Below are positions 1-64,000 of a stretch of DNA of 64,000 nt, one piece after another (the first letter of the stretch is position 1; each line of letters begins with the position of its first letter). Below the pieces are notes generated by a model that searched no databases, had not been told where the DNA came from, and saw nothing but the letters and a program-made list of their open reading frames with translations. Position numbers and translations under genes: made by a program. Origin of the DNA: an uncultured Methylomonas sp. (GTDB lineage Bacteria; Pseudomonadota; Gammaproteobacteria; Methylococcales; Methylomonadaceae); NCBI GenBank assembly GCA_936941155.1, contig CAKZJE010000017.1, positions 1 to 64,000 of the forward strand. The letters are read 5' to 3'.

Positions 1-1
1 C

Positions 2-757
2 ATTCGCCTATGGGGGTCTGTGGGATTTATTGTGGCAGTGTTGGGGATTGGGCGTTTTTTAGATACGCACAGCATTAATTCATTGCCGATTATTGTCATC
101 ATGCTGTTTGCTAGTACTTGGTTTGCAACATTAATTGTTCCAGAAATTCAATTAGTTAGCCATGAAAAAAACACCTCTTCCGTCTTTGAAATCCTCAAAC
201 AACCGGAAATTATGGCGTTTTTTCTGGTCTATTTATTATTGCAAGCGGCGCATGGCCCTTATTATGTGTTTTATTCCATTCATCTGAAACAGCTGCATTA
301 TTCTTCCGCGCTGATTGGGCAATTATGGGCGTTAGGCGTTGTGGCTGAGATTGTGTTGTTTTTGTACATGAAAAAATTGCTGCGTGTGTTGTCGCTGCGC
401 ACTTTGTTATTAAGCAGTATTTTTCTGAGTATTGGGCGTTGGTTGATGATTGGTTTTGCTGCTGATTCTTTGTATTGGCTGGCGGGTGCGCAGCTATTAC
501 ACGCGGCGACTTTCGGTTCAGCGCATGTGGCGGCGATTCATTTTATTCACCAGTATTTTCAAGACCAACATCAGGGTAAAGGGCAAGCGTTGTATGCGAG
601 TTTAAGTTTTGGTTTGGGTGGAATGTCGGGCAGTTTGTTGAGTGGCTATTATTGGGATGATTTCGGCGCGAAAGTGGTTTATTCGGTTGCGGCGGGGTGT
701 TGTTTGGTGGCATTGCTGGTGGCTTTTGTTTGGGTGGGGCGGAAGAAAATGTCTTAA
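2..757 (+). CDS. MFS transporter, HcaT/MFS_1-like, 5'-truncated by the window edge
   Basis: C-terminal about 251 residues of a major facilitator family permease. The reading frame is open to the window edge, and the first visible residues, IRLWGSVGFIVAV, match the loop and helix typical of HcaT-like (MFS_1-like) transporters, so the GTG at position 20 is internal and not the true start. About seven hydrophobic helices follow, with charged loops such as MKKLLR between them, and the protein ends in GRKKMS. The substrate is not predictable; the family includes 3-phenylpropionate and nucleoside-type permeases. No co-directional neighbour lies close downstream. Confidence 0.8.
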   Translation: MRLWGSVGFIVAVLGIGRFLDTHSINSLPIIVIMLFASTWFATLIVPEIQLVSHEKNTSSVFEILKQPEIMAFFLVYLLLQAAHGPYYVFYSIHLKQLHYSSALIGQLWALGVVAEIVLFLYMKKLLRVLSLRTLLLSSIFLSIGRWLMIGFAADSLYWLAGAQLLHAATFGSAHVAAIHFIHQYFQDQHQGKGQALYASLSFGLGGMSGSLLSGYYWDDFGAKVVYSVAAGCCLVALLVAFVWVGRKKMS

Positions 758-919
758 GAACGCTTCAGATGATTAGTGAAGGAACAGTGCGAAGAGCCGC
801 GACTTGAGTTTTTCAAGACTCTGTGCTGCTAAAAGTTGGATGAAAAGGCTGTTTTGTTAAAATAGTTGATAAGTATTTTTTTTAATTGATGACGCAGATA
901 TGACAGTAAATAAAGTGTT

Positions 920-1034
920 AAGTGGGTGAGAATAAGTTTCAAGGTATTATGAAATATTGGAGGTCAGGCTTTGCCTGACATTGCAAGCATAGCTTGCACT
1001 CCGACATACCGAAAAACTTTTGTTTAATTACTTA
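920..1034 (+). repeat. Dispersed repeat family G, copy 1 (upstream of the restriction enzyme gene)
   Basis: About 115 bp that align with 5390-5495 in the same orientation. Both contain AGTTTCAAGGTATTA, then an inverted repeat centred on GCAAGCATAGCTTGC ending in ACTCC, then AACTTTTGTTTAATTACTTA. It contains no gene. With 5390-5495 it brackets the restriction enzyme and stomatin genes. Confidence 0.7.
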
Positions 1035-1082
1035 CATAAAATAAATACATCTTTGAAATTAGAAAACTAAAAAGGCTCATTT

Positions 1083-4000
1083 ATGTCAATTCAAGCAATT
1101 CAAAAATTCCACAATGAAATTGAAGAAATAAAAGACTTCAGTGGGGAAACAAAAGAACAGTCTATAAAAATGAGTTTTCTTAATTTATTAAATTATTATT
1201 GCAGAAAACGTAATTTATTAACTGTGAGTGAAATTAGCATTAAAAATAAAAACGGTGAAGTTATTCGTCCTGATGGCATTATAAAAAATCGTTCACGTTT
1301 TAATTGTGGCTATTGGGAAAGTAAAGCTAATTGTGTGTTAGAGAAAGAAATTGAATTAAAAATAAATTCAGGTTATCCATTAACAAACACATTGTTTCAA
1401 GATACTAAATTTGCCATTTTGTATCAAGATGAAAAATTTGTATTAAAAGCATCAACAGAGGATTATGCGGAATTTGATAAACTATTAACTCAATTTGTCA
1501 GCTACGAAATCAAAGAAATAAAGGAATTTAATACAGAAGTTGAAAAATTTAAGAAAAATTTACCTGATATTTTAACAGAGTTAAATGTCTTAATAAAAGA
1601 GCAAGAGATAAATAACAAAGAGTTTATTGATTCACAAAAAAACTTTTTTAAAATTTGTCAAAACAGTATTAATAAAAATATCACTTTAAACGATATTAAT
1701 GAAATGTTAATACAGCATATATTAACAGAAGAAATTTTTATTAGTATTTTTAATGATGCACAATTTCACCATGAAAATAATATAGCAAAAGAACTTTATA
1801 AAGTAGAGTCTACTTTTTTTAAAGGAGCTATAAAACGCAATACTTTGGATAAAGTAAAAAAATATTATGCAGTTATTAAATTATTATCCGCCGCAATTGA
1901 TAATCATCACGATAAACAAATATTTCTGAAAACAGTTTATGAAGACTTTTATAAAGCCTACAATCCTGATAAAGCCGACACAATGGGCATTGTTTATACT
2001 CCCAATGAAATCATTAAATTTCAACTTGAAAGTGTTGATACTTTATTAGAACAGCATTTTAAGAAATTCCTAGCTCACAGAGAAGTTAAAATTTTAGACC
2101 CGTGTACAGGAACAGGAACTTATATTTGTGACTTAATAAATCATTTGCCTAAAAAGGATTTAGAGTATAAATTCAAAAATGAGATTTTTGCTAATGAGTT
2201 AGGTTTATTACCGTATTATATTGCCAATTTAAATATTGAATATACTTATCGGCAAAGAATGGGGAGCTATGTTGAATTTGAACATATTTGCTGGACTGAT
2301 ACTTTAGATAATACGGGCTATTTAAAAGAAGTTAATATGGATTTATTCGATTCAGGTAATATTTTTATTGAAAATACCGAGCGAATTAAAAAACAAAACG
2401 AGCAAAAAATATCTGTAATCATAGGAAATCCGCCTTATAACGCCAACCAGAAAAATGAAAACGATAATAATAAAAATCGTGAGTATTATGATAATAATTT
2501 AGAAAAATTTGATAATTTACAAAATAATAAAGCAAAAAAGAAAGGCGGTATTGATGGGCGCATTAGCGACACTTACATAAAAGAAAGTAATGCACAAAAA
2601 ACAAAACTTTATGACCCTTATGCACGTTTTTACCGCTGGGCTTCGGATAGAATCAGTGAAGAACAAGGAATTATTTCTTTTGTCACCAATAATTCATTTA
2701 TTGAGAGCAAAACCTTTGATGGTTTTAGAAAATGTGTTGCGAGAGAATTTGATTTTATTTATGTCATCAATTTAGGCGGTGACATGCGTAAAAATACCGA
2801 TAGTAATGATAATGTTTTTGGTATTACGGTCGGAGTTGCTTTGTTGTTTTTAGTCAAAACTAATAATAATCCTATTAAAAAAGCTAAGTTATTTTATTAT
2901 TCTTTTCCTAATTGTGATAGCAAAGAAGATAAACTAAGATTACTTGAAGATTCAAAGTTTGAAGAACTAGAATCGGAGTTTGATAGAATTATCCCCGATG
3001 ATAAAAATAACTGGATTAATCAAACTGATAATGATTTTGATAGTTTAATTCCATTGTGCAGCAAGGATGTTAAATCAGGAAAAAGTCAAGATGCAATTTT
3101 TAGTTTATATTCTAATGGTGTTTCAACCAATCGGGATGAATGGGTTTATGATTTTTCAAAATATAACTTAACAAAGAAAATGCAATTTTTCTTTAAAGAA
3201 TATAATAATGAAGTTATTCGATGGAAAAAATGGAAAAAAGAAAACTTTTATACAGATATAAAAGACGAGTCTAATCGTGTTGTTGATAATTTTTTACATG
3301 AAAAAAACTCTATAAAATGGAGTAGCAGATTAAAAAGAGATAAATTAAGAAAACATAAAAAAGGAAAATTCTATAAAAACGATATAATAAATTGTCTTTA
3401 TAGACCTTTTGTAAAAAATTATATTTATAATGGATATATTCCAATTGATATAAAAGGTGAGTTTAACAAAATTTTATTTAACGAAAATAAATTTATTGTT
3501 TTTAATAACGGTGCTTTGCTTCCATTTAATACAATTACTGTTGACTCAATTGTTGACTTACATTTTAATGGTGATTCTGTTTGCTTGCCAATGTATATTA
3601 AAAGTAATGCAGATATTCAAAATGAGAATATAACCAATTGGGCATTAAACGAATTTAAAAAGCATTACGCAAACCTTCCAGGTTTTAAAAACCTGGAAGG
3701 TTTAACCAAACTCGACATTTTCCATTATGTCTATGCCGTTTTACACAATCCAGCCTACCGCGAAAAATACGAACTCAATTTAAAACGCGAATTCCCCCGC
3801 ATTCCTTATTATGAAAATTTTTCACAATGGGCAGAATGGGGAAAACAATTAATGGATTTGCATTTGACTTATGAAACCGTAAAACAATTCCCGCTCGAAA
3901 GGCACGACACAGAACAAGCCAAAATCCCCAAAGCGAAATTAAAAGCCGATAAAGAAAAAGGCATCATAATTTTGGATGACAATACGCATTTAAGCGGCGT

Positions 4001-4241
4001 TCCTTTGCAGGCGTGGGACTATAAATTAGGCAATCGCAGTGCATTAGAATGGATATTAGACCAGTACAAAGAAAAAAGAATTAAAGATGATACTATCCGT
4101 GAACAGTTTAATACTTATCGTTTTGCAGATTATAAAGAACAGGTCATTGATTTATTAATGCGGGTGTGTACGGTGTCGGTGGAAACTGTGAAAATAATTG
4201 CTTTGTTGCAAATTGAAAGCAATCAACCAACCGGCAGCTAA
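1083..4241 (+). CDS. Single-chain restriction-modification enzyme (type IIG / ISP-like N6-adenine methyltransferase-nuclease)
   Basis: A 1052-aa protein joining a nuclease and an adenine methyltransferase. Near the N-terminus a PD-(D/E)xK-type site is visible: RPDG with Asp64, then WESK with Glu79 and Lys81. A helical linker leads to the methyltransferase, with the SAM motif DPCTGTGTY from residue 339 and catalytic NPPY at 449-452. The C-terminal half should be the specificity domain and ends with a region rich in aromatic and charged residues. There is no separate methylase, specificity or helicase gene beside it, so it probably acts alone in cutting and modifying DNA. Codon use is more AT-rich than in the housekeeping neighbours, which suggests transfer. 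Residues 864-874 are encoded by a 33-bp palindrome. The target sequence is unknown. Confidence 0.85.
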   Translation: MSIQAIQKFHNEIEEIKDFSGETKEQSIKMSFLNLLNYYCRKRNLLTVSEISIKNKNGEVIRPDGIIKNRSRFNCGYWESKANCVLEKEIELKINSGYPLTNTLFQDTKFAILYQDEKFVLKASTEDYAEFDKLLTQFVSYEIKEIKEFNTEVEKFKKNLPDILTELNVLIKEQEINNKEFIDSQKNFFKICQNSINKNITLNDINEMLIQHILTEEIFISIFNDAQFHHENNIAKELYKVESTFFKGAIKRNTLDKVKKYYAVIKLLSAAIDNHHDKQIFLKTVYEDFYKAYNPDKADTMGIVYTPNEIIKFQLESVDTLLEQHFKKFLAHREVKILDPCTGTGTYICDLINHLPKKDLEYKFKNEIFANELGLLPYYIANLNIEYTYRQRMGSYVEFEHICWTDTLDNTGYLKEVNMDLFDSGNIFIENTERIKKQNEQKISVIIGNPPYNANQKNENDNNKNREYYDNNLEKFDNLQNNKAKKKGGIDGRISDTYIKESNAQKTKLYDPYARFYRWASDRISEEQGIISFVTNNSFIESKTFDGFRKCVAREFDFIYVINLGGDMRKNTDSNDNVFGITVGVALLFLVKTNNNPIKKAKLFYYSFPNCDSKEDKLRLLEDSKFEELESEFDRIIPDDKNNWINQTDNDFDSLIPLCSKDVKSGKSQDAIFSLYSNGVSTNRDEWVYDFSKYNLTKKMQFFFKEYNNEVIRWKKWKKENFYTDIKDESNRVVDNFLHEKNSIKWSSRLKRDKLRKHKKGKFYKNDIINCLYRPFVKNYIYNGYIPIDIKGEFNKILFNENKFIVFNNGALLPFNTITVDSIVDLHFNGDSVCLPMYIKSNADIQNENITNWALNEFKKHYANLPGFKNLEGLTKLDIFHYVYAVLHNPAYREKYELNLKREFPRIPYYENFSQWAEWGKQLMDLHLTYETVKQFPLERHDTEQAKIPKAKLKADKEKGIIILDDNTHLSGVPLQAWDYKLGNRSALEWILDQYKEKRIKDDTIREQFNTYRFADYKEQVIDLLMRVCTVSVETVKIIALLQIESNQPTGS
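3671..3703. repeat. Family A 33-bp palindrome inside the restriction enzyme gene
   Basis: Two 16-bp arms, AAACCTTCCAGGTTTT and its exact reverse complement, around one central base. It is in-frame and encodes NLPGFKNLEGL. The same peptide core is encoded by the copy in coaX (39961-39993). Confidence 0.9.
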
Positions 4242-4330
4242 TTAGAATTGCGTCAATGCAATATTCACGATTTATGTGGGTATAACTTTCTGAAGAATGA
4301 GCACGAAACAACTGATGCAAGGTTATTTTG

Positions 4331-4377
4331 TGTAGATGCGGATTTATCCGCACTGTGCGAATGAATGCGCACCTACA
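4331..4377. repeat. Family E 47-bp repeat, copy 1
   Basis: Begins TGTAGATGCGGATTTATCC and ends GCGCACCTACA; the outer ends pair, and an inner hairpin GTGCGGATTTATCCGCAC-like is present. It matches 9605-9651 closely and 30917-30963 loosely. It lies in the 353-bp convergent gap between the restriction enzyme and stomatin genes, which otherwise holds only the family C palindrome at 4499. Confidence 0.75.
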
Positions 4378-4498
4378 GTTGTCGAGATTATTTCATACAC
4401 GTTCCTAAGTGGTGTTCAGATTTCAAGCTGAATTCCATGAATATAATAAAATCAATATTTTACAAGAGTATATGATTTTTTTAATCACAAAAATTTTT

Positions 4499-4516
4499 AA
4501 GATGACCAGTCGTCTT
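4499..4516. repeat. Family C palindrome, copy 1
   Basis: Core AAGATGACCAGTCGTCTT flanked by A/T tracts that extend the symmetry. It lies between converging genes (restriction enzyme and stomatin). Other copies are at 9448, 21314, 27721, 47529 and 54034. Confidence 0.8.
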
Positions 4517-4594
4517 GAAAAATTCTGATGCAAATAATAACCGCCTATTTTAAATACGGAACTTAGTTTTAGCCTGCAATCAAAAAAACAACCG

Positions 4595-5353
4595 CTAGGT
4601 TTTATTTAATTTATCTGCCACAGCCTGCGCCATATTCAAAAACTCAGACGGTATCAAAATAATCGTGGTGGTATTTTGCTCCGCCCCCACTTCGGTAATC
4701 ATCTGCATCCGCCGCAGCTCTAAGGACATCGGATTATTGGCAATTTCGCAGGCGGCTTCCGAAAGCTTTTGCGAAGCTTCAAATTCTGCCTCCGCTTTAA
4801 TAATTCGCGCTCTTTTTTCCCGTACTGCCTCTGCTTCTTTTGCCATTGCCCGCTGCATATTTTCTGGCAATTCAACATCTTTCATTTCAACCAGCTCAAT
4901 GTTCAATCCCCAAGGCGTGGTAATTTGGTCAACCATTTCTTTAATGGATTGATTGATTTTGTCGCGATCGCGTAATACTTCGTCTAACTGATGCTGCCCA
5001 ATAATATTGCGCAATACGGTGAGTGCTGCTTGATACGAGGCTTTTCGATAGTCATAGACCGAGATAATTGCTTTTTCAGGATGAGTGACTTTGTAATACA
5101 TCACCGCGTTGACTTTAATGGTTACGCTGTCTTTAGTAACCGTTTCCTGCGATTCAATATCAACCGTATTGGTGCGAATATCAACTTGCTGTTTGCTATC
5201 AATAAACGGAATAATCCAATAAAGTCCAGGGCCTTTGACACTTGAGAAACGTCCTAGCCGAAAAATAACGCCTCTTTCATATTCTTGATCCATGCGTAGT
5301 CCAAGGATAATTAAGGCGATTGTTGCAATAAGAGAGATTAAGTACGTTTCCAT
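4595..5353 (-). CDS. SPFH/stomatin-like protein (slipin)
   Basis: A 252-aa protein with one N-terminal membrane segment (ETYLISLIATIALIILGL), then an SPFH/Band 7 domain recognised from ERGVIFRLGR, GPGLYWIIP and VDIRTNTVDI, and an Ala/Glu-rich coiled-coil stretch around residues 165-205. Slipins form membrane-associated oligomers thought to organise membrane microdomains and regulate proteases. The usual NfeD protease partner is not adjacent; it may be elsewhere. The gene stands alone between repeat-containing gaps and is transcribed toward the restriction enzyme gene. Confidence 0.88.
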   Translation of the reverse strand: METYLISLIATIALIILGLRMDQEYERGVIFRLGRFSSVKGPGLYWIIPFIDSKQQVDIRTNTVDIESQETVTKDSVTIKVNAVMYYKVTHPEKAIISVYDYRKASYQAALTVLRNIIGQHQLDEVLRDRDKINQSIKEMVDQITTPWGLNIELVEMKDVELPENMQRAMAKEAEAVREKRARIIKAEAEFEASQKLSEAACEIANNPMSLELRRMQMITEVGAEQNTTTIILIPSEFLNMAQAVADKLNKT

Positions 5354-5389
5354 TGTTAATTCCTTAAAATATCAGCTAGTTTTTAAAGC

Positions 5390-5495
5390 TAAGTGAGTGA
5401 ACATCAGTTTCAAGGTATTAAAAATACAGGAGGTCAGGCGTTAGCTGATATGGCAAGCAAAGCTTGCACTCCAAAACTTTAGTTTAATTACTTAC
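5390..5495 (+). repeat. Dispersed repeat family G, copy 2
   Basis: Direct repeat of 920-1034: shares AGTTTCAAGGTATTA, AGGAGGTCAGGC, AAGCTTGCACTCC and GTTTAATTACTTAC. Its right end overlaps the stop codon of rsmJ by a few bases, so the repeat forms part of the rsmJ 3' end and the upstream region of the stomatin gene. Confidence 0.7.
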
Positions 5496-6271
5496 CCATT
5501 TTTTAAATACACATCATAGCGCAACAATTTTCCTGAAAAACTTTGCTGCGGTTTGCCGCCTAAAGGCTCGGCATAATCAGGACTTTTCACCACAACTCGC
5601 TTGCCTGTCGCTTGCCACGCGGCGTTAAAAAGTTGTTCTCTATCATCATCTTGCCCAATCAACTCATGCAACATCTGCATGGATTTTTTTGCTAACGCAG
5701 ATTTTTTTCGTTTTGGCGGAAACATTGGGTCTAAATAAATGCAATCGGGAGGTGTTTCTAACTTCGCTAATAAGTCAATTGCATTACCAACCAACAATTT
5801 CGGCACGTCTAATTGCAAGTTTTGCACCCACTCACAATGTGCCAGTCGCGCAAAAGCATCTTCCAACAACACCGCCATTACCGGCGAGCGTTCAATACAC
5901 AGCATAGAAAAGCCCATCCGAAACATGAATAAGCTATCTTGTCCCCAGCCCGTTGTCGCATCAACAACGGTTTTACTTTTTCCTAACGCTTGTGCCAACG
6001 CTCCTTGTTTTGGCGCGGGAAAACTGCGTTGTTCACCGGGACGCGGTTCAATTTCCACCATCAAACCGCCTTTTTTCAGCAATTCTTTATCCAGCAGTTT
6101 TAAACAGCCGTCGCGATAACATAAAAAAAAGTTTTCCGGTGTTTCTTTAGCAACCGCTTGATAAAACGCAATATTTAATTGCGCTGCAAGTTGTTCAGCG
6201 CGAAGAATTTCACCTTCGCCGTTAAAAAGTACCGCCAGTTGTTGAAGCGCGTTTGTTTGGTGGGGAGTCAT
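5492..6271 (-). CDS. rsmJ: 16S rRNA (guanine1516-N2)-methyltransferase RsmJ
   Basis: A 259-aa class I SAM-dependent methyltransferase that methylates N2 of G1516 in 16S rRNA. Features seen are EIEPRPGEQRSFPAPKQGAL, the SAM site VVDATTGWGQDS around residues 102-113, and the catalytic-type motif YLDPMFPPKRKKSAL around 180, all diagnostic of RsmJ. Length is normal for the family. It follows the lipoprotein gene by 20 bp on the same strand and is likely last in the purB-sufU-lipoprotein-rsmJ run. Its stop lies at the edge of a family G repeat. Confidence 0.93.
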   Translation of the reverse strand: MTPHQTNALQQLAVLFNGEGEILRAEQLAAQLNIAFYQAVAKETPENFFLCYRDGCLKLLDKELLKKGGLMVEIEPRPGEQRSFPAPKQGALAQALGKSKTVVDATTGWGQDSLFMFRMGFSMLCIERSPVMAVLLEDAFARLAHCEWVQNLQLDVPKLLVGNAIDLLAKLETPPDCIYLDPMFPPKRKKSALAKKSMQMLHELIGQDDDREQLFNAAWQATGKRVVVKSPDYAEPLGGKPQQSFSGKLLRYDVYLKNG

Positions 6272-6291
6272 GCAAAAATCTCAAAAATTTT

Positions 6292-7155
6292 CTAGCGCAC
6301 AGGCGGTGGCGGTGCAAAACCGCTATTATCCTCACGCCACATACGATTACTGGGCTGAGGGCTTTTTGGGGCGCATTCGGGTAAAATATTTTTACTGCAT
6401 AAAGTTTCACGCCATTCGTACTTTAAAACGACTTTTTCCATTTGTTCGCTAGCTGGCTGAAACTCAACTTTTGTGCTGGGCGAATAACTTGCCTCACCAA
6501 AGCCAGTTCCGGGTGCTGGCGCAGCAGCAGGAGGTGCAGCAGCATCAGCTGCAGGTGCGCCTCCTCTAATGCCTCTATTTTGAGATCGTCCGCGCCCTCT
6601 GTCAGAAGACGCGCTTTCGCGTTGATAAACTTGAGGTGAATTAGAAGTTTCTGGACGTGGCTGTTCAGGATAAACCGCCATTGCAATCACCCCCATTGCC
6701 GAGGTGTCGCCCCACGCGGCGGCGTAAGAATTTTCAACTGCGGTGAAATAAAAACGATTGGTTTGGTCGGTGGCAGTGCGCCAGCCTTCATATTCCGCGC
6801 TTGTGTGTGGCGCAAGAATATACATACTTTCACTGTTGCTCAACCACGATTTTTTGCCACTGACGATATTGCGCCCATCCACAGCAATCACTAAGCCAAC
6901 TCGTTGCTCGCTATTATTCGTCACATGCAGCGTATAACGTTGTTCAGGAAACGCCTGTAAATACGCACGATAATGCGACGGGTCATTATTCAGCGGAAAT
7001 TCGCGTAACATGCCCTGATTATCACTTTCAACGCTTAAACTGACAGGTAAATACGGTTGCGTATTCCCATAATTAGCCGCAATCACAGCATTGCTGCCAC
7101 AGGCTGTGATGCCAATTATTGCCACAAGCATTGCAAAAAACGGTTGTTGTTTCAT
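6292..7155 (-). CDS. Exported protein of unknown function, probable lipoprotein
   Basis: 287 aa. The N-terminus is a signal sequence (MKQQPFFAMLVAIIGITACGS) with a plausible lipobox Thr-Ala-Cys at residue 19; cleavage by signal peptidase I after VIAA is an alternative. The central part contains RYTLHVTNNSEQRVGLVIAVDG and GWRTATDQTNRFYFT, a beta-rich region suggesting an envelope-associated domain. An Arg/Gly and then Ala/Pro-rich linker follows, and a C-terminal part with WRETLC. I do not recognise a named family with confidence. It lies between sufU (34 bp upstream) and rsmJ (20 bp downstream). Confidence 0.7.
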   Translation of the reverse strand: MKQQPFFAMLVAIIGITACGSNAVIAANYGNTQPYLPVSLSVESDNQGMLREFPLNNDPSHYRAYLQAFPEQRYTLHVTNNSEQRVGLVIAVDGRNIVSGKKSWLSNSESMYILAPHTSAEYEGWRTATDQTNRFYFTAVENSYAAAWGDTSAMGVIAMAVYPEQPRPETSNSPQVYQRESASSDRGRGRSQNRGIRGGAPAADAAAPPAAAPAPGTGFGEASYSPSTKVEFQPASEQMEKVVLKYEWRETLCSKNILPECAPKSPQPSNRMWREDNSGFAPPPPVR

Positions 7156-7189
7156 TTTTTACCTCTCAGATTGCGTTAAAAGATTAATG

Positions 7190-7642
7190 TTATTCGGTTG
7201 AAATGGCTTCTTGTTGATTTTTGATGGCTGCATCCAATGTATGCCACGCTAAGGTTGCACATTTTACTCGTGCAGGATATTCACGCACGCCAGCTAAAAC
7301 CGCCAATTTGCCAACCGCTTCCAGTTGAATCTCCTCATCTTTTCCGGTAGTCATCTTATGAAAAGTTTCAAACAATTCTTCGGCTTCGGCTTGCGTTTTG
7401 CCTTTGATAATTTCCGTCATCAATGACACGGAAGCGGTTGAAATCGCACAGCCTGAGCCTTGAAAGCTGGCATCTTCAATCACTTCGCCATTCAGTTTCA
7501 AAAATAAAGTTAAGCGGTCGCCGCATAACGGATTAAAACCATCCACTTTGCGGTCGGCATTTTCAATAATGCGAAAATTGCGCGGATTGCGGTTGTGGTC
7601 AAATATGACTTCTTGATAGAGGTCGCGTAGGTCTTCAAACAT
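7190..7642 (-). CDS. sufU: SUF-type Fe-S cluster scaffold SufU
   Basis: A 150-aa NifU/IscU-fold protein. Three conserved cysteines are visible: NPLCGD, GSGCAIS and VKCATL near the C-terminus. The segment between the second and third (about residues 80-105) has the insertion that separates SufU from IscU. SufU takes sulfur from SufS to help assemble Fe-S clusters or relays it with zinc bound. No sufS or sufBCD gene lies in the window. It follows purB on the same strand, separated by a gap holding a family A palindrome. Confidence 0.88.
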   Translation of the reverse strand: MFEDLRDLYQEVIFDHNRNPRNFRIIENADRKVDGFNPLCGDRLTLFLKLNGEVIEDASFQGSGCAISTASVSLMTEIIKGKTQAEAEELFETFHKMTTGKDEEIQLEAVGKLAVLAGVREYPARVKCATLAWHTLDAAIKNQQEAISTE

Positions 7643-7663
7643 AATATTCCTTGGAATAAAGTA

Positions 7664-7696
7664 AAACCCTTCAGGTCTTTAAGACCTGAAGGGTTT
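7664..7696. repeat. Family A 33-bp palindrome, intergenic copy between purB and sufU
   Basis: Arms AAACCCTTCAGGTCTT and its exact reverse complement with one central T. Differences from other family A copies occur as matched pairs in both arms. It lies in the 61-bp gap between the co-directional genes purB and sufU, where it could form a hairpin in the message. Confidence 0.9.
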
Positions 7697-7703
7697 GGGA
7701 GAA

Positions 7704-9080
<1,377 letters not shown>

Positions 9081-9167
9081 TCAAATGTTTTTGTATGAAT
9101 GAGGTTGAGAAAGTAAGCTTACTATTAAAATCTGTTAAGGATATAAAAATAAGTTTTTCGGCACAGC

Positions 9168-9201
9168 ACGACTGCGGGTTCTTTAAAGGGCTGGCAATCG
9201 T
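9168..9201. repeat. Degenerate family B palindrome
   Basis: ACGACTGCGGGTTC, TTTAAA, then GGGCTGGCAATCGT: recognisable as a decayed form of the 33-34-bp palindrome at 11243 and 39561. The 734-bp purB-thiD gap also holds a family C palindrome at 9448 and a family E repeat at 9605; no gene or thiamine riboswitch was seen in it. Confidence 0.55.
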
Positions 9202-9447
9202 AGTGACAAGAACTTTTGCGGATTAACTTACTTTTTAAACAGAAAGCTGTTTTTTCAATTCAAAGTCGGCAGGAGAAAAATAGCCTCGTGTTGAATCAAT
9301 TTTGTCTGCGTTTGAGCATGTTAAACCAGCACTTCAAATGGAACAAGGCAAAATAGGCTGTTTTTGTGCAACACTGATTAGAATGAGCATAATTTTCAAG
9401 ATTCAGGTTGTTGTTATATTCAGGTGTCAGTTGCGCTAAAATTTTTT

Positions 9448-9465
9448 AAGACGACTGGTCGTCTT
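9448..9465. repeat. Family C palindrome, copy 2
   Basis: Perfect 18-bp palindrome core AAGACGACTGGTCGTCTT flanked by AAATTTTTT-like and CAAATTTCAG tracts. Lies between the divergent genes purB and thiD. Confidence 0.85.
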
Positions 9466-9604
9466 GCAAATTTCAGAGGATTAAAGCCATTACTTAGTTT
9501 GTCTCACAACCACAACGGATAGCGTCTATATTTCTCATGTCTATTTCAGATGATGTTGCTCAATACTTAGGAACGAACATAAATCAACTTATGTAAATAT
9601 TGAG

Positions 9605-9651
9605 TGTAGGTGCGGATTTATCCGCACAGTGCAAATGAATTCGCACCTACA
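9605..9651. repeat. Family E 47-bp repeat, copy 2
   Basis: Starts TGTAGGTGCGGATTTATCC and ends TTCGCACCTACA. Near-identical to 4331-4377 and in the same orientation, including the following AGTTG. It lies about 150 bp upstream of thiD. Confidence 0.75.
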
Positions 9652-9799
9652 GTTGCTGAACTTGTTTTGCGCATATCCTTATTCTATTTTGCACAACATC
9701 CGTTCATAAATTACGGAGCAGTAAATGCTGAATGATTTAAAAATCCGCTCTCAATCATGCTATCCTTATCCTCCGTTTTCTTTTTAAAGTGTGTTGTAA

Positions 9800-10588
9800 A
9801 TGTCGAATAGCTATCCTGTAGTATTGTGTTTTTCAGGCCATGATCCCAGTGGTGGCGCGGGTGTGCAGGCGGATATTGAAACCTTAACCAGTCATCATTG
9901 TCATTGTGTTAGCGTGATTACCGCATTAACCGAGCAAGACTCGCGCAATGTAAAAAAAATGTTGCCACAACAACCTGAAAATATTATCAGCCAAGCCAAT
10001 ACTTTGTTTGATGATATGCCAATTGCCGCAATTAAAATTGGTTTGATCGGGCATTATGAAACAGCGCAAGCCATTCACAGCATTTTGCAACAACATCCGA
10101 ATATTCCAGTGGTTTTAGACCCCGTGTTAGCAGCTGGCGGCGGCACTCCTTTGGCAAATACACAATTACTCGCTGCAATGAATGAACTTTTATTGCCCTG
10201 CACCACCATTTTGACTCCAAATAGCGAAGAAGCCAAACAACTCACCGGACTTACAGACCTTGATGCGTGTGGCTTAGCGTTATTAGAACAAGGCTGTGAT
10301 TATGTGTTAATTACTGGCAGCCACGAACCTACACCGCAAGTGAAAAATCGCTTATTTCATCAGCAAGCGATGATAGAAGAATTTAGCTGGGCGCGATTGC
10401 CGCATAGTTATCATGGTTCGGGTTGTACGCTAGCAAGCAGCATTGCTGGACTTTTAGCGCAAGGTTTAGATGCGTTTTCAGCCATTACCGAAGCACAAGA
10501 TTACAGCTGGAATGCGTTAGATGCCGCTTATAAAGTGGGCAAAGGTCAACATAATCCAAATCGTTTTTTCTGGGTTGAGGCATCTTAA
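9800..10588 (+). CDS. thiD: Hydroxymethylpyrimidine/phosphomethylpyrimidine kinase ThiD
   Basis: 262-aa ribokinase-fold enzyme that phosphorylates HMP and HMP-P to HMP-PP for thiamine synthesis. Motifs are SGHDPSGGAGVQAD at about 11-24, DPVLAAGGG near 112, LTPNSEEA, and the anion-hole stretch HGSGCTLASSIA around 210. It is joined directly to thiE with no gap, so the two are an operon supplying both late thiamine steps. I looked for a TPP riboswitch upstream and found no THI-box sequence. Confidence 0.95.
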   Translation: MSNSYPVVLCFSGHDPSGGAGVQADIETLTSHHCHCVSVITALTEQDSRNVKKMLPQQPENIISQANTLFDDMPIAAIKIGLIGHYETAQAIHSILQQHPNIPVVLDPVLAAGGGTPLANTQLLAAMNELLLPCTTILTPNSEEAKQLTGLTDLDACGLALLEQGCDYVLITGSHEPTPQVKNRLFHQQAMIEEFSWARLPHSYHGSGCTLASSIAGLLAQGLDAFSAITEAQDYSWNALDAAYKVGKGQHNPNRFFWVEAS

Positions 10589-11200
10589 ATGAAATTCCCG
10601 CGTTCTGGTTTATATGCCATTACTCAAACTGAGAATAAAAGCTGCGCACAAGTGCTGGCAGAAGTAGCTTTAGCTCTGCAAGGCGGCGCGGTGGTGATTC
10701 AATATCGAGATAAAAATCCATTGGATGCAAAGTTTTTAGCCAGCGAATTATTAGCGTTATGTCATCGTTATGATGTTCCTTTAATTATCAATGATGATAT
10801 TGAATTGGCTGCCAGCATCGGCGCGGATGGCGTGCATCTTGGCAAACACGATGGTGATATTGCGCAAGCAAAACAACGTTTAGGTAAAAATGCGATTATT
10901 GGTGTGTCGTGTTATAACGATGTGGCGTTGGCGATAGACGCTGAAAAACAAGGTGTAACGTATGTGGCATTCGGACGTTTTTTCCCCTCTTCATCAAAAC
11001 CTTTAGCCGCGCCTGCACAAATTTCTACATTAGAACAGGCAAAAACATTGTTACAGATTCCCATTGTGGCAATTGGCGGTATTTTGCCGGAAAACGGCGG
11101 ACAATTATTAAACGCGGGGGCGGATTTATTGGCGGTGATTGGCGGTGTTTTTAGCGATGACGTGGAAAAATCAGCGCGGGCGTATCAAGCTTTGTTTTAA
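10589..11200 (+). CDS. thiE: Thiamine-phosphate synthase ThiE
   Basis: 203-aa TIM-barrel enzyme joining HMP-PP with hydroxyethylthiazole phosphate to give thiamine phosphate. Seen are IQYRDKNP near residue 38, INDDIELA, DGVHLGKHDGD near 81, FGRFFPSSSKP near 130 and the phosphate-binding AIGGI near 160. It starts directly after the thiD stop codon. A family B palindrome follows 42 bp after the stop and might fold in the transcript, though no T-tract follows it. Confidence 0.95.
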   Translation: MKFPRSGLYAITQTENKSCAQVLAEVALALQGGAVVIQYRDKNPLDAKFLASELLALCHRYDVPLIINDDIELAASIGADGVHLGKHDGDIAQAKQRLGKNAIIGVSCYNDVALAIDAEKQGVTYVAFGRFFPSSSKPLAAPAQISTLEQAKTLLQIPIVAIGGILPENGGQLLNAGADLLAVIGGVFSDDVEKSARAYQALF

Positions 11201-11242
11201 AGCTTTGCTAAGGAACGATCATAAAATCACTCCGGCAGCATA

Positions 11243-11275
11243 ACGACTGGCAGTCCTCAAAGGACTGCCAGTCGT
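11243..11275. repeat. Family B 33-bp palindrome, intact intergenic copy
   Basis: Perfect 15-bp arms ACGACTGGCAGTCCT and AGGACTGCCAGTCGT around CAA. It lies between thiE and soxX. It is the intact counterpart of the interrupted copy at 29031-29325. Confidence 0.9.
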
Positions 11276-11340
11276 GACATCTAGCGATTTAACAAACCAC
11301 TAAATAGTTTTGTACATATTCCTTAACGTTTTTTAGCAAA

Positions 11341-11700
11341 ATGAAAACGAAAGCCATTTTAATCTCACTCAGTTTATTCGTCTGCGCCTGTGCCAGCGTG
11401 GAAAAACCACCCGAACCCGTTGCAGTGGAACAAAATCGCGGCAAAAAAGTCGCGTTTACTTTTGAGTTAGGGAATTGTTTAGCCTGCCATGTGATTGCAG
11501 AAGGCGATTCCCCCGGAAATATTGGCCCCGAATTGAAAAACTTACCGCAGCGATTCCAAAATAAGGCGGAATTGAAACAATTTATTTGGGATGCAACCGC
11601 TTTTAATCCCAATACCATTATGCCACCGTTTGGAAAAAACAAAATTCTCAATGACGATGATATTCAGCAACTGGTTGATTATCTTTGGGAAATAAAATAA
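11341..11700 (+). CDS. soxX: Sulfur-oxidation c-type cytochrome SoxX
   Basis: 119-aa monoheme cytochrome c with an N-terminal export signal (KTKAILISLSLFVCACA). The heme site is NCLACHVI around residues 46-53, followed by the SoxX-type PGNIGPEL and a distal methionine in NTIMPPFGKN near 100. SoxX pairs with SoxA to oxidatively couple thiosulfate to the SoxYZ carrier in the periplasm. Here it stands apart from soxA and soxYZ (soxYZ lies at 24 kb); soxA, soxB and soxCD are not in the window. No clear Shine-Dalgarno precedes this ATG. Confidence 0.87.
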   Translation: MKTKAILISLSLFVCACASVEKPPEPVAVEQNRGKKVAFTFELGNCLACHVIAEGDSPGNIGPELKNLPQRFQNKAELKQFIWDATAFNPNTIMPPFGKNKILNDDDIQQLVDYLWEIK

Positions 11701-11739
11701 CTGCCTAATCCGGTTTGATTTTTGTTTGAATAAATCGAC

Positions 11740-12969
11740 TTATCCAAAAAACCAATACGCCGCAAAAACCGCGCCGGTAAATCCTGCTAAATCCGCAATA
11801 ATTCCACACACGGCGGTATGACGAATATTTTTTACGCCCACCGAGCCAAAATAAATCGCAATCACATAAAACGTAGTTTCCGTACTGCCCTGAATAATGC
11901 ACGCCAAGCGTCCAGCGAAAGAATCCGCGCCATGCGTTTTCATCGTATCAATCATCATCGCCCGCGCCCCGCTACCGCTAAACGGTTTCACTAATGCCGT
12001 CGGCAACGCATCCACAAAACGTCCGTCAAAACCCATCAGCTGTACTAAATAACGTATTCCATCTGCAATCAAATCCAATGCACCACTGGCACGAAAAACG
12101 CCAATCGCGACCAACATCGCCACCAAATAAGGAATAATTGTTACTGCCGTAGTAAAACCTTCTTTCGCGCCAGCAATAAAGGCTTCATACGCATTGATTT
12201 TTTTATACACCGCGCCGCCAATAAACGTAATCACCAGCGTAAACAACGTGACGTTACTCATCAACGCTGATTGCAGCAACATTTGTTCGTGCGGTAATTG
12301 CGCAAAATAAATCACAATCGCTACGATAAACGCGGTAAATCCTGCCAAATAACTGAAAATCACTTTTTCCAGCAGATTGATTTTTTGCACAATCGCAACC
12401 GACAACAATCCGAACATCGTCGACATATAAGTGGCAATTAAAATCGGAATCAATACATCGGTTGGATTCACCGCGCCGAGTTGCGCCCGATAAGTGAAAA
12501 TCGTCACCGGAAATAATGTTACGGATGAAGCATTTATCACCAAAAACAAAATCTGCGCATTGCTGGCGGTATCGGGATTGGGATTTAAACTTTGCAATTC
12601 TTTCATGGCTTTAATCCCCAACGGCGTGGCGGCGTTGTCCAAACCCAACACATTCGCGGCGATATTCATCACCATTGCGCCCAAAGCGGGGTGATCTTTT
12701 GGAATATCGGGCATTAAGCGGCTAAATAACGGCGTTAATCCGCGTGTCAACAGATTGATAAAGCCACTTTCTTCACCAATTTTCATAATCCCCAGCCACA
12801 ACGACAACACACCGGTTAATCCTAACGCGATTTCAAATGCGGCTTTGGAAAGGCTAAACATTGCCGTCATTAATTCGGTAAAGACTTGCTGGTCGCCTAA
12901 AACCAGCCATTTGAAACTGGCGGTGAAAAAAGCAATGAAAAAAAACACAATCCAAATAATGTTCAGCAT
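11740..12969 (-). CDS. Nucleoside recognition (SpmA/SpmB-like) membrane protein
   Basis: 409 aa, about ten hydrophobic segments, with two related halves. The first half resembles SpmA (SLWLGIMKIGEESG, LDNAATPLGIKAM) and the second SpmB (KPFSGSGARAMMID, IIQGSTETTFYVIA), so it is the fused form found in many Gram-negatives under the name nucleoside recognition domain protein. The transported substrate is not established. It is convergent with soxX (39 bp between their ends) and divergent from trxB. Confidence 0.85.
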   Translation of the reverse strand: MLNIIWIVFFFIAFFTASFKWLVLGDQQVFTELMTAMFSLSKAAFEIALGLTGVLSLWLGIMKIGEESGFINLLTRGLTPLFSRLMPDIPKDHPALGAMVMNIAANVLGLDNAATPLGIKAMKELQSLNPNPDTASNAQILFLVINASSVTLFPVTIFTYRAQLGAVNPTDVLIPILIATYMSTMFGLLSVAIVQKINLLEKVIFSYLAGFTAFIVAIVIYFAQLPHEQMLLQSALMSNVTLFTLVITFIGGAVYKKINAYEAFIAGAKEGFTTAVTIIPYLVAMLVAIGVFRASGALDLIADGIRYLVQLMGFDGRFVDALPTALVKPFSGSGARAMMIDTMKTHGADSFAGRLACIIQGSTETTFYVIAIYFGSVGVKNIRHTAVCGIIADLAGFTGAVFAAYWFFG

Positions 12970-13073
12970 TGATGAAATCTCGGTTAATCACGCGGGCGAA
13001 AGCGGGAAATCTTAACTAATTCCTCGTATAATCGTTGGAAATTTTTCATAAACGAAGTAAAGGAGTTGTTTAA

Positions 13074-14030
<957 letters not shown>

Positions 14031-14036
14031 TGACTC

Positions 14037-14069
14037 AGACCTTCCAGGTTTTTAAAACCTGGAAGGTCT
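14037..14069. repeat. Family A 33-bp palindrome downstream of trxB
   Basis: Arms AGACCTTCCAGGTTTT and exact complement around one T. Apart from the central base it is identical to the copy inside coaX at 39961. It marks the boundary between trxB and the accessory island. Confidence 0.92.
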
Positions 14070-14139
14070 ACTTTGCGCTGTAAGGGGAATAAGTATGAGT
14101 GCTATTTTAAAAGATAACAGAAAAGCTTTTGGGTAAGCT

Positions 14140-14904
14140 ATGAAAAGCAAACATTTTTCTATCTCGTTAGCTGAACTTGAGAAAATACCGCAGCCGTTTG
14201 GTTGGAAAGTAGAATATTACGATGACCAGGCTCATATTACGCCTAGAGATATGGCGATTAGAACTAAGCTTGATATACACCCTATTGTAAAAACAAGCAC
14301 TTATAACTTACAACCGATTGATGCAGGTTATAAGCAGCAGATGATTGAAGTGTTTTATCAATCGTTTTTGGATTCGGCAGAGTTTTGTGACTGGACAAAG
14401 AAAGATCTTCGCAAACATGCGGACAGAAACATTAATAATTATTTTATAGGTTTTCGCGGTCAACCGCTGACACAATCGGTGATGGCAATAGAGCCTAAAA
14501 CAAAACAAGTGATTGGTTTGGCTTTGTTTTTGATTCACAGAAAACAGCATTACGAATTAGATTTATTGCTAGTCAATCCCAAATACCAGCGGCAAGGTTT
14601 GGCAACAGCGATGGTGTCGCATGTAACACAGCAATTGCATGAGCAGGGCATTACTGAGTTATATAGTTTTTATCATATTTGTAATGAGTTAAGCCGAAAC
14701 TGGCATCAGAAATTCGGATTTAAGGAGGAATATACCGCTTCTTTTGTACGTTTAAAATGTGCTTGGTATCGTGATGAAATTTGGCGGCTGGGAAAATTGG
14801 GGTTAATGGAAGACTTGCCAGAGTTAATAAGAGAGCAGGATTATTGGCTCAGAATCTTACAGTCCGAAGATTTGAGGCAGGATTTTTGGTGGGATGATGA
14901 TTGA
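14140..14904 (+). CDS. GNAT family N-acetyltransferase, paralogue 1
   Basis: 254 aa. The GNAT core is seen at LDLLLVNPKYQRQGLATAMV (about residues 144-163), where the R/Q-x-x-G-x-G/A pyrophosphate loop binds acetyl-CoA, followed by ELSRNWHQKFGF, the usual C-terminal motif. Residues 1-70 form an extra N-terminal segment shared with the next gene. The substrate is unknown. It is a tandem duplicate of 14960-15724. A short 13-codon frame (14095-14136) just upstream starts MSAILKDNRKAFG and resembles the N-terminus of the Uma2 protein at 16231. Confidence 0.85.
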   Translation: MKSKHFSISLAELEKIPQPFGWKVEYYDDQAHITPRDMAIRTKLDIHPIVKTSTYNLQPIDAGYKQQMIEVFYQSFLDSAEFCDWTKKDLRKHADRNINNYFIGFRGQPLTQSVMAIEPKTKQVIGLALFLIHRKQHYELDLLLVNPKYQRQGLATAMVSHVTQQLHEQGITELYSFYHICNELSRNWHQKFGFKEEYTASFVRLKCAWYRDEIWRLGKLGLMEDLPELIREQDYWLRILQSEDLRQDFWWDDD

Positions 14905-14959
14905 GAACATACAGCAGCTTTTACAAACCAACTTAGCAGAGAAAAACATGAGTTAAGCA

Positions 14960-15724
14960 ATGAAAAGCCAACATTTATCCATCTCCTTTGCTGAATTTAA
15001 GCAAATGCCACATCCTTTTGGCTGGAAAGCTGAATATTACAACGACCAAGCACATTTTACTCCGCGTTCACACGTTATTAAGACCAATCTCAACATTCAA
15101 GCAAGTGTTATAAAATCAGACTTTTTGATACAACCGATTGATTTGCAATATAAACAGGAAATAACGAAGACTTTTTACCAGTCTTTTCGAGATTCAATCG
15201 AGTTTTGCGATTGGACAACGCAAGAGATTCGCAAACACGCTGAAAAAAACATCACTGATTACTTTGCTGGCGCAAGAGGTGTGCCGCTACCGCAATCGGT
15301 CATGGCATTAGAGCCAAAAACTAAGCAATTGATTGGATTAGCTTTATTTGTCATCACCAAAAAACAGCGTTACAAACTGGATTTGTTGTTTGTTAAACCG
15401 GATTATCAAAAGCAAGGTTTAGCCGCGTCAATGGTTTCGCAGGTAACTGGGCAATTACATGAGATGGGGATTGGTGAGTTGTATAGTCTTTATCATATTG
15501 GCAATGAGGCGAGCCGCAATTGGCATCAAAAATTTGGTTTTAAAGAAGAATATGACGCGCATTTTAGTCGTTTGAAATATGCGTGGTATTGTGAAGAAAT
15601 TAACAGGCAGGAAAAGTTGCGGTTAATGGATGCGTTGCCGGAACTAATTCAGCAAAGGGATTTTTGGTATGCGCAATTAGCGGATGAGAATGTACAGCAG
15701 AATTTTTGGTGGGAAGATGAATGA
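14960..15724 (+). CDS. GNAT family N-acetyltransferase, paralogue 2
   Basis: 254 aa, the same length as the preceding gene and colinear with it throughout (SISFAEFKQMPHPFGWKAEY against SISLAELEKIPQPFGWKVEY). The acetyl-CoA loop KPDYQKQGLAASMV and ASRNWHQKFGF are intact, so both copies look functional. Tandem duplication with strong divergence suggests distinct targets or dosage. The gene lies 75 bp upstream of the EACC1 gene on the same strand, so it may be co-transcribed with the caspase cassette. Confidence 0.85.
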   Translation: MKSQHLSISFAEFKQMPHPFGWKAEYYNDQAHFTPRSHVIKTNLNIQASVIKSDFLIQPIDLQYKQEITKTFYQSFRDSIEFCDWTTQEIRKHAEKNITDYFAGARGVPLPQSVMALEPKTKQLIGLALFVITKKQRYKLDLLFVKPDYQKQGLAASMVSQVTGQLHEMGIGELYSLYHIGNEASRNWHQKFGFKEEYDAHFSRLKYAWYCEEINRQEKLRLMDALPELIQQRDFWYAQLADENVQQNFWWEDE

Positions 15725-15799
15725 GAATGTGAGGGATTTTTTGCAGATAGTTAAAATCAGTCACAATTGTCTGAAAAAATTGAATTTTAATCATAGCGA

Positions 15800-16168
15800 A
15801 TGGGAAAAAACATGAACTTAACTTTAAACCTGAGCAGTACGGAATTATCAGATAACGAAGAACTACAACGTTTGACTCGACAATTGTGCGATAGCATTGC
15901 GGATGAAACAGAGATAGAAGCAGAAATTCCTAGCGGCGCAGTTCAGCAAGGACATAAAGGCGATATGGCAACATTGGCAACGATTGCTTTAACTTTTGTG
16001 AGTAGCGGCGCGGCGGTGGCATTATTTAATGTTCTCAAAGCTTATTTTGAGCGCAATTCTTCATTTACTATTAAGGCGAAAAAAGCGGATGGCACAGAAG
16101 TGGAAATTTCTGCGCAAAATATAAAAGTTGAGCAAATTCAGGCGTTATTGTCGCAATTTAATCATTAA
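15800..16168 (+). CDS. EACC1-like effector-associated constant component
   Basis: 122 aa (118 if it starts at the second Met, 15812). It has a short beta-rich N-terminus (LTLNLSSTEL), the motif GHKGDMATLATIALTFVSSG around residues 51-70 and a hydrophobic segment running into AVALFNVLKAYFER, then a small beta hairpin with KKADGTEVEIS. This pattern matches the EACC1 family described in bacterial conflict systems, where it accompanies caspase-like or other effectors and may anchor them at membranes. The caspase lies two genes downstream. Family assignment is by recalled pattern, not a search. Confidence 0.65.
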   Translation: MGKNMNLTLNLSSTELSDNEELQRLTRQLCDSIADETEIEAEIPSGAVQQGHKGDMATLATIALTFVSSGAAVALFNVLKAYFERNSSFTIKAKKADGTEVEISAQNIKVEQIQALLSQFNH

Positions 16169-16172
16169 TTTT

Positions 16173-16200
16173 GGAATCCAAAACCTAGGTTTTGGACTCC
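16173..16200. repeat. 28-bp palindrome of the GGAGTNCAA type (family G core)
   Basis: GGAATCCAAAACC, TA, GGTTTTGGACTCC: one mismatch across 13-bp arms. Related palindromes are at 29388 and 54158 and in the two long family G copies. It begins four bases after the EACC1 stop codon. Confidence 0.75.
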
Positions 16201-16230
16201 GGTAAATAACTTTTTAGCAGGAAGAATAAG

Positions 16231-16848
16231 ATGAATGCGGTTTTAAAAGATCACAAAATCACTGTAGAAGAGTATTTAGCAGGTGAATTGGTCAGCGACA
16301 TCAAGCATGAATACGAAGATGGTTATGTTTATGCAATGGCGGGAGTGAGTAAAAATCATCAAAGTATTGCAGGGAATGTTTTAGCTGAAATTCGCCAGCA
16401 TTTAAAAACAACACGTTGCCGCCCTTTTGGTACAGATGTGAAAATCAAAGTGGCTGGAAAGTTTTATTATCCCGATATGATGGTCGTGTGTGAGGATAAA
16501 TCGGACAGTGCTTATTACACAGAGTCGCCAGTTTTAATTGTCGAGGTGTTGTCTGACTCCACAAAACAACGTGATAAAACGGTGAAAAAATTAGCCTATC
16601 AAAGTTTGCCGAGTTTGCAGGAATATGTATTGATTGAGCAGGATTTTGTGGATGTGGAAGTGTGCAGGCGTTCTACGCAGTGGCAATCGCAGCATTATTT
16701 GTTGGGTGATGAAGTTTGGTTTGAGTCTATTGATTTTAAATTGCCGATAGAAGAGGTTTATCGTTGGGTGGAAAATGAAGCGGTGAAAAAGGCTTTAGCC
16801 GATGTTGAAATTCAAGGGTTTTTTTCTGACAATCACGAAAACAATTAA
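16231..16848 (+). CDS. Uma2 family (DUF820) PD-(D/E)xK endonuclease-like protein
   Basis: 205 aa. The Uma2 fold is recognised from ITVEEYLAGE, HEYEDGYVYAMAG, the nuclease-type motif FYYPDMMVVCE around residues 75-85, and LIVEVLSDSTKQRDKT near 103-118, with predicted catalytic Asp in PDM and Glu in VEV. Biochemical roles of most members are unknown; they are abundant in multicellular cyanobacteria and filamentous sulfur bacteria. It sits between the EACC1-like gene and the caspase gene, 15 bp before the latter. Confidence 0.82.
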   Translation: MNAVLKDHKITVEEYLAGELVSDIKHEYEDGYVYAMAGVSKNHQSIAGNVLAEIRQHLKTTRCRPFGTDVKIKVAGKFYYPDMMVVCEDKSDSAYYTESPVLIVEVLSDSTKQRDKTVKKLAYQSLPSLQEYVLIEQDFVDVEVCRRSTQWQSQHYLLGDEVWFESIDFKLPIEEVYRWVENEAVKKALADVEIQGFFSDNHENN

Positions 16849-16863
16849 AAATGAGTTTTTTGC

Positions 16864-18339
16864 ATGAAAAAATACGCAGTTTTAATCGGCAATAGCCAAT
16901 TTCCTGACGAAAGCGATAAAGCTAAATTGCCGGATTTAGCCTGTCCTGTGCAAGATGTGGAGGGATTAGCAAAAGTTTTAACTTCTGAACGCGGCGAATT
17001 TGATGTTTTAGCCTTGAAAAATGAGCCGAGTTATAAAATCCTGCGCGAATTACAACGCAAGCTGAAACAAGCGACGACGGATGATTTGTTCCTGCTTTAT
17101 TATTCGGGACATGGCAAACCGAATAAGTCCAATATTTTGCATTTAACCACGTTCGATACGGTGGTGGCTGAATTGGCAACCAGTGCAATTTCCATGAATC
17201 GGATTTACGAAATATTGTCTGAGGCGAAGTGTCGAAAAATCGTGATTATTTTGGATTGTTGTTACAGCGGCGCGGCGGGGCAAGGTTTTAAAGGCGCGGT
17301 GGATGACCAGTTACAGCAACTCAATAACGCACGCGGCACTTATTTGGTGACGGCTTCTACCGAGTTGCAGGTGGCGCATGAGAGTGCAGCGGAGGGTTTG
17401 AGTTTGTTCACCAAGCATTTAATCGCCGGTTTGGAAACGGGGGAGGCGGATAAGGATGGCGATGGTTGGGTGAGCATGAATGAGTTGTATGATTATGTGC
17501 AGGGGAAGGTGGTGGCGGAAAATCCGGCGCAGCAGCCGACTAAAAATGTTAAAAAAGAATATGCTAATTTGTTGATTGCTAAAAGTGGACGTGATTCCAG
17601 AAAGGAACGAGCTGAAAAAATTAGACTGTTATTATTGGAGTTTGAAAAGAAAGATGAAAAAGTTGCTGAAATTAGAACAGAAGCAGTATTTATTGCAAAA
17701 ACACCTTGTTCTAGGCTTTCAACACTTCAATTAAAACAAGATGGTTTATTAGATGACCTATTAAATCAAAAAAATGATTTCTTTTATTTTACTAAAGCTT
17801 GGAGACGTTTACTTAAAAGCGAAGAATGGCAAACAATTGGTAAATATAAAGTTAAAGATGGACTTGTATTAGACCCTAAAACAAATTTAATATGGCTACG
17901 ATTTTCGCACGGACAAACATGGCAAAATAACACGGCAATTAATAAACTAAAAGAAGTGGATTGGTGGACAGCAGTTACAATTATTGAAGAGTTTAATCGA
18001 AAAGGTGGATATGGTGGTTGCAATCATTGGCGATTACCTACTATTGAAGAGTTATTAACCCTTATTGATAAAAACAAAGGAAAAAGTGGCAATTATATTG
18101 ATGCTGATATATTTCCAAACAATGGAAAATTATATTGGTCTTCTTCTCCATCTATTACATCTATGAATTATGTCAGTCATTATTTACCAATGGTACTAAT
18201 GCCTATTATGGCAGGTGTTTTAATAGACACTCCTATTAATTCTAGTAACGCATTTTTTTTAGATTTCCAAAATGCCAATAGTTCTGACCAAGAAAAAAGT
18301 TCATTTGCTGCCGTTCGGTTTGTGCAGGGTGGATGGTAA
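16864..18339 (+). CDS. Caspase-like (peptidase C14) protein with C-terminal DUF1566 domain
   Basis: 491 aa. An N-terminal caspase/metacaspase domain (about 1-230) has the catalytic His83 in YYSGHGK and Cys133 in DCCYSG, with the acidic DKDGDGWVSMNEL loop near 195. A Lys/Glu-rich linker joins it to a DUF1566 (Lcl C-terminal) domain (about 310-491), seen in DGLVLDPKTNLIWLR, WRLPTIEELLTLID, YWSSSPS and AAVRFVQGG. Such proteases are thought to be effectors of programmed cell death or conflict systems. Codon use turns more AT-rich after about 17560, roughly at the linker, suggesting that the C-terminal half was acquired separately. Confidence 0.9.
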   Translation: MKKYAVLIGNSQFPDESDKAKLPDLACPVQDVEGLAKVLTSERGEFDVLALKNEPSYKILRELQRKLKQATTDDLFLLYYSGHGKPNKSNILHLTTFDTVVAELATSAISMNRIYEILSEAKCRKIVIILDCCYSGAAGQGFKGAVDDQLQQLNNARGTYLVTASTELQVAHESAAEGLSLFTKHLIAGLETGEADKDGDGWVSMNELYDYVQGKVVAENPAQQPTKNVKKEYANLLIAKSGRDSRKERAEKIRLLLLEFEKKDEKVAEIRTEAVFIAKTPCSRLSTLQLKQDGLLDDLLNQKNDFFYFTKAWRRLLKSEEWQTIGKYKVKDGLVLDPKTNLIWLRFSHGQTWQNNTAINKLKEVDWWTAVTIIEEFNRKGGYGGCNHWRLPTIEELLTLIDKNKGKSGNYIDADIFPNNGKLYWSSSPSITSMNYVSHYLPMVLMPIMAGVLIDTPINSSNAFFLDFQNANSSDQEKSSFAAVRFVQGGW

Positions 18340-18390
18340 CTAGCAAGTAGCCCATATGGAATGAAATGCGTAACAAACGCAACAATAACT

Positions 18391-18476
18391 CGTAAGGCGT
18401 AATAGCGATAGCGTATTACGCCGCATGTAAAACGCATCATTTGGCGGATTACGCTATCGCTAATCCGCCCTACATT
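18391..18476. repeat. Family F double-hairpin repeat, copy 1
   Basis: Two adjacent hairpins, GGCGTAATAGCG/CGTATTACGCC and GGCGGATTACGC/CTAATCCGCC, joined by GCATGTAAAACGCATCATTT, ending CCCTACATTT. A second copy is at 19604-19687. It lies between the caspase and the YoeB toxin module. Confidence 0.85.
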
Positions 18477-18516
18477 TGTGAAATAAAAATCAAAATATTA
18501 ATCACGGACAACAACA

Positions 18517-18750
18517 ATGTACACACTCTACAAAATAAACACCGATGAGCTAAATAATAATTTTATTGCTGCCATAAAAGCACAATTTCCACATCAGCTT
18601 ATTGAAATTGCCATTTCTGAAATTTCACAAATTGAACAAGACGAAACCGCTTATTTATTGAGTAATCCTGCTAATAAATCCAGACTATTAGCCGCCATTG
18701 CAAACGTTGAAAAAAATCAACTAATTGATGTTGATTTGGAAACATTATGA
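18517..18750 (+). CDS. Antitoxin partner of YoeB-type toxin
   Basis: 77-aa acidic protein: MYTLYKINTDELNNNFI, then a central IEIAISE strand and DETAYLLSNPANKSRLLAAI, a pattern seen in antitoxins preceding Txe/YoeB toxins. It ends in DVDLETL and its stop overlaps the toxin start by 4 bp (ATGA), the normal arrangement for translational coupling. It is expected to bind DNA upstream and neutralise the toxin. The Phd/YefM family assignment is uncertain. Confidence 0.75.
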   Translation: MYTLYKINTDELNNNFIAAIKAQFPHQLIEIAISEISQIEQDETAYLLSNPANKSRLLAAIANVEKNQLIDVDLETL

Positions 18751-19007
18751 TTATCAGCTTTGAATCCAACGCCTTTGATGATTTTAATCAATGGGCAATA
18801 GGTGATAAAAAACGCTATAAACGTATTATCACACTTATCAAAGATATTAGTCGCAATCCCTATCAAGGATTAGGAAAGCCCGAAGCCTTAAAACATGAGC
18901 TGCAAGGCTATTGGTCGAGGCATATTGATGACGAACATCGTTTGGTTTACAAGGTTGAAACCGATGCGATAATTATCATTAGTTGCAAATATCATTACAA
19001 AAAATAA
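18747..19007 (+). CDS. yoeB: Txe/YoeB family mRNA interferase toxin
   Basis: 86 aa. The catalytic residues of E. coli YoeB occur at identical positions: Glu46, Arg65, His83 and Tyr84 (HRLVYKV, KYHYKK). The fold is a RelE-type microbial RNase that cuts mRNA at the ribosomal A site. Length and conserved WSRHIDDEHRLVY support an active toxin. Coupled by a 4-bp overlap to the preceding antitoxin gene. First of four toxin-antitoxin-like pairs in a row on this strand. Confidence 0.92.
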   Translation: MIISFESNAFDDFNQWAIGDKKRYKRIITLIKDISRNPYQGLGKPEALKHELQGYWSRHIDDEHRLVYKVETDAIIIISCKYHYKK

Positions 19008-19067
19008 AACCTGCGTTTAGCCTTTTGAATACGCACACTCAAACAATTACTTTATAGGATAATTAAT

Positions 19068-19313
19068 ATGCAAATCAATATCGCTTTAAATTCGCACTTT
19101 GAAACATTTATTCAAGAACAAATAAACTCAGGCTATTACAATGATATAACTGAAATTATAGGCGATGCTTTACAACTCTTAGAGAATCGCCAAAAACAAA
19201 AAAGGCTTGATTTAAGCTCTGCAATTTCTGCGGGATTACAAGGTCAAGGGCAAGCAGCAGAAATTGTTTTGAATCGCTTAGAAAACAAATATCAAGCAAT
19301 GGCAGAAAAATAA
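19068..19313 (+). CDS. parD: ParD-like antitoxin
   Basis: 81 aa. A ribbon-helix-helix start (INIALNSHFETFIQEQINSG) followed by YNDITEIIGDALQLLE, as in ParD/CC2985-type antitoxins, with a charged C-terminal tail that should wrap the toxin. It lies 4 bp upstream of the ParE gene and 60 bp after yoeB, and probably represses its own operon. Confidence 0.82.
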   Translation: MQINIALNSHFETFIQEQINSGYYNDITEIIGDALQLLENRQKQKRLDLSSAISAGLQGQGQAAEIVLNRLENKYQAMAEK

Positions 19314-19317
19314 GCGA

Positions 19318-19608
19318 ATGAAAATTATTATTTCACCACTTGCAGAAATTGATATTGAACAAATCGGCGATTATATAGCACAAGACAATCCGCGCCGTGC
19401 ATTAAGTTACATCAAAGAATTACGCAAACAATGCACTAAAATTGCAACATTTCCACAAGCCTATCGTTTACGTTCTGAATTAGGCGCGGGAATTCGCTCA
19501 TGCGCTTATGGAAATTATGTTATTTTCTTTCAAATCAATGATAATGAACTTCATATTGTGCGTATATTGCACGGCGCAATGGATATAGAATCTAAATTTA
19601 ACTCGTAG
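19318..19608 (+). CDS. parE: RelE/ParE family toxin
   Basis: 96 aa. Typical ParE core: ISPLAEIDIEQIGDYIAQDN, a helical hairpin, CTKIATFPQAYRLR, then IRSCAYGNYVIFFQIND and VRILHGAMD. ParE toxins inhibit gyrase. The last codon and stop (tcg tag) lie at the left end of the family F repeat at 19604, so the repeat supplies the 3' end of the gene. It is paired with the ParD gene 4 bp upstream. Confidence 0.88.
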   Translation: MKIIISPLAEIDIEQIGDYIAQDNPRRALSYIKELRKQCTKIATFPQAYRLRSELGAGIRSCAYGNYVIFFQINDNELHIVRILHGAMDIESKFNS

Positions 19609-19687
19609 GCGTGAGCGATAGCGTCACGCCGCATGTAAAAACACATCATTTGGCGGATTACATTAATCGTTAATTCGCCCTACATTT
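19604..19687. repeat. Family F double-hairpin repeat, copy 2 (overlaps the parE stop)
   Basis: Same two-hairpin layout as 18391-18476: GGCGTGAGCG/GCGTCACGCC, linker GCATGTAAAAACACATCATT, then a decayed second hairpin GGCGGATTACATTAATCG. It starts within the final codons of parE. A GAACAGGATTAACCGATTAA tract follows it, related to one near 20427. Confidence 0.8.
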
Positions 19688-19741
19688 AGTTTTTGAACAG
19701 GATTAACCGATTAAATGATTAGCAGAATTGGAGAATAAAAA

Positions 19742-19999
19742 ATGAACACCGCAGAAATAATATATCAACGTGTGCAAACATTGCCTGATAAAGACATTGA
19801 AAAAATACTCTTATTTATTGACAGCCTGAGCAAAAAAACAACGGTTAATAAAAAAGTTTCTAAACAATTAAATGAAACCCAAAAACAAGAATTACAAATG
19901 ATGCGTCATATTGCCCATCAATGCGCCAGTTTACCCGATATAAATCAACAACCCATTGAAAAAATATTAGATTACGGCATCAATGGGTTTTGCGAATAA
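19742..19999 (+). CDS. Putative antitoxin of the VapC-like toxin (DUF2281-like)
   Basis: 85 aa. The N-terminus EIIYQRVQTLPDKDIEKILLFIDSLSKK resembles DUF2281-type antitoxins. The C-terminus is variable (QPIEKILDYGINGFCE). Its stop TAA shares its last base with the ATG of the PIN-domain gene, indicating coupling. The pairing, not sequence similarity alone, supports the antitoxin call. Confidence 0.65.
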   Translation: MNTAEIIYQRVQTLPDKDIEKILLFIDSLSKKTTVNKKVSKQLNETQKQELQMMRHIAHQCASLPDINQQPIEKILDYGINGFCE

Positions 20000-20409
20000 T
20001 GGTTATTGATACTTCCGCTATCATCGCTATTCTGCTCGAAGAATCCGAAGCCCCTTATTTAATGCAAGCCATTGCTTTGGATAAAGTAAGATTCATCAGC
20101 ACGTTTTCTGTTTTAGAAGCCAGTTTTGTCATTGCCTCCCGCAAAGGCGATGCAGGTTTACAACAATTGAAACAGTTTTTAGAATTCATAAAAGTAGAAC
20201 AAAAATCATTGACCGATACGCAAGTCAATTTAGCAACAGAAGCGTGGCTAAAATTCGGCAAAGGTCGTCATCCTGCCAGTTTAAATATTGGCGATTGTTG
20301 TACTTACGCTTTGAGCAAAGAAACCAATGAACCTTTGCTTTTTAAAGGAAATGATTTTAGTCAAACAGATTTAAAATTGGTTGATTATTCTCGATTTTTA
20401 TTTGAATAA
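19999..20409 (+). CDS. vapC: PIN-domain toxin (VapC family)
   Basis: 136 aa from the ATG at 19999; a longer frame from 19990 begins with TTG and is less likely because the ATG overlaps the antitoxin stop. PIN acidic residues are visible: Asp4 in VIDTSA, Glu in VLEAS near 43, Asp in LNIGDCCTYAL near 98 and Asp in LLFKGNDF near 118. VapC toxins are Mg-dependent RNases cutting tRNA or rRNA. Confidence 0.9.
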   Translation: MVIDTSAIIAILLEESEAPYLMQAIALDKVRFISTFSVLEASFVIASRKGDAGLQQLKQFLEFIKVEQKSLTDTQVNLATEAWLKFGKGRHPASLNIGDCCTYALSKETNEPLLFKGNDFSQTDLKLVDYSRFLFE

Positions 20410-20479
20410 ACATGCACTTAGTCTTTTGAACAGGATTTTTAGGATTTAAAGATTAACAGAATTTAGAGAGGAAAACAAA

Positions 20480-20731
20480 ATGCAATTAGATGAACAATTA
20501 CAAAAACACATTTTTTCACTACCGATTGAGCTAAAATCCGAAGTATTAGATTTTGTATTATTTTTAGAACAAAAACTCAAAAAACAGCAAAAATCAACGG
20601 CTATCAACAACGTTATTCAATTAAATAGTCAAGAACAAGAAAACTTTGCCAAAGCGTTATTAAATCCTGTAGAAGAAAATGCGAAATTAAAAAAATCTGC
20701 CCAACGCTATCAACAAAAAATAAAATCCTGA
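20480..20731 (+). CDS. Putative antitoxin of GNAT toxin; DUF2281-like start, DUF1778-like end
   Basis: 83 aa. Residues 7-34 (QKHIFSLPIELKSEVLDFVL) resemble DUF2281, but the C-terminal part, LNSQEQENFAKALLNPVEEN followed by AKLKKSAQRYQ, matches the toxin-binding tail of the DUF1778 antitoxin at 46940 (LSPEDFQAFLSALDMPTEPN, then PALKRAFARH). It shares one base with the following GNAT gene. It therefore looks like an antitoxin with an exchanged N-terminal (DNA-binding or dimerisation) part. A GAACAGGATTTTTAGGATTT tract, of a kind also seen near 19691, lies just upstream. Confidence 0.7.
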   Translation: MQLDEQLQKHIFSLPIELKSEVLDFVLFLEQKLKKQQKSTAINNVIQLNSQEQENFAKALLNPVEENAKLKKSAQRYQQKIKS

Positions 20732-21222
20732 TGGAAATCGTTGCTTTTAATAAATCGCAACAGCGACAACCATTTGATTGCGGCATAGCGGAATTAAATC
20801 GCTATTTACAACAGCAAATAAGCCAAGATGCCAAGCGTCATATTGCTGCGCCTTTTGTATTGCTTGATGATAATCACATTATCGGTTTTTACACACTGTC
20901 AGCAAGCTCGGTTAATGTCAGTGATTTACCCCTAGAATTAATCAAAAAATTGCCAAAATATCCGTTAATTCCGGTAGCTTTATTAGGGCGATTAGCGATT
21001 GACAAAAAATATCAAGGACAGGGATTAGGCGACTTTTTATTAATGGATGCGTTAAAACGTTCACTGGAATTGTCAAAAAAAATTGGCATTATGGCAGTTG
21101 TGGTAGATGCAATTAATGAATCAGCTTGCCATTTTTATCAACAATATGGATTTAAAATATTAACTCAGCAGCGATTATTTTTGCCTGTTCAGGATTTTTC
21201 TAATGAATTTAATAAAAGATAA
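20731..21222 (+). CDS. GNAT toxin (TacT/AtaT-like tRNA acetyltransferase)
   Basis: 163 aa. Toxin-type GNAT: FDCGIAELNRYLQQQISQD, an N-terminal half with SASSVNVSDLPLELIKKLPKYP, then the acetyl-CoA site LAIDKKYQGQGLGDFLLMDA around 90-109 and HFYQQYGF. Members acetylate aminoacyl-tRNA and stop translation. It resembles the toxin at 46452 closely in plan (SSVNVSDLPLELIKKLPKYP against AGSVNCSDLPLELAKKLPRYP-type sequence), but its antitoxin is of a different kind. Confidence 0.87.
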   Translation: MEIVAFNKSQQRQPFDCGIAELNRYLQQQISQDAKRHIAAPFVLLDDNHIIGFYTLSASSVNVSDLPLELIKKLPKYPLIPVALLGRLAIDKKYQGQGLGDFLLMDALKRSLELSKKIGIMAVVVDAINESACHFYQQYGFKILTQQRLFLPVQDFSNEFNKR

Positions 21223-21313
21223 CTAAAACCATGTGTTTAGCTTTTTGAACAGCCACTCTCGCACAACGTGTGCAAAAACTGGATTAATGGAATCTCAATG
21301 CAAAGCATTTTTC

Positions 21314-21331
21314 AAGACGACCGATCGTTTT
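21314..21331. repeat. Family C palindrome, copy 3 (degenerate)
   Basis: AAGACGACCGATCGTTTT within TTTTTC and AAAAATTTCA flanks. The right arm has decayed. Located between the converging GNAT toxin and recQ genes. Confidence 0.65.
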
Positions 21332-21422
21332 TAAAAATTTCACTGCAACATAATGACTAAACGAAGAAAAGCGAATTATTCAGCTATTTTTGCATTGAAA
21401 AATCGCCTATAAACACATCTTT

Positions 21423-23531
21423 TTAAAGCAACTGCGCCTTAATACAGCGCAACACTCCATAACTATAAACCCCGCCGAATAACTCAAACACAGGCTTTAA
21501 CGCATTTTTCTGCTCCTCCGGCAACGCCAAAATCGCCTCTTGAATTTGCTGAATTTCAGACGCAGGCACAGCCACCGCCGCACTCAACTCCACCAAATCC
21601 GCCGCAATCGCCTCAGCCAAATGCGTGTAAATCGTATCCAATTTTAAATGCCGCTGCTCTGCAATCTGTTCTGCCGAATAACCTGCACGCAGCAAATTCA
21701 CGGTTTCCGCAACCGTTTCTGATAACGAACTTTCTTGTATCTGCAAAAAATAATAAATCACTGCAATAAACGCATCACCATACAACGCCAATTTATGCTC
21801 AGTAACCCCAGAAACAGCCAGCAATTGCGCATGACTACGCGGTTTTTTCGCAAGCATTTCAACCAACGTGGCATCATCAAAGATCGCATAAGGCGGCACA
21901 TTTTGCGCACTGGCAATTTCCAAACGTTTCGCCTGCAACGATTCCCACAGTAAAGCGTCACGATGCCGTTGTTTTTCTTGCGCTGTCACCGGCACACTTT
22001 CACTGGCTTTATCTTTCCGCAACATGAGCATTTGCTGACCGCGCAAAATCGGGCGGCATTGTTCGGTAAGCTTTAACGCGCCAAATTCTTCCTCATTCAC
22101 TTCAATCAAACCAAACGCAATCAACTGTCTAAGCACCGAATGCCATTGCTGTTCTGTTAATAATTTGCCAATCCCAAACGTGGAAATTTTATCGTGTTGA
22201 AAATTTTTAATGCGCTCCAGCGTTTTTCCCAACAACACATCAATAATATATAACGCGCCAAACCGTTGTCCGGTGCGATAAATACACGACAACGCCTGTT
22301 GCGCTGGCAAAGTCGCATCCCATGTTTCCACAGGATTTAAACAATTATCGCAATTGCCACAGGTTTGCTTTAAATAATCTCCAAAATAAGACAGCAGCCG
22401 CTCGCGCCGACAAGAGACGGTTTCACATAACGCCAACATCGCTTGTAATTTTTGCAATTCCAAGCGTTTATGCGCTTCGTCAGCATCAGAGTTTTGCAGC
22501 ATTTTTTTCAACATCACCACATCGCCCAAGCCGTAAGCCATCCACGCATTCGCGGGCAAACCATCACGTCCGGCGCGGCCGGTTTCTTGATAATAGCCTT
22601 CAATACTTTTCGGCAAATCTAAATGCGCCACAAATCGCACATTCGGTTTATCAATCCCCATGCCAAAGGCAATCGTCGCCACAATCACCACGCCTTCCTG
22701 CATTAAGAAAAAATTTTGATGTTGTTGTCTAATTTGATTATCTAAACCCGCATGATACGGATAAGCGTTAATGCCTTTGCTGCGTAGCCATGTTGCGACT
22801 TGCTCCACGCGTTTGCGTGACAAGCAATACACAATTCCTGCGTCGTTTTTGTGTTCGCTTAAAATAAAATGCAGCAATTGCTGTTTGTCTTTTTGTTTTT
22901 GCACAATCCGATAACGAATATTCGGACGATCAAAACCACTGACAAAAATCGCGGCTTGTTCTAAACCTAAACGGTAAATAATTTCGGCGCGAGTGCGCTC
23001 GTCAGCGGTTGCGGTTAAGGCAATGCGAGGAATGGCGGGAAAAAGCTGTTGCAGCAGCGAGAGTTGTAAATAATCGGCGCGAAAATCATGTCCCCATTGC
23101 GAAACACAATGCGCTTCATCAATGGCAAATAAGGCGATTGTTAAGCGTTGTAATAACGCCAACGTGCGTGGATTAGTTAAACGTTCCGGTGCAATATAAA
23201 GCAAATCAAGTTGTTGATTTAACAGTTGTTGTTCTACGGTTTCGGCTTGTTGCGCTGAAAGTGAAGAGTTTAAAAAAGCGGCGCGAACGCCTAATTGATG
23301 TAAAGCTTGCACTTGGTCTTGCATTAAGGCAATTAACGGCGAAATCACTACGCCGACACCAGTGCGCATAATCGCGGGAATTTGATAGCACAAGGATTTT
23401 CCACCGCCGGTTGGCATCAACACCAAAACATCACGCCCGCTTAAAACTTGTTCAATCACCTGTTGTTGCGGTGGTCTGAACTGATCATAACCGAATACAT
23501 TTTTGAGAGTTGCCAGCATTTTTTGCATCAT
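21423..23531 (-). CDS. recQ: ATP-dependent DNA helicase RecQ
   Basis: 702 aa, 3'-5' helicase of recombination and fork repair. Walker A PTGGGKS at 40-46, the DEAH box with [18 protein letters not shown] near 139, motif [15 protein letters not shown], then the RQC zinc-binding part with [12 protein letters not shown] and CGNCDNC, followed by a winged helix, an HRDC domain ([22 protein letters not shown]) and an extra helix-turn-helix tail. It is longer than the roughly 610-residue E. coli protein because of this tail. Confidence 0.95.
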
Positions 23532-23624
23532 AGAATAAATCCAATCAAGTTATCGCACGCTTTTTGGCACAGAAGACGGAAAAAGTTTTTAGAACTGCGC
23601 AGCTGTGTTTGTTTTGTTATCATT

Positions 23625-23963
23625 TGTAGGTTAGGTTAGATTATTGAGCATAAGTATCTACACAAGTTTTTAACATCAATGTTATTAAAACCTATTGATA
23701 ATAAATAGTTATTTGTAGGCTGGGTTAGATTATTGAGCGACAGCGAAATAATCGTAACCCAGCATCAGCGTTTTAAAACACTCTCTGCTGGGTTGCTGGG
23801 TTACGCTCTTTTTTCTATCGAAAAAAGCAGCTAACCCAGCCTACATATCAATGTATATGATTGATATACAATAGCTTTATAATTTTAAGATGTGTAGATA
23901 ACTATGGTTATTGAGCGATAGCGAAAGAATCGTAACCCAACATTCAGCAATACAATAGACATC
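23625..23963. repeat. Family H repeat (GTAGGTTAGGTTAG) split by a MITE insertion
   Basis: Left piece 23625-23648 (TGTAGGTTAGGTTAGATTAT, TGAG) and right piece from 23908 (TTATTGAGCGATAGCG, then CGTAACCCAACATTCAGC) become continuous when 23649-23907 and one copy of TTATTGAG are removed. The joined sequence matches the internal family H unit at 23714. The right boundary is approximate. The 488-bp recQ-soxY gap is filled by this and the MITE; no gene was seen. Confidence 0.75.
23649..23907 (+). mobile_element. MITE-like element, copy 1 (259 bp) with 8-bp target duplication
   Basis: Terminal inverted repeats CATAAGTATCTACACA and TGTGTAGATAACTATG bound the element; TTATTGAG is directly repeated at 23641-23648 and 23908-23915. 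It has no coding capacity. Its reverse complement aligns end to end with 29051-29304. It carries inside itself a 132-bp family H palindromic unit (23714-23845, GTAGGCTGGGTTAG to CTAACCCAGCCTAC). Confidence 0.88.
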
Positions 23964-24019
23964 TACAGATTTTATCCTATCTGTGTTGCTCATATCCTTT
24001 AAACAACTGGAGTTTAATT

Positions 24020-24490
24020 ATGCCCGACACCCGACGCGCTTTTTTAAAAGCCTCTGTTGCCCTGAGTGCGTATAGTTTAGCAACTGCCACAGGTTTAGTT
24101 GCGCCTGCGACGACGGAGGCAGATTGGATTGCGGATTTTTTCTCTCCCGGCACATTGGATGAAACGATTCAAAAAACCTTTCACACCACAAAAATTTACA
24201 ACACTGATAAAATAGAGCTGAAATTGCCCAGTATTGCTGAAAATGGCGCGGTTGTTCCCATCACGATTACCAGTACGTTGGATTTGATTGAGCAAGTGTT
24301 TATTTTAGTGGAAAAAAACCCCATACCTTTGGCGGCGGTGTTCGATTTATCCCCTGATGTTGAGGCGTTTGTGTCTACGCGCTTAAAAATTGCTGAAACG
24401 TGCAATGTGATTGTGGTGGTGAAAGCAGCGACACAATTGTACAAAACTCAGCAAGCTGTGAAGGTCACTATTGGCGGTTGTGGAGGCTAA
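24020..24490 (+). CDS. soxY: Thiosulfate-oxidation carrier protein SoxY
   Basis: 156 aa. The N-terminus has a twin-arginine export signal (TRRAFLKASVALSAYSLA) and the C-terminus ends in GGCGG, the swinging arm whose cysteine carries sulfur intermediates during Sox oxidation. The middle is the immunoglobulin-like SoxY fold (IELKLPSIAENGAVVPITI). It is followed by soxZ with one base between stop and start, so the heterodimer subunits are co-translated. The preceding gap carries nested repeats. Confidence 0.94.
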   Translation: MPDTRRAFLKASVALSAYSLATATGLVAPATTEADWIADFFSPGTLDETIQKTFHTTKIYNTDKIELKLPSIAENGAVVPITITSTLDLIEQVFILVEKNPIPLAAVFDLSPDVEAFVSTRLKIAETCNVIVVVKAATQLYKTQQAVKVTIGGCGG

Positions 24491-24491
24491 C

Positions 24492-24803
24492 ATGTCGAGT
24501 ATTAAAATTCGCACCAAACGTTTGGACGGCAAAACCCAAATTAGAACATTGATTTCGCATCCGATGGAACATGGACGCAATAAAGACCCGAAAACCAATC
24601 AACTGATTCCAGCGCATTTCATTCAAGAACTCACTGTCAAACATAATGACAAAGTGCTTGTCAACAGCAATATAGGCGCGGGGGTTTCCAAAGACCCTTA
24701 TTTTGCTTTTATGCTCAAAGGTGGCGCAGTTGGTGATAAAATCATTATCAACTGGCGAGATAATTTAGGCAACACCGATTCTGAAGAACACATCATTGAA
24801 TAA
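24492..24803 (+). CDS. soxZ: Thiosulfate-oxidation carrier protein SoxZ
   Basis: 103 aa from the ATG at 24492. A longer frame from 24471 would overlap soxY and has no better support; TGGAGG ends six bases before the chosen ATG. Family marks are IKIRTKRLDGKTQIRTLISH, MEHGRNKD, PAHFIQEL and KDPYFAFMLKGGAVGDKI. SoxZ holds SoxY in the periplasmic SoxYZ complex; lacking its own signal, it is exported with SoxY through the Tat system. Confidence 0.94.
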   Translation: MSSIKIRTKRLDGKTQIRTLISHPMEHGRNKDPKTNQLIPAHFIQELTVKHNDKVLVNSNIGAGVSKDPYFAFMLKGGAVGDKIIINWRDNLGNTDSEEHIIE

Positions 24804-25010
24804 TTGCCTGATTAAGTCTTACCCCGCCATGTCTAAAAAAACATCTCGATTTTTTTATCTAAACTCCTGCTAACTTTTCACTAAACGTTAGCGTGGCATG
24901 AGCTGTACCCCAGCAGTTAGAGTGCTAAACACTGCATCGTTGTCAGCTCAGGCTGCCATTCTTCATTTTTCTTTTGAATATTTTTTCAAAGCTGTTTTGA
25001 TATAACAACT

Positions 25011-26402
25011 ATGGTAGAAGAACGTTATTATTCGGGTGATTATGCGGTTGAATCGCTGAAAGTTCCCCCGCATTCCATTCAATCCGAGCAATCGGTATTA
25101 GGCGGATTGATGCTGGATAATCAAGCATGGGATGCGGTTGCCGATAAATTGGTGGAAACTGATTTTTATCGCAAAGATCATCAATTGATTTTTCGCACCA
25201 TTTCGCGTTTAGCTGAAAAACAAGAGCCGTTTGACGTGATTACCTTGTCGGAATCATTGAAAAGTGCGGGCGAATTTAATCCTATGGGCTGGCTGGTGTA
25301 TTTAGGGATGCTCGCCAGAGATACGCCCAGTGCCGCTAATATTGCCGCCTATGCTGAAATTGTTCGGGATCGCTCTATTTTGCGGCAGTTGATTCATGTG
25401 GGCACAGAAATTTCTGATTCTGCCTTTACGCCAGAAGGTTTGGAAACACAGGCATTATTGGAAAATGCCGAGCGCAAAGTCTTAAGTATTTCTGAACAAA
25501 CTCAGCGCGAAGGCGGTTTTAAATCCATTAAATCGTTATTGGCTCATGCGGTGGATAAAATTGAGACCTTGTTTGGACAAGAAGGTCATATTACTGGCGC
25601 GGCAACGGGTTTTACTGATTTTGATGAAAAAACTTCCGGCTTGCAACCTGCTGATTTAATTATCATTGCGGGAAGGCCGTCGATGGGTAAAACGACAATA
25701 GCCATGAATATCGCCGAAAACATTGCCATTCGCGGCGATAAACCCGTCGCAGTGTTTAGTATGGAGATGCCCGGCGACTCCTTAGCCATGCGGATGATGT
25801 CTTCCTTAGGACGCATCGACCAATTAAAAGTGCGCACTGGAAAATTGGAAGATGACGAATGGCCACGCTTAACCTCCGCGATTAATATTTTGGCAGAAAC
25901 CAAATTATTTATTGATGACACCCCCGCGCTAACCCCCACCGAACTCAGTGCCAGATCGCGCCGCTTAGCACGCGAACACGGACAGCTCGGATTGATTGTG
26001 GTCGATTATTTGCAACTGATGCAATCGCCATCGAGCGGTGAAAATCGCGTACAACAAATTTCTGATATTTCACGCGGCTTGAAAGCCTTGGCGAAAGAAT
26101 TGCACGTTCCCGTGATTGCACTTTCGCAATTAAATCGAAACTTAGAGCAACGTCCAAATAAACGTCCGGTGATGTCCGATTTACGCGAATCGGGTGCGAT
26201 TGAGCAAGACGCGGATTTAATCGTATTTGTGTATCGCGACGAAGTGTATAACGAAGACAGCCCCGATAAAGGCATTGCCGAAGTGATTATCGGCAAACAG
26301 CGAAATGGCCCACTCGGTACAGTGCGGCTCACCTTTTTAGGACAATTTACCCGTTTTGAAAATTTTGCCGGAAACTCTTATAGCAACGAGGATTATGAAT
26401 GA
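25011..26402 (+). CDS. dnaB: Replicative DNA helicase DnaB
   Basis: 463 aa. N-terminal domain starting VPPHSIQSEQSVLGGLMLD, linker, then the RecA-like C-terminal ATPase with Walker A GRPSMGKT at 221-228, Walker B LIVVDYLQLM and the arginine-finger region. It is the hexameric helicase that opens the replication fork. It overlaps alr by 4 bp, an arrangement common in gammaproteobacteria. No good Shine-Dalgarno precedes the ATG. Confidence 0.97.
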   Translation: MVEERYYSGDYAVESLKVPPHSIQSEQSVLGGLMLDNQAWDAVADKLVETDFYRKDHQLIFRTISRLAEKQEPFDVITLSESLKSAGEFNPMGWLVYLGMLARDTPSAANIAAYAEIVRDRSILRQLIHVGTEISDSAFTPEGLETQALLENAERKVLSISEQTQREGGFKSIKSLLAHAVDKIETLFGQEGHITGAATGFTDFDEKTSGLQPADLIIIAGRPSMGKTTIAMNIAENIAIRGDKPVAVFSMEMPGDSLAMRMMSSLGRIDQLKVRTGKLEDDEWPRLTSAINILAETKLFIDDTPALTPTELSARSRRLAREHGQLGLIVVDYLQLMQSPSSGENRVQQISDISRGLKALAKELHVPVIALSQLNRNLEQRPNKRPVMSDLRESGAIEQDADLIVFVYRDEVYNEDSPDKGIAEVIIGKQRNGPLGTVRLTFLGQFTRFENFAGNSYSNEDYE

Positions 26403-27478
26403 AACCAGCGGCTTACGCAGTGCTTAATTTGGATGCAGTACAGCATAATTTGGCAGTGGTGCGCCACTATGCACCTGCGGCAAAAGTGACGGCAGTGATT
26501 AAAGCTAACGGATATGGTCACGGTTTATTGCGGATTGCGGAAGCTGCCAAAAATGTCGATGGTTTTGCGGTAGCGCGAATTGAAGAAGCGATTCAATTGC
26601 GTGAAGCAGGTTTTCAACAGCGGATTGTGTTATTAGAAGGTTTTAGTTGCGCAGAAGAATTAATCGCGATTGCACATTATCAATTAGAAACCGTGATTCA
26701 TTGTGTTGAACAAATTAGTTTGTTAGAACAATGTCAGGCAACAGAAAAAATCAGCGTGTGGTTAAAACTCGACAGCGGCATGAATCGCTTAGGCTTTAAA
26801 AGCACTGAATTTTTATCCGCACATCAACGTTTAAAAAACTGTGCCTTGCTCAATCCCAAGATTAATTTAATGACGCATTTAGCCAATGCCGATGATAAAA
26901 ACGACGCAAAAACGCTTGCGCAAATTGATTTGTTTAAAGAAGTCGTCAGCGATTTAGATGGCGAGTGGAGCATTGCCAATTCCGCAGGCTTGCTGGCATG
27001 GCAAGAATCTTTAACCGATTGGGTGCGTCCAGGTTTGATGCTCTATGGCATTTCGCCATTTCCTGAAAAAACCGGTGCGCAATTGGAATTAAAACCTGTG
27101 ATGAGTTTGTATTCCAAATTGATTGCGGTAAAACAAATAAATCCAGGCGAAACAGTCGGTTATAGTGGCAGTTGGGTGTGCGAAAAACCAACGCGCTTAG
27201 GCGTGGTGGCGATTGGTTATGGTGACGGTTATCCGCGTTATGCGAAAACTGGCACGCCCGTGTTAGTGAATGGTTTGCGAGTGCCGCTGGTTGGGCGGGT
27301 GTCGATGGATATGATTACGGTCGATTTAAATTCGCAACCGGAAGCAAAAATGGGCGACAGTGTGACTTTGTGGGGCATGGATTTGCCGGTTGAAGAAATC
27401 GCACTTAATTCAGATACGATTCCTTATACCTTGGTATGCGGGATTACGCAGCGCGTGCAAATTGTTGAAAATAAATAA
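26399..27478 (+). CDS. alr: Alanine racemase
   Basis: 359 aa, PLP-dependent enzyme interconverting L- and D-alanine for peptidoglycan. PLP Lys35 lies in AVIKANGYGHG; the C-terminal domain carries GYGDGYPRYAKTGTPVLVNG and RVSMDMITVDL, with the catalytic tyrosine in GYSGSW. It overlaps dnaB by 4 bp and is followed by a family A palindrome plus T-tract that can act as a terminator. Confidence 0.96.
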   Translation: MKPAAYAVLNLDAVQHNLAVVRHYAPAAKVTAVIKANGYGHGLLRIAEAAKNVDGFAVARIEEAIQLREAGFQQRIVLLEGFSCAEELIAIAHYQLETVIHCVEQISLLEQCQATEKISVWLKLDSGMNRLGFKSTEFLSAHQRLKNCALLNPKINLMTHLANADDKNDAKTLAQIDLFKEVVSDLDGEWSIANSAGLLAWQESLTDWVRPGLMLYGISPFPEKTGAQLELKPVMSLYSKLIAVKQINPGETVGYSGSWVCEKPTRLGVVAIGYGDGYPRYAKTGTPVLVNGLRVPLVGRVSMDMITVDLNSQPEAKMGDSVTLWGMDLPVEEIALNSDTIPYTLVCGITQRVQIVENK

Positions 27479-27508
27479 TTAAGTCGACAAGCAAAAGTTT
27501 TAACCTTC

Positions 27509-27547
27509 AAACCTTTCAGGTCTCAAAGACCTGAAAGGTTTTTTTAT
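27509..27547 (+). terminator. Family A palindrome with T-tract, probable terminator of dnaB-alr
   Basis: AAACCTTTCAGGTCTC, A, AAGACCTGAAAGGTTT (15 of 16 arm positions pair) followed directly by a run of Ts. It is the only family A copy in the window with a terminator-like tail. The convergent alr-bioF gap (326 bp) otherwise holds only short palindromes. Confidence 0.75.
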
Positions 27548-27613
27548 ACCTGAAAACATCAGTTCAAATGTTAAACCTCATCTAATTTGAGAAACGTAGT
27601 TTTTTGTTGAACC

Positions 27614-27641
27614 GTAGAGACGCAATATTTTGCGTCTCTAC
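27614..27641. repeat. Family D palindrome (GTAGAGACGCAA), copy 1
   Basis: 12-bp arms GTAGAGACGCAA and TTGCGTCTCTAC around TATT. Other copies: 27764, 49258, 50977 and 61777. The sequence resembles repeats common in cyanobacterial genomes. Confidence 0.88.
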
Positions 27642-27720
27642 ACGTTTACATAGCATCTAACCATTTTAAAAAACTATGTGTTTCTGAATGGATGCGGTTT
27701 AAGTTGCGCAAAAAATTTTC

Positions 27721-27738
27721 AAGACGACTGGTCGTCTT
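27721..27738. repeat. Family C palindrome, copy 4
   Basis: Perfect AAGACGACTGGTCGTCTT within TTTTC and GAAAA arms, giving 13-bp arms in all. Located between the converging alr and bioF genes and flanked on both sides by family D copies. Confidence 0.88.
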
Positions 27739-27763
27739 GAAAAATTCAGCACGTTTTTTCTGC

Positions 27764-27791
27764 GTAGAGACGCAAAATATTGCGTCTCTAC
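27764..27791. repeat. Family D palindrome, copy 2
   Basis: GTAGAGACGCAA, AATA, TTGCGTCTCTAC; ends 14 bp before the bioF stop codon. With the copy at 27614 it brackets the family C palindrome. Confidence 0.88.
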
Positions 27792-27804
27792 CGAAACTTT
27801 TTAA

Positions 27805-28968
27805 TTATTTAGCGACTTTTTCCAAAGCACTCAGCAAAAAATCCACATCACTGGCTTGATGATTTGCCGAAAATGTCACCCGCAACCGCGCTTTTCCTTG
27901 CGGCACAGTCGGCGGACGAATTGCAGACACTAAACAGCCAAGTTCCAACAATTTCTGGCTTAACAACATCGCTTGCTGACTCTCACCGATTAATAAAGGT
28001 TGAATCGGCGTATCCGAATCCATCAAAACTAAACCCAGCTGCGCCGCGCCTGCACGAAATTGTTTCACCAACGCAGTCAATTTTTCCCGTCGCCAATCTT
28101 CAGCAATAATCAGCTGCAAACTCGCTCGAGTCGCCTCTGCAATTGCCGCTGGCATCGCGGTGGTATAAATATAAGTGCGAGACTTTTGAATCAAAATTTC
28201 AATCAATTCCTCAGAACCTGCCACAAACGCACCAGCCGTGCCAAATGCCTTTCCCAATGTACCGACTAAAATGGGCGCATCGTTTTGACTACAAGAAAAA
28301 TGCTCAACCACGCCGCCGCCTGTTTTGCCCAACACGCCTAAACCGTGCGCATCATCAATCATCAAACCGGCTTGCGAGTTGTTCGCAACTGCAATCAGTT
28401 CTGCTAACGGAGCTAAATCGCCATCCATGCTGAATACGCCATCACTGACAATCAACGTTTTTTTAGCAGTTGATTGCGAGATTTTCGCCTGTAAATTTTC
28501 GCTGTCCGCATGTAAATAGCGTTTGAAAATCGCACCGGATAATAAACCGCCATCCAGCAAAGAGGCATGATTCAGCTTATCTTCCAGCACCAAATCATTT
28601 TTATCCAGCAAGGCAGAAATCACGCCCATGTTTGCCATATATCCAGTGGAAAACAGCAAGGCGCGATCGCGTCCGGTAAACGCGGCTAATTCTTCTTCCA
28701 AAGCATGATGCGCGGTGCTGTGTCCGCAAATTAAATGCGCCGCGCCGCTACCAACACCATATTTATCAACGGCTTGCTTAAAAGCGGCGATAACGTTTGG
28801 ATGATTGGCTAAGCCTAAATAATCGTTGCTGCAAAAATTTAGCACTTTTTTGCCGTTGAGAATCAGCTCAATCCCTTGCGGTGAATCAATCACGCGCCGC
28901 GAGCGGTATAAATCCTGTTGTTTTAGGTGGTTTAGCGTAGTGCTCAAAGAAAATGCAGATAAACTCAT
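27805..28968 (-). CDS. bioF: 8-amino-7-oxononanoate synthase
   Basis: 387 aa, PLP enzyme joining pimeloyl-ACP and alanine in biotin synthesis. Markers: NFCSNDYLGLANHP, HASLLDGGLLSGA, MIDDAHGLGVLG and the PLP Lys240 in TLGKAFGTAGAFV. Length is normal. It is alone here; bioB lies at 51 kb and birA at 38.8 kb, so the biotin genes are scattered. Confidence 0.96.
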   Translation of the reverse strand: MSLSAFSLSTTLNHLKQQDLYRSRRVIDSPQGIELILNGKKVLNFCSNDYLGLANHPNVIAAFKQAVDKYGVGSGAAHLICGHSTAHHALEEELAAFTGRDRALLFSTGYMANMGVISALLDKNDLVLEDKLNHASLLDGGLLSGAIFKRYLHADSENLQAKISQSTAKKTLIVSDGVFSMDGDLAPLAELIAVANNSQAGLMIDDAHGLGVLGKTGGGVVEHFSCSQNDAPILVGTLGKAFGTAGAFVAGSEELIEILIQKSRTYIYTTAMPAAIAEATRASLQLIIAEDWRREKLTALVKQFRAGAAQLGLVLMDSDTPIQPLLIGESQQAMLLSQKLLELGCLVSAIRPPTVPQGKARLRVTFSANHQASDVDFLLSALEKVAK

Positions 28969-29030
28969 GGGATATTTTTTTGGGTGAAATTCGGGATTTT
29001 CAGAAGATTAAATTGCAGATACTCATGCCG

Positions 29031-29325
29031 ACGACTTCCAGTCCTCAAAGGCATAGCTATTTACACATCTTTAGTTTAAAAATTTCTTACATATCAATGG
29101 TATATAGAAATATGTAGGTTGGGTTAGCTGCTTTTTTCGTCAGAAAAAAGAGCGTAACCCAACAAAGTGCGTTTATTTTGATGTTGCATGTTGGGTTACG
29201 CTTATCTCGCTTCGCTCAATAATGCTAACCCAACCTACAAAATCTCTTTATTATCAATGATTTTGTTATAAAAACTATCAAGTTATCTTGTGTAGATACC
29301 TATGCCTCACAGGACTGGATGTCGT
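29031..29325. repeat. Family B palindrome split by a MITE insertion
   Basis: ACGACTTCCAGTCCTCAAAG (29031-29050) and GACTGGATGTCGT (29313-29325) rejoin to a 33-bp family B palindrome matching 11243-11275 when the element and one target duplication are removed. Confidence 0.85.
29051..29304 (-). mobile_element. MITE-like element, copy 2 (254 bp) with 8-bp target duplication
   Basis: Ends CATAGCTATTTACACA and TGTGTAGATACCTATG; flanking duplications CCTCAAAG (29043-29050) and CCTCACAG (29305-29312) differ at one base. Reverse-oriented and diverged relative to copy 1. It includes a 127-bp family H unit (29113-29239, GTAGGTTGGGTTAG to CTAACCCAACCTAC). No coding capacity. The 488-bp gap between bioF and the diguanylate cyclase holds this and a 28-bp palindrome at 29388. 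Confidence 0.88.
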
Positions 29326-29387
29326 TTTCTATCATAGACTTGTTTTAAAAAGTATTTTTATATATCAAGTTGTTATGCTTTAAAAAC

Positions 29388-29415
29388 GGGAGTACAAAAC
29401 ATGTTTTGTACTCCC
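29388..29415. repeat. Perfect 28-bp palindrome (family G core type)
   Basis: GGGAGTACAAAACA and TGTTTTGTACTCCC with no spacer, followed by CTCTTTAATTTCATACC and GTAAAACTTATGTTTAGTGA, the AAAACTT.TGTTTA tail also seen in family G. Confidence 0.85.
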
Positions 29416-29456
29416 TCTTTAATTTCATACCGTAAAACTTATGTTTAGTGATTTAT

Positions 29457-30869
29457 CTATTTTGACAACTCAGCCAGCTCTGCATACGTTGTTGCTGGCA
29501 ATTTTGCCACCACCACACAATTTCGCCCATTTGCCTTCGCCGCATAAACCGCCTCATCCGCATGTTTGAGGGTACGATTAAAATCAGGATGACCATCATG
29601 GATTGCCACGCCCACACTCACCGTCACGGAGATTTCCTCTTGATTTTTCAAAATAAATTTTGTGTTTTCCACTTCCAAGCGCAGTTTATTGCCCGTTTTT
29701 TCCAAAATTCTTTCATTAATATCGCTTAAAACCACCAAAAATTCTTCGCCACCTAAACGAAACACAAAATCGCCCGCCCGCACTTCATGAATCAAAATAT
29801 CGGCTAACTGAGCTAACACGGCATCACCGTTATCATGTCCAAAGCTATCATTAATGTTTTTAAAGAAATCAATATCCAACATAATCAAGCCATAAATTAA
29901 ATTCTTTTGTAAACTGCATTCAGTTTCATGGCGCAATACCGTATCTAAATAACGGCGATTAAATAAGCGAGTTAAAGGATCGCGTCCATTATCTTTATCA
30001 ATAATGGCTTTGGTAATATCATTTAAAATCCATAAAGTTTTTGAAACAAACACATTTAAAGAGGTAAGATTCGCTTTTCTTTTCTCTAAATCGCCAAAAT
30101 CCTCTATTAATGCAATCATGGCATCATCCATGCAATTTAATAACTTGGATAAGGATTCATATTCAGTATTTGATAAAAACAGTTTGGATTTATGCACCAC
30201 CCATAAACCAAAATCAGAATGTCTAATCGTGGCATTATTTGAAATACAAAACTTTTCCTGCTGAATGGCTAACAATAATTCACGCATCCAATTTGCTAAT
30301 GACGTGCGTAACCTTTCACAATCAAAAGCTAAATTTCGCGATGAAAATTGTAATTTAAACGCTTGTGTTTCTTTTTCATTAAAAACCAAATCACCTTGAT
30401 AAGTTTCATTCATTAAAGCCAGTCCTATATCAAGAATTTGATTGGTAATAATTAAGGACGCTGCCATCTCATCAAAATCAGAAAGTGATTCTTTTAAAAT
30501 TAAACTGATTTTTTCTTTAATTAAATACATTCCATAATTTACAAAACTAACCGGTAAATCAATCCGACCATGTATATGACCTATTTGTAATTGATAGCTA
30601 ATATAATCAGCAATCATTTCATCTGTGTTTTTATACGTCAGAGAGCGATTAATCCACGTTGTTAAACTTTTATGTAAACGTTGTTTAACAGTATCGTGAT
30701 TAATAAAATAATTGGCTTTTGCATTGCCGAGCATCGTATTATAAAAATGCGTTGCTATTGATTCACTGTGTGGTTTAATTATTTCAGAAATTTTTATAAT
30801 CAGGTCTTGATTATTTTTGCAATGTATTTTGCTAAGTAATAGGTGGTAATGCTGATTGGAAATTGACAT
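29457..30869 (-). CDS. Globin-coupled sensor diguanylate cyclase (DosC-like)
   Basis: 470 aa. The N-terminal domain (about 1-155) is a globin-coupled sensor, with LQIGHIHGRIDLPVSFVNYG containing the probable heme-ligating His and the family IGxxHxRIxxP motif. A middle helical region (about 160-290) links to a GGDEF domain with active-site RLGGEEFLVVL and an upstream RAGD, the RxxD product-inhibition site, five residues before GGEEF. It should make cyclic di-GMP in response to oxygen or another heme ligand, linking redox state to gliding or attachment. The gene stands alone. Confidence 0.88.
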   Translation of the reverse strand: MSISNQHYHLLLSKIHCKNNQDLIIKISEIIKPHSESIATHFYNTMLGNAKANYFINHDTVKQRLHKSLTTWINRSLTYKNTDEMIADYISYQLQIGHIHGRIDLPVSFVNYGMYLIKEKISLILKESLSDFDEMAASLIITNQILDIGLALMNETYQGDLVFNEKETQAFKLQFSSRNLAFDCERLRTSLANWMRELLLAIQQEKFCISNNATIRHSDFGLWVVHKSKLFLSNTEYESLSKLLNCMDDAMIALIEDFGDLEKRKANLTSLNVFVSKTLWILNDITKAIIDKDNGRDPLTRLFNRRYLDTVLRHETECSLQKNLIYGLIMLDIDFFKNINDSFGHDNGDAVLAQLADILIHEVRAGDFVFRLGGEEFLVVLSDINERILEKTGNKLRLEVENTKFILKNQEEISVTVSVGVAIHDGHPDFNRTLKHADEAVYAAKANGRNCVVVAKLPATTYAELAELSK

Positions 30870-30916
30870 GTTATTTTTTATTTTTGTGAAGTATTTGAAT
30901 AAACTTTTAAAGGATA

Positions 30917-30963
30917 TGTAGATTCGGATTTATCCGAACAATGGCGAATTTATTGCCCCTACA
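30917..30963. repeat. Family E 47-bp repeat, copy 3 (diverged)
   Basis: TGTAGATTCGGATTTATCC, then GAACAATGGCGAATTTATTG, ending CCCCTACA. Shares the inner TTCGGATTTATCCGAA hairpin with compensated base changes relative to 4331 and 9605. Confidence 0.7.
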
Positions 30964-31086
30964 AATAACATTAAGACCTTGAGATTTATGCGCTGTTACT
31001 TAGTACTGCTATTTTTTTAGTGAATTGTTCTAAGTTTTGTGTGTTTTTGTGTTGATAATTATGCGCTTCCCTTCGTTCAGCACATC

Positions 31087-31764
31087 CTATTGTACTTCTT
31101 TCTTCATTTCTTTTAATGTTTCCATGGGCATCCCCCATGAATATTTACTTAAAATTTTCTGATAAATAGTTTTCCATTCAGAGCTCTTGCTGTTCTCAAG
31201 AGAGTGCTTATCTTTTTTTAGCAATGATTTTATTTCTACTACATTATGATACGCTGGCGATATTTTTTCCGCCTCTGTAAAGGCATAAATCGCATTATTT
31301 ACATCCTTATTTAAGATAGATTCAAAGCCTAAAAGCTCCCAATCTATAACTGTTTTTGGTTCTGACCCAGCGTTAATACTATTATCTGGGGTCACATCTT
31401 CAGACTTCTGAATATTAGTTTGAATTGCTTTAATTTCTTCCTCTACTCCTTTTTCAAAGCCATCCAAGGAAGAAATAAGAACATTTGAATAATGAATAAC
31501 TTTATCAGGATTTGTTGCAAATTTTTTGATAAGATTTAATTCATCTCTCTGCTTAATTAATTGAGTTTTTATTGATTCATCCAACGAATCAATTTTACCA
31601 GTAATTTTAAAAATACCTCCAACTTCTAAATTTCTATTTTTTAAAATATGAATTACAGAATCTTGAAAATAAAATAAAAAAAATATAACTACAGTAGGCC
31701 AACTCAGAAGAACTTTTAAAAATTCCAGAATAATTTCTATTTTTGATTTGTTTTCTTCAGTCAT
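31087..31764 (-). CDS. Membrane-anchored protein of unknown function
   Basis: 225 aa from the ATG at 31764, chosen because AGGTGA lies six bases upstream; a start 42 bases earlier is possible but lacks a site. One membrane segment (SWPTVVIFFLFYFQ) near residues 18-31, then a charged, probably coiled-coil region with LDESIKTQLIKQRDEL and a C-terminal helical part resembling a TPR unit (DVNNAIYAFTEAEKISPAYH). No family is recognised. It follows the TumE-like pair by 34 bp. Confidence 0.7.
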   Translation of the reverse strand: MTEENKSKIEIILEFLKVLLSWPTVVIFFLFYFQDSVIHILKNRNLEVGGIFKITGKIDSLDESIKTQLIKQRDELNLIKKFATNPDKVIHYSNVLISSLDGFEKGVEEEIKAIQTNIQKSEDVTPDNSINAGSEPKTVIDWELLGFESILNKDVNNAIYAFTEAEKISPAYHNVVEIKSLLKKDKHSLENSKSSEWKTIYQKILSKYSWGMPMETLKEMKKEVQ

Positions 31765-31798
31765 GTTAAATTCACCTTTTAATGCCGTAAATGACAAT

Positions 31799-32200
31799 TT
31801 AACCATTCTTACGAGGAGTAACCGCAGGAATTGGCAATAACATCGTTTCTTGTATCACTTTCTCTAACTGCGGAGCGGGTTCATAAATAATCTCATCAGC
31901 ACAATGCTTATGCTCATCAAAACCTAACGCGGGTTTATGTTTGGCATTATCGTAACGAAACAACAACTGATTCGATTTATCTTGAAAATGATAGCTGTAA
32001 GCCACTTTATCGAGATAACCCTCAGAAAAATCAACAAACTCGCGAAAATGTAACGCGCTTTCATCAGCAAAAATCAACACGCCAAAAATATGCGCTTGCT
32101 CTTGACCGCGCTTATCAATGGTCAACGAATGAATAACAACTAAAGGTGCAACCTGATTTAACACTGCTTTGATGTTGTTTAAATACTCATCCAGCAACAT
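31799..32200 (-). CDS. TumE-like (DUF6516) putative toxin
   Basis: 133 aa from the ATG at 32200, overlapping the preceding gene by 14 bp. Features are LRE/HFREFVDFSEGYLDKVAYSY, NQLLFRYDNAKHKPALGF and DEHKHC, the pattern of TumE-type toxins (DUF6516). The upstream small gene would be the antitoxin. Its activity is unverified; family assignment is by motif recall. Confidence 0.7.
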   Translation of the reverse strand: MLLDEYLNNIKAVLNQVAPLVVIHSLTIDKRGQEQAHIFGVLIFADESALHFREFVDFSEGYLDKVAYSYHFQDKSNQLLFRYDNAKHKPALGFDEHKHCADEIIYEPAPQLEKVIQETMLLPIPAVTPRKNG

Positions 32201-32489
32201 AATCAATATCTTGCAAGGTTTTTTGTTTGGCTAACAACTTTTGATACAGCTTAAATTCCCCCATCCAACAGATATATTCATCATCACCGCCTGCCAAATC
32301 TTCTGCGGTCATCGAATCCATAAAATATTCAGAAGAAACCCGATATTTATTTTCGTAAACAGCAAGCTTTTGTTTAGCTAACTCAATCGCCAACTGTAAA
32401 CGGCTGACTTCTGCATCAATCGTTGAATGAACCAAATGCAATACATTGTTTGCATTGCTACTGTTACGAATCGACAAAATGGCTGACAT
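32187..32489 (-). CDS. Putative antitoxin partner of the TumE-like protein
   Basis: 100 aa from the ATG at 32489, where GGAG lies six bases upstream; an earlier start gives 110 aa. A helical protein with VSRLQLAIELAKQKLAVYEN, then VSSEYFMDSMTAEDLAGGDD and YICWMGEFKLYQKL, a layout frequently found in front of DUF6516 genes. The overlap of 14 bp with the next gene implies coupled expression. Confidence 0.65.
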   Translation of the reverse strand: MSAILSIRNSSNANNVLHLVHSTIDAEVSRLQLAIELAKQKLAVYENKYRVSSEYFMDSMTAEDLAGGDDEYICWMGEFKLYQKLLAKQKTLQDIDYVAG

Positions 32490-32527
32490 TACTATCTCCG
32501 TTAAAATAACACCTGACAAAAAATGAA

Positions 32528-33376
32528 TTAATCATCTTTACGCGCCTTGCTTTCAGGAATCGGCAACAACGGCACTTGATAACTTTTCAAAATCGCCTCA
32601 ATTTCGGCTTTATTTTCAGTAATTAACTTATCCAAAACCGCTTTACGTTTGCCATCACTCTGCCGCACACCCATTGCCATCGAAAAATCAAACTTCACTG
32701 TCGGGCGAGTCGCCATCGGCAACACAATAAAACTATCCTTTGGACTTTGCGACAATACATAAGCCGCCATTGGCCCCCACAAAATCGCAATATCAATTTT
32801 TTTATCGCGCAAATCCTGCGCAATCGTCATCGCCGCATTATTTTTTTCATCACCGCTCATGCTTTGATACGGCACACCTTGTTCCAACAAATTGGTTTGT
32901 TGCAACCAATCCGTGCCGGGCCCGCGATCAAACATGGCAATTTTTAACTTTTCTTGGCTTGCCAATGGCAACGAACCTAACTGCTCAGGAATCGTAATCC
33001 CATCCCAGCCGCGCCCTTTCGCAATCAACATCACATATTGCGAATGATAATAAGGCTTAGTATTCAAGGTTAAATCATCACCCGCCGCCACGCCCATCAC
33101 CACATCACATTTGAATTGGTCTGTGCCTTCAATTTCGGCTTTTAAGGTATTGCGAATAAAACCAATTCGCTGCGGCAACCAAGTGTATTCCAGTTCTTGC
33201 CCCAGTTTTTTGGCAAATAATTCAGCGATTTTATTTTCATAGCCGTCTTTGTTTTTGCTGGAATAAGGCGGATTTAAAGGGTCGGCACAGACTTTGAATT
33301 TATCGGCGGCGTGGACAGCGGCTGTGTTGAATAATAAACCGGAGATGAGAGGTAGAGCGTAGGACAAAATTTTCAT
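32528..33376 (-). CDS. XoxJ/MoxJ-like periplasmic substrate-binding protein
   Basis: 282 aa from the second ATG (33376), five bases after GGAG; the first ATG leaves only two. Signal peptide ends near VHAAD. The mature protein starts KFKVCADPLNPPYSSK and continues GYENKIAELFAKKLG, TWLPQRIGFIRNTL and CDVVMGVAAGDD, the hallmarks of the quinoprotein-dehydrogenase-associated binding protein family (MoxJ/XoxJ). In methylotrophs it partners lanthanide or calcium methanol dehydrogenase. No xoxF or xoxG lies in this window, so its partner is elsewhere or the gene serves another dehydrogenase. Confidence 0.82.
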   Translation of the reverse strand: MKILSYALPLISGLLFNTAAVHAADKFKVCADPLNPPYSSKNKDGYENKIAELFAKKLGQELEYTWLPQRIGFIRNTLKAEIEGTDQFKCDVVMGVAAGDDLTLNTKPYYHSQYVMLIAKGRGWDGITIPEQLGSLPLASQEKLKIAMFDRGPGTDWLQQTNLLEQGVPYQSMSGDEKNNAAMTIAQDLRDKKIDIAILWGPMAAYVLSQSPKDSFIVLPMATRPTVKFDFSMAMGVRQSDGKRKAVLDKLITENKAEIEAILKSYQVPLLPIPESKARKDD

Positions 33377-33405
33377 CATGTCTCCTTTGGAAAATTTCTT
33401 AAGAT

Positions 33406-33438
33406 AGACCTGACAGGTTTTAAAAACCTGTCAGGTCT
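33406..33438. repeat. Family A 33-bp palindrome between leuA and the XoxJ-like gene
   Basis: AGACCTGACAGGTTTT, A, AAAACCTGTCAGGTCT: perfect 16-bp arms. TGACAGG replaces TTCCAGG with matching changes on the other arm. It lies in the 69-bp gap between two minus-strand genes. Confidence 0.92.
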
Positions 33439-33445
33439 GGAGCAT

Positions 33446-34990
33446 TTAAACGTCCGCTTTTTGCGGATGACAACGCTGATCAGCACTGTTTAATTTATTC
33501 ACGGCATTGATATACGCTTTTGCAGAAGCAATCACAATATCGGTATCCGCGCCTAAGCCATTCACGATGCGTCCGGCTTTATCTAAGCGCACAGTCACAT
33601 CACCTTGCGCGTCTGTGCCATTCGTGATGTTATTGACTGAATACAAAGCCAAAATTGCATCGGCTTTAACAATGCTTTCAATCGCTTTCAAACTGGCATC
33701 CACCGCGCCACTACCGTAGGCACTGCCGGTGATTTCTTCATTGCCAACGCGCAAAGTCACGGTAGAAAATGGTGTTTCGCCCATTTCTGAACAGACTTTT
33801 AACGCCACCAATTTGATATTTTCTTCTTCACCATGAAAACTGATTTCAGAAATCAAGGCTTGCAAATCTTCGTCAAAAATTTCGTGCTTTTTATCCGCCA
33901 AAATTTTGAAGCGAGCAAAAGTTTTGTTCAAATCTTCTTCACTGCTAAAATCAAAACCTAATTCAGTCATCCGACTTTTGAACGCATTACGCCCTGAATG
34001 TTTGCCCAACACCATTCGGTTTGCTGTCCAGCCCACATCTTCAGCCCGCATGATTTCATAAGTCTCGCGGCTTTTCAAAATCCCGTCTTGATGAATCCCC
34101 GCTTCGTGGGCAAACGCATTTGCGCCGACAATCGCTTTATTCGGTTGCACGGGGAAACCTGTGATGGAAGAAACCAATTTTGAGCAAGTCAAAATTTCGC
34201 GCGTATCCAAGCGAGTTTCACAACTGAAAATGTCGTGGCGAGTACGAATTGCCATCACCACTTCTTCCAATGACGCATTACCGGCGCGTTCACCCAAGCC
34301 GTTTATTGTACATTCGACTTGCCGTGCGCCATTCATCACCGCTGCCAATGAATTGGCTACCGCCAAGCCTAAGTCATTATGACAATGGACGGAAAAAATC
34401 GCTTTGTCAGAATTGGGGATTCGCGCTCTTAAATTGGCAATGGTTGCGCCAAATTGTTGCGGAATGCTGTAACCAACGGTGTCTGGAATGTTTAATGTGG
34501 TTGCGCCTGCATCAATCACCGCTTCCAAAACGCGACACAAAAAATCTTCTTCCGAGCGTCCGGCATCTTCGGGTGAAAACTCCACATCATCAGTATATTG
34601 CCGCGCTCGTTTTACCGCCCGCACTGCGTGTTCAATCACTTGTTCGGGTGTCATCTGCAATTTCATTTGCATGTGAATTGGCGAAGTGGCAATAAACGTG
34701 TGAATTCTGGAACTTTTGGCTAACTTTAATGCTTCACCCGCGCGATCAATGTCTTTATCCAACGCCCGCGCCAAACCACAGACGGTGCTGTCTTTAATCA
34801 CACTGGCAACGGCTTGTACCGATTCAAAATCACCCGGACTTGCCGCAGGAAATCCCGCTTCAATCACGTCAACTTTTAACCGCTCTAACGCTTTAGCAAT
34901 GCGCACTTTTTCGTCGCGCGTCATAGATGCGCCGGGGCTTTGTTCGCCATCGCGCAAGGTTGTATCAAATATAATTAATTTGTCTTTCAT
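33446..34990 (-). CDS. leuA: 2-isopropylmalate synthase
   Basis: 514 aa, first committed enzyme of leucine synthesis (acetyl-CoA plus 2-oxoisovalerate). The N-terminal barrel starts [16 protein letters not shown] with the metal ligand Asp, continues [15 protein letters not shown] and [14 protein letters not shown] with the metal-binding HxH, and the C-terminal regulatory domain (from about 390) carries [14 protein letters not shown]. Length fits the full enzyme with its leucine-binding domain. The gene stands alone, not with leuBCD. Confidence 0.97.
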
Positions 34991-35144
34991 GAAAAACTCC
35001 AGCCATGAAGAAGTATCAACGCTTTATCGTTGATAAATAAAAAAGGAAAAATTTTGTGCAAAGAGAATGTAAAGATTAGATGCCCGTTAGGGCAGCAGCA
35101 ATAGCAGGGCAAAAGCGTGATAAATACATATCGCAGGCGCGGGG

Positions 35145-35633
35145 TTATGTATTATTTTTACAAACGATGTGTTCATTGATGGAATCTTGAAAAATATTTT
35201 GAATGTGCAATATATCACGCTGTTTCGGGTTCAGCATCCATGATAAAGAATAAAGTGACTCATCATCCTCTACTTCAATGTCACTTTTTTCAAATTGATC
35301 ACCGTATTTGGTAAACCATTGATTAAAAAGTCTGTGCCTTCCTTTTTGTTTTTTATCCAGACTATCACAAATAAACAACAGGATATATCCTTTTAATAAT
35401 AAAGACTTAACAATTTTAATAACTGTTAGACAAATACGTTCATCCTGTTTGGTTTTAAGAGATTCGCAATAGTTAAGGCAAATTTCGTAACAAATCCGAT
35501 GCAGTGACAAACTTTCTGGAAAGTAAGTTTCGCCGACCTGATTAATTTCAATCTCATAAGTTACGTCATTATCGGTATTAAATACAAAAACTTGCTTTAC
35601 TTCATCAAACCTGTAGTTATAAGGGATTAACAA
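35145..35633 (-). CDS. DUF6169-like protein of unknown function
   Basis: 162 aa. Start at TTG 35633, since no ATG precedes it in-frame before a stop; it overlaps the preceding small gene by 17 bp. Recognised pattern: IPYNYRFDEVKQVFVFNTD, VTYEIEINQVG, then LLFICDSLDKKQKGRHRLFN and QWFTKYGDQ. This resembles the DUF6169 family, which is typically preceded by a very small gene. Function is unknown; the overlapping two-gene plan recalls toxin-antitoxin pairs. Confidence 0.6.
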   Translation of the reverse strand: MLIPYNYRFDEVKQVFVFNTDNDVTYEIEINQVGETYFPESLSLHRICYEICLNYCESLKTKQDERICLTVIKIVKSLLLKGYILLFICDSLDKKQKGRHRLFNQWFTKYGDQFEKSDIEVEDDESLYSLSWMLNPKQRDILHIQNIFQDSINEHIVCKNNT

Positions 35634-35781
35634 GATGAATTCCCCGTTGATTCAGCTCTTCTTTTGTAATTTCCCCGCGTGAATAAGCTTGCATCAGTTT
35701 TTTATTTTCCAGCATTTTCTTAACGATTGGTGGAAGTTCACGAACTTGAATTTTAATGGTTGAATGATTTTTTTTCATCAT
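35617..35781 (-). CDS. Small protein (54 aa) overlapping the DUF6169-like gene
   Basis: Starts MMKKNHSTIKIQVRELPPIV and ends TKEELNQRGIHLVNPL. AGAAGGTG lies four bases upstream of the first ATG, a good ribosome site. Its stop lies 17 bp inside the next gene, so the two are probably translated together. It is rich in Lys and Glu with an LPPIVKKMLENKKLM helix. It could be an antitoxin for the DUF6169-like protein, but this is inference from arrangement only. Confidence 0.6.
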   Translation of the reverse strand: MMKKNHSTIKIQVRELPPIVKKMLENKKLMQAYSRGEITKEELNQRGIHLVNPL

Positions 35782-35796
35782 AACACCTTCTAAAGA

Positions 35797-36540
35797 TTAA
35801 GCTTTTCTGTTTTGACGTTTGCGCCGACGCATCACTAAAGTGACCACAGGCCCTGAAATCGCATAAGCCATGAACAACACAAACAACATAGTTTGCGGTT
35901 GTGCCATGATAAAGGCAAAACCTAACATCACAGCAATTGCAACGATAAAGGGAACTTTGCCTTTGAAATCAATTTCTTTGAAGCTGGAATAGCGAAAATT
36001 GCTGACCATTAACAACCCTGTACAAACCGTCAAGAGTAAAACGATATATTTGATGGATTCGACATCGTAGCCGTATTCTAAACTCATCCATAAAAATCCC
36101 GCTAAAATCGCAGCAGCGGCAGGACTTGGTAAGCCTTGAAAATAACGTTTATCGGCTGTTTCCACTTGAGTATTAAATCGTGCTAAGCGCAACGCGCCAC
36201 CTGCTGTATGCACAAAAGCTGCAAACAATCCTACTTTTCCTAGCGAGGAAAATGCCCATAAATACATCACTAAGCCGGGCGCGACACCAAAGGAAACCAT
36301 GTCTGATAAGCTATCATATTGGACACCAAATTCACTTTGTGTATTCGTCATCCGTGCGACTCGACCATCTAAGCCATCTAAAATCATAGCGATAAACAGC
36401 GAAACAGCTGCTGCTTCAAAGTGGTGATTAATTGCCGAGGTAATTGCGTAGAAGCCGGAAAACATCGCTCCGGTTGTGAATAAATTAGGCAACAAATAAA
36501 TGCCACGATGACGATGGGTTGGTTGATTTTGTTCGGTCAT
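35797..36540 (-). CDS. pssA: CDP-diacylglycerol--serine O-phosphatidyltransferase
   Basis: 247 aa from the ATG at 36540, preceded by GGATTGAGG; an upstream start at 36594 would add 18 residues with no site. The CDP-alcohol phosphatidyltransferase motif DGx2ARx8Gx3Dx3D is complete: DGLDGRVARM, then FGVQYDSLSD. Five to eight membrane helices are visible and the C-terminus ends in RRRKRQNRKA. It makes phosphatidylserine, the precursor of phosphatidylethanolamine, in the inner membrane. Confidence 0.93.
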   Translation of the reverse strand: MTEQNQPTHRHRGIYLLPNLFTTGAMFSGFYAITSAINHHFEAAAVSLFIAMILDGLDGRVARMTNTQSEFGVQYDSLSDMVSFGVAPGLVMYLWAFSSLGKVGLFAAFVHTAGGALRLARFNTQVETADKRYFQGLPSPAAAAILAGFLWMSLEYGYDVESIKYIVLLLTVCTGLLMVSNFRYSSFKEIDFKGKVPFIVAIAVMLGFAFIMAQPQTMLFVLFMAYAISGPVVTLVMRRRKRQNRKA

Positions 36541-36750
36541 TTGCCTCAATCCTTCTAATTGTAATGTGTGCAGAAAGGGGGTTCTTAACTGCAATTATAC
36601 AATGAGCTATTAAGCTGACCTAATTAAGCTGAATCTGAAATATCAAGCGAATCAAAAAAATACACTTTAAACAGGCTGTTAAAGCATAAAGATTTTGTTA
36701 AAAAATATACGTTGGGGGATTTAAAGCGAGGAAGTGAAAATATTGCGGGC

Positions 36751-36780
36751 AAAAAAAATCCCCCGTTTGACCGGGGGATT
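36751..36780 (-). terminator. Rho-independent terminator of the 60-aa membrane protein gene
   Basis: On the minus strand AATCCCCCG, GTCAAA, CGGGGGATT is followed by eight Ts. It begins eight bases after the stop codon of the gene at 36788. Confidence 0.9.
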
Positions 36781-36787
36781 GCTGACA

Positions 36788-36970
36788 TTATTCTGTGAAT
36801 TTGTTGCCAGGATGGGTCGCTTTTTTAAGAAGCTCTTCTTTGCTTAATTCAGGACTCAATTTGTGATGTTTTACTTCATCTTGTTTCAGCATCATAGCTA
36901 ATATAGCAGTTAAAACAACAACGCCACCAACATACAATAAGAAATTGTCTTTTTCTTTTTCTTCAGCCAT
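36788..36970 (-). CDS. Small single-span membrane protein
   Basis: 60 aa: hydrophilic start MAEEKEKDNF, one membrane helix (LLYVGGVVVLTAILAMML), then a Lys/His-rich cytoplasmic or periplasmic tail with KLSPELSKEELLKKATHPGN. Strong terminator directly downstream and GAGG at a suitable distance upstream support an expressed gene. Function unknown; it is not recognised as part of a known complex. Confidence 0.75.
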   Translation of the reverse strand: MAEEKEKDNFLLYVGGVVVLTAILAMMLKQDEVKHHKLSPELSKEELLKKATHPGNKFTE

Positions 36971-37011
36971 TTTTTGATCCTCTAGGATTAATTATTATAA
37001 TTAAGGATAAC

Positions 37012-37035
37012 TCTCCTTTTATTATTAAAAGGAGA
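37012..37035. other. Perfect inverted repeat upstream of the 60-aa gene
   Basis: TCTCCTTTTA, TTAT, TAAAAGGAGA: 10-bp arms. It lies about 40 bp before the start codon of the minus-strand gene at 36970 and could be an operator or leader hairpin. The rest of this 320-bp gap up to yegQ holds nothing recognisable. Confidence 0.45.
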
Positions 37036-37290
37036 AAGCACTGTAGCTATGGAGACCTAAGCTAAAATGCTCCTTGTCGATGAAACTTTTCTTAACGACG
37101 GGTATATTTTTATCACGCGCTTTAGTCTGGTGTCAAAACAATCTATAAAATTTATAACTGTAATAGAAAAGCCTTATCCCTTGAAAAGCAGGCTAGGTGC
37201 TATTGCAGCAAGGTTCAGCTTAGGTTCAGGTTGCATTTAGATTGCTTAAAAATAGTTAAACAATCATGCAAAGACTGCGGCATAAAAAGC

Positions 37291-38637
37291 CTAAAAATAA
37301 CGTGCTAACAACCCTTTTTCGCAAGCGGCTTTTGGCAATGGAATTTTAACTTCATAGCCTCCGCCTGATGCTTCGTGCATTTCTTGTCCATACATCCCTT
37401 CCATCCGTTCCACAATAATATCTTGATTGCCGCCGGGTAAAATCAATTCCAGCTTATCGCCGACCGAAAATTTATTTTTCACGTCAATTGAGGCTAAACC
37501 CGATTCATCATCGTAATCGACGATTTCACCACAAAACTGCTGTTGATGACTTTTGGAATAGCCAGTAATGTAATTTTGATATTCATGGGTGTGATGACGT
37601 TGATAAAAACCATCGGTATAGCCGCGATTTGCCAAATTTTCTAACACACCAATCAATTCTGGTTGAAACTCACGCCCCGCCAACGCATCATCTATCGCTT
37701 GCCGATAAGTTTGCGCAGTTCTGGCAACGTAATAATGCGATTTTGTCCGCCCTTCGATTTTCAAACTATCAACACCAATTTCCACTAAACGTTGAATATG
37801 CTCAATCGCACGCAAATCTTTGGAATTCATAATATAAGTGCCATTTTCATCTTCCATAATTGGCAACAACTCACCCTTGCGTCCTTCTTCTTCCAAGAAA
37901 TACACTTGATCGGCTAAAGGATGACGTTCCGCGCCGCCGCAACTCGCCGTGCTAATATCGTTCATCGACAACGGAGCTTGCCCTTCTGCCAAAACATAAT
38001 CACCTTCTGCATTTTCCTGTGCCGGTTTGGTGTCATATTTCCAACGGCAAGAGTTTGTGCAAGTGCCTTGATTCGGGTCGCGGTGATTAAAATAACCTGA
38101 TAACAAGCAGCGTCCAGAATAAGCAATACACAACGCGCCATGCACAAACACTTCCAATTCCATGTCTGGGCATTCTTGGCGAATTTGCGCAATTTCATCT
38201 AAAGACAGCTCTCTGGACAAAATAATTCGTTCCACACCCATTTTTTGCCAAAACTTTACCGTCGCATAATTCACAGTATTCGCTTGCACGGATAAATGAA
38301 TCGGCATATCAGGCCATGTTTCGCGCGTCATCATAATCAAACCGGGATCTGCCATAATCAGCGCGTCTGGCTGCATTTCCACCACCGGCTTCATATCAGC
38401 CAGAAACGTTTTAATTTTCGCATTGTGCGGAATCACATTCGCAGCGATAAAAAACTTTTTGCCCAATTGATGCGCTTCTTTAATACCAATACTTAAGTTT
38501 TCGGCTAAAAAATCATTGTTGCGCACTCGCAAACTATAACGCGGTTGTCCCGCATAAACCGCATCCGCGCCATAAGCCAAGGCGTAGCGCATATTTTTTA
38601 AAGTGCCAGCGGGAGAGAGAAGTTCTACTTTTTTCAT
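37291..38637 (-). CDS. trhP: tRNA 5-hydroxyuridine modification protein YegQ/TrhP (peptidase U32 family)
   Basis: 448 aa. Start KKVELLSPAGTLKNMRYAL, then GADAVYAGQPRYSLRVRNNDF, ADPGLIMMTRE, HLSVQANTVNYATVKFW and the signature VHGALCIAYSGRCLLSGYF with the cysteines of CTNSCRW. TrhP makes 5-hydroxyuridine at tRNA position 34 with prephenate as cofactor source. The family is annotated as a peptidase, but in E. coli its role is tRNA hydroxylation. Usual length; no partner gene adjacent. Confidence 0.92.
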   Translation of the reverse strand: MKKVELLSPAGTLKNMRYALAYGADAVYAGQPRYSLRVRNNDFLAENLSIGIKEAHQLGKKFFIAANVIPHNAKIKTFLADMKPVVEMQPDALIMADPGLIMMTRETWPDMPIHLSVQANTVNYATVKFWQKMGVERIILSRELSLDEIAQIRQECPDMELEVFVHGALCIAYSGRCLLSGYFNHRDPNQGTCTNSCRWKYDTKPAQENAEGDYVLAEGQAPLSMNDISTASCGGAERHPLADQVYFLEEEGRKGELLPIMEDENGTYIMNSKDLRAIEHIQRLVEIGVDSLKIEGRTKSHYYVARTAQTYRQAIDDALAGREFQPELIGVLENLANRGYTDGFYQRHHTHEYQNYITGYSKSHQQQFCGEIVDYDDESGLASIDVKNKFSVGDKLELILPGGNQDIIVERMEGMYGQEMHEASGGGYEVKIPLPKAACEKGLLARYF

Positions 38638-38834
38638 TGTGATATTTTGTGAGGTTAAACAGAAGATGGGAGCATTTTAACGTAAATTCAGATAATTTTA
38701 TGATAATAACCAACTATTTTACTGCGAATATCAACAACATCTTTTTACCTTTTGCCTTGTTTTTAAATTAGAATTTGATTTTAGTTTGTTTTGAACGATC
38801 AAAATTAACGAATTAATCACATTTCTAAGGCACT

Positions 38835-39863
38835 ATGAACGAACAGCGGCTGATTTTTACAGATTCTCAAAAAAAACTCCTTAGCCTATTAGCGGATGGC
38901 AAATTCCATTCCGGCACAGTATTGGCAAACACTTTAAACATCAGTCGTTCAGCAATTTGGAAACAAATAGAAAGTTTATCCAGCGAATATGGCGTGGAAA
39001 TTATTGCTGTAAGCGGCAAAGGTTATAAGCTGAATCGTCCGTTGGAATTATTATCAGAAACGCAAATTAAATCAGGATTATCCCAACAATCCGCTGAATT
39101 ATTGTCAAATTTAGAAATTTATCAGCAAATTGATTCTACCAATCGCTATTTAGTTGAACGCGCTCAGACGGCAACCGCTTCCGGTTTAGTCTGTTTTGCA
39201 GAATCGCAAACCGCAGGCAAAGGCAGACGCGGACGACAATGGGTGTCGCCATTTGGCAGCAATATTTATCTGTCTATTTTATGGCGTTTTCAAAATGATC
39301 CTGCCAGCATTTCTGGATTGAGCTTAGCTGTCGGTGTTGCGGTGATTCGTGCTCTACGCGAATTACGTTTAATCGACATCGGCTTAAAATGGCCAAATGA
39401 TATTTATTGGCAGCAAAAAAAATTAGGCGGCATTTTGATTGAAGTCTCAGGCGAGGCGGGCGGCAGTTGCAGTGCGGTGATTGGTTTAGGGTTAAATTTG
39501 TATTTGCCTGAAAAAGAAACCGCTAGCATCACTCAGCCTTGGGTTGACCTTGAGCAAATTAGGACTGCCAGTCCTTTAAAGGACTGGCAGTCCTGCTCCC
39601 GCAATCACATTTCCAGCTTATTACTCAATCATTTATTACCAGTAATTGCGCATTTTGAAACCGACACTTTGCAACAGTATTTATCAGAATGGCGCAGTTA
39701 CGATGTGATGCTAGAGAAAGAAGTCAGTATTTATATCGGCAATCAGGTTATCGACGGCATTGTGAAAGGCATTAATGATGACGGCATGTTGTTGTTGCAA
39801 AACAATGCTGGAGAATTAAAAACCTATGCCTCTGGTGAAGTGAGTTTTCGAGCATCGCTATGA
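38835..39863 (+). CDS. birA: Biotin-[acetyl-CoA-carboxylase] ligase / biotin repressor BirA
   Basis: 342 aa. An N-terminal winged helix (LLSLLADGKFHSGTVLANTL, SRSAIWKQIESL) binds DNA; the central ligase has GKGRRGRQWVSPFGSNIYLS and KWPNDIYWQQKKLGGILIE; the C-terminal SH3-like domain ends GELKTYASGEVSFR. It biotinylates the carboxylase carrier and senses biotin. Residues 243-254 (RTASPLKDWQSC) come from an in-frame 34-bp palindrome, which partly explains why it exceeds the 321-aa E. coli protein. It overlaps coaX by 4 bp. Confidence 0.95.
   Translation: MNEQRLIFTDSQKKLLSLLADGKFHSGTVLANTLNISRSAIWKQIESLSSEYGVEIIAVSGKGYKLNRPLELLSETQIKSGLSQQSAELLSNLEIYQQIDSTNRYLVERAQTATASGLVCFAESQTAGKGRRGRQWVSPFGSNIYLSILWRFQNDPASISGLSLAVGVAVIRALRELRLIDIGLKWPNDIYWQQKKLGGILIEVSGEAGGSCSAVIGLGLNLYLPEKETASITQPWVDLEQIRTASPLKDWQSCSRNHISSLLLNHLLPVIAHFETDTLQQYLSEWRSYDVMLEKEVSIYIGNQVIDGIVKGINDDGMLLLQNNAGELKTYASGEVSFRASL
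39561..39594. repeat. Family B 34-bp perfect palindrome inside birA
   Basis: AGGACTGCCAGTCCTTT and its exact complement with no spacer. In-frame, it adds residues RTASPLKDWQS between the central domain and the following helix NHISSLLLNHLL. Confidence 0.92.
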
Positions 39864-40651
39864 ATATATTGATTGATATTGGTAATAGTCGGGTGAAATG
39901 GGCGTGTGAAGCTAATGGAAATCTCACGCTGCACACAGCGTTATTACATATTGCTAGCCCAGACCTTCCAGGTTTTAAAAACCTGGAAGGTCTCACCGAA
40001 ACACCGTTTGTGAATTGGCAAACACAGCTTTTTCATACATGGCAAACGTTAGAAACACCAAAGAAACTGATTATTTCCTCTGTTGCTCAGCAAACTGTTT
40101 TGGAAACAATTGTTAATTTAGCAATACAACTTTGGGAAAACGTAAAAATCGCAACTCCTAACAGCCAGGATACGCTATTTGGTGTAAAAAATAGTTATTT
40201 ACAGCCTGAAAAACTCGGTGTTGATCGTTGGTTATGTTTGCTGGCAGCGCATTATTTTTATCCAAACACGGCGGCATGGATTATTGATTGCGGCACGGCA
40301 ATCACCGTAGATTTTCTTAATGCCGATGGCGAACATCAAGGCGGGTTAATTTCTCCCGGTTTAACCTTGATGAAAAAATCGTTGTTGCAAAATACGGCGG
40401 CACTGAATTTTAGTGCGCAAACGTTTGAGTTAGGCTTGGCAAATTTCACGGAAGCGGCAATTTTCAGCGGAACAGTGTATGCGGCAGTTGGATTAATCGA
40501 GAAGGCGTTGAAAACTCAAACAACAGAGGTTGTGATATTATTAACCGGTGGTGATGCTGAGTTAGTGAGTCAACAGCTACAGCAACCTTTGATAATAGAG
40601 CCGGATTTAGTTTTAAAAGGATTGTCCATTTTTAGCCATTTAGACTTATGA
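39860..40651 (+). CDS. coaX: Type III pantothenate kinase
   Basis: 263 aa, first enzyme of CoA synthesis from pantothenate; ASKHA fold. DIGNSRVKWACE near residue 6, LGVDRWLCLLAAHY near 119, DCGTAITVDFLNADGEHQGG near 140 and the late LLTGGDAELV are the family motifs. Residues 35-45 (DLPGFKNLEGL) are encoded by an in-frame family A palindrome. Gene order birA-coaX-SPOR with 4-bp overlaps at both ends is typical of gammaproteobacteria. Confidence 0.93.
   Translation: MNILIDIGNSRVKWACEANGNLTLHTALLHIASPDLPGFKNLEGLTETPFVNWQTQLFHTWQTLETPKKLIISSVAQQTVLETIVNLAIQLWENVKIATPNSQDTLFGVKNSYLQPEKLGVDRWLCLLAAHYFYPNTAAWIIDCGTAITVDFLNADGEHQGGLISPGLTLMKKSLLQNTAALNFSAQTFELGLANFTEAAIFSGTVYAAVGLIEKALKTQTTEVVILLTGGDAELVSQQLQQPLIIEPDLVLKGLSIFSHLDL
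39961..39993. repeat. Family A 33-bp palindrome inside coaX
   Basis: AGACCTTCCAGGTTTT, A, AAAACCTGGAAGGTCT. Matches the trxB-downstream copy except for the centre base. Read in the same frame as the copy in the restriction enzyme gene, giving LPGFKNLEGLT in both. Confidence 0.93.
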
Positions 40652-41493
40652 AAATTCTGTTTTTTCTTGCCCTGCTTGCTAACGTCATCTTTTTCCTTTG
40701 GCTTTATCAAATAGGCACGTTCAACCATTCCAATATTGAGCAAAAAATTGATGCCAGCAAACCTAAGCAAATTTTGCTGTTATCTGAGCTAAAACAACAG
40801 CCAACAACTGTCGCGCCTATCGTGCAAAAACAACCCGCTGTCGCTAGTTTAATTGCCCCCGCTAGCGTGATAGCGCGTCCAGCAGGCAATAATCCGCAGC
40901 AGTTAGTCACTTCAACCGTTGTTAATCCCGCTACAGCTTCTGCAAATCAGCCAGCACCCGCCTCTGCTCCCACAGCAAATGTTGCAAAACCTGAGGTGAT
41001 TACAGCACCAACGCCAGCAGTTGCCATTGCGCCTAAACCGTCTTATTGCTATCAAATTGGGATGTTTAACGACAAAGCTTCCGCCAAACGTTCCGCGCAA
41101 CAGGTGATTGGCAAAAGTGCTGTGCAAATTAAAGAAATTCCCCCCGCTATTGCAGATTATTTGGTGTATTTTCCCGCTGCTGCAAATTCACCTGATGGCA
41201 AAAATAATGCAGAAGTATTGAGAGAACAGGGCATCAACGATTTTTTTATGATTAACAAAGGTGAGTTTAAAGGCTCGCTTTCATTGGGCGTGTTTAAAAA
41301 TGAAAGACGCGCAATCAAGTCGCAACAGCTATTTATTGAAAAAGGTGTGCAGGCGCAAGTGGCAAAACGCTACAAAACCGAGGCGAGTTTTTTTTACACG
41401 GCTGAAACTGATAAAACCAGAGTTGAAATAGTGGCAAGTTTGCCAAAATATAAATTCAAGCCGAATGTAAAACGGGCAGCGCACTGTGATTAA
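40648..41493 (+). CDS. SPOR-domain-like membrane protein
   Basis: 281 aa. One N-terminal membrane anchor (MKILFFLALLANVIFFLWLY), a long Ala/Pro/Val linker (about 60-125), then two half-repeats of a SPOR-like fold: YCYQIGMFNDKASAKRSAQQ and SLSLGVFKNERRAIKSQQLF. SPOR domains bind denuded peptidoglycan at the division septum. It follows birA-coaX with a 4-bp overlap, a common arrangement, so it is probably expressed with them. The exact cell role is not known. Confidence 0.8.
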   Translation: MKILFFLALLANVIFFLWLYQIGTFNHSNIEQKIDASKPKQILLLSELKQQPTTVAPIVQKQPAVASLIAPASVIARPAGNNPQQLVTSTVVNPATASANQPAPASAPTANVAKPEVITAPTPAVAIAPKPSYCYQIGMFNDKASAKRSAQQVIGKSAVQIKEIPPAIADYLVYFPAAANSPDGKNNAEVLREQGINDFFMINKGEFKGSLSLGVFKNERRAIKSQQLFIEKGVQAQVAKRYKTEASFFYTAETDKTRVEIVASLPKYKFKPNVKRAAHCD

Positions 41494-41668
41494 CTTTAAT
41501 TTTGATAAACTTATTAATCAAGTTGATGCAGAAAGGAAGTATTAACAACAATTTTTATTTCGTTTTACTATGTTTTAGTTTTATGAAAAAAATAATGCAG
41601 TAAATAAAAAACTGGAGTTTTATCGTTACACTCTTAAATCCATAACAAACACAAATGTAGGAGATTGT

Positions 41669-43219
41669 ATGAAGATCGGTATTCCCAAAGAAATTCACGA
41701 AGGTGAAAAAAGGGTCGCCACCACACCTGAGGCGGCAGAAAAAATCATCAAATTGGGGTTTGATGTTTATGTAGAAACGGGCGCGGGGCAAGGAGCGGAT
41801 ATTTCTGACGAAGCTTATCAAGCGGTTGGGGTGAAAATTGCCCCTAATGCAAAAGCGTTATGGAGCGAATCGGACATTGTGATGAAAGTTCGCGCTCCTG
41901 AAGTTCATCCCGAATTGGCGATGGATGAAACAGAATTACTGCACGAAGGCGCAACCCTGATTAGTTTTATCTGGCCAGCACAAAATGCTGAATTATTAGA
42001 AAAATTAGCCAGCAAAAACGTCAACGTGTTAGCGATGGACAGTGTGCCGCGTATGTCGCGTGCACAAAAACTCGATGCGTTAAGCTCAATGGCGAATATT
42101 GCAGGCTATCGTGCTGTGATTGAAGCCGCGCAACATTTTGGGCGTTTTTTCACTGGACAAATTACTGCGGCTGGAAAAATTCCTCCGGCAAAAGTATTAG
42201 TCATCGGTGCAGGCGTAGCAGGACTTGCCGCGATTGGCGCAGCAAAAAGCATGGGCGCAATTGTCCGCGCTTCTGACACGCGCCCCGAAGTGAAAGAACA
42301 AATCGAAAGTATGGATGCTGAGTTCTTAGTGGTTGATTATCAAGAGGAAGGCACAGGGACGGGTGGCTACGCGAAAGTGATGTCAAAAGGCTATCAAGAT
42401 GCGCAAATGGCAATGTTTGCTCGCCAAGCGATGGAAGTTGACATTATCATCACCACCGCATTGATTCCAGGTAAACCTGCACCGGTGTTAATTACTGAAG
42501 CGATGGTGGAAACCATGCGCGACGGTAGCGTGATTGTGGATTTAGCAGCCGAACAAGGTGGCAACTGTCCGCTGTCCGAAAAAGATAAAGTCGTGGTGAA
42601 ACACGGCGTAACCATTATCGGCTACACCAACTTACCCAGTCGTTTAGCCAATCAATCCAGCCAACTGTACGGCACAAATTTACGTCATTTATTAACAGAA
42701 CTGTGTCCTGAGAAAAACGGCGTGATTAACATCAATATGGAAGATGAAGTGTTGCGTGGTGCAACCGTGATTAAAGAAGGCAAAATCACTTGGCCACCAC
42801 CACCGCCTACGCTGTCTGTCGGACATAAACCGCTTACCGAAGCTCCAGCAGTCGTGGCAAAAGAAGTCAAACCACCGTCTTTATTGCAACAATTTTTGCC
42901 AATGATAATCGGCGCAGTGATTCTACTTAGCTTAGGCGCAGTCGCTCCGGTTGCGTTTATGGAACATTTCACCGTATTCGTATTGGCGTGTTTTGTCGGT
43001 TATCAAGTGATTTGGAATGTCAGTCCATCGTTGCACACCCCGTTAATGAGCGTCACCAACGCCATCAGCGGTATTATTGTGGTCGGTGCGCTGGTGCAAA
43101 TTTCTGCGGTCAACCCGCTGGTGATGGGTCTGGCAGCGGTTTCGATTCTGATTGCCTCAATTAACATCGGCGGCGGCTTTTTAGTCACGCGCCGCATGTT
43201 AGAAATGTTTAGAAAATAG
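41669..43219 (+). CDS. pntA: NAD(P) transhydrogenase subunit alpha
   Basis: 516 aa, the undivided form with NAD-binding dI (about 1-380) and three or four membrane helices of dII (from about 410). Seen: [20 protein letters not shown], the nucleotide loop [20 protein letters not shown], the mobile loop [12 protein letters not shown] and [14 protein letters not shown]-type sequence. With PntB it couples proton entry to NADPH formation. Start supported by GTAGGAG seven bases upstream of the ATG. Confidence 0.96.
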
Positions 43220-43230
43220 GAGCGTTAAAG

Positions 43231-44622
43231 ATGATGTCACAAGGTTTAGTTACGATGTCTTACATCGGTGCTTCTATTTTATTTATTTTGAGTTTGGGCG
43301 GCTTGAGCAATCAAGAAACCGCACGGCGTGGCAATTATTACGGCATGGCAGGAATGGTGATTGCGATTCTTGCCACTGTGCTGAGTGCGGCAGTGACCGA
43401 AAATTATGCCGTTTTGGTGGTGGCTTTATTGGTCGGCGGTTCTATTGGCGGTTATGCAGCAAAACGTGTGGAAATGACACAAATGCCAGAGCTGGTCGCG
43501 CTCATGCACAGCTTGGTCGGGATGGCAGCCGTGTTAGTCGGATACGCAAACTTTTTAGGCGAATCTGATTTAACAGGCGTAGAAAAAACCATTCATGAAG
43601 TTGAAATTTATTTAGGCATTCTCATCGGAGCGGTGACTTTTTCCGGCTCAGTGATTGCGTTTGGCAAACTGTGCGAAAAAATCAGCGGCAAACCGATGTT
43701 ATTGCCTGCTCGCCACTATTTAAACTTGATGTTATTGCTGGGTTCGATTGGCTTGAGCTTTATGTTCCTCAATGGCGAAACCCAAGACGAGAGTTTAATC
43801 GCTTTAGGTGCGATGACCGTTTTAGCGTTGCTGTTCGGTATTCACATGGTGATGGCAATCGGCGGTGCGGATATGCCCGTGGTGGTTTCTATGCTTAACA
43901 GCTATTCAGGCTGGGCGGCGGCAGCGACTGGTTTTATGTTAAACAACGATTTGTTGATTGTCACAGGCGCGTTAGTGGGTAGCAGCGGCGCGATTCTGAG
44001 TTATATCATGTGTCGTGCGATGAATCGGCATTTCCTCAGCGTAATTGCGGGTGGTTTTGGTTCAGCTGGTGGACAAGCGGCAGAAGTCACAGGTGAAGTG
44101 CAACCGATTGATGTAGCAGAAACGGTGCAATTATTGCGCGAAGCTAAAAACATCATGATTATTCCAGGCTATGGGATGGCGGTCGCACAAGCGCAGCACA
44201 CCGTGAACGAAATCACCAAGCAATTGAAAGCGAAAGGTAAAACCGTGCGTTTCGGGATTCATCCGGTTGCTGGACGGATGCCAGGACACATGAACGTGTT
44301 GTTAGCGGAAGCGAAAGTGCCTTACGACATCGTGTTTGAAATGGATGAAATTAACGAAGATTTTGCTAATGTTGATGTCACCATCGTGATTGGTGCGAAT
44401 GATATTGTGAATCCATCCGCGTTGAATGACCCCAACAGCCCAATCGCAGGAATGCCTGTGTTAGAGTGTTGGAAAGGCGAAACTACGATTGTGATGAAAC
44501 GCAGTATGGCATCCGGTTATGCAGGTGTCGGTAATCCCTTGTTTGTCTTGGATAATACCCGCATGTTGTTTGGCGATGCGAATGTGAAATTGCAAGAAGT
44601 GTTGAAAGCGTTACAAGAGTAA
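43231..44622 (+). CDS. pntB: NAD(P) transhydrogenase subunit beta
   Basis: 463 aa. Membrane part (about 1-265) with several helices, then the NADP-binding dIII domain marked by [46 protein letters not shown] and [14 protein letters not shown]. It starts 11 bp after pntA. A strong terminator follows. The start could be the Met at 43231 or the adjacent Met codon. Confidence 0.96.
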
Positions 44623-44636
44623 TTTGTTTAAAGAAG

Positions 44637-44672
44637 CCTCGCGGGTTATTAATAATCTGCGAGGTTTTTTTT
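44637..44672 (+). terminator. Terminator of pntAB
   Basis: CCTCGC, a 16-base loop GGGTTATTAATAATCT that itself pairs, GCGAGG, then eight Ts. A near-identical hairpin follows the XRE gene at 46331. Confidence 0.9.
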
Positions 44673-44708
44673 GCCTGTTATAAATAGCAAGATACAAAAA
44701 ATTAGCAA

Positions 44709-44744
44709 CAAAAAACCGCCTTTAGTTTTGCCAGGAGGCGGTTT
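44709..44744 (-). terminator. Terminator of the RelE-like toxin gene
   Basis: Minus strand AAACCGCCT, a short loop, AGGCGGTTT then a run of Ts. It overlaps the stop codon of the toxin gene at 44743. Confidence 0.8.
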
Positions 44745-45015
44745 AAGAAAGCAACCGTTTTAATTTTTTGTAAACATCATCATCGTTACGCTTCCCAATG
44801 ATAATAACTTGCAGCTCGTCTTCTTGAGTCTGATAAATAATTCGGTATTCTCCACAATCAACTCTGCGATAAGGATAACCTTTAAGCTCTTGAGAGTCGT
44901 GCGGTATTGGATTTTTCAACAGTGAAAACTGCGCGTTGACAAGTTGTTTGAATTGTTTTGCAGGTAAATTTTCCAAAAAATCTAAGGCTGAATGGGTTAA
45001 ATTAAGTTTCAGCAT
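44743..45015 (-). CDS. RelE/StbE-type toxin
   Basis: 90 aa with the RelE fold: LNLTHSALDFLENLPAKQFK, DSQELKGYPYRRVDCGEYRI, IYQTQEDELQVIIIGKRNDD. The conserved Arg in YRRVDCGEYRI and the C-terminal GKRNDDDVYKKL fit an active mRNA-cutting toxin. Coupled to the antitoxin gene by a 14-bp overlap. Confidence 0.87.
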   Translation of the reverse strand: MLKLNLTHSALDFLENLPAKQFKQLVNAQFSLLKNPIPHDSQELKGYPYRRVDCGEYRIIYQTQEDELQVIIIGKRNDDDVYKKLKRLLS

Positions 45016-45211
45016 TCATGCGTTCCTGTAAGCGGTTTAAGGTTTTTTCCGTTCCTACAAAACCGCTTTTTAATGCAAGTTCGGCTTGTTCTGCCCAATA
45101 AGCATCATCTAAACGCATTTTTTCAAATTCTGCGAACCACTGCCGTAGTTTTGCAAAAGAATCATTATCTAGCTCTTCGATTTGGTGTTCTAAAATTTCA
45201 AGCGAATTCAT
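45002..45211 (-). CDS. Antitoxin of the RelE-like toxin
   Basis: 69 aa, acidic and helical: LEILEHQIEELDNDSFAKLR, QWFAEFEKMRLDDAYWAEQA and a C-terminal KSGFVGTEKTLNRLQERM. GGAGA eight bases before the ATG supports the start. It overlaps the toxin gene, as in other RelBE-type pairs. Confidence 0.82.
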   Translation of the reverse strand: MNSLEILEHQIEELDNDSFAKLRQWFAEFEKMRLDDAYWAEQAELALKSGFVGTEKTLNRLQERMNAET

Positions 45212-45274
45212 ATCGTTATTTCTCCTGTAAATTAATCAGTTTTTTGCAAGTATACCATCAAGCCATAGGCAATA

Positions 45275-45309
45275 AAAAACCGCCTTTGGTTTTTGCCGCT
45301 GGCGGTTTT
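45275..45309. terminator. Bidirectional terminator between the antitoxin promoter side and the zinc-ribbon gene
   Basis: AAAACCGCC, loop, GGCGGTTTT, with A-tract on the left and T-run on the right, so it can end transcripts on either strand. It follows the zinc-ribbon gene at 45328 by 19 bp. A related half-site, AAAAAACCGCCTTGGGTTTT, lies near 47312. Confidence 0.75.
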
Positions 45310-45327
45310 GTTATGCTGTGGAATACG

Positions 45328-45483
45328 CTACTTAGGTCCATCGAGCTTACTATCGTATATTTTTTCCCATTTATGCTCTTGGGAGGGGTAGTTACTTTTA
45401 CATCCTTTCTCATCTGGTTTCCATTCAGAACTGTATCTTCTTTCTCCACATTTTGTGCATCGCCATTCTTTAACTCTATCCAT
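45328..45483 (-). CDS. Small zinc-ribbon-like protein (51 aa)
   Basis: Read from the ATG at 45483: MDRVKEWRCTKCGERRYSSE, then WKPDEKGCKSNYPSQEHKWE, ending KLDGPK. Cys9 and Cys12 in CTKC and a later Cys and His (GCKSNYPSQEH) form a possible zinc-binding site. GAGG lies eight bases upstream. A different frame over the same DNA is longer but lacks such a motif. Function unknown. Confidence 0.65.
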   Translation of the reverse strand: MDRVKEWRCTKCGERRYSSEWKPDEKGCKSNYPSQEHKWEKIYDSKLDGPK

Positions 45484-45613
45484 AAATTTAACCTCATCAG
45501 AAAATTAAAAACACTAACAATTTAAACCTCTGCAAATTTGTTCTATTGTTGTCGAACTACTAGAGCCGCTACCGAACTCTACAGATTTTTAATGCTAGAC
45601 ATTGTGCTATCTC

Positions 45614-45757
45614 CTAATCTTTTTTCTTTAGTGCATCATTAACTTTCTCTTTGACACTTTTGCTATGAGAGTCTGTATTTTCAGAGCCTCTTTTATAATT
45701 TTGTTCAACACGTCCTTCGTTGGTTTCTTTTCCCTTGCCTTGATTATCAATGAACAT
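45614..45757 (-). CDS. Small hydrophilic protein (47 aa)
   Basis: Read from the ATG at 45757: MFIDNQGKGKETNEGRVEQN, then YKRGSENTDSHSKSVKEKVN, ending DALKKKD. GAGGA lies eight bases upstream of the ATG. Composition is rich in Lys, Glu, Asn and Ser and lacks hydrophobic residues, suggesting a disordered stress-type (CsbD-like) protein; the family is not established. Confidence 0.5.
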   Translation of the reverse strand: MFIDNQGKGKETNEGRVEQNYKRGSENTDSHSKSVKEKVNDALKKKD

Positions 45758-45871
45758 TTTTAGTTTCCTCGTTTTCTGTAGAATGAAATTGTTATGGATT
45801 AATTATGCTAGAATTCAGCTTAAAAATCGCCACACTTAACTACTACATTTTGTCAACAAATTATCTACATT

Positions 45872-46312
45872 ATGCAAACTCAAGAGCTACAAATTAAAAT
45901 TGGCAAAAAAGTCAAAGAGTTACGGACTGTTAATGATTGGACGCAAGAGGAGGCGGCTAAACAACTGCATATGTGTAGAAATACTTACAGCGATATTGAA
46001 TTAGGCAAATCTGACCTTTCACTTTCACGTTTAGTGCAGTTGGCTAATTTTTATAAAGTTGATGTTGATTATTTTGTAGATGACAAAGAGAAAATCGTTT
46101 TTTATTTATCAGGAACTCAAAATTCGCATGATACAAGTCAAATAAAAAATTTGTGCAATGAGTATCACGGCAATTTAGCAGAAGAAAAACTGCAATTGCA
46201 GCTTGAAATGAAAGACAAAGAACTTGCTATGCAACAGCGTGAAAATGAAAATTTAAGAGAAATCATTGCATTATTAAAAGAAAAATCGCAAAAAACTACC
46301 GCTACGATATGA
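45872..46312 (+). CDS. XRE-family helix-turn-helix regulator with C-terminal coiled coil
   Basis: 146 aa. Residues about 9-68 are a Cro/CI-type HTH (IGKKVKELRTVNDWTQEEAA, then MCRNTYSDIELGKSDLSLS). The C-terminal third (about 100-140) is a coiled coil, KLQLQLEMKDKELAMQQREN. Such regulators often control nearby mobile or toxin genes. It is divergent from the small proteins at 45.3-45.8 kb and has its own terminator. Confidence 0.87.
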   Translation: MQTQELQIKIGKKVKELRTVNDWTQEEAAKQLHMCRNTYSDIELGKSDLSLSRLVQLANFYKVDVDYFVDDKEKIVFYLSGTQNSHDTSQIKNLCNEYHGNLAEEKLQLQLEMKDKELAMQQRENENLREIIALLKEKSQKTTATI

Positions 46313-46330
46313 TTAACTTGCTTGAATAAA

Positions 46331-46363
46331 CCTCGCGGATTTTGAATCTGCGAGGTTTTTTTT
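46331..46363 (+). terminator. Terminator of the XRE regulator gene
   Basis: CCTCGC, GGATTTTGAATCT, GCGAGG, then eight Ts. The stem and tail are the same as the pntAB terminator at 44637. Confidence 0.9.
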
Positions 46364-46451
46364 GCCTGTTATAAAATACCAAAGCGTTTTGAAAGTATTT
46401 GATTTTTGACTTCATTCATTTTGTCATCTACAGAGTTTTGTGTTGTAGATT

Positions 46452-46943
46452 TTAAGCAAATACGTTAATTGGCAAAAATAAGCGTTCAGCATTTTCTGGT
46501 AGCGGTTTAAAGCCAAAATGTTGATAAAAAGAAGCAGAAATTTGATCTTTGGCATCTACCATAATCCCTGCTACGGCAAGCACTGTACTGGCTTGCGCCA
46601 CTTTTTGACACGCCTCTGCAAGCAAAATCGAACCTAATCCTTTTCCCTGAAAAGACTTGTCAACCGCTAATCGCCCCAATAAGGCAACTGGAATTGGGTA
46701 ACGCGGTAGTTTTTTAGCTAATTCCAGTGGCAAGTCTGAACAGTTTACGCTGCCTGCACTTAACGTGAAAAAACCTGCCAACGTGTTTGAGTTTTGCGCT
46801 GTCGCTACAAAAACACGGGTCAGATTGCGTTTCATATCTTGTGAAGCATAGCGACGAATATAGTTGTCCAAATCCTGACTGCCGCAACAAAACTGGTCTA
46901 TCTCAAAAGTTTTATCAAACGTTTGAATGCGATAATTCATCAA
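46452..46943 (-). CDS. GNAT toxin (TacT/AtaT-like)
   Basis: 163 aa. DLDNYIRRYASQDMKRNLTR, SAGSVNCSDLPLELAKKLP, then the acetyl-CoA motif LAVDKSFQGKGLGSILLAEA and FYQHFGFKPLP. It should acetylate charged tRNA and block translation. It overlaps its DUF1778 antitoxin gene by 4 bp. Same plan as the toxin at 20731. Confidence 0.9.
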   Translation of the reverse strand: MMNYRIQTFDKTFEIDQFCCGSQDLDNYIRRYASQDMKRNLTRVFVATAQNSNTLAGFFTLSAGSVNCSDLPLELAKKLPRYPIPVALLGRLAVDKSFQGKGLGSILLAEACQKVAQASTVLAVAGIMVDAKDQISASFYQHFGFKPLPENAERLFLPINVFA

Positions 46944-47233
46944 CGAACAACCTGCTCGGCATGACGCGCAAAAGCCCGTTTTAAGGCGGGATTTGGCTCT
47001 GTCGGCATATCAAGTGCAGAAAGAAAGGCTTGAAAATCCTCAGGTGAGAGCGTGATTGATTCGTGATTCTGTACAATTTGTTGGGCAGAGGCGACAGCAT
47101 GAGAGAGGACAAATTTAGAAACGCTGACATGGGAATAGGCAGCGGCCTTGTCGAGCAATTGTCGGCTGTAGCTGTCACAGCGGATATTTAAACGACCTTC
47201 TTTAGTGACTGCGGTGTTCATTGATAACTCCAA
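46940..47233 (-). CDS. DUF1778 ribbon-helix-helix antitoxin (TacA-like)
   Basis: 97 aa. KEGRLNIRCDSYSRQLLDKA followed by ASVSKFVL-type HVSVSKFVLSHAVASAQQIV is the RHH domain; LSPEDFQAFLSALDMPTEPN and ALKRAFARH form the tail that covers the toxin active site. Overlaps the GNAT gene by 4 bp. The upstream gap to gshA (428 bp) contains an inverted repeat at 47419 and a family C palindrome at 47529 but no gene. Confidence 0.9.
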   Translation of the reverse strand: MELSMNTAVTKEGRLNIRCDSYSRQLLDKAAAYSHVSVSKFVLSHAVASAQQIVQNHESITLSPEDFQAFLSALDMPTEPNPALKRAFARHAEQVVR

Positions 47234-47418
47234 AGTATAATTTGTATGTCAATTGTACATCCAGTTGTAAAAGGTGTGTCATTTTTATCGTGAGAAAAAA
47301 CAGGCAATAAAAAACCGCCTTGGGTTTTTGTTTTTTTGTAGGGCAGGCACGCTTTTTTGCTCGCCATGAAGTATTCAATGTTGCGCTGTTTGGTGTGTTA
47401 CTTGACTAAAACTATTTT

Positions 47419-47488
47419 GAACACGATGACACGGATTAAGGGAATAACAGGATGTGCCTGCAATCGAATAATCTGTGTCATCGTGTTC
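47419..47488. repeat. 70-bp inverted repeat
   Basis: 20-bp arms GAACACGATGACACGGATTA and TAATCTGTGTCATCGTGTTC (one mismatch) around a 30-bp centre. No other copy was seen in this window. Confidence 0.8.
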
Positions 47489-47528
47489 GAAGCGGCAGAA
47501 AAAACGTACTTTTCCAACAAAATTTTTT

Positions 47529-47546
47529 AAGACGACCAGTCGTCTT
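47529..47546. repeat. Family C palindrome, copy 5
   Basis: Perfect AAGACGACCAGTCGTCTT with AATTTTTT and GAAAATTTTT flanks. Between the divergent DUF1778 antitoxin and gshA genes. Confidence 0.87.
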
Positions 47547-47661
47547 GAAAATTTTTCGCAAAAATAGAATGCACTAACCGAAAAGATTAATTTTTTGCAA
47601 TCCTGATTAAGCCTTTATAATATCCAAACACTATGAAGACTAAAGGGACGTAACCCACCTG

Positions 47662-49245
47662 ATGAATATTTCAACCATTGACTCGCCACGACTGCGTTAC
47701 CTGCTACAACACAACCAACAACACCTGCTTTGCAAAGGTCTCAAAGGCATTGAAAAAGAAAGCCTGCGCATTTCCAAACACGGGCATATTTCGCAAACTG
47801 ACCATCCCCGCGCGTTAGGTTCGGCTCTCACTCATCCTTATATAACGACCGATTATTCTGAAGCTCTGCTCGAATTTATCACCCCGCCGTTTGAAAATAT
47901 CTGCGATACGCTGGATTTTATGCAAGACATTCACCAGTTTGTTTATCAAAATCTGGACAATGAAATGTTGTTAGCAAGCAGTATGCCGTGCGGAATTGAT
48001 GGCGACGAAAGCATTCGGATTGCAGAATATGGCAGCTCTAATATTGGGCAAATGAAGCATATTTATCGGCGCGGATTGTGGCATCGTTACGGACGCACCA
48101 TGCAATCGATCGCTGGCGTGCATTTTAATTATTCTGTGCCGACCGATTTGTGGGCGATTCTTTACGACCAAGAACAAAGTGACCTGAGTTTGGATGAATT
48201 TATTGCAAAAAGTTATTTTGGCATGATTCGCAATTTTCAGCGCAAAGGCTGGTTGATTCTGTATTTGTTTGGCGCATCTCCTGCAATTTGCAAACAGTTT
48301 TTCAAAAGCAGACCGCAATTAATGAGTCAATTTGCAGAATTTAACGCCAATACGTTATATCACCCTTACGCAACCTCATTGCGGATGAGCGATATTGGCT
48401 ATAAAAGCAAAAATCAGGCGAATTTAAAAATAGATTACAACTCACTCAACGGCTATGTAGAAAGCCTCAGCGCGGCAATTAATACCCCATATCCTGAATA
48501 CGAAACCATTGGCGTGAAAGTGGATGGCAATTATCAGCAATTAAATAGCAATATTTTGCAAATTGAAAATGAGTTTTACAGCACGGTGCGCCCAAAGCAA
48601 ATTATTCAATCGGGGGAAAAACCGACCTTAGCTTTAAAACGGCGCGGCGTGTGTTATGTGGAAATTCGCTCGTTAGATTTGGATCTCTTTAATCCTTTAG
48701 GCATTAGCGAGAATACTTGTCGCTTTGTGGAAGCGTTTTTGCTCAGTTGTTTATTAAAAGACAGCCCATTGCAAGGCGAAAACGAACAACAAATTAATAA
48801 TGACAATCAACTGACAGTGGCAAATTTTGGCAGAAAGCCGAATCTAGAACTCAATCAAAACGGTGAATCTATTTTGTTGCAAGAATGGGCAATGGAAATC
48901 ATGGATGCCATTGAGCCGATTTGTGAAATTTTAGATGCGGATAATCCAGATAAACCGTATTTAAAAGCCTTAGAGCAGCAACAACGCTTAGTTGACAATC
49001 CAGACTTAACCCCGTCTGCACAAATTTTGGCGGGTATGTCTAAAAATAAACAATGTTTTGGTGATTTTGGCGTAACCGCTTCCACAAAGTATGAAGCTTA
49101 TTTTAAAGACCGCGAATTGGATGCTGTAAAAATCCAAGAATTTCAACAAATGGCAGTGACTTCTTTACAACAGCAAAAAGCTTTAGAAGGCAATGATAAA
49201 TTAGGATTAGATGAGTTTTTGGCGCATTATTTTGCCCAGCATTAA
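47662..49245 (+). CDS. gshA: Glutamate-cysteine ligase
   Basis: 527 aa, first enzyme of glutathione synthesis. Gammaproteobacterial type: GLKGIEKESLRI near residue 25, DYSEALLEFITPP, AGVHFNYSVP, LFGASPAICKQFF and VEIRSLDLDLFNP. Length agrees with the E. coli enzyme (518). The gene is preceded by GGGACG in place of a strong site. A family D palindrome follows 13 bp after the stop codon. Confidence 0.96.
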   Translation: MNISTIDSPRLRYLLQHNQQHLLCKGLKGIEKESLRISKHGHISQTDHPRALGSALTHPYITTDYSEALLEFITPPFENICDTLDFMQDIHQFVYQNLDNEMLLASSMPCGIDGDESIRIAEYGSSNIGQMKHIYRRGLWHRYGRTMQSIAGVHFNYSVPTDLWAILYDQEQSDLSLDEFIAKSYFGMIRNFQRKGWLILYLFGASPAICKQFFKSRPQLMSQFAEFNANTLYHPYATSLRMSDIGYKSKNQANLKIDYNSLNGYVESLSAAINTPYPEYETIGVKVDGNYQQLNSNILQIENEFYSTVRPKQIIQSGEKPTLALKRRGVCYVEIRSLDLDLFNPLGISENTCRFVEAFLLSCLLKDSPLQGENEQQINNDNQLTVANFGRKPNLELNQNGESILLQEWAMEIMDAIEPICEILDADNPDKPYLKALEQQQRLVDNPDLTPSAQILAGMSKNKQCFGDFGVTASTKYEAYFKDRELDAVKIQEFQQMAVTSLQQQKALEGNDKLGLDEFLAHYFAQH

Positions 49246-49257
49246 GCGCATTTAAAT

Positions 49258-49286
49258 GTAGAGACGTTGCAATGCAGCGTCTCTAC
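49258..49286. repeat. Family D palindrome, copy 3
   Basis: GTAGAGACG, centre TTGCAATGCAG, CGTCTCTAC. It fills most of the 48-bp gap between the converging gshA and cytochrome P460 genes. Confidence 0.82.
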
Positions 49287-49293
49287 GCAGCGA

Positions 49294-49800
49294 TTATTGC
49301 AATGCGGCAGCAGTAAAAACGTAATCGTTATCTTTCACTGCGGTATGGCAAGCAAAACACTCTTTCGATTTTGCCTCTTCAAACATCACCAAGTTTTTCC
49401 CTTCCCAATGCGCAAAACCCCAGCCGCCGGTGCTGGCGTATTTTTTACTGTCTTTAATCATGGCTTCCGCTTTTTCAAACGCGCCCGGCACAATTGCTTG
49501 TGGCCAGCTAGGATGTTTGCTTTCTTTCCAAGCCACTTTTGCAAGCACTGCGCCATCTGGCCAAGGTTTTGTACGTCCATGTCGCGCCGCTGTAATCGCT
49601 GCACTGTTGCCTAAAATAGCGCGTAAGGTTTTTTTATCTTCGCGATGAGATACCGCCAATAAAGACCAATCTTGATATTCACCAAACACAGGTTTTACTG
49701 TGTAAGTGGCAGGTGCGGTTTCTGCATTTGCAACCGATGCCAGAGATAATAGCGCGATTGCTAAACTCAATCCCAGATTAAAGTCTGATGTTTTTTTCAT
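49294..49800 (-). CDS. Cytochrome P460
   Basis: 168 aa. A signal peptide ends in ANAET; the mature domain has LRAILGNSAAITAAR, LAKVAWKES, GGWGFAHWEGKN and the heme site CFACHTAV at about 151-158, plus the upstream lysine needed for the P460 cross-link within the KVAWK stretch. P460 proteins oxidise hydroxylamine to nitrous oxide, or detoxify it and nitric oxide, in the periplasm. No partner gene is adjacent. Activity as opposed to a cytochrome c'-beta fold cannot be told from sequence alone. Confidence 0.86.
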   Translation of the reverse strand: MKKTSDFNLGLSLAIALLSLASVANAETAPATYTVKPVFGEYQDWSLLAVSHREDKKTLRAILGNSAAITAARHGRTKPWPDGAVLAKVAWKESKHPSWPQAIVPGAFEKAEAMIKDSKKYASTGGWGFAHWEGKNLVMFEEAKSKECFACHTAVKDNDYVFTAAALQ

Positions 49801-49995
49801 TATAAATTCCTGTAAGTGTTGAGCGAAAAATGGTTATTTTGCTTAAGCGATTCATGTTATATCAAAAAACAACACAAGATGGCATAACTTTAGATAAAAT
49901 GGCGCGTTACGAGCAGAACCCCCAATAATAAATACAGCGCGTCTGCATGGTTCTAAACCTTTGTTTCACGACTTTTAACACTAAATAGATACACT

Positions 49996-50967
49996 ATGGA
50001 CCTCAAATTTCTTGATTTTGAACAACCTATCGCTGAATTGGAAGCGAAAATAGCAGAACTTCGCAAGGTGGAGTTTGATAATGATATTAATATTTCGGAT
50101 GCTATTGAGCAGCTAGAAGAGAAAAGCGAAGCTCTGACTTCCACTATTTTTGCCAAACTGTCAGACTGGCAAATTTCACAGTTATCGCGTCACCCCGGTC
50201 GTCCTTATACCTTAGATTATATTGAGCACATTTTCACTGATTTCCAAGAATTGCATGGCGATCGAACTTATGCGGATGATCCTGCGATTGTGTGTGGTTT
50301 GGCGCGATTAGATGGTCAAGCCGTGATGATTATTGGGCATCAAAAAGGGCGCGATACCAAAGAAAAAATTTATCGCAACTTTGGAATGCCGCGTCCTGAA
50401 GGCTATCGCAAAGCGTTGCGGGTGATGAAAATGGCAGAGCGGTTTAAATTGCCGATTATTTGTTTAATTGACACACCGGGAGCTTATCCGGGCATTGGTG
50501 CAGAAGAGCGTGGACAAAGCGAGGCGATTGCGAGAAATTTGTTTGAAATGGCACAACTAAAAACACCGGTGATTTGCACCATTATCGGCGAAGGCGGTTC
50601 AGGCGGCGCATTAGCAATTGGGGTGGGTGACCGTTTGATTATGATGGAATACAGCACTTATTCGGTAATTTCTCCTGAAGGTTGTGCGTCAATTTTGTGG
50701 AAAAGTGCGGATAAATCACAATTGGCAGCTGAGGCAATGGGGATTACCTCGGACAGAGTGAGAGAGCAAGGTTTTCTGGATGAAGTGGTGCGTGAGCCTT
50801 TAGGCGGGGCACATCGTGATTTTAAAACCACTACTGGGAATTTGCGTGAAACGTTGTTGCGGCATTTGGCTGAGTTAAAAGTTGAGCCGTTAGATACCAT
50901 GCTTGCAAAACGCTATCAGCGCATGATGAGCTATGGAGCGTATAGTGATGAACCTGTAAAGGCTTAA
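49996..50967 (+). CDS. accA: Acetyl-CoA carboxylase carboxyltransferase subunit alpha
   Basis: 323 aa. [20 protein letters not shown] is the usual N-terminus; the catalytic part contains [56 protein letters not shown] and [16 protein letters not shown]. It transfers carboxylate from biotin to acetyl-CoA in fatty acid synthesis, with accD elsewhere. The biotin ligase gene is at 38.8 kb. Confidence 0.97.
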
Positions 50968-50976
50968 AACTTTAAC

Positions 50977-51003
50977 GTAGAGACGCAACAATTGCGTCTC
51001 TAC
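50977..51003. repeat. Family D palindrome, copy 4
   Basis: GTAGAGACGCAA, CAA, TTGCGTCTCTAC, ten bases after the accA stop, between the converging accA and bioB genes. Confidence 0.88.
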
Positions 51004-51064
51004 AGGTTAGAGTTTTTTAACTCTTTGAAAAACTATGCGCTTTTGAATTTCACGGTTGTGAAAA

Positions 51065-52027
51065 TTATTGCGCGTAACTTGAACCGCCTGAATGCAAACC
51101 TAAACGATTGAATAGCGAAATGTCGTGATTTGTCATCGGGTTATCAGTGGTGAGTAATTTATCGCCGTAAAAAATCGAATTTGCACCCGCCAAAAAGCAC
51201 AACGCTTGCATTTCATCACTCATATTGCTGCGTCCTGCTGACAAACGCACACGCGATTCCGGCATTAAAATTCGCGCTACTGCAATCGTGCGAATAAAAA
51301 TCAGCGGGTCGAGTTGTTCTGTGCCCATCAGCGGCGTGCCTTCCACTTGTACCAACATATTAATCGGCACGCTTTCAGGATGTTTCGGTAAGTTTACTAA
51401 TTCAATCAATAGTTTGGCTCTATCAGCATCCGATTCGCCCATTCCCACAATCCCGCCACAACAGACGTTAATGCCTGCGTCACGCACTCGCGCCAAAGTA
51501 TCTAAGCGATCTTGATAAGTGCGGGTGGTGATAACTTCTGAATAATATTCTTCTGAGGTGTCGAGATTGTGATTGTAATAATCCAAACCGCCGTCTTTTA
51601 ACGCTTGCGTTTGGGTGTCGGTGAGCATTCCCAGCGTGGCGCAAGTTTCCATCCCCAACGCTTTTACGCCTTGCACCATTTCTACCACGCGCTCGATGTC
51701 TTTGTCTTTTGGTTTGCGCCATGCCGCGCCCATGCAAAACCGCGACGCGCCTTGGTCTTTTGCGCGTTGGGCGATTTGCAACACTTCGTCAATCGGCATT
51801 AAGCTTTCAGATTTTAAGCCGGTGTCATAACGTGCGCTTTGTGGGCAATAGCCGCAATCTTCTGAACATGAGCCGGTTTTGATGCTTAATAAGCTGCTGA
51901 CTTGAATTTGATTCGGGTCAAAATTTTCGCGGTGAATGGTTTGTGCTTGAAAAATCAAGTCGTTAAAGGGTAAGGCGTATAAGGCTTGTACTTCGGCTAA
52001 AGTCCAATCGTGACGCAGAATTGACAT
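51065..52027 (-). CDS. bioB: Biotin synthase
   Basis: 320 aa from the ATG at 52027 ([20 protein letters not shown]); an upstream start at 52066 adds 13 residues unlike the family. Radical SAM enzyme: the cluster motif CSEDCGYC (C-x3-C-x2-C) lies near residue 50, with [25 protein letters not shown] and the Arg of [12 protein letters not shown] for the second cluster. It inserts sulfur into dethiobiotin. Not clustered with bioF. Confidence 0.96.
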
Positions 52028-52221
52028 GGCGTATAATCTCCAAAACGGTGTTTTTGTTGACGGCAAGTGACATTAGTCAACTGTGATAAATGAAAAGTGT
52101 AAACAACTGGCTGAATATTATACAGGATTGTTTGAATTGTTCTGAAATTCGCTTGTTGTCTAACAATTTCTAATATAAACTCAGCGGCGTTTGCAGTTTT
52201 TTAGATTTAAGTTTCAGCGTA

Positions 52222-52430
52222 ATGCGTATGAACAGTGAAAATACATTAAGAACAGAATATTCTGCGGATTTAATTAAGTCCGGTGTGCGTGGAAACTATG
52301 CAAGTCGTTATCGCGAAGGGACAATATTGTGTTAATTGAGCCTGATTTGCATAAACTTTTTCCAGATTCGGATGCTGTCAATCGGGCTTTGCGCAAGTTT
52401 GCTGAACAACATCAAATGGCATTTCTTTAG
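52222..52430 (+). pseudogene. Frameshifted antitoxin-type gene (SGVRGNYASRY...PDSDAVNRALR)
   Basis: First frame from ATG 52222 reads MRMNSENTLRTEYSADLIKS, then GVRGNYASRYREGT, and stops; the next frame continues IVLIEPDLHKLFPDSDAVNR and ALRKFAEQHQMAFL. Together they match a small antitoxin family of the form VRGKYAxRYxEGTNxVxxEPD. Loss of one base near 52324 (aca a-t att gtg) explains the break. No toxin gene follows. Otherwise the 527-bp bioB-CSD gap holds nothing seen. Confidence 0.7.
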
Positions 52431-52554
52431 TGCAAACAGGATTTAATCGGTTATTTGCTTGAATTGTAAGCAGATATTTTTCAAAATAATTTATTTAGAT
52501 GCTTGTGAAGTGGTTTGTTGGAGTATCTAATTATCAGCTATTTCAAGAGTAAAC

Positions 52555-53196
52555 ATGCGTTATCAAGGAAAAATTACAGGCTGGAAAGATGAACAAGGAT
52601 TTGGTTTTGTTATGCCAAATGGTGGTGGTGAAAAAGCCTTTGTGCATATAAAAGCCTTCTCTATTCATCAACGTAGACCAATTGAAGGCGACCTTATCAC
52701 ATACGAATTGGCAACTGATGAAAAGATGCGATTTCAAGCAAAAAATGTTCAGTTTGTCGCAAAACAATCAATTGCTTCAACAGCATCTCAATCAAAAGCA
52801 ACATTTGGCAGTGTTTTCACTTTTCTATTTTGTTCGTTTTTAGTTTTATCTGTACTTATACACAAAATTCCTCTCGTTATATTGTGTATTTATTTAAGCG
52901 CAAGTGTTATTACTTTTTTTGCGTATGCGATAGATAAATCATCAGCGAAAAATAATCGTTGGAGAACCAGAGAAAGTACACTGCACTTATTTAGTCTTAT
53001 AGGCGGTTGGCCAGGAGCATTGCTTGCGCAAAAAAAATTGCACCATAAGTCGAAAAAAGAAGAGTTTCAATTTATATTTTGGGTGAGTGTTATTATCAAT
53101 TGTTTTGCTTTAGGATGGGTTCTTGTGAACTTTTCAACAATAACGTCAAATTTAACTCTATTGTCGGGTTACGCTTTTTTGCTTATACAAAACTGA
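52555..53196 (+). CDS. Cold-shock-domain/DUF1294 membrane protein
   Basis: 213 aa. Residues about 1-68 are a cold shock domain (GKITGWKDEQGFGFVMPNG, KAFVHIKAF), and the rest is DUF1294 with several membrane helices and the conserved AYAIDKSSAKNNRWRTRES and HLFSLIGGWPGALLAQ. This fusion is common in gammaproteobacteria; function is not established, possibly RNA binding at the membrane. Confidence 0.88.
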   Translation: MRYQGKITGWKDEQGFGFVMPNGGGEKAFVHIKAFSIHQRRPIEGDLITYELATDEKMRFQAKNVQFVAKQSIASTASQSKATFGSVFTFLFCSFLVLSVLIHKIPLVILCIYLSASVITFFAYAIDKSSAKNNRWRTRESTLHLFSLIGGWPGALLAQKKLHHKSKKEEFQFIFWVSVIINCFALGWVLVNFSTITSNLTLLSGYAFLLIQN

Positions 53197-53233
53197 CATA
53201 ACAACGGCAATTTTATAATCAAAAAAATCTATT

Positions 53234-53569
53234 GTGAAACTTCCCAAAAACACAGTGATTGCAACTGAAAAACTAACAAACTATTTGCTAGTTTTTAAAA
53301 AACGCAATGATAAATCACAATGGTTGGCACAAGCTGGGTATTCAGCAGAGAATTGGCAAGTATTAGAAAATGATTTACGAAAACAAATTTTATCGCTTGA
53401 TGCTCAACTTTCTGAAATAACGCCTTACGGACAAACCTATGAAATTATAGGAAATTTAACAGGTGTAAATGGAAAAACGATTGCTGTTCATACGATATGG
53501 ATGACAGAAACAGCAACGAAAATCACTAAATTTATTACGCTATATCCTGAAAAAGGAGAAATACAATGA
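53234..53569 (+). CDS. DUF6883-like protein
   Basis: 111 aa, starting with GTG. MKLPKNTVIATEKLTNYLLV and WLAQAGYSAENWQVLENDLR resemble the DUF6883 pattern (KLxxYLL, GF, then W..L...L). It overlaps the next gene by 4 bp, as DUF6883 genes usually do with DUF4926 genes. Probably a small accessory or toxin-immunity type module; no activity is known. Confidence 0.62.
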   Translation: MKLPKNTVIATEKLTNYLLVFKKRNDKSQWLAQAGYSAENWQVLENDLRKQILSLDAQLSEITPYGQTYEIIGNLTGVNGKTIAVHTIWMTETATKITKFITLYPEKGEIQ

Positions 53570-53808
53570 AATACCCATTATTTGAAGAAGTGGTTTTATT
53601 AATAGATATTCCATCAAAAAACTTGAAACAAGGCGATGTAGCAACGGTTGTTGAGTTTCACCCTGTTGCAAACGGAGAAAATGGCTATTCTATTGAGGTT
53701 TTTAATGCAGTAGGCGACACAATCGCTGTAATAACTGTGGCTGAATCAGCTATCAAACCTTTAAGTAAAGATGAAGTTTTCAATGTTCGTTTGTTATTGG
53801 CAGCATAA
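53566..53808 (+). CDS. DUF4926 family protein
   Basis: 80 aa. PLFEEVVLLIDIPSKNLKQG and GDVATVVEFHP match the DUF4926 family, a small SH3-like domain found next to DUF6883 and related genes. AAGGAG lies seven bases upstream of the ATG. Coupled by 4 bp to the preceding gene. Function is unknown. Confidence 0.68.
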   Translation: MKYPLFEEVVLLIDIPSKNLKQGDVATVVEFHPVANGENGYSIEVFNAVGDTIAVITVAESAIKPLSKDEVFNVRLLLAA

Positions 53809-53904
53809 TTCCAACCATAAATGTATTCTTCCTGTGTCGCTGCATAAAAATCGTTATCAAGAACGCGGCTTTAATTAAGGTATTAAAATCGCCAGCGTAT
53901 TGAA

Positions 53905-54007
53905 AAGTGGCGTGGAAAAAGTCGATATTTGAGAGTGTACGAGCATATTATTAATTGATGTAACGCAGTGAGATGTAGAGCAATTTTATAAACAGCGTGG
54001 TTTTTAG
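53905..54007 (+). pseudogene. Remnant of a GNAT acetyltransferase C-terminus
   Basis: In one frame the DNA reads SGVEKVDI, stop, ECTSILLIDVTQ, stop, DVEQFYKQRGF, stop. The LLIDVT and VEQFYKQRGF pieces match the end of GNAT enzymes (FYxxxGF), interrupted by two in-frame stops. The boundaries are approximate and the call rests on a short match. Confidence 0.4.
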
Positions 54008-54033
54008 TTTTCATAAAAAACGTGAAATTTTTC

Positions 54034-54051
54034 AAGACGACCAGTCGTCTT
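54034..54051. repeat. Family C palindrome, copy 6
   Basis: Perfect AAGACGACCAGTCGTCTT with TTTTTC and GAAAATTTCAG flanks (arms of 13 bp or more). Between the converging DUF4926 and Kazal genes. Confidence 0.87.
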
Positions 54052-54157
54052 GAAAATTTCAGAAGATTGAAACAATTTATATTTCATATTTCGACTTCAA
54101 ATGATTTTCGCCAACAATTAATCTGTTATGCGTAACATCCGTTAAAAATATTTAGCA

Positions 54158-54183
54158 GGAGTGCAAACTTAAGCTTGCACTCC
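54158..54183. repeat. 26-bp palindrome of the GGAGTGCAA type (family G core)
   Basis: GGAGTGCAA, ACTTAAGC, TTGCACTCC, in the gap downstream of the Kazal gene. Related to 16173, 29388 and the cores at 920 and 5390. Confidence 0.75.
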
Positions 54184-54224
54184 CAGTAACACAAAATTTA
54201 CTTTTTTTATCATCCGCACTAAAA

Positions 54225-55178
54225 CTAACGACATACACCCACATAGTTAAGCTGTGCACCGGCAGCCAGTCGCGCACAATCATTGCTATACGTCACCCCA
54301 TCACAACCACACACAGGCGCGTAAAGCGTTGTGCAAATTTCAGGTTTAACTTCACACGTTCCCTGAGCTGTCGCCGTACCACAAGCATTCGGCGCACTTA
54401 TATTACACACTTGCCCCACAGCACAGCTTGCTCCTGTTGTGCCGCCACACGCTTGCGCAGCGGGTTTAGTTGGCATTGGCAGATAAAATTGATTGGCAAT
54501 TAATAACTTAGTTTTGCCATCGCTGGCTAATTTATGCTTGCCTGCCGCCAAAATTCCAGCTTCTGATAATGTTTTATACCCCGCATCTATCTGCGCTTGG
54601 CTCGCCCTTGATGCCCCTAATCGCACATCGCTAATTATCTTATCTTGAACTGTCCACGCATTTGCCAATTGCTCTATCACATCGTCCATGCACGGCGCGG
54701 TAATACAAACAATCCCCATATCTTTAACGTGATATACAGGGTCAATAGAAACATTTTTACTTTGCGCCTGCCACGCTTCAGTTATGGTCAATGTATCAGT
54801 CATATTGCCGACAAAAGGTGTTTTCGCATCCAGCGCGTGAGCAAAATTTCCGCGAACTATCCCTATTTTTTTTCCTAAAATATTAGAAAAATAATCATCT
54901 GCCTGTGCTTGCGTCCAGCCCATTGCTTTCGCATCCAGACCTGCGACATGACATTCCTCACGCCACACACCATCTGCACACAATGTTTTTAAACTATTGA
55001 CTTGTTTCACAAAATAACCGCCACACATAGGCGATGGACATAAACGCATATCTTCATGTGTCACAGTGTAATAATAAGATGCACCAATAGGCGTACAAAT
55101 CTCAGCGGCATTCACAGAACAGCTAAAACCAATGAGTAAAGTAACTATTAAGCTATTGAAAAATTTAATGAATGACAT
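54225..55178 (-). CDS. Secreted protein with C-terminal Kazal-type inhibitor domain
   Basis: 317 aa from the ATG at 55178, which GGAGG precedes by six bases. Signal peptide MSFIKFFNSLIVTLLIGF ending SVNA. A long middle part with several cysteines is unassigned; residues about 280-316 hold a Kazal domain (YAPVCGCDGVTYSNDC, ending NYVGVC) with the six-cysteine spacing of serine protease inhibitors. It could protect the cell from proteases outside, including caspase-like or grazer enzymes, but this is inference. The next secreted protein lies 22 bp upstream. Confidence 0.8.
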   Translation of the reverse strand: MSFIKFFNSLIVTLLIGFSCSVNAAEICTPIGASYYYTVTHEDMRLCPSPMCGGYFVKQVNSLKTLCADGVWREECHVAGLDAKAMGWTQAQADDYFSNILGKKIGIVRGNFAHALDAKTPFVGNMTDTLTITEAWQAQSKNVSIDPVYHVKDMGIVCITAPCMDDVIEQLANAWTVQDKIISDVRLGASRASQAQIDAGYKTLSEAGILAAGKHKLASDGKTKLLIANQFYLPMPTKPAAQACGGTTGASCAVGQVCNISAPNACGTATAQGTCEVKPEICTTLYAPVCGCDGVTYSNDCARLAAGAQLNYVGVCR

Positions 55179-55200
55179 GATAAACCTCCGAAATTTAGTT

Positions 55201-55653
55201 TTAATACAACAAAGGGTCGCCACAAGTTAAGTCGATAAAATTACGCAACATTTTGGCTTCCATTGTATTGTTGATATTTGAAGAACCCTCGCCATCTTCC
55301 CATAACACAACCTTTTTTAAACTACCATTTGCTTGCAGTTGATACGCATGATATTCAACGCGACCACCATCAACCGGAGCGATTCCTGTGGTAATTGAAC
55401 CTAATGCCGCCGTTTTAATGACTGAGCTTATTGTTGGAAGATTCAACTTAAGCGCAATCGTGCGAGTTGATGAAAGTTGCCCTAGATTGCGATTAATCAC
55501 AAGACTGCCGGTGCGGTGAATGACACAACTTTTGCTTATGGCATATTCCGCCATCACAAACCCCGGTGTAGTAATTTTTTCCAGCAGTGGCACAGCCAAA
55601 ACGCTGTGAGTGGCGAGCCATAAAGCCAGCGTAATAAAATATTTATTTTTCAT
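55201..55653 (-). CDS. Secreted protein of unknown function
   Basis: 150 aa from the ATG at 55653; the frame extends 144 bases upstream, but only this Met starts a clean signal sequence (KNKYFITLALWLATHSVLA). The mature part reads VPLLEKITTPGFVMAEYAIS, then VINRNLGQLSSTRTIALKLN and ends NFIDLTCGDPLLY. Two cysteines could form a disulfide. No family recognised. Directly upstream of the Kazal gene (22 bp), so the pair may be one operon. Confidence 0.7.
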   Translation of the reverse strand: MKNKYFITLALWLATHSVLAVPLLEKITTPGFVMAEYAISKSCVIHRTGSLVINRNLGQLSSTRTIALKLNLPTISSVIKTAALGSITTGIAPVDGGRVEYHAYQLQANGSLKKVVLWEDGEGSSNINNTMEAKMLRNFIDLTCGDPLLY

Positions 55654-55770
55654 AGTGTTATATCCTCTAAAATTGAAAAAAAACGCATTAAATCGTATTG
55701 CGTTACTTAACAATAACAGAATTTTAATACCGTAAATTATTATTTTTGCGAGGAATTTAGCAAATTTTAA

Positions 55771-55816
55771 GCAAAAAAAAGACTGGCAGTTCTGCAATGT
55801 GCGAACTGCCAGTCTT
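55771..55816 (-). terminator. Family B palindrome with T-tract, terminator of minCDE-wHTH
   Basis: AAGACTGGCAGTTC and its complement GAACTGCCAGTCTT around TGCAATGTGC; on the minus strand the hairpin is followed by eight Ts. It follows the wHTH gene stop (55844) by 27 bp. Confidence 0.82.
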
Positions 55817-55843
55817 CATATCCAATGTTAATCTATAACAGAA

Positions 55844-56041
55844 TTACTTTAACGATAAAACTTCGCTTCTGCCATTCACTTCAATCAAAATTTTATCTTC
55901 TTTAGCCAGCCAACCGATAGCACGTTGCAATTCTGCTTTAGCCAGTCCACCTTCTTTTTCAATTTTAGAAGGGCTTGCTGGGCCATTTGCTTCTAAAAAA
56001 GCCCATAATTTACCTGCTGATTCGCCTATTGTTGTAGACAT
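55844..56041 (-). CDS. Winged helix-turn-helix protein (DUF2582)
   Basis: 65 aa from the ATG at 56041, with GAGGAAAATA just upstream; the longer frame overlapping minE is less likely. STTIGESAGKLWAFLEANG and LQRAIGWLAKEDKILIE fit the DUF2582 winged helix. Whether it binds DNA is unproven. It follows minE by one base, so it is expressed with the Min system. Confidence 0.82.
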   Translation of the reverse strand: MSTTIGESAGKLWAFLEANGPASPSKIEKEGGLAKAELQRAIGWLAKEDKILIEVNGRSEVLSLK

Positions 56042-56042
56042 A

Positions 56043-56336
56043 TTATTTTCCTCTGGTTTTAGTTGAATTAAGATTTTTAAAATGATCTTCATCGGGCAAT
56101 GTGATATTGAGCTCCAATGTTTCTCGTTCGTCGTCCTGTTCCAGACTCACTGAAATTGTCTCTTCGTTCACATCGAAATATTTTTTGATAACTTCTAACA
56201 ATTCTTTCTTTAATTGCGGTAAATAAGAAGGTTGGTTTCGTGATGAGCGTTCATGTGCTACTAAAATTTGCAACCTTTCCTTTGCAATAGCTGCTGAACT
56301 AGGTTTATTTGTTTTAAAGTAGTCCAGTAAACTCAT
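56043..56336 (-). CDS. minE: Cell division topological specificity factor MinE
   Basis: 97 aa. LDYFKTNKPSSAAIAKERLQ, ILVAHERSSRN (the MinD-stimulating helix) and the C-terminal dimer part with ISVSLEQDDERETLELNITL. It drives MinD oscillation and placement of the septum. Its stop and the start of the DUF2582 gene are adjacent; its start shares one base with the minD stop. Confidence 0.94.
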   Translation of the reverse strand: MSLLDYFKTNKPSSAAIAKERLQILVAHERSSRNQPSYLPQLKKELLEVIKKYFDVNEETISVSLEQDDERETLELNITLPDEDHFKNLNSTKTRGK

Positions 56337-57148
56337 TATTTACCCCTAAACAGCTTACCAAAAAGACCTTTCTTTTCAGCATCAATAAAACGGTGCGGTT
56401 TATCTTCACCTAAATAACGCGCCACAATGTCGCTATAGGCTTGTCCTGCATCGCTTTGTTCATCTAGGATAACAGGAATGCCTGAGTTTGAAGCGTTTAA
56501 AACTGATTTAGATTCAGGAACTACGCCGAGTAAATGCAAGGATAAAATTTCTTGTACATCATCCACACTCAGCATTTCGCCTAATTTCACCCGCTCAGGT
56601 GAGTAGCGTGACAATAATAAAAATTCTTTAATCGGCTCTTCACCTTTTTCAGCGCGACGCGATTTACTGGCTAAAATCCCTAACATTCTATCCGAGTCTC
56701 GTACTGATGAAACTTCAGGATTAGTGACAATGAAAGCGTCATCTGCAAAATACATGGCTAAATGCGCACCCCGCTCAATGCCCGCAGGAGAATCGCAAAT
56801 AATATATTCAAAATCTTTTGAGAGTTCTTCTAAAACTCTGCCAACCCCTTCTTCTGTTAGGGCATCTTTATCGCGTGTTTGCGATGCTGGCAGAATATAT
56901 AATTCACCGCAACGTTTATCACGAATCAAGGCTTGATTCAATGTGGATTCATTATGGATCACGTTAACAAAGTCGTAAACAACACGCCGCTCACAACCTA
57001 AAATCAAGTCCAAATTGCGCAAGCCCACATCAAAATCAATCACTACAGTTTTATGACCTTTTTTTGCCAGCCCCATAGCAACAGCAGCACTGGTCGTGGT
57101 TTTACCTACCCCACCTTTTCCAGATGTAACAACGATAATTCTAGCCAA
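56336..57148 (-). CDS. minD: Septum-site determining ATPase MinD
   Basis: 270 aa. Deviant Walker A SGKGGVGKTTTSAA at about 9-22, DFDVGLRNLDLILG, ICDSPAGIERG (Walker B-like) and a C-terminal amphipathic membrane-targeting helix KKGLFGKLFRGK. It binds MinC and the membrane in its ATP form. It follows minC by 26 bp and precedes minE. Confidence 0.97.
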   Translation of the reverse strand: MARIIVVTSGKGGVGKTTTSAAVAMGLAKKGHKTVVIDFDVGLRNLDLILGCERRVVYDFVNVIHNESTLNQALIRDKRCGELYILPASQTRDKDALTEEGVGRVLEELSKDFEYIICDSPAGIERGAHLAMYFADDAFIVTNPEVSSVRDSDRMLGILASKSRRAEKGEEPIKEFLLLSRYSPERVKLGEMLSVDDVQEILSLHLLGVVPESKSVLNASNSGIPVILDEQSDAGQAYSDIVARYLGEDKPHRFIDAEKKGLFGKLFRGK

Positions 57149-57174
57149 TGGTTTTTCCTCTAAGAAACAGTGTG

Positions 57175-57933
57175 TTATAGCTTTTTAATCAGCAAGGTCT
57201 GATCGTGTAAATAAATTTGTACTAACTTTTGCCGTAAGCTTTTATCAAAATCTTCACTCAAACGATACACGCCAGCAATTGAAACTAACTCCGCTTGCAA
57301 ATCAGAACAAAAAATACAGCTTTTGGTATTGCCCTGTACTCCTGCTAACGCGCGTCCTCGCATCGGTGCATAAATATGAATATTGCCTTCGGCTATGAGT
57401 TCCGCGCCGGGATTAACGGGGGCTAAAACGGTTAAATCACCTTTTGTGTAAATCCGTTGTCCAGAGCGTACAGGTTGCATAATGAGTTTATTTTCAATCT
57501 CTGAAACAGTTTTAGTTAACGGCTCTATGGACTCAATTTTTTCAGTTACTTCTTCTACCGCAGGAATTTTTTCTACCACAGGCGGCTCTATCAAAATATG
57601 CTTAGTCTGCACTGCAATCCCTAACTCAATGGCAATGCTATTTTGTTTACGGGTCGCTCCTGAAATAGCAATCGGTATTAAATGCAAACTTCGCAGTGTT
57701 TTAATTAAGCTGCGTAAATCAATTTCAACTTGTTGCTCAGTCAACTCATGCAGTTCAATTAATAACGGTGAGTTTTTAAAAAACTCAGGAGCTTGTAAAA
57801 TTTTTTTTTGTAATTGCTGTTTAATCTCGACAATTGAATGGCTAGACAAAATCAATGCCGGTATATTAAAGGCTGAACTTTTAATTTCTACCGCGACTTT
57901 TTGATTCGAGATAAGAGTGCTGTCAATTGACAT
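57175..57933 (-). CDS. minC: Septum site-determining protein MinC
   Basis: 252 aa. N-terminal FtsZ-inhibiting domain (about 1-110: FNIPALILSSHSIVEIKQQL), a Glu/Thr-rich linker, then the C-terminal beta-helix domain with VRSGQRIYTKGDLTVLAPVN, GNIHIYAPMRGRALAGVQGN and ELVSIAGVYRL. It blocks Z-ring formation near poles. First gene of minC-minD-minE-wHTH. The upstream 315-bp gap holds only a hairpin terminator near 58200 and no gene. Confidence 0.94.
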   Translation of the reverse strand: MSIDSTLISNQKVAVEIKSSAFNIPALILSSHSIVEIKQQLQKKILQAPEFFKNSPLLIELHELTEQQVEIDLRSLIKTLRSLHLIPIAISGATRKQNSIAIELGIAVQTKHILIEPPVVEKIPAVEEVTEKIESIEPLTKTVSEIENKLIMQPVRSGQRIYTKGDLTVLAPVNPGAELIAEGNIHIYAPMRGRALAGVQGNTKSCIFCSDLQAELVSIAGVYRLSEDFDKSLRQKLVQIYLHDQTLLIKKL

Positions 57934-58188
57934 CTTGTTAATATAACCGATAGTTCATTGAGGGTAATTCTATCATTCTTAAGAAAAAAAATCATTTCTC
58001 TCGAAATGTGAACGGTGTTTTTTTTAATATCGAATCAACAAGTTCGTGAAAATAAACCGCTTTTATACTTGTAGCTTATATTAAGGATAAGGATTGCTTT
58101 TCTAATTGCGATTCTAAATTGTTAATCTGCAAAAAAAACTTGCATTCGTAAATAATCGGTAAGGAGTTTTGAAGTATTCTTTGAAAAA

Positions 58189-58222
58189 AAAACCTACGAG
58201 CATTTAACTTCTCGTAGGTTTT
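58189..58222. terminator. Hairpin terminator downstream of dapB
   Basis: AAAACCTACGAG, CATTTAACTT, CTCGTAGGTTTT with an A-tract to the left, which reads as a T-tract on the minus strand. It lies 27 bp after the dapB stop codon. Confidence 0.85.
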
Positions 58223-58248
58223 ATTGCGGAAAACAAAAGCTAATTTTT

Positions 58249-60197
<1,949 letters not shown>

Positions 60198-60270
60198 GTC
60201 TTTTCGTTTTAATAAGATGAATTTTGAGTTTTAATGAACTTTTTATTGAGCCACGTTTATTTTTCTAACC

Positions 60271-60672
60271 TTAAAAATCAAGCAATTCGGTTAATAATTC
60301 ATTGCAAATTTCAACACTTTGTTTATAACCGCTGCAATCAATTAAGAAATTATAACGATATTCTTCAGCGCATACCGTAATCACTTGTAATGCCATAATG
60401 TATTTAGATTTATCCGTTCTAAATGCTGTATATGCAATTAACTCTTCTAACAGTTTTTGCAGTTTATGCGTTCTACTAAATGCTCCGAATTCACTTTTAG
60501 TTTCTAATAAATGCTTAAAAAAAAGTTCCAGCATTTGTTGATAATGAAAGCAATGAATTGAGCAATCTTTGATATTTGTCGCATTTAAAACGTCCAGTGC
60601 AACCGCATGTTCCCAAGCTTTACCGGCTAAACTTTCGACATTTTCAAAATTTTGGAATTTTTCTTGATACAT
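60271..60672 (-). CDS. HEPN-domain protein
   Basis: 133 aa, all helical. AGKAWEHAVALDVLNATN, then CFHYQQMLELFFKHLLETKS and HKLQKLLEELIAY follow the HEPN family plan, including the conserved partially buried Lys/His region. HEPN proteins are often RNases or RNA-binding partners of nucleotidyltransferase antitoxins, but no MNT gene is adjacent; the neighbour is a DUF29 gene two bases upstream. Confidence 0.72.
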   Translation of the reverse strand: MYQEKFQNFENVESLAGKAWEHAVALDVLNATNIKDCSIHCFHYQQMLELFFKHLLETKSEFGAFSRTHKLQKLLEELIAYTAFRTDKSKYIMALQVITVCAEEYRYNFLIDCSGYKQSVEICNELLTELLDF

Positions 60673-60674
60673 GG

Positions 60675-61103
60675 CTAAGGATAAAAATCATCGTTCAATA
60701 ATTGCTCTTCAGTATAAGGGCAAATGGATGGGAAAGAGTCAGTGCCGGATTCTACTGTTGCTAATTCAGCAGCACGATAGTAGATATTCTCAATAGCTGA
60801 TGGTAAATAGTTTTTTAAGCTTGGCATATCTTTAAAAAAAAGTGTAATAAGCATTCTTTGTTCAATGATTTTACAGAGCCACTCATTACAGCGATAAACT
60901 TTTTGATATTGCCACTTTAATAAATAAGCAATAAGAATTAATAAGTTGCTCTCTAATTCCCGCTTATCTCTTCTGATTAATCCTTCTAGTTCTTCTATAA
61001 GATTTTCGCTATCCATTTCACTAAAGCGCGATTGTTTTAGCAATCTGATATTTTCTTGAATCCAAGAGTTAAAATCTGTTTCGTATAATGCCTGAATATT
61101 CAT
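60675..61103 (-). CDS. DUF29 family protein
   Basis: 142 aa. YETDFNSWIQENIRLLKQSR, ENLIEELEGLIRRDKRELES, LLKWQYQKVYRCNEWLCKII and a C-terminal FPSICPYTEEQLLNDDFYP are the DUF29 pattern. The family is very common in cyanobacteria and filamentous sulfur bacteria and is of unknown function. It precedes the HEPN gene by two bases and follows the PIN toxin gene by seven. Confidence 0.86.
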   Translation of the reverse strand: MNIQALYETDFNSWIQENIRLLKQSRFSEMDSENLIEELEGLIRRDKRELESNLLILIAYLLKWQYQKVYRCNEWLCKIIEQRMLITLFFKDMPSLKNYLPSAIENIYYRAAELATVESGTDSFPSICPYTEEQLLNDDFYP

Positions 61104-61110
61104 TGTTTTC

Positions 61111-61512
61111 TCAGTACCAACTCAATAACTCAAACCAATGATTATTTTTTAATCGAAAAACAGAAAAATCAGTTTTATCAACGGTTAAAATTTCTCGTTG
61201 TTGATATTCATTAGCCAGCCAAATTAAAGTTGCATCTGTAAAATCAATATCATGGTCAGCATATTTTTCAATAGATTCCGCAATTTGAGGATATGCTTTT
61301 ATTGGAATATCTATAACTTTAAGCCCACCTCGCACAACCCATTGTAATAATTCAACTTTCGCTCTTGTATCTAGGAAATAACAACTTTCAACAATAACGG
61401 GAGCCGTTGTTATTAAGGGTTGTTTATTGACCTGTAAAAAAGCCAATGCTTGAGAATGTAATTTATCTCGTTGAATATAGAGGGCAACTAAAAAACCAGT
61501 ATCAACCAACAT
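61111..61512 (-). CDS. PIN-domain toxin
   Basis: 133 aa. Acidic residues of the PIN site: Asp4 in LVDTGFLVAL, Glu near 42 in VIVESCYFLD, and two Asp in DIDFTDATLIWLA near 90-94, with LTVDKTDFSVF at the end. It should cut RNA. It overlaps the antitoxin gene by 11 bp. Confidence 0.86.
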   Translation of the reverse strand: MLVDTGFLVALYIQRDKLHSQALAFLQVNKQPLITTAPVIVESCYFLDTRAKVELLQWVVRGGLKVIDIPIKAYPQIAESIEKYADHDIDFTDATLIWLANEYQQREILTVDKTDFSVFRLKNNHWFELLSWY

Positions 61513-61744
61513 TGTTAAACCGCGCTTTTAATAAAGATTTCGTATTTTGCGCTATATCGCCCTCATGGGTTTTATCTGCTCCGAAACCTTCCTGTCCTAA
61601 TTCCCACGCCGTTGGCTGATGTTTTTCACGCATTAAATCTTCTAAAAACTGCTGAAATAACAAAGAAACATCTATCTTTTCTCTTTCAACAAAAGATGCT
61701 AATTCTTTTTCAAGTCTTGGATTTAAATCTATCGTAATTGACAT
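61502..61744 (-). CDS. Ribbon-helix-helix-type antitoxin
   Basis: 80 aa. SITIDLNPRLEKELASFVER is an RHH strand and helix; VSLLFQQFLEDLMREKHQPT and a GQEGFGADKTHEGD-like acidic tail follow. The tail would bind the PIN toxin. Overlap of 11 bp with the toxin gene implies coupled translation. Confidence 0.8.
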   Translation of the reverse strand: MSITIDLNPRLEKELASFVEREKIDVSLLFQQFLEDLMREKHQPTAWELGQEGFGADKTHEGDIAQNTKSLLKARFNNVG

Positions 61745-61776
61745 AATAATTTCAAAATAAAATGTATTTTAAAACA

Positions 61777-61804
61777 GTAGAGACGCAATATTTTGCGTCT
61801 CTAC
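61777..61804. repeat. Family D palindrome, copy 5
   Basis: GTAGAGACGCAA, TATT, TTGCGTCTCTAC: identical in all 28 bases to 27614-27641. Located between the antitoxin gene and the small reading frame at 61813. Confidence 0.9.
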
Positions 61805-61812
61805 AAATGCGT

Positions 61813-61881
61813 TTAAGGCAGTAAGCTGGTAGCAGTAGCACTGATAATTAATGCCCAAAGTGTTTCAAAGTAATTTCCCAT
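61813..61881 (-). CDS. Possible 22-aa membrane peptide
   Basis: MGNYFETLWALIISATATSL followed by LP. AAAGGAGGT is three bases upstream of the ATG, the best ribosome site in this area. A longer 62-codon frame starts at 62001 but has no site, and its extra part is another hydrophobic stretch. It lies between dnaK and the antitoxin gene. A hydrophobic peptide this short could be a membrane toxin or a leader; evidence is only the ribosome site and hydrophobicity. Confidence 0.35.
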   Translation of the reverse strand: MGNYFETLWALIISATATSLLP

Positions 61882-62010
61882 AAGACCTCCTTTCTTGAAT
61901 GTTGCTAATTTAATGCTTGCGTTTCTCAAAAAGGTTAAAAGAATCACCACTGCTAAGGTTGTCAACCCACCTACTCCTACAGAATTTACTGTCTTAAACA
62001 CATTTTAAAC

Positions 62011-62035
62011 GTAAGGTGGGCATTACCCACCTTAC
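62011..62035. other. Hairpin downstream of dnaK
   Basis: GTAAGGTGGG, CATTA, CCCACCTTAC: perfect 10-bp arms, 13 bases past the dnaK stop. No T-tract on the dnaK strand, so termination is uncertain. The GGTGGGCATTACCCACC core is of a dispersed-repeat kind, but no second copy is in the window. Confidence 0.55.
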
Positions 62036-62048
62036 AAAATGTAAAACC

Positions 62049-63974
62049 TTACTTCTTGACTTCTTCAAACTCCGCATCTAGCGCATCATCATCCGGTTTT
62101 TTAGAATCCTGCGCTTGATGTTCATGCTCACCACCTGCTGCACCGCCAGCCTGTTCAGCTTGCTCTGCATAAACACGCTCTGCTAATTTACCAGACAACT
62201 CGGTCAACGCATTGGTTTTAGCTTCAATTTCTTCTTTATTGTCGCCTTTTACCGCCGCTTGCAATTCTTCAATCGCTTTATCAATCTCTGCTTTTTCAGC
62301 CACATCCACTTTGCCATCCAAATCTTTCAACGATTTTTCAGTCGCGTTAATCATACCTTCTGCGTGGTTGCGAGCATGAACTAACTCAGTGATTTTTTTA
62401 TCTTCTTCTGCATGAGCTTCGGCATCACGAATCATGCGTTCAACTTCTTCATCCGACAAACCGCTAGACGCTTTGATGATGATAGATTGTTTTTTGCCAG
62501 TCGCTTTGTCTTTTGCAGAAACGTTCAAAATACCGTTTGCATCAATATCAAATGCTACTTCAATTTGTGGAGTGCCACGACGTGCTGGAGGAATATCTGC
62601 CAAGTCAAAACGACCTAACGATTTATTACCGACAGCGACTTCACGCTCACCTTGCAACACATGAATCGTAACCGCAGTTTGGTTGTCTTCCGCCGTTGAG
62701 AACACTTGTGACGCATTGGTTGGAATGGTGGTGTTTTTCTCGATGAGTTTAGTCATCACACCGCCCATCGTTTCGATACCCAACGACAATGGCGTTACGT
62801 CCAACAACAATACGTCTTTCACGTCACCGCTTAAAACACCCGCTTGACGTGCTGCGCCTAATGCCACTGCTTCGTCTGGGTTGATGTCTTTGCGTGGCTC
62901 TTTGCCGAAAATGTTTTGCACCATTTCCTGCACTTTTGGCATACGGGTTTGACCGCCGACCAAAATCACGTCGTTGATTTTTGAAATATCCAAACCTGAA
63001 TCTTTCAACGCCATTAAACAAGGAGCTTTCGTGCGTTCAATTAAATCATCCACCAAAGATTCCAATTTAGCGCGAGTCAATTTCACATTTAAATGTTTTG
63101 GCCCTGTCGCATCCGCAGTGATGTAAGGCAGATTGATGTCCGTTTGTTGTGATGATGACAATTCAATTTTTGCTTTTTCAGCCGCTTCTTTTAAACGTTG
63201 CAACGCGAGTGGATCGTTGTGCAAATCAATGCTGCTGTCTTTTTTGAATTCATCGGCTAAAAAGTCAATGATTCTTAAGTCAAAATCTTCACCACCTAAG
63301 AATGTATCACCGTTAGTGGATAATACTTCAAATTGATGTTCGCCTTCGATTTCTGAAATTTCGATGATGGAAATATCAAATGTACCGCCACCCAAATCAT
63401 ACACTGCAATGGTGGTGTCGCCTTTGTTATCCATACCAAACGCTAACGCCGCCGCAGTTGGCTCGTTAATAATCCGTTTTACGTCTAAACCTGCGATACG
63501 ACCTGCATCTTTGGTCGCTTGACGTTGTGAGTCGTTAAAATAAGCTGGCACAGTGATAACCGCTTCAGTCACTTCTTCGCCTAAAAACGCTTCTGCGTCT
63601 TTTTTCAATTTCATCAACACGCGCGATGAAATTTCAGGTGCTGCCATTTTTTTGCCATGACATTCGACCCAAGCGTCACCATTAGGGGCTTTAACGATGT
63701 TGTAAGGCACCATTTTAATGTCTTTTTGCACAACATCATCTTCAAAACGACGACCGATTAAACGTTTAATCGCGAATAATGTGTTTTTAGGATTGGTGAC
63801 GGCTTGACGTTTTGCCGATTGTCCAACCAACACTTCGTCATCATTTGTAAACGCGATAATAGAAGGCGTAGTACGCGCCCCTTCACTGTTTTCAATCACG
63901 CGCGGCGTGCCATTGTCTAATACTGCTACGCAGGAATTGGTTGTTCCTAAGTCGATACCTATCATTCTAGCCAT
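62049..63974 (-). CDS. dnaK: Chaperone protein DnaK
   Basis: 641 aa from the ATG at 63974 ([14 protein letters not shown]), with GGAG seven bases upstream; a TTG start four codons earlier is unlikely. Hsp70 ATPase motifs [31 protein letters not shown] and [14 protein letters not shown], linker [18 protein letters not shown], substrate domain and an acidic tail ending [14 protein letters not shown]. The full gene is present; its promoter and any grpE lie beyond the window. Confidence 0.97.
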
Positions 63975-64000
63975 TGAATTCTCCAAACTTGTTTTAAGTT

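Follow-up and report, generated by a model that had tools for sequence, protein, structure and literature searches.

Results

A palindrome read in frame within coaX

The stretch analysed here (the window, 64,000 nt) carries coaX next to a birA-type gene, and both genes contain a palindrome. The features of the window considered in this study are as follows.

1083..4238, + strand: type ISP restriction-modification ORF, 1052 aa, host of the copy at 3671 (Pfam)
3671..3703: family 1 copy, AAACCT form, in frame (NLPGFKNLEGL) in the type ISP restriction-modification gene (sequence match, Pfam)
7664..7696: diverged family 1 copy, 4 mismatches, self-complementarity still full (sequence match)
11243..11275: family 2 palindrome, no ORF of at least 100 aa across it
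14037..14069: exact family 1 copy, no ORF of at least 100 aa across it
27509..27541: diverged family 1 copy, 3 mismatches, 1 unpaired position (sequence match)
33406..33438: family 1 copy with a GAC/GTC triplet, no ORF of at least 100 aa across it
38835..39863, + strand: biotin protein ligase gene (birA type), host of a family 2 palindrome (ORF, Pfam)
39561..39594: family 2 palindrome, in frame (RTASPLKDWQS) in the birA-type gene adjoining coaX (palindrome scan, translation)
39860..40651, + strand: coaX, type III pantothenate kinase, 263 aa, carrier of the insert (Pfam PF03309, E 2e-41; NCBIfam TIGR00671, 108 bits, cut-off 58; alignment)
39961..39993: family 1 palindrome in coaX (perfect inverted repeat; 33-mer search, alignment)

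The palindrome at 39961-39993 is a perfect 33-bp palindrome, with 16-nt arms that are 100% complementary and a 1-nt centre. Its first base (39961) is the third base of codon 34 of coaX, and it is in frame in the ORF at 39860-40651, where it codes for residues 35-45 (DLPGFKNLEGL). Arm complementarity and frame thus bear out the sequence-only reading, which had described a perfect 33-bp palindrome with 16-bp arms coding for 11 residues. The 33-mer has three matches in the window at up to 3 mismatches (2 exact, 1 with 2 mismatches) and none in 100 shuffles. A near-identical second copy differing at the centre had also been pointed out, and it is found at 14037-14069, with T as the centre base; because this copy is the same sequence on the other strand, the difference is one of orientation only, and the copy is exact when read on that strand.

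The coaX gene was found in 59 of 61 genomes including the host genome, and the loci of 29 relatives were retrieved. As had been expected for most close relatives, the insert is absent: an 18-residue stretch at its place is missing from all 28 aligned relatives (one of them has a single residue there), and coaX of the relative G001, which is outside this alignment, likewise lacks the stretch. Eleven of the 18 extra residues are the palindrome, and the other 7 (1 before and 6 after) are unaccounted for by it. Judged by these alignments, the coaX insert is new in this lineage. The host CoaX has a Pan_kinase domain with the conserved residues D6, G8, N9, D122, R123, D143 to A147 and G230 to D232, all of which are invariant in the 29 rows of the alignment (the host and 28 relatives). 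In a profile match to solved structures, the pantothenate kinase 4o5f is 5 residues shorter near the insert place, indicating that the insert region is length-variable, and this length-variable position suggests that the insert may sit in a surface loop. AlphaFold without an alignment gave a mean pLDDT of 33.7, too low for the model to be used. With its uninterrupted ORF and conserved kinase residues, coaX carrying the insert looks functional.

The assembly of the host genome (4.26 Mb, 99.98% complete) is split into 124 contigs, which leaves some room for coaX being a pseudogene or for the repeat having been collapsed into it by misassembly. Such an artefact or broken gene is very improbable in view of the uninterrupted coaX ORF with its conserved kinase residues, the many recognisable housekeeping genes in the same state in a nearly complete genome, and the recurrence of the arrangement in other assemblies.

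Two palindrome families dispersed in the host genome

The coaX palindrome belongs to a family (family 1) with 26 exact copies in the host genome; the count rises to 142 when 2 mismatches are allowed and to 181 with 3. A reversed-pattern control search of this genome gave 0 matches. The family copies and the intact kinase residues agree with the earlier proposal of a repeat-family insertion that is read in frame in an apparently functional gene. The plan of family 1 is A-A/G-ACCT nnn AGGT-T/C-T, followed by 3 nt and the same inverted; each half is itself a 15-nt dyad, and the whole makes up a single long hairpin. In the first 173 loci, 154 of 158 ACCTnnnAGGT pairs no more than 25 nt apart are separated by a spacer of 7, most of these loci having been retrieved with a pattern of that spacing. 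The flanks of 30 host copies (2 rows misplaced) show no common tag, no GT[AG]G hairpin foot and no CGTC, and neither conserved flanks nor a target duplication was seen by eye at the host-genome copies; Methylobacter copies have flanks common to one another. Plasmid and phage collections yielded no match at E 0.01, the 64-kb window has no match in Rfam, and a literature text search with two 14-letter pieces of the repeat returned a single, unrelated paper.

A second palindrome family of the host genome (GACTGSCAGTCC...GGACTGSCAGTC, 33 or 34 bp) has the same plan as family 1. Among 13 copies examined, 6 lie in ORFs of at least 100 aa, all in one frame (TASPLKDWQS-type), 2 of these with fewer than 30 residues before the palindrome; one other copy is near the RecC N-terminus in another frame, and the remaining 6 have no ORF of at least 100 aa across them. 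Family 2 is also present at loci L152, L167, L181, L185 and L192, and the birA site is shorter in the aligned relatives (L006 and L008 shown). The DabA gene (L192) contains two family 1 palindromes and one family 2 palindrome, all in frame. A third repeat type of the window, GTAGAGACG...CGTCTCTAC palindromes at 27614, 27764, 50977 and 61777, is like the classical GTAG REPs. Palindromes of the form TTTTCAAGACGACYRGTCGTCTTGAAAA are located at 27716 and 54029, and the same or a close form is found in L001, L201 and L207.

Reading frame and host genes

The reading frame was counted for 79 family 1 copies in context (the window plus host-genome loci, out of roughly 181), restricted to ORFs that reach 150 aa and have 30 or more residues ahead of the element. 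Twenty-seven of the 79 copies are inside such ORFs, and 26 of these 27 are read in the DLPGFKNLEGL frame, for which the chance of at least 26 of 27 in one frame, given the stop-free frames of each element, is P 1.3e-13. The sole copy in another frame is QTFQVLKTWKVS in RecC. The 27 copies take in a degenerate half-copy (PolA) and a diverged copy (MurE), and 19 of them are perfect palindromes. Five further host copies were set apart since a possible start lies closer than 30 residues; the one in DsbD shares the frame and the other four do not. An earlier, looser scan (ORFs of at least 100 aa) had given 38 copies, distributed 23/11/4 by frame, and the stricter rule was adopted because many of the short ORFs in that scan may be spurious. 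The sequence-only reading had considered a readable landing in an essential gene to be rare, and this finds no support in a genome in which 27 of 79 copies examined are in long ORFs.

The host proteins named by NCBIfam or Pfam are CoaX, PolA (two with the half-copy), TilS, MurE (two copies), PepN, an RND adaptor, asparaginase, YgiQ, SucB, PgeF/YfiH, an aminoacetone-oxidase-family flavoprotein, RsmB, SMC, PabC, a ThiO-like oxidase, RsmE and AroE, several of the NCBIfam names resting on matches under the equivalog cut-off. Pfam adds DabA (two copies), a protein kinase, an N6 methylase, a transglutaminase-domain protein and the type ISP enzyme. The TCC/GGA type predominates among the perfect copies in these ORFs (18 of 19), and the perfect copies outside are mixed (16 of 38; Fisher 1.2e-4). 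At L210 and L177, palindromes also occur within an ORF matching MAD2- and MAD5-type defence proteins (one reading frame) and within a protein kinase that carries a fused sulfatase-modifying-factor domain.

In the loci of other genomes, 12 of 122 family 1 copies pass the ORF filter used for the host genome; the DLPGFKNLEGL frame is used by 8 of them and another frame by 4. Four of the eight same-frame ORFs are larger ones with clear domains (a type ISP enzyme, a histidine kinase, a Roc-COR protein and a DNA methylase), and the remaining four copies are inside RAYT transposase genes. Of the four other-frame ORFs, three are without a Pfam match; in the fourth, the match is to the Cas2 portion of Cas3 and the palindrome lies beyond this region. 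The strong frame bias is therefore established for the host genome only; it is weaker in the other genomes (8 of 12).

Association with a RAYT transposase gene

The host genome has two Y1_Tnp matches, one of which (C32:276-851, outside the window) is a RAYT gene flanked by palindromes of family 1 (80-112 and 859-891) and family 2 (221-253). This RAYT is at the cut-off of PF01797 and below that of NCBIfam REP_Tyr_transpos (E 1.3e-15; 57.6, cut-off 80). It has the motifs NHFH and YIHRNP, and the RAYT of L134 has YVHNNP. The RAYT gene of the relative G002 is flanked by AGGGATAACATCCCTTTAAGGGATGTTATCCCT, which is 33 bp long and has the same plan. A fragment at G000:C32:131-211 (L216), upstream of the intact host gene, matches RAYT residues 1-27 and adjoins a family 2 palindrome.

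Any palindrome copy at all was found in 13 of 61 relatives, five of which have one or two copies only. Close RAYT homologues (>130 bits; next best 72) are present in 4 of the 61, all four of them palindrome carriers (Fisher 0.0014; 0.006 excluding the host genome), and the carriers G011, G024, G028 and G029 (16 to 36 copies) have no close RAYT. Among 24 genomes picked as exact carriers, three of which correspond to the assemblies G001, G002 and G017, the clade RAYT was, by our reading, found in 16 (13 at >110 bits, 3 in two adjoining pieces) and was missing in 8. With up to 5 mismatches allowed, a family 1 palindrome lies inside or within 400 bp of 13 of 17 clade RAYT genes (11 inside) versus 0 of 14 other RAYTs (Fisher 1.9e-5), a comparison in which the 17-gene set is biased by the choice of carrier genomes. 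The host RAYT gene has no REP inside, unlike the 11 of 17 clade genes with an in-frame REP after the HuH motif. Comparison of the RAYT genes of Methylobacter tundripaludum SV96 and of DP16D or FW305 shows a 51-bp difference (the 33-bp palindrome plus 18 bp), which fits movement of a doublet.

The association was also examined in a draw of 198 Bacteroidota genomes, including the carrier G065, with a threshold of 1e-8 for RAYT homologues. There are 24 carriers and 55 genomes with a RAYT homologue, 14 genomes have both (Fisher 0.001), and 10 of the 24 carriers have no RAYT. Genomes with at least 5 copies have a RAYT in 12 of 15 cases versus 43 of 183 for the rest (Fisher 1.8e-5). Thirty Bacteroidota RAYT loci were returned, 28 with a readable ORF; 16 of the 28 ORFs contain a 33 to 37 bp palindrome after the HuH motif, and 19 have a palindrome nearby outside the gene, often of another sequence. 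Downstream of the RAYT gene of L134 (a Bacteroidetes MAG), a tandem array at 2569-2808 consists of four palindromes 69 bp apart. Because carriers without a RAYT gene exist, loss of the gene, action in trans or another agent is possible.

These results bear on the earlier proposal that the Rickettsia palindromic elements are the closest kind, which is not upheld, since the transposase gene linked to the palindromes indicates RAYT/REP elements. Like the Rickettsia elements, the palindromes described here are coding palindromes inserted in frame in unrelated genes for functional proteins; the Rickettsia elements have rickettsial hosts, whereas the present host does not belong to the Rickettsiales. 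According to Di Nocera et al. (2013, PMC3733652, main text), RPE-4 and RPE-6 correspond to CGTC REPs, which have no association with a transposase gene, and the CGTC tag is lacking in the flanks of the present element. A selfish coding palindrome independent of any RAYT, whether a true Rickettsia palindromic element or its direct analogue, would behave in the same way (palindromic, in frame in unrelated protein genes, with one preferred frame) and would suit the carriers without a close RAYT, but the host, the untagged flanks and the clear association with the RAYT clade make it unlikely. We therefore treat the Rickettsia elements as an analogy.

Paired changes in the two arms

Among the host copies (n = 78, 25 distinct, half-copy excluded), 61 are perfect palindromes. 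In the 25 distinct copies, 39 cells differ in both arms with Watson-Crick pairing intact, and 15 differ in one arm only. In the same distinct set, 384 of 400 cells are paired, versus at most 357 in 2000 shuffles. In Bacteroidota, where the triplets were left free in the search pattern, they are complementary in 49 of the 53 zero-mismatch places listed (25 of 29 distinct), in nine classes. The RAYT-gene palindromes of Methylobacter FW305 and DP16D differ by one compensated pair, in surroundings that are about 91% identical. None of these counts of paired changes should be read as a probability, because related copies are not independent.

The orthologous sites of 21 of 22 host segments were compared with the same-genus genomes G002, G001 or both, the RND adaptor being left out. 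Most of these sites in G001 and G002 have no palindrome. The YgiQ gene of G001 has the palindrome with one change in each arm, one altering the protein and the other silent. In DabA of G002, the triplet is GAC/GTC versus TCC/GGA in the host, a difference that alters both protein sides and keeps the palindrome; re-insertion of a different copy could also account for it. The SMC gene of G002 has one unpaired change in the palindrome. The second DabA site, TilS and AnsA of G002 have apparent decayed copies with 4, 7 and 6 mismatches, respectively, which suggests that part of the insertions predate the split. In the type ISP (methylase) gene of G001 (L297), an unrelated palindrome, CCCCCTTTAATAAAGGGGG, occupies the spot of the host family 1 copy. 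No clean empty site or insertion footprint was found at the host-genome sites in comparison with the same-genus genomes, in which net length differences range from none to about 20 residues; we therefore claim no clean footprint, and the nearest relatives are too far for a clean empty site to be demonstrable.

The paired-arm differences at shared in-gene sites suggest that it is at the DNA level that palindromes are maintained or renewed, in some cases to the detriment of the protein sequence. Hairpin-templated repair during replication is known as quasi-palindrome correction. Palindromy could be kept by such repair, by re-copying from intact elements or by selection for mobility. The strong conservation of palindromy (61 of 78 host copies perfect) would also be expected if the palindromes were kept as functional sites, such as an RNA hairpin, a protein-binding site or a terminator, with an incidental location in genes. 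However, the pairs switch by transversion and one-sided G-T or C-A states are scarce, which is not the pattern of RNA stems; the T run is inside the hairpin rather than after it, Rfam has no match in the window, and copies of any kind are limited to 13 of 61 relatives and lie in many unrelated genes, so we regard maintenance as functional sites as improbable. The pattern of pair changes disfavours an RNA-hairpin function in particular.

Discussion

We consider it likely that the coaX insert is one copy of a dispersed, untagged 33-bp REP that is tolerated in genes and whose mobility most likely comes from a REP-associated tyrosine transposase (RAYT; HuH, Y1). As in RAYT-associated REPs, the palindrome is short, dispersed and present in many copies, and copies flank a HuH/Y1 RAYT-type gene. 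In the main text of Quentin et al. (2018, PMC6006769), the TnpAREP of subclass 2.4, reported from Cyanobacteria, Bacteroidetes and other phyla, is likewise a HuH/Y1 transposase with an NH[IFV]H motif, and in-frame REPs inside its own tnpAREP gene are described. The subclass 2.4 REPs differ from the present element in having GT[AG]G (some also C[TC]AC, a 'double foot'), whereas the ends here are AGA...TCT or AAA...TTT and untagged; the Y motif is YIxNNP there and YIHRNP in the host protein; and their REPs are inserted in tnpAREP, whereas the present element runs through housekeeping genes in one frame. Subclass 2.6 of the same text, mainly from Bacteroidetes, resembles the present system in the untagged atypical hairpins that flank the gene, but it has NH[LIV]H and YIH[QN]NP instead of NHFH and YIHRNP, and in-gene REPs are described there for 2.4 and not for 2.6.

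Short palindromes within ORFs of known proteins have also been described as intragenic GTAG and CGTC REPs in many proteins of several species, including DNA polymerase I and RecBCD (main text of PMC3733652). Unlike the present element, these are tagged and have shorter stems of 5-13 bp (Table 1 of PMC3733652); frame preference and paired-arm variation were not found for them in the sections consulted. The coding palindromes of Nematomorpha mitochondria (PMC6649704) are perfect inverted repeats within functional protein genes as well, but they reach 284 bp, their arms encode conserved protein regions, and they are not a dispersed 33-bp mobile family. Because intragenic REPs (PMC3733652) and REPs in tnpAREP (PMC6006769) are already published, the kind of element is known. 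What appears to be new is the untagged 33-bp REP type, its spread over housekeeping genes in one frame and the paired triplet, none of which was found in the passages of these two papers that were consulted or in the open-access literature searched.

In TnpAREP and IS200/IS605 biochemistry, a folded single strand is recognised and re-inserted (in part PMC6006769), and we infer by analogy that the RAYT of the host clade would act in the same way. The RAYT would recognise the palindrome hairpin as single-stranded DNA and insert it at new sites, singly or as a doublet. The palindrome can be tolerated in genes because 33 bp equal 11 codons and one frame is stop-free. Copies landing in the DLPGFKNLEGL frame in tolerant, length-variable protein segments would survive, and those in other frames would be lost in nearly all cases, such that survival at the protein level would yield the frame bias. 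Variant copies mostly differ in both arms, and palindromy is thus upheld even where the protein changes. The DLPGFKNLEGL peptide is probably a tolerated passenger. A broader proposal, which we regard as possible rather than probable, is that a RAYT clade in at least two phyla, with REPs of ~33 bp, mainly paired drift and a protein-friendly frame, represents an element adapted to life in genes, repeatedly giving the same peptide to essential enzymes while its palindrome is kept perfect in place by correction or renewal at the DNA level.

More than 20 recognisable proteins of one genome contain the same readable palindrome in one frame, and a likely transposase accompanies them. An old question thereby becomes testable, namely how palindromes that can be translated come to lie in proteins and what lets a single frame survive. 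For annotators, DLPGFKNLEGL-like peptides are tags of a mobile element and no evidence of homology.
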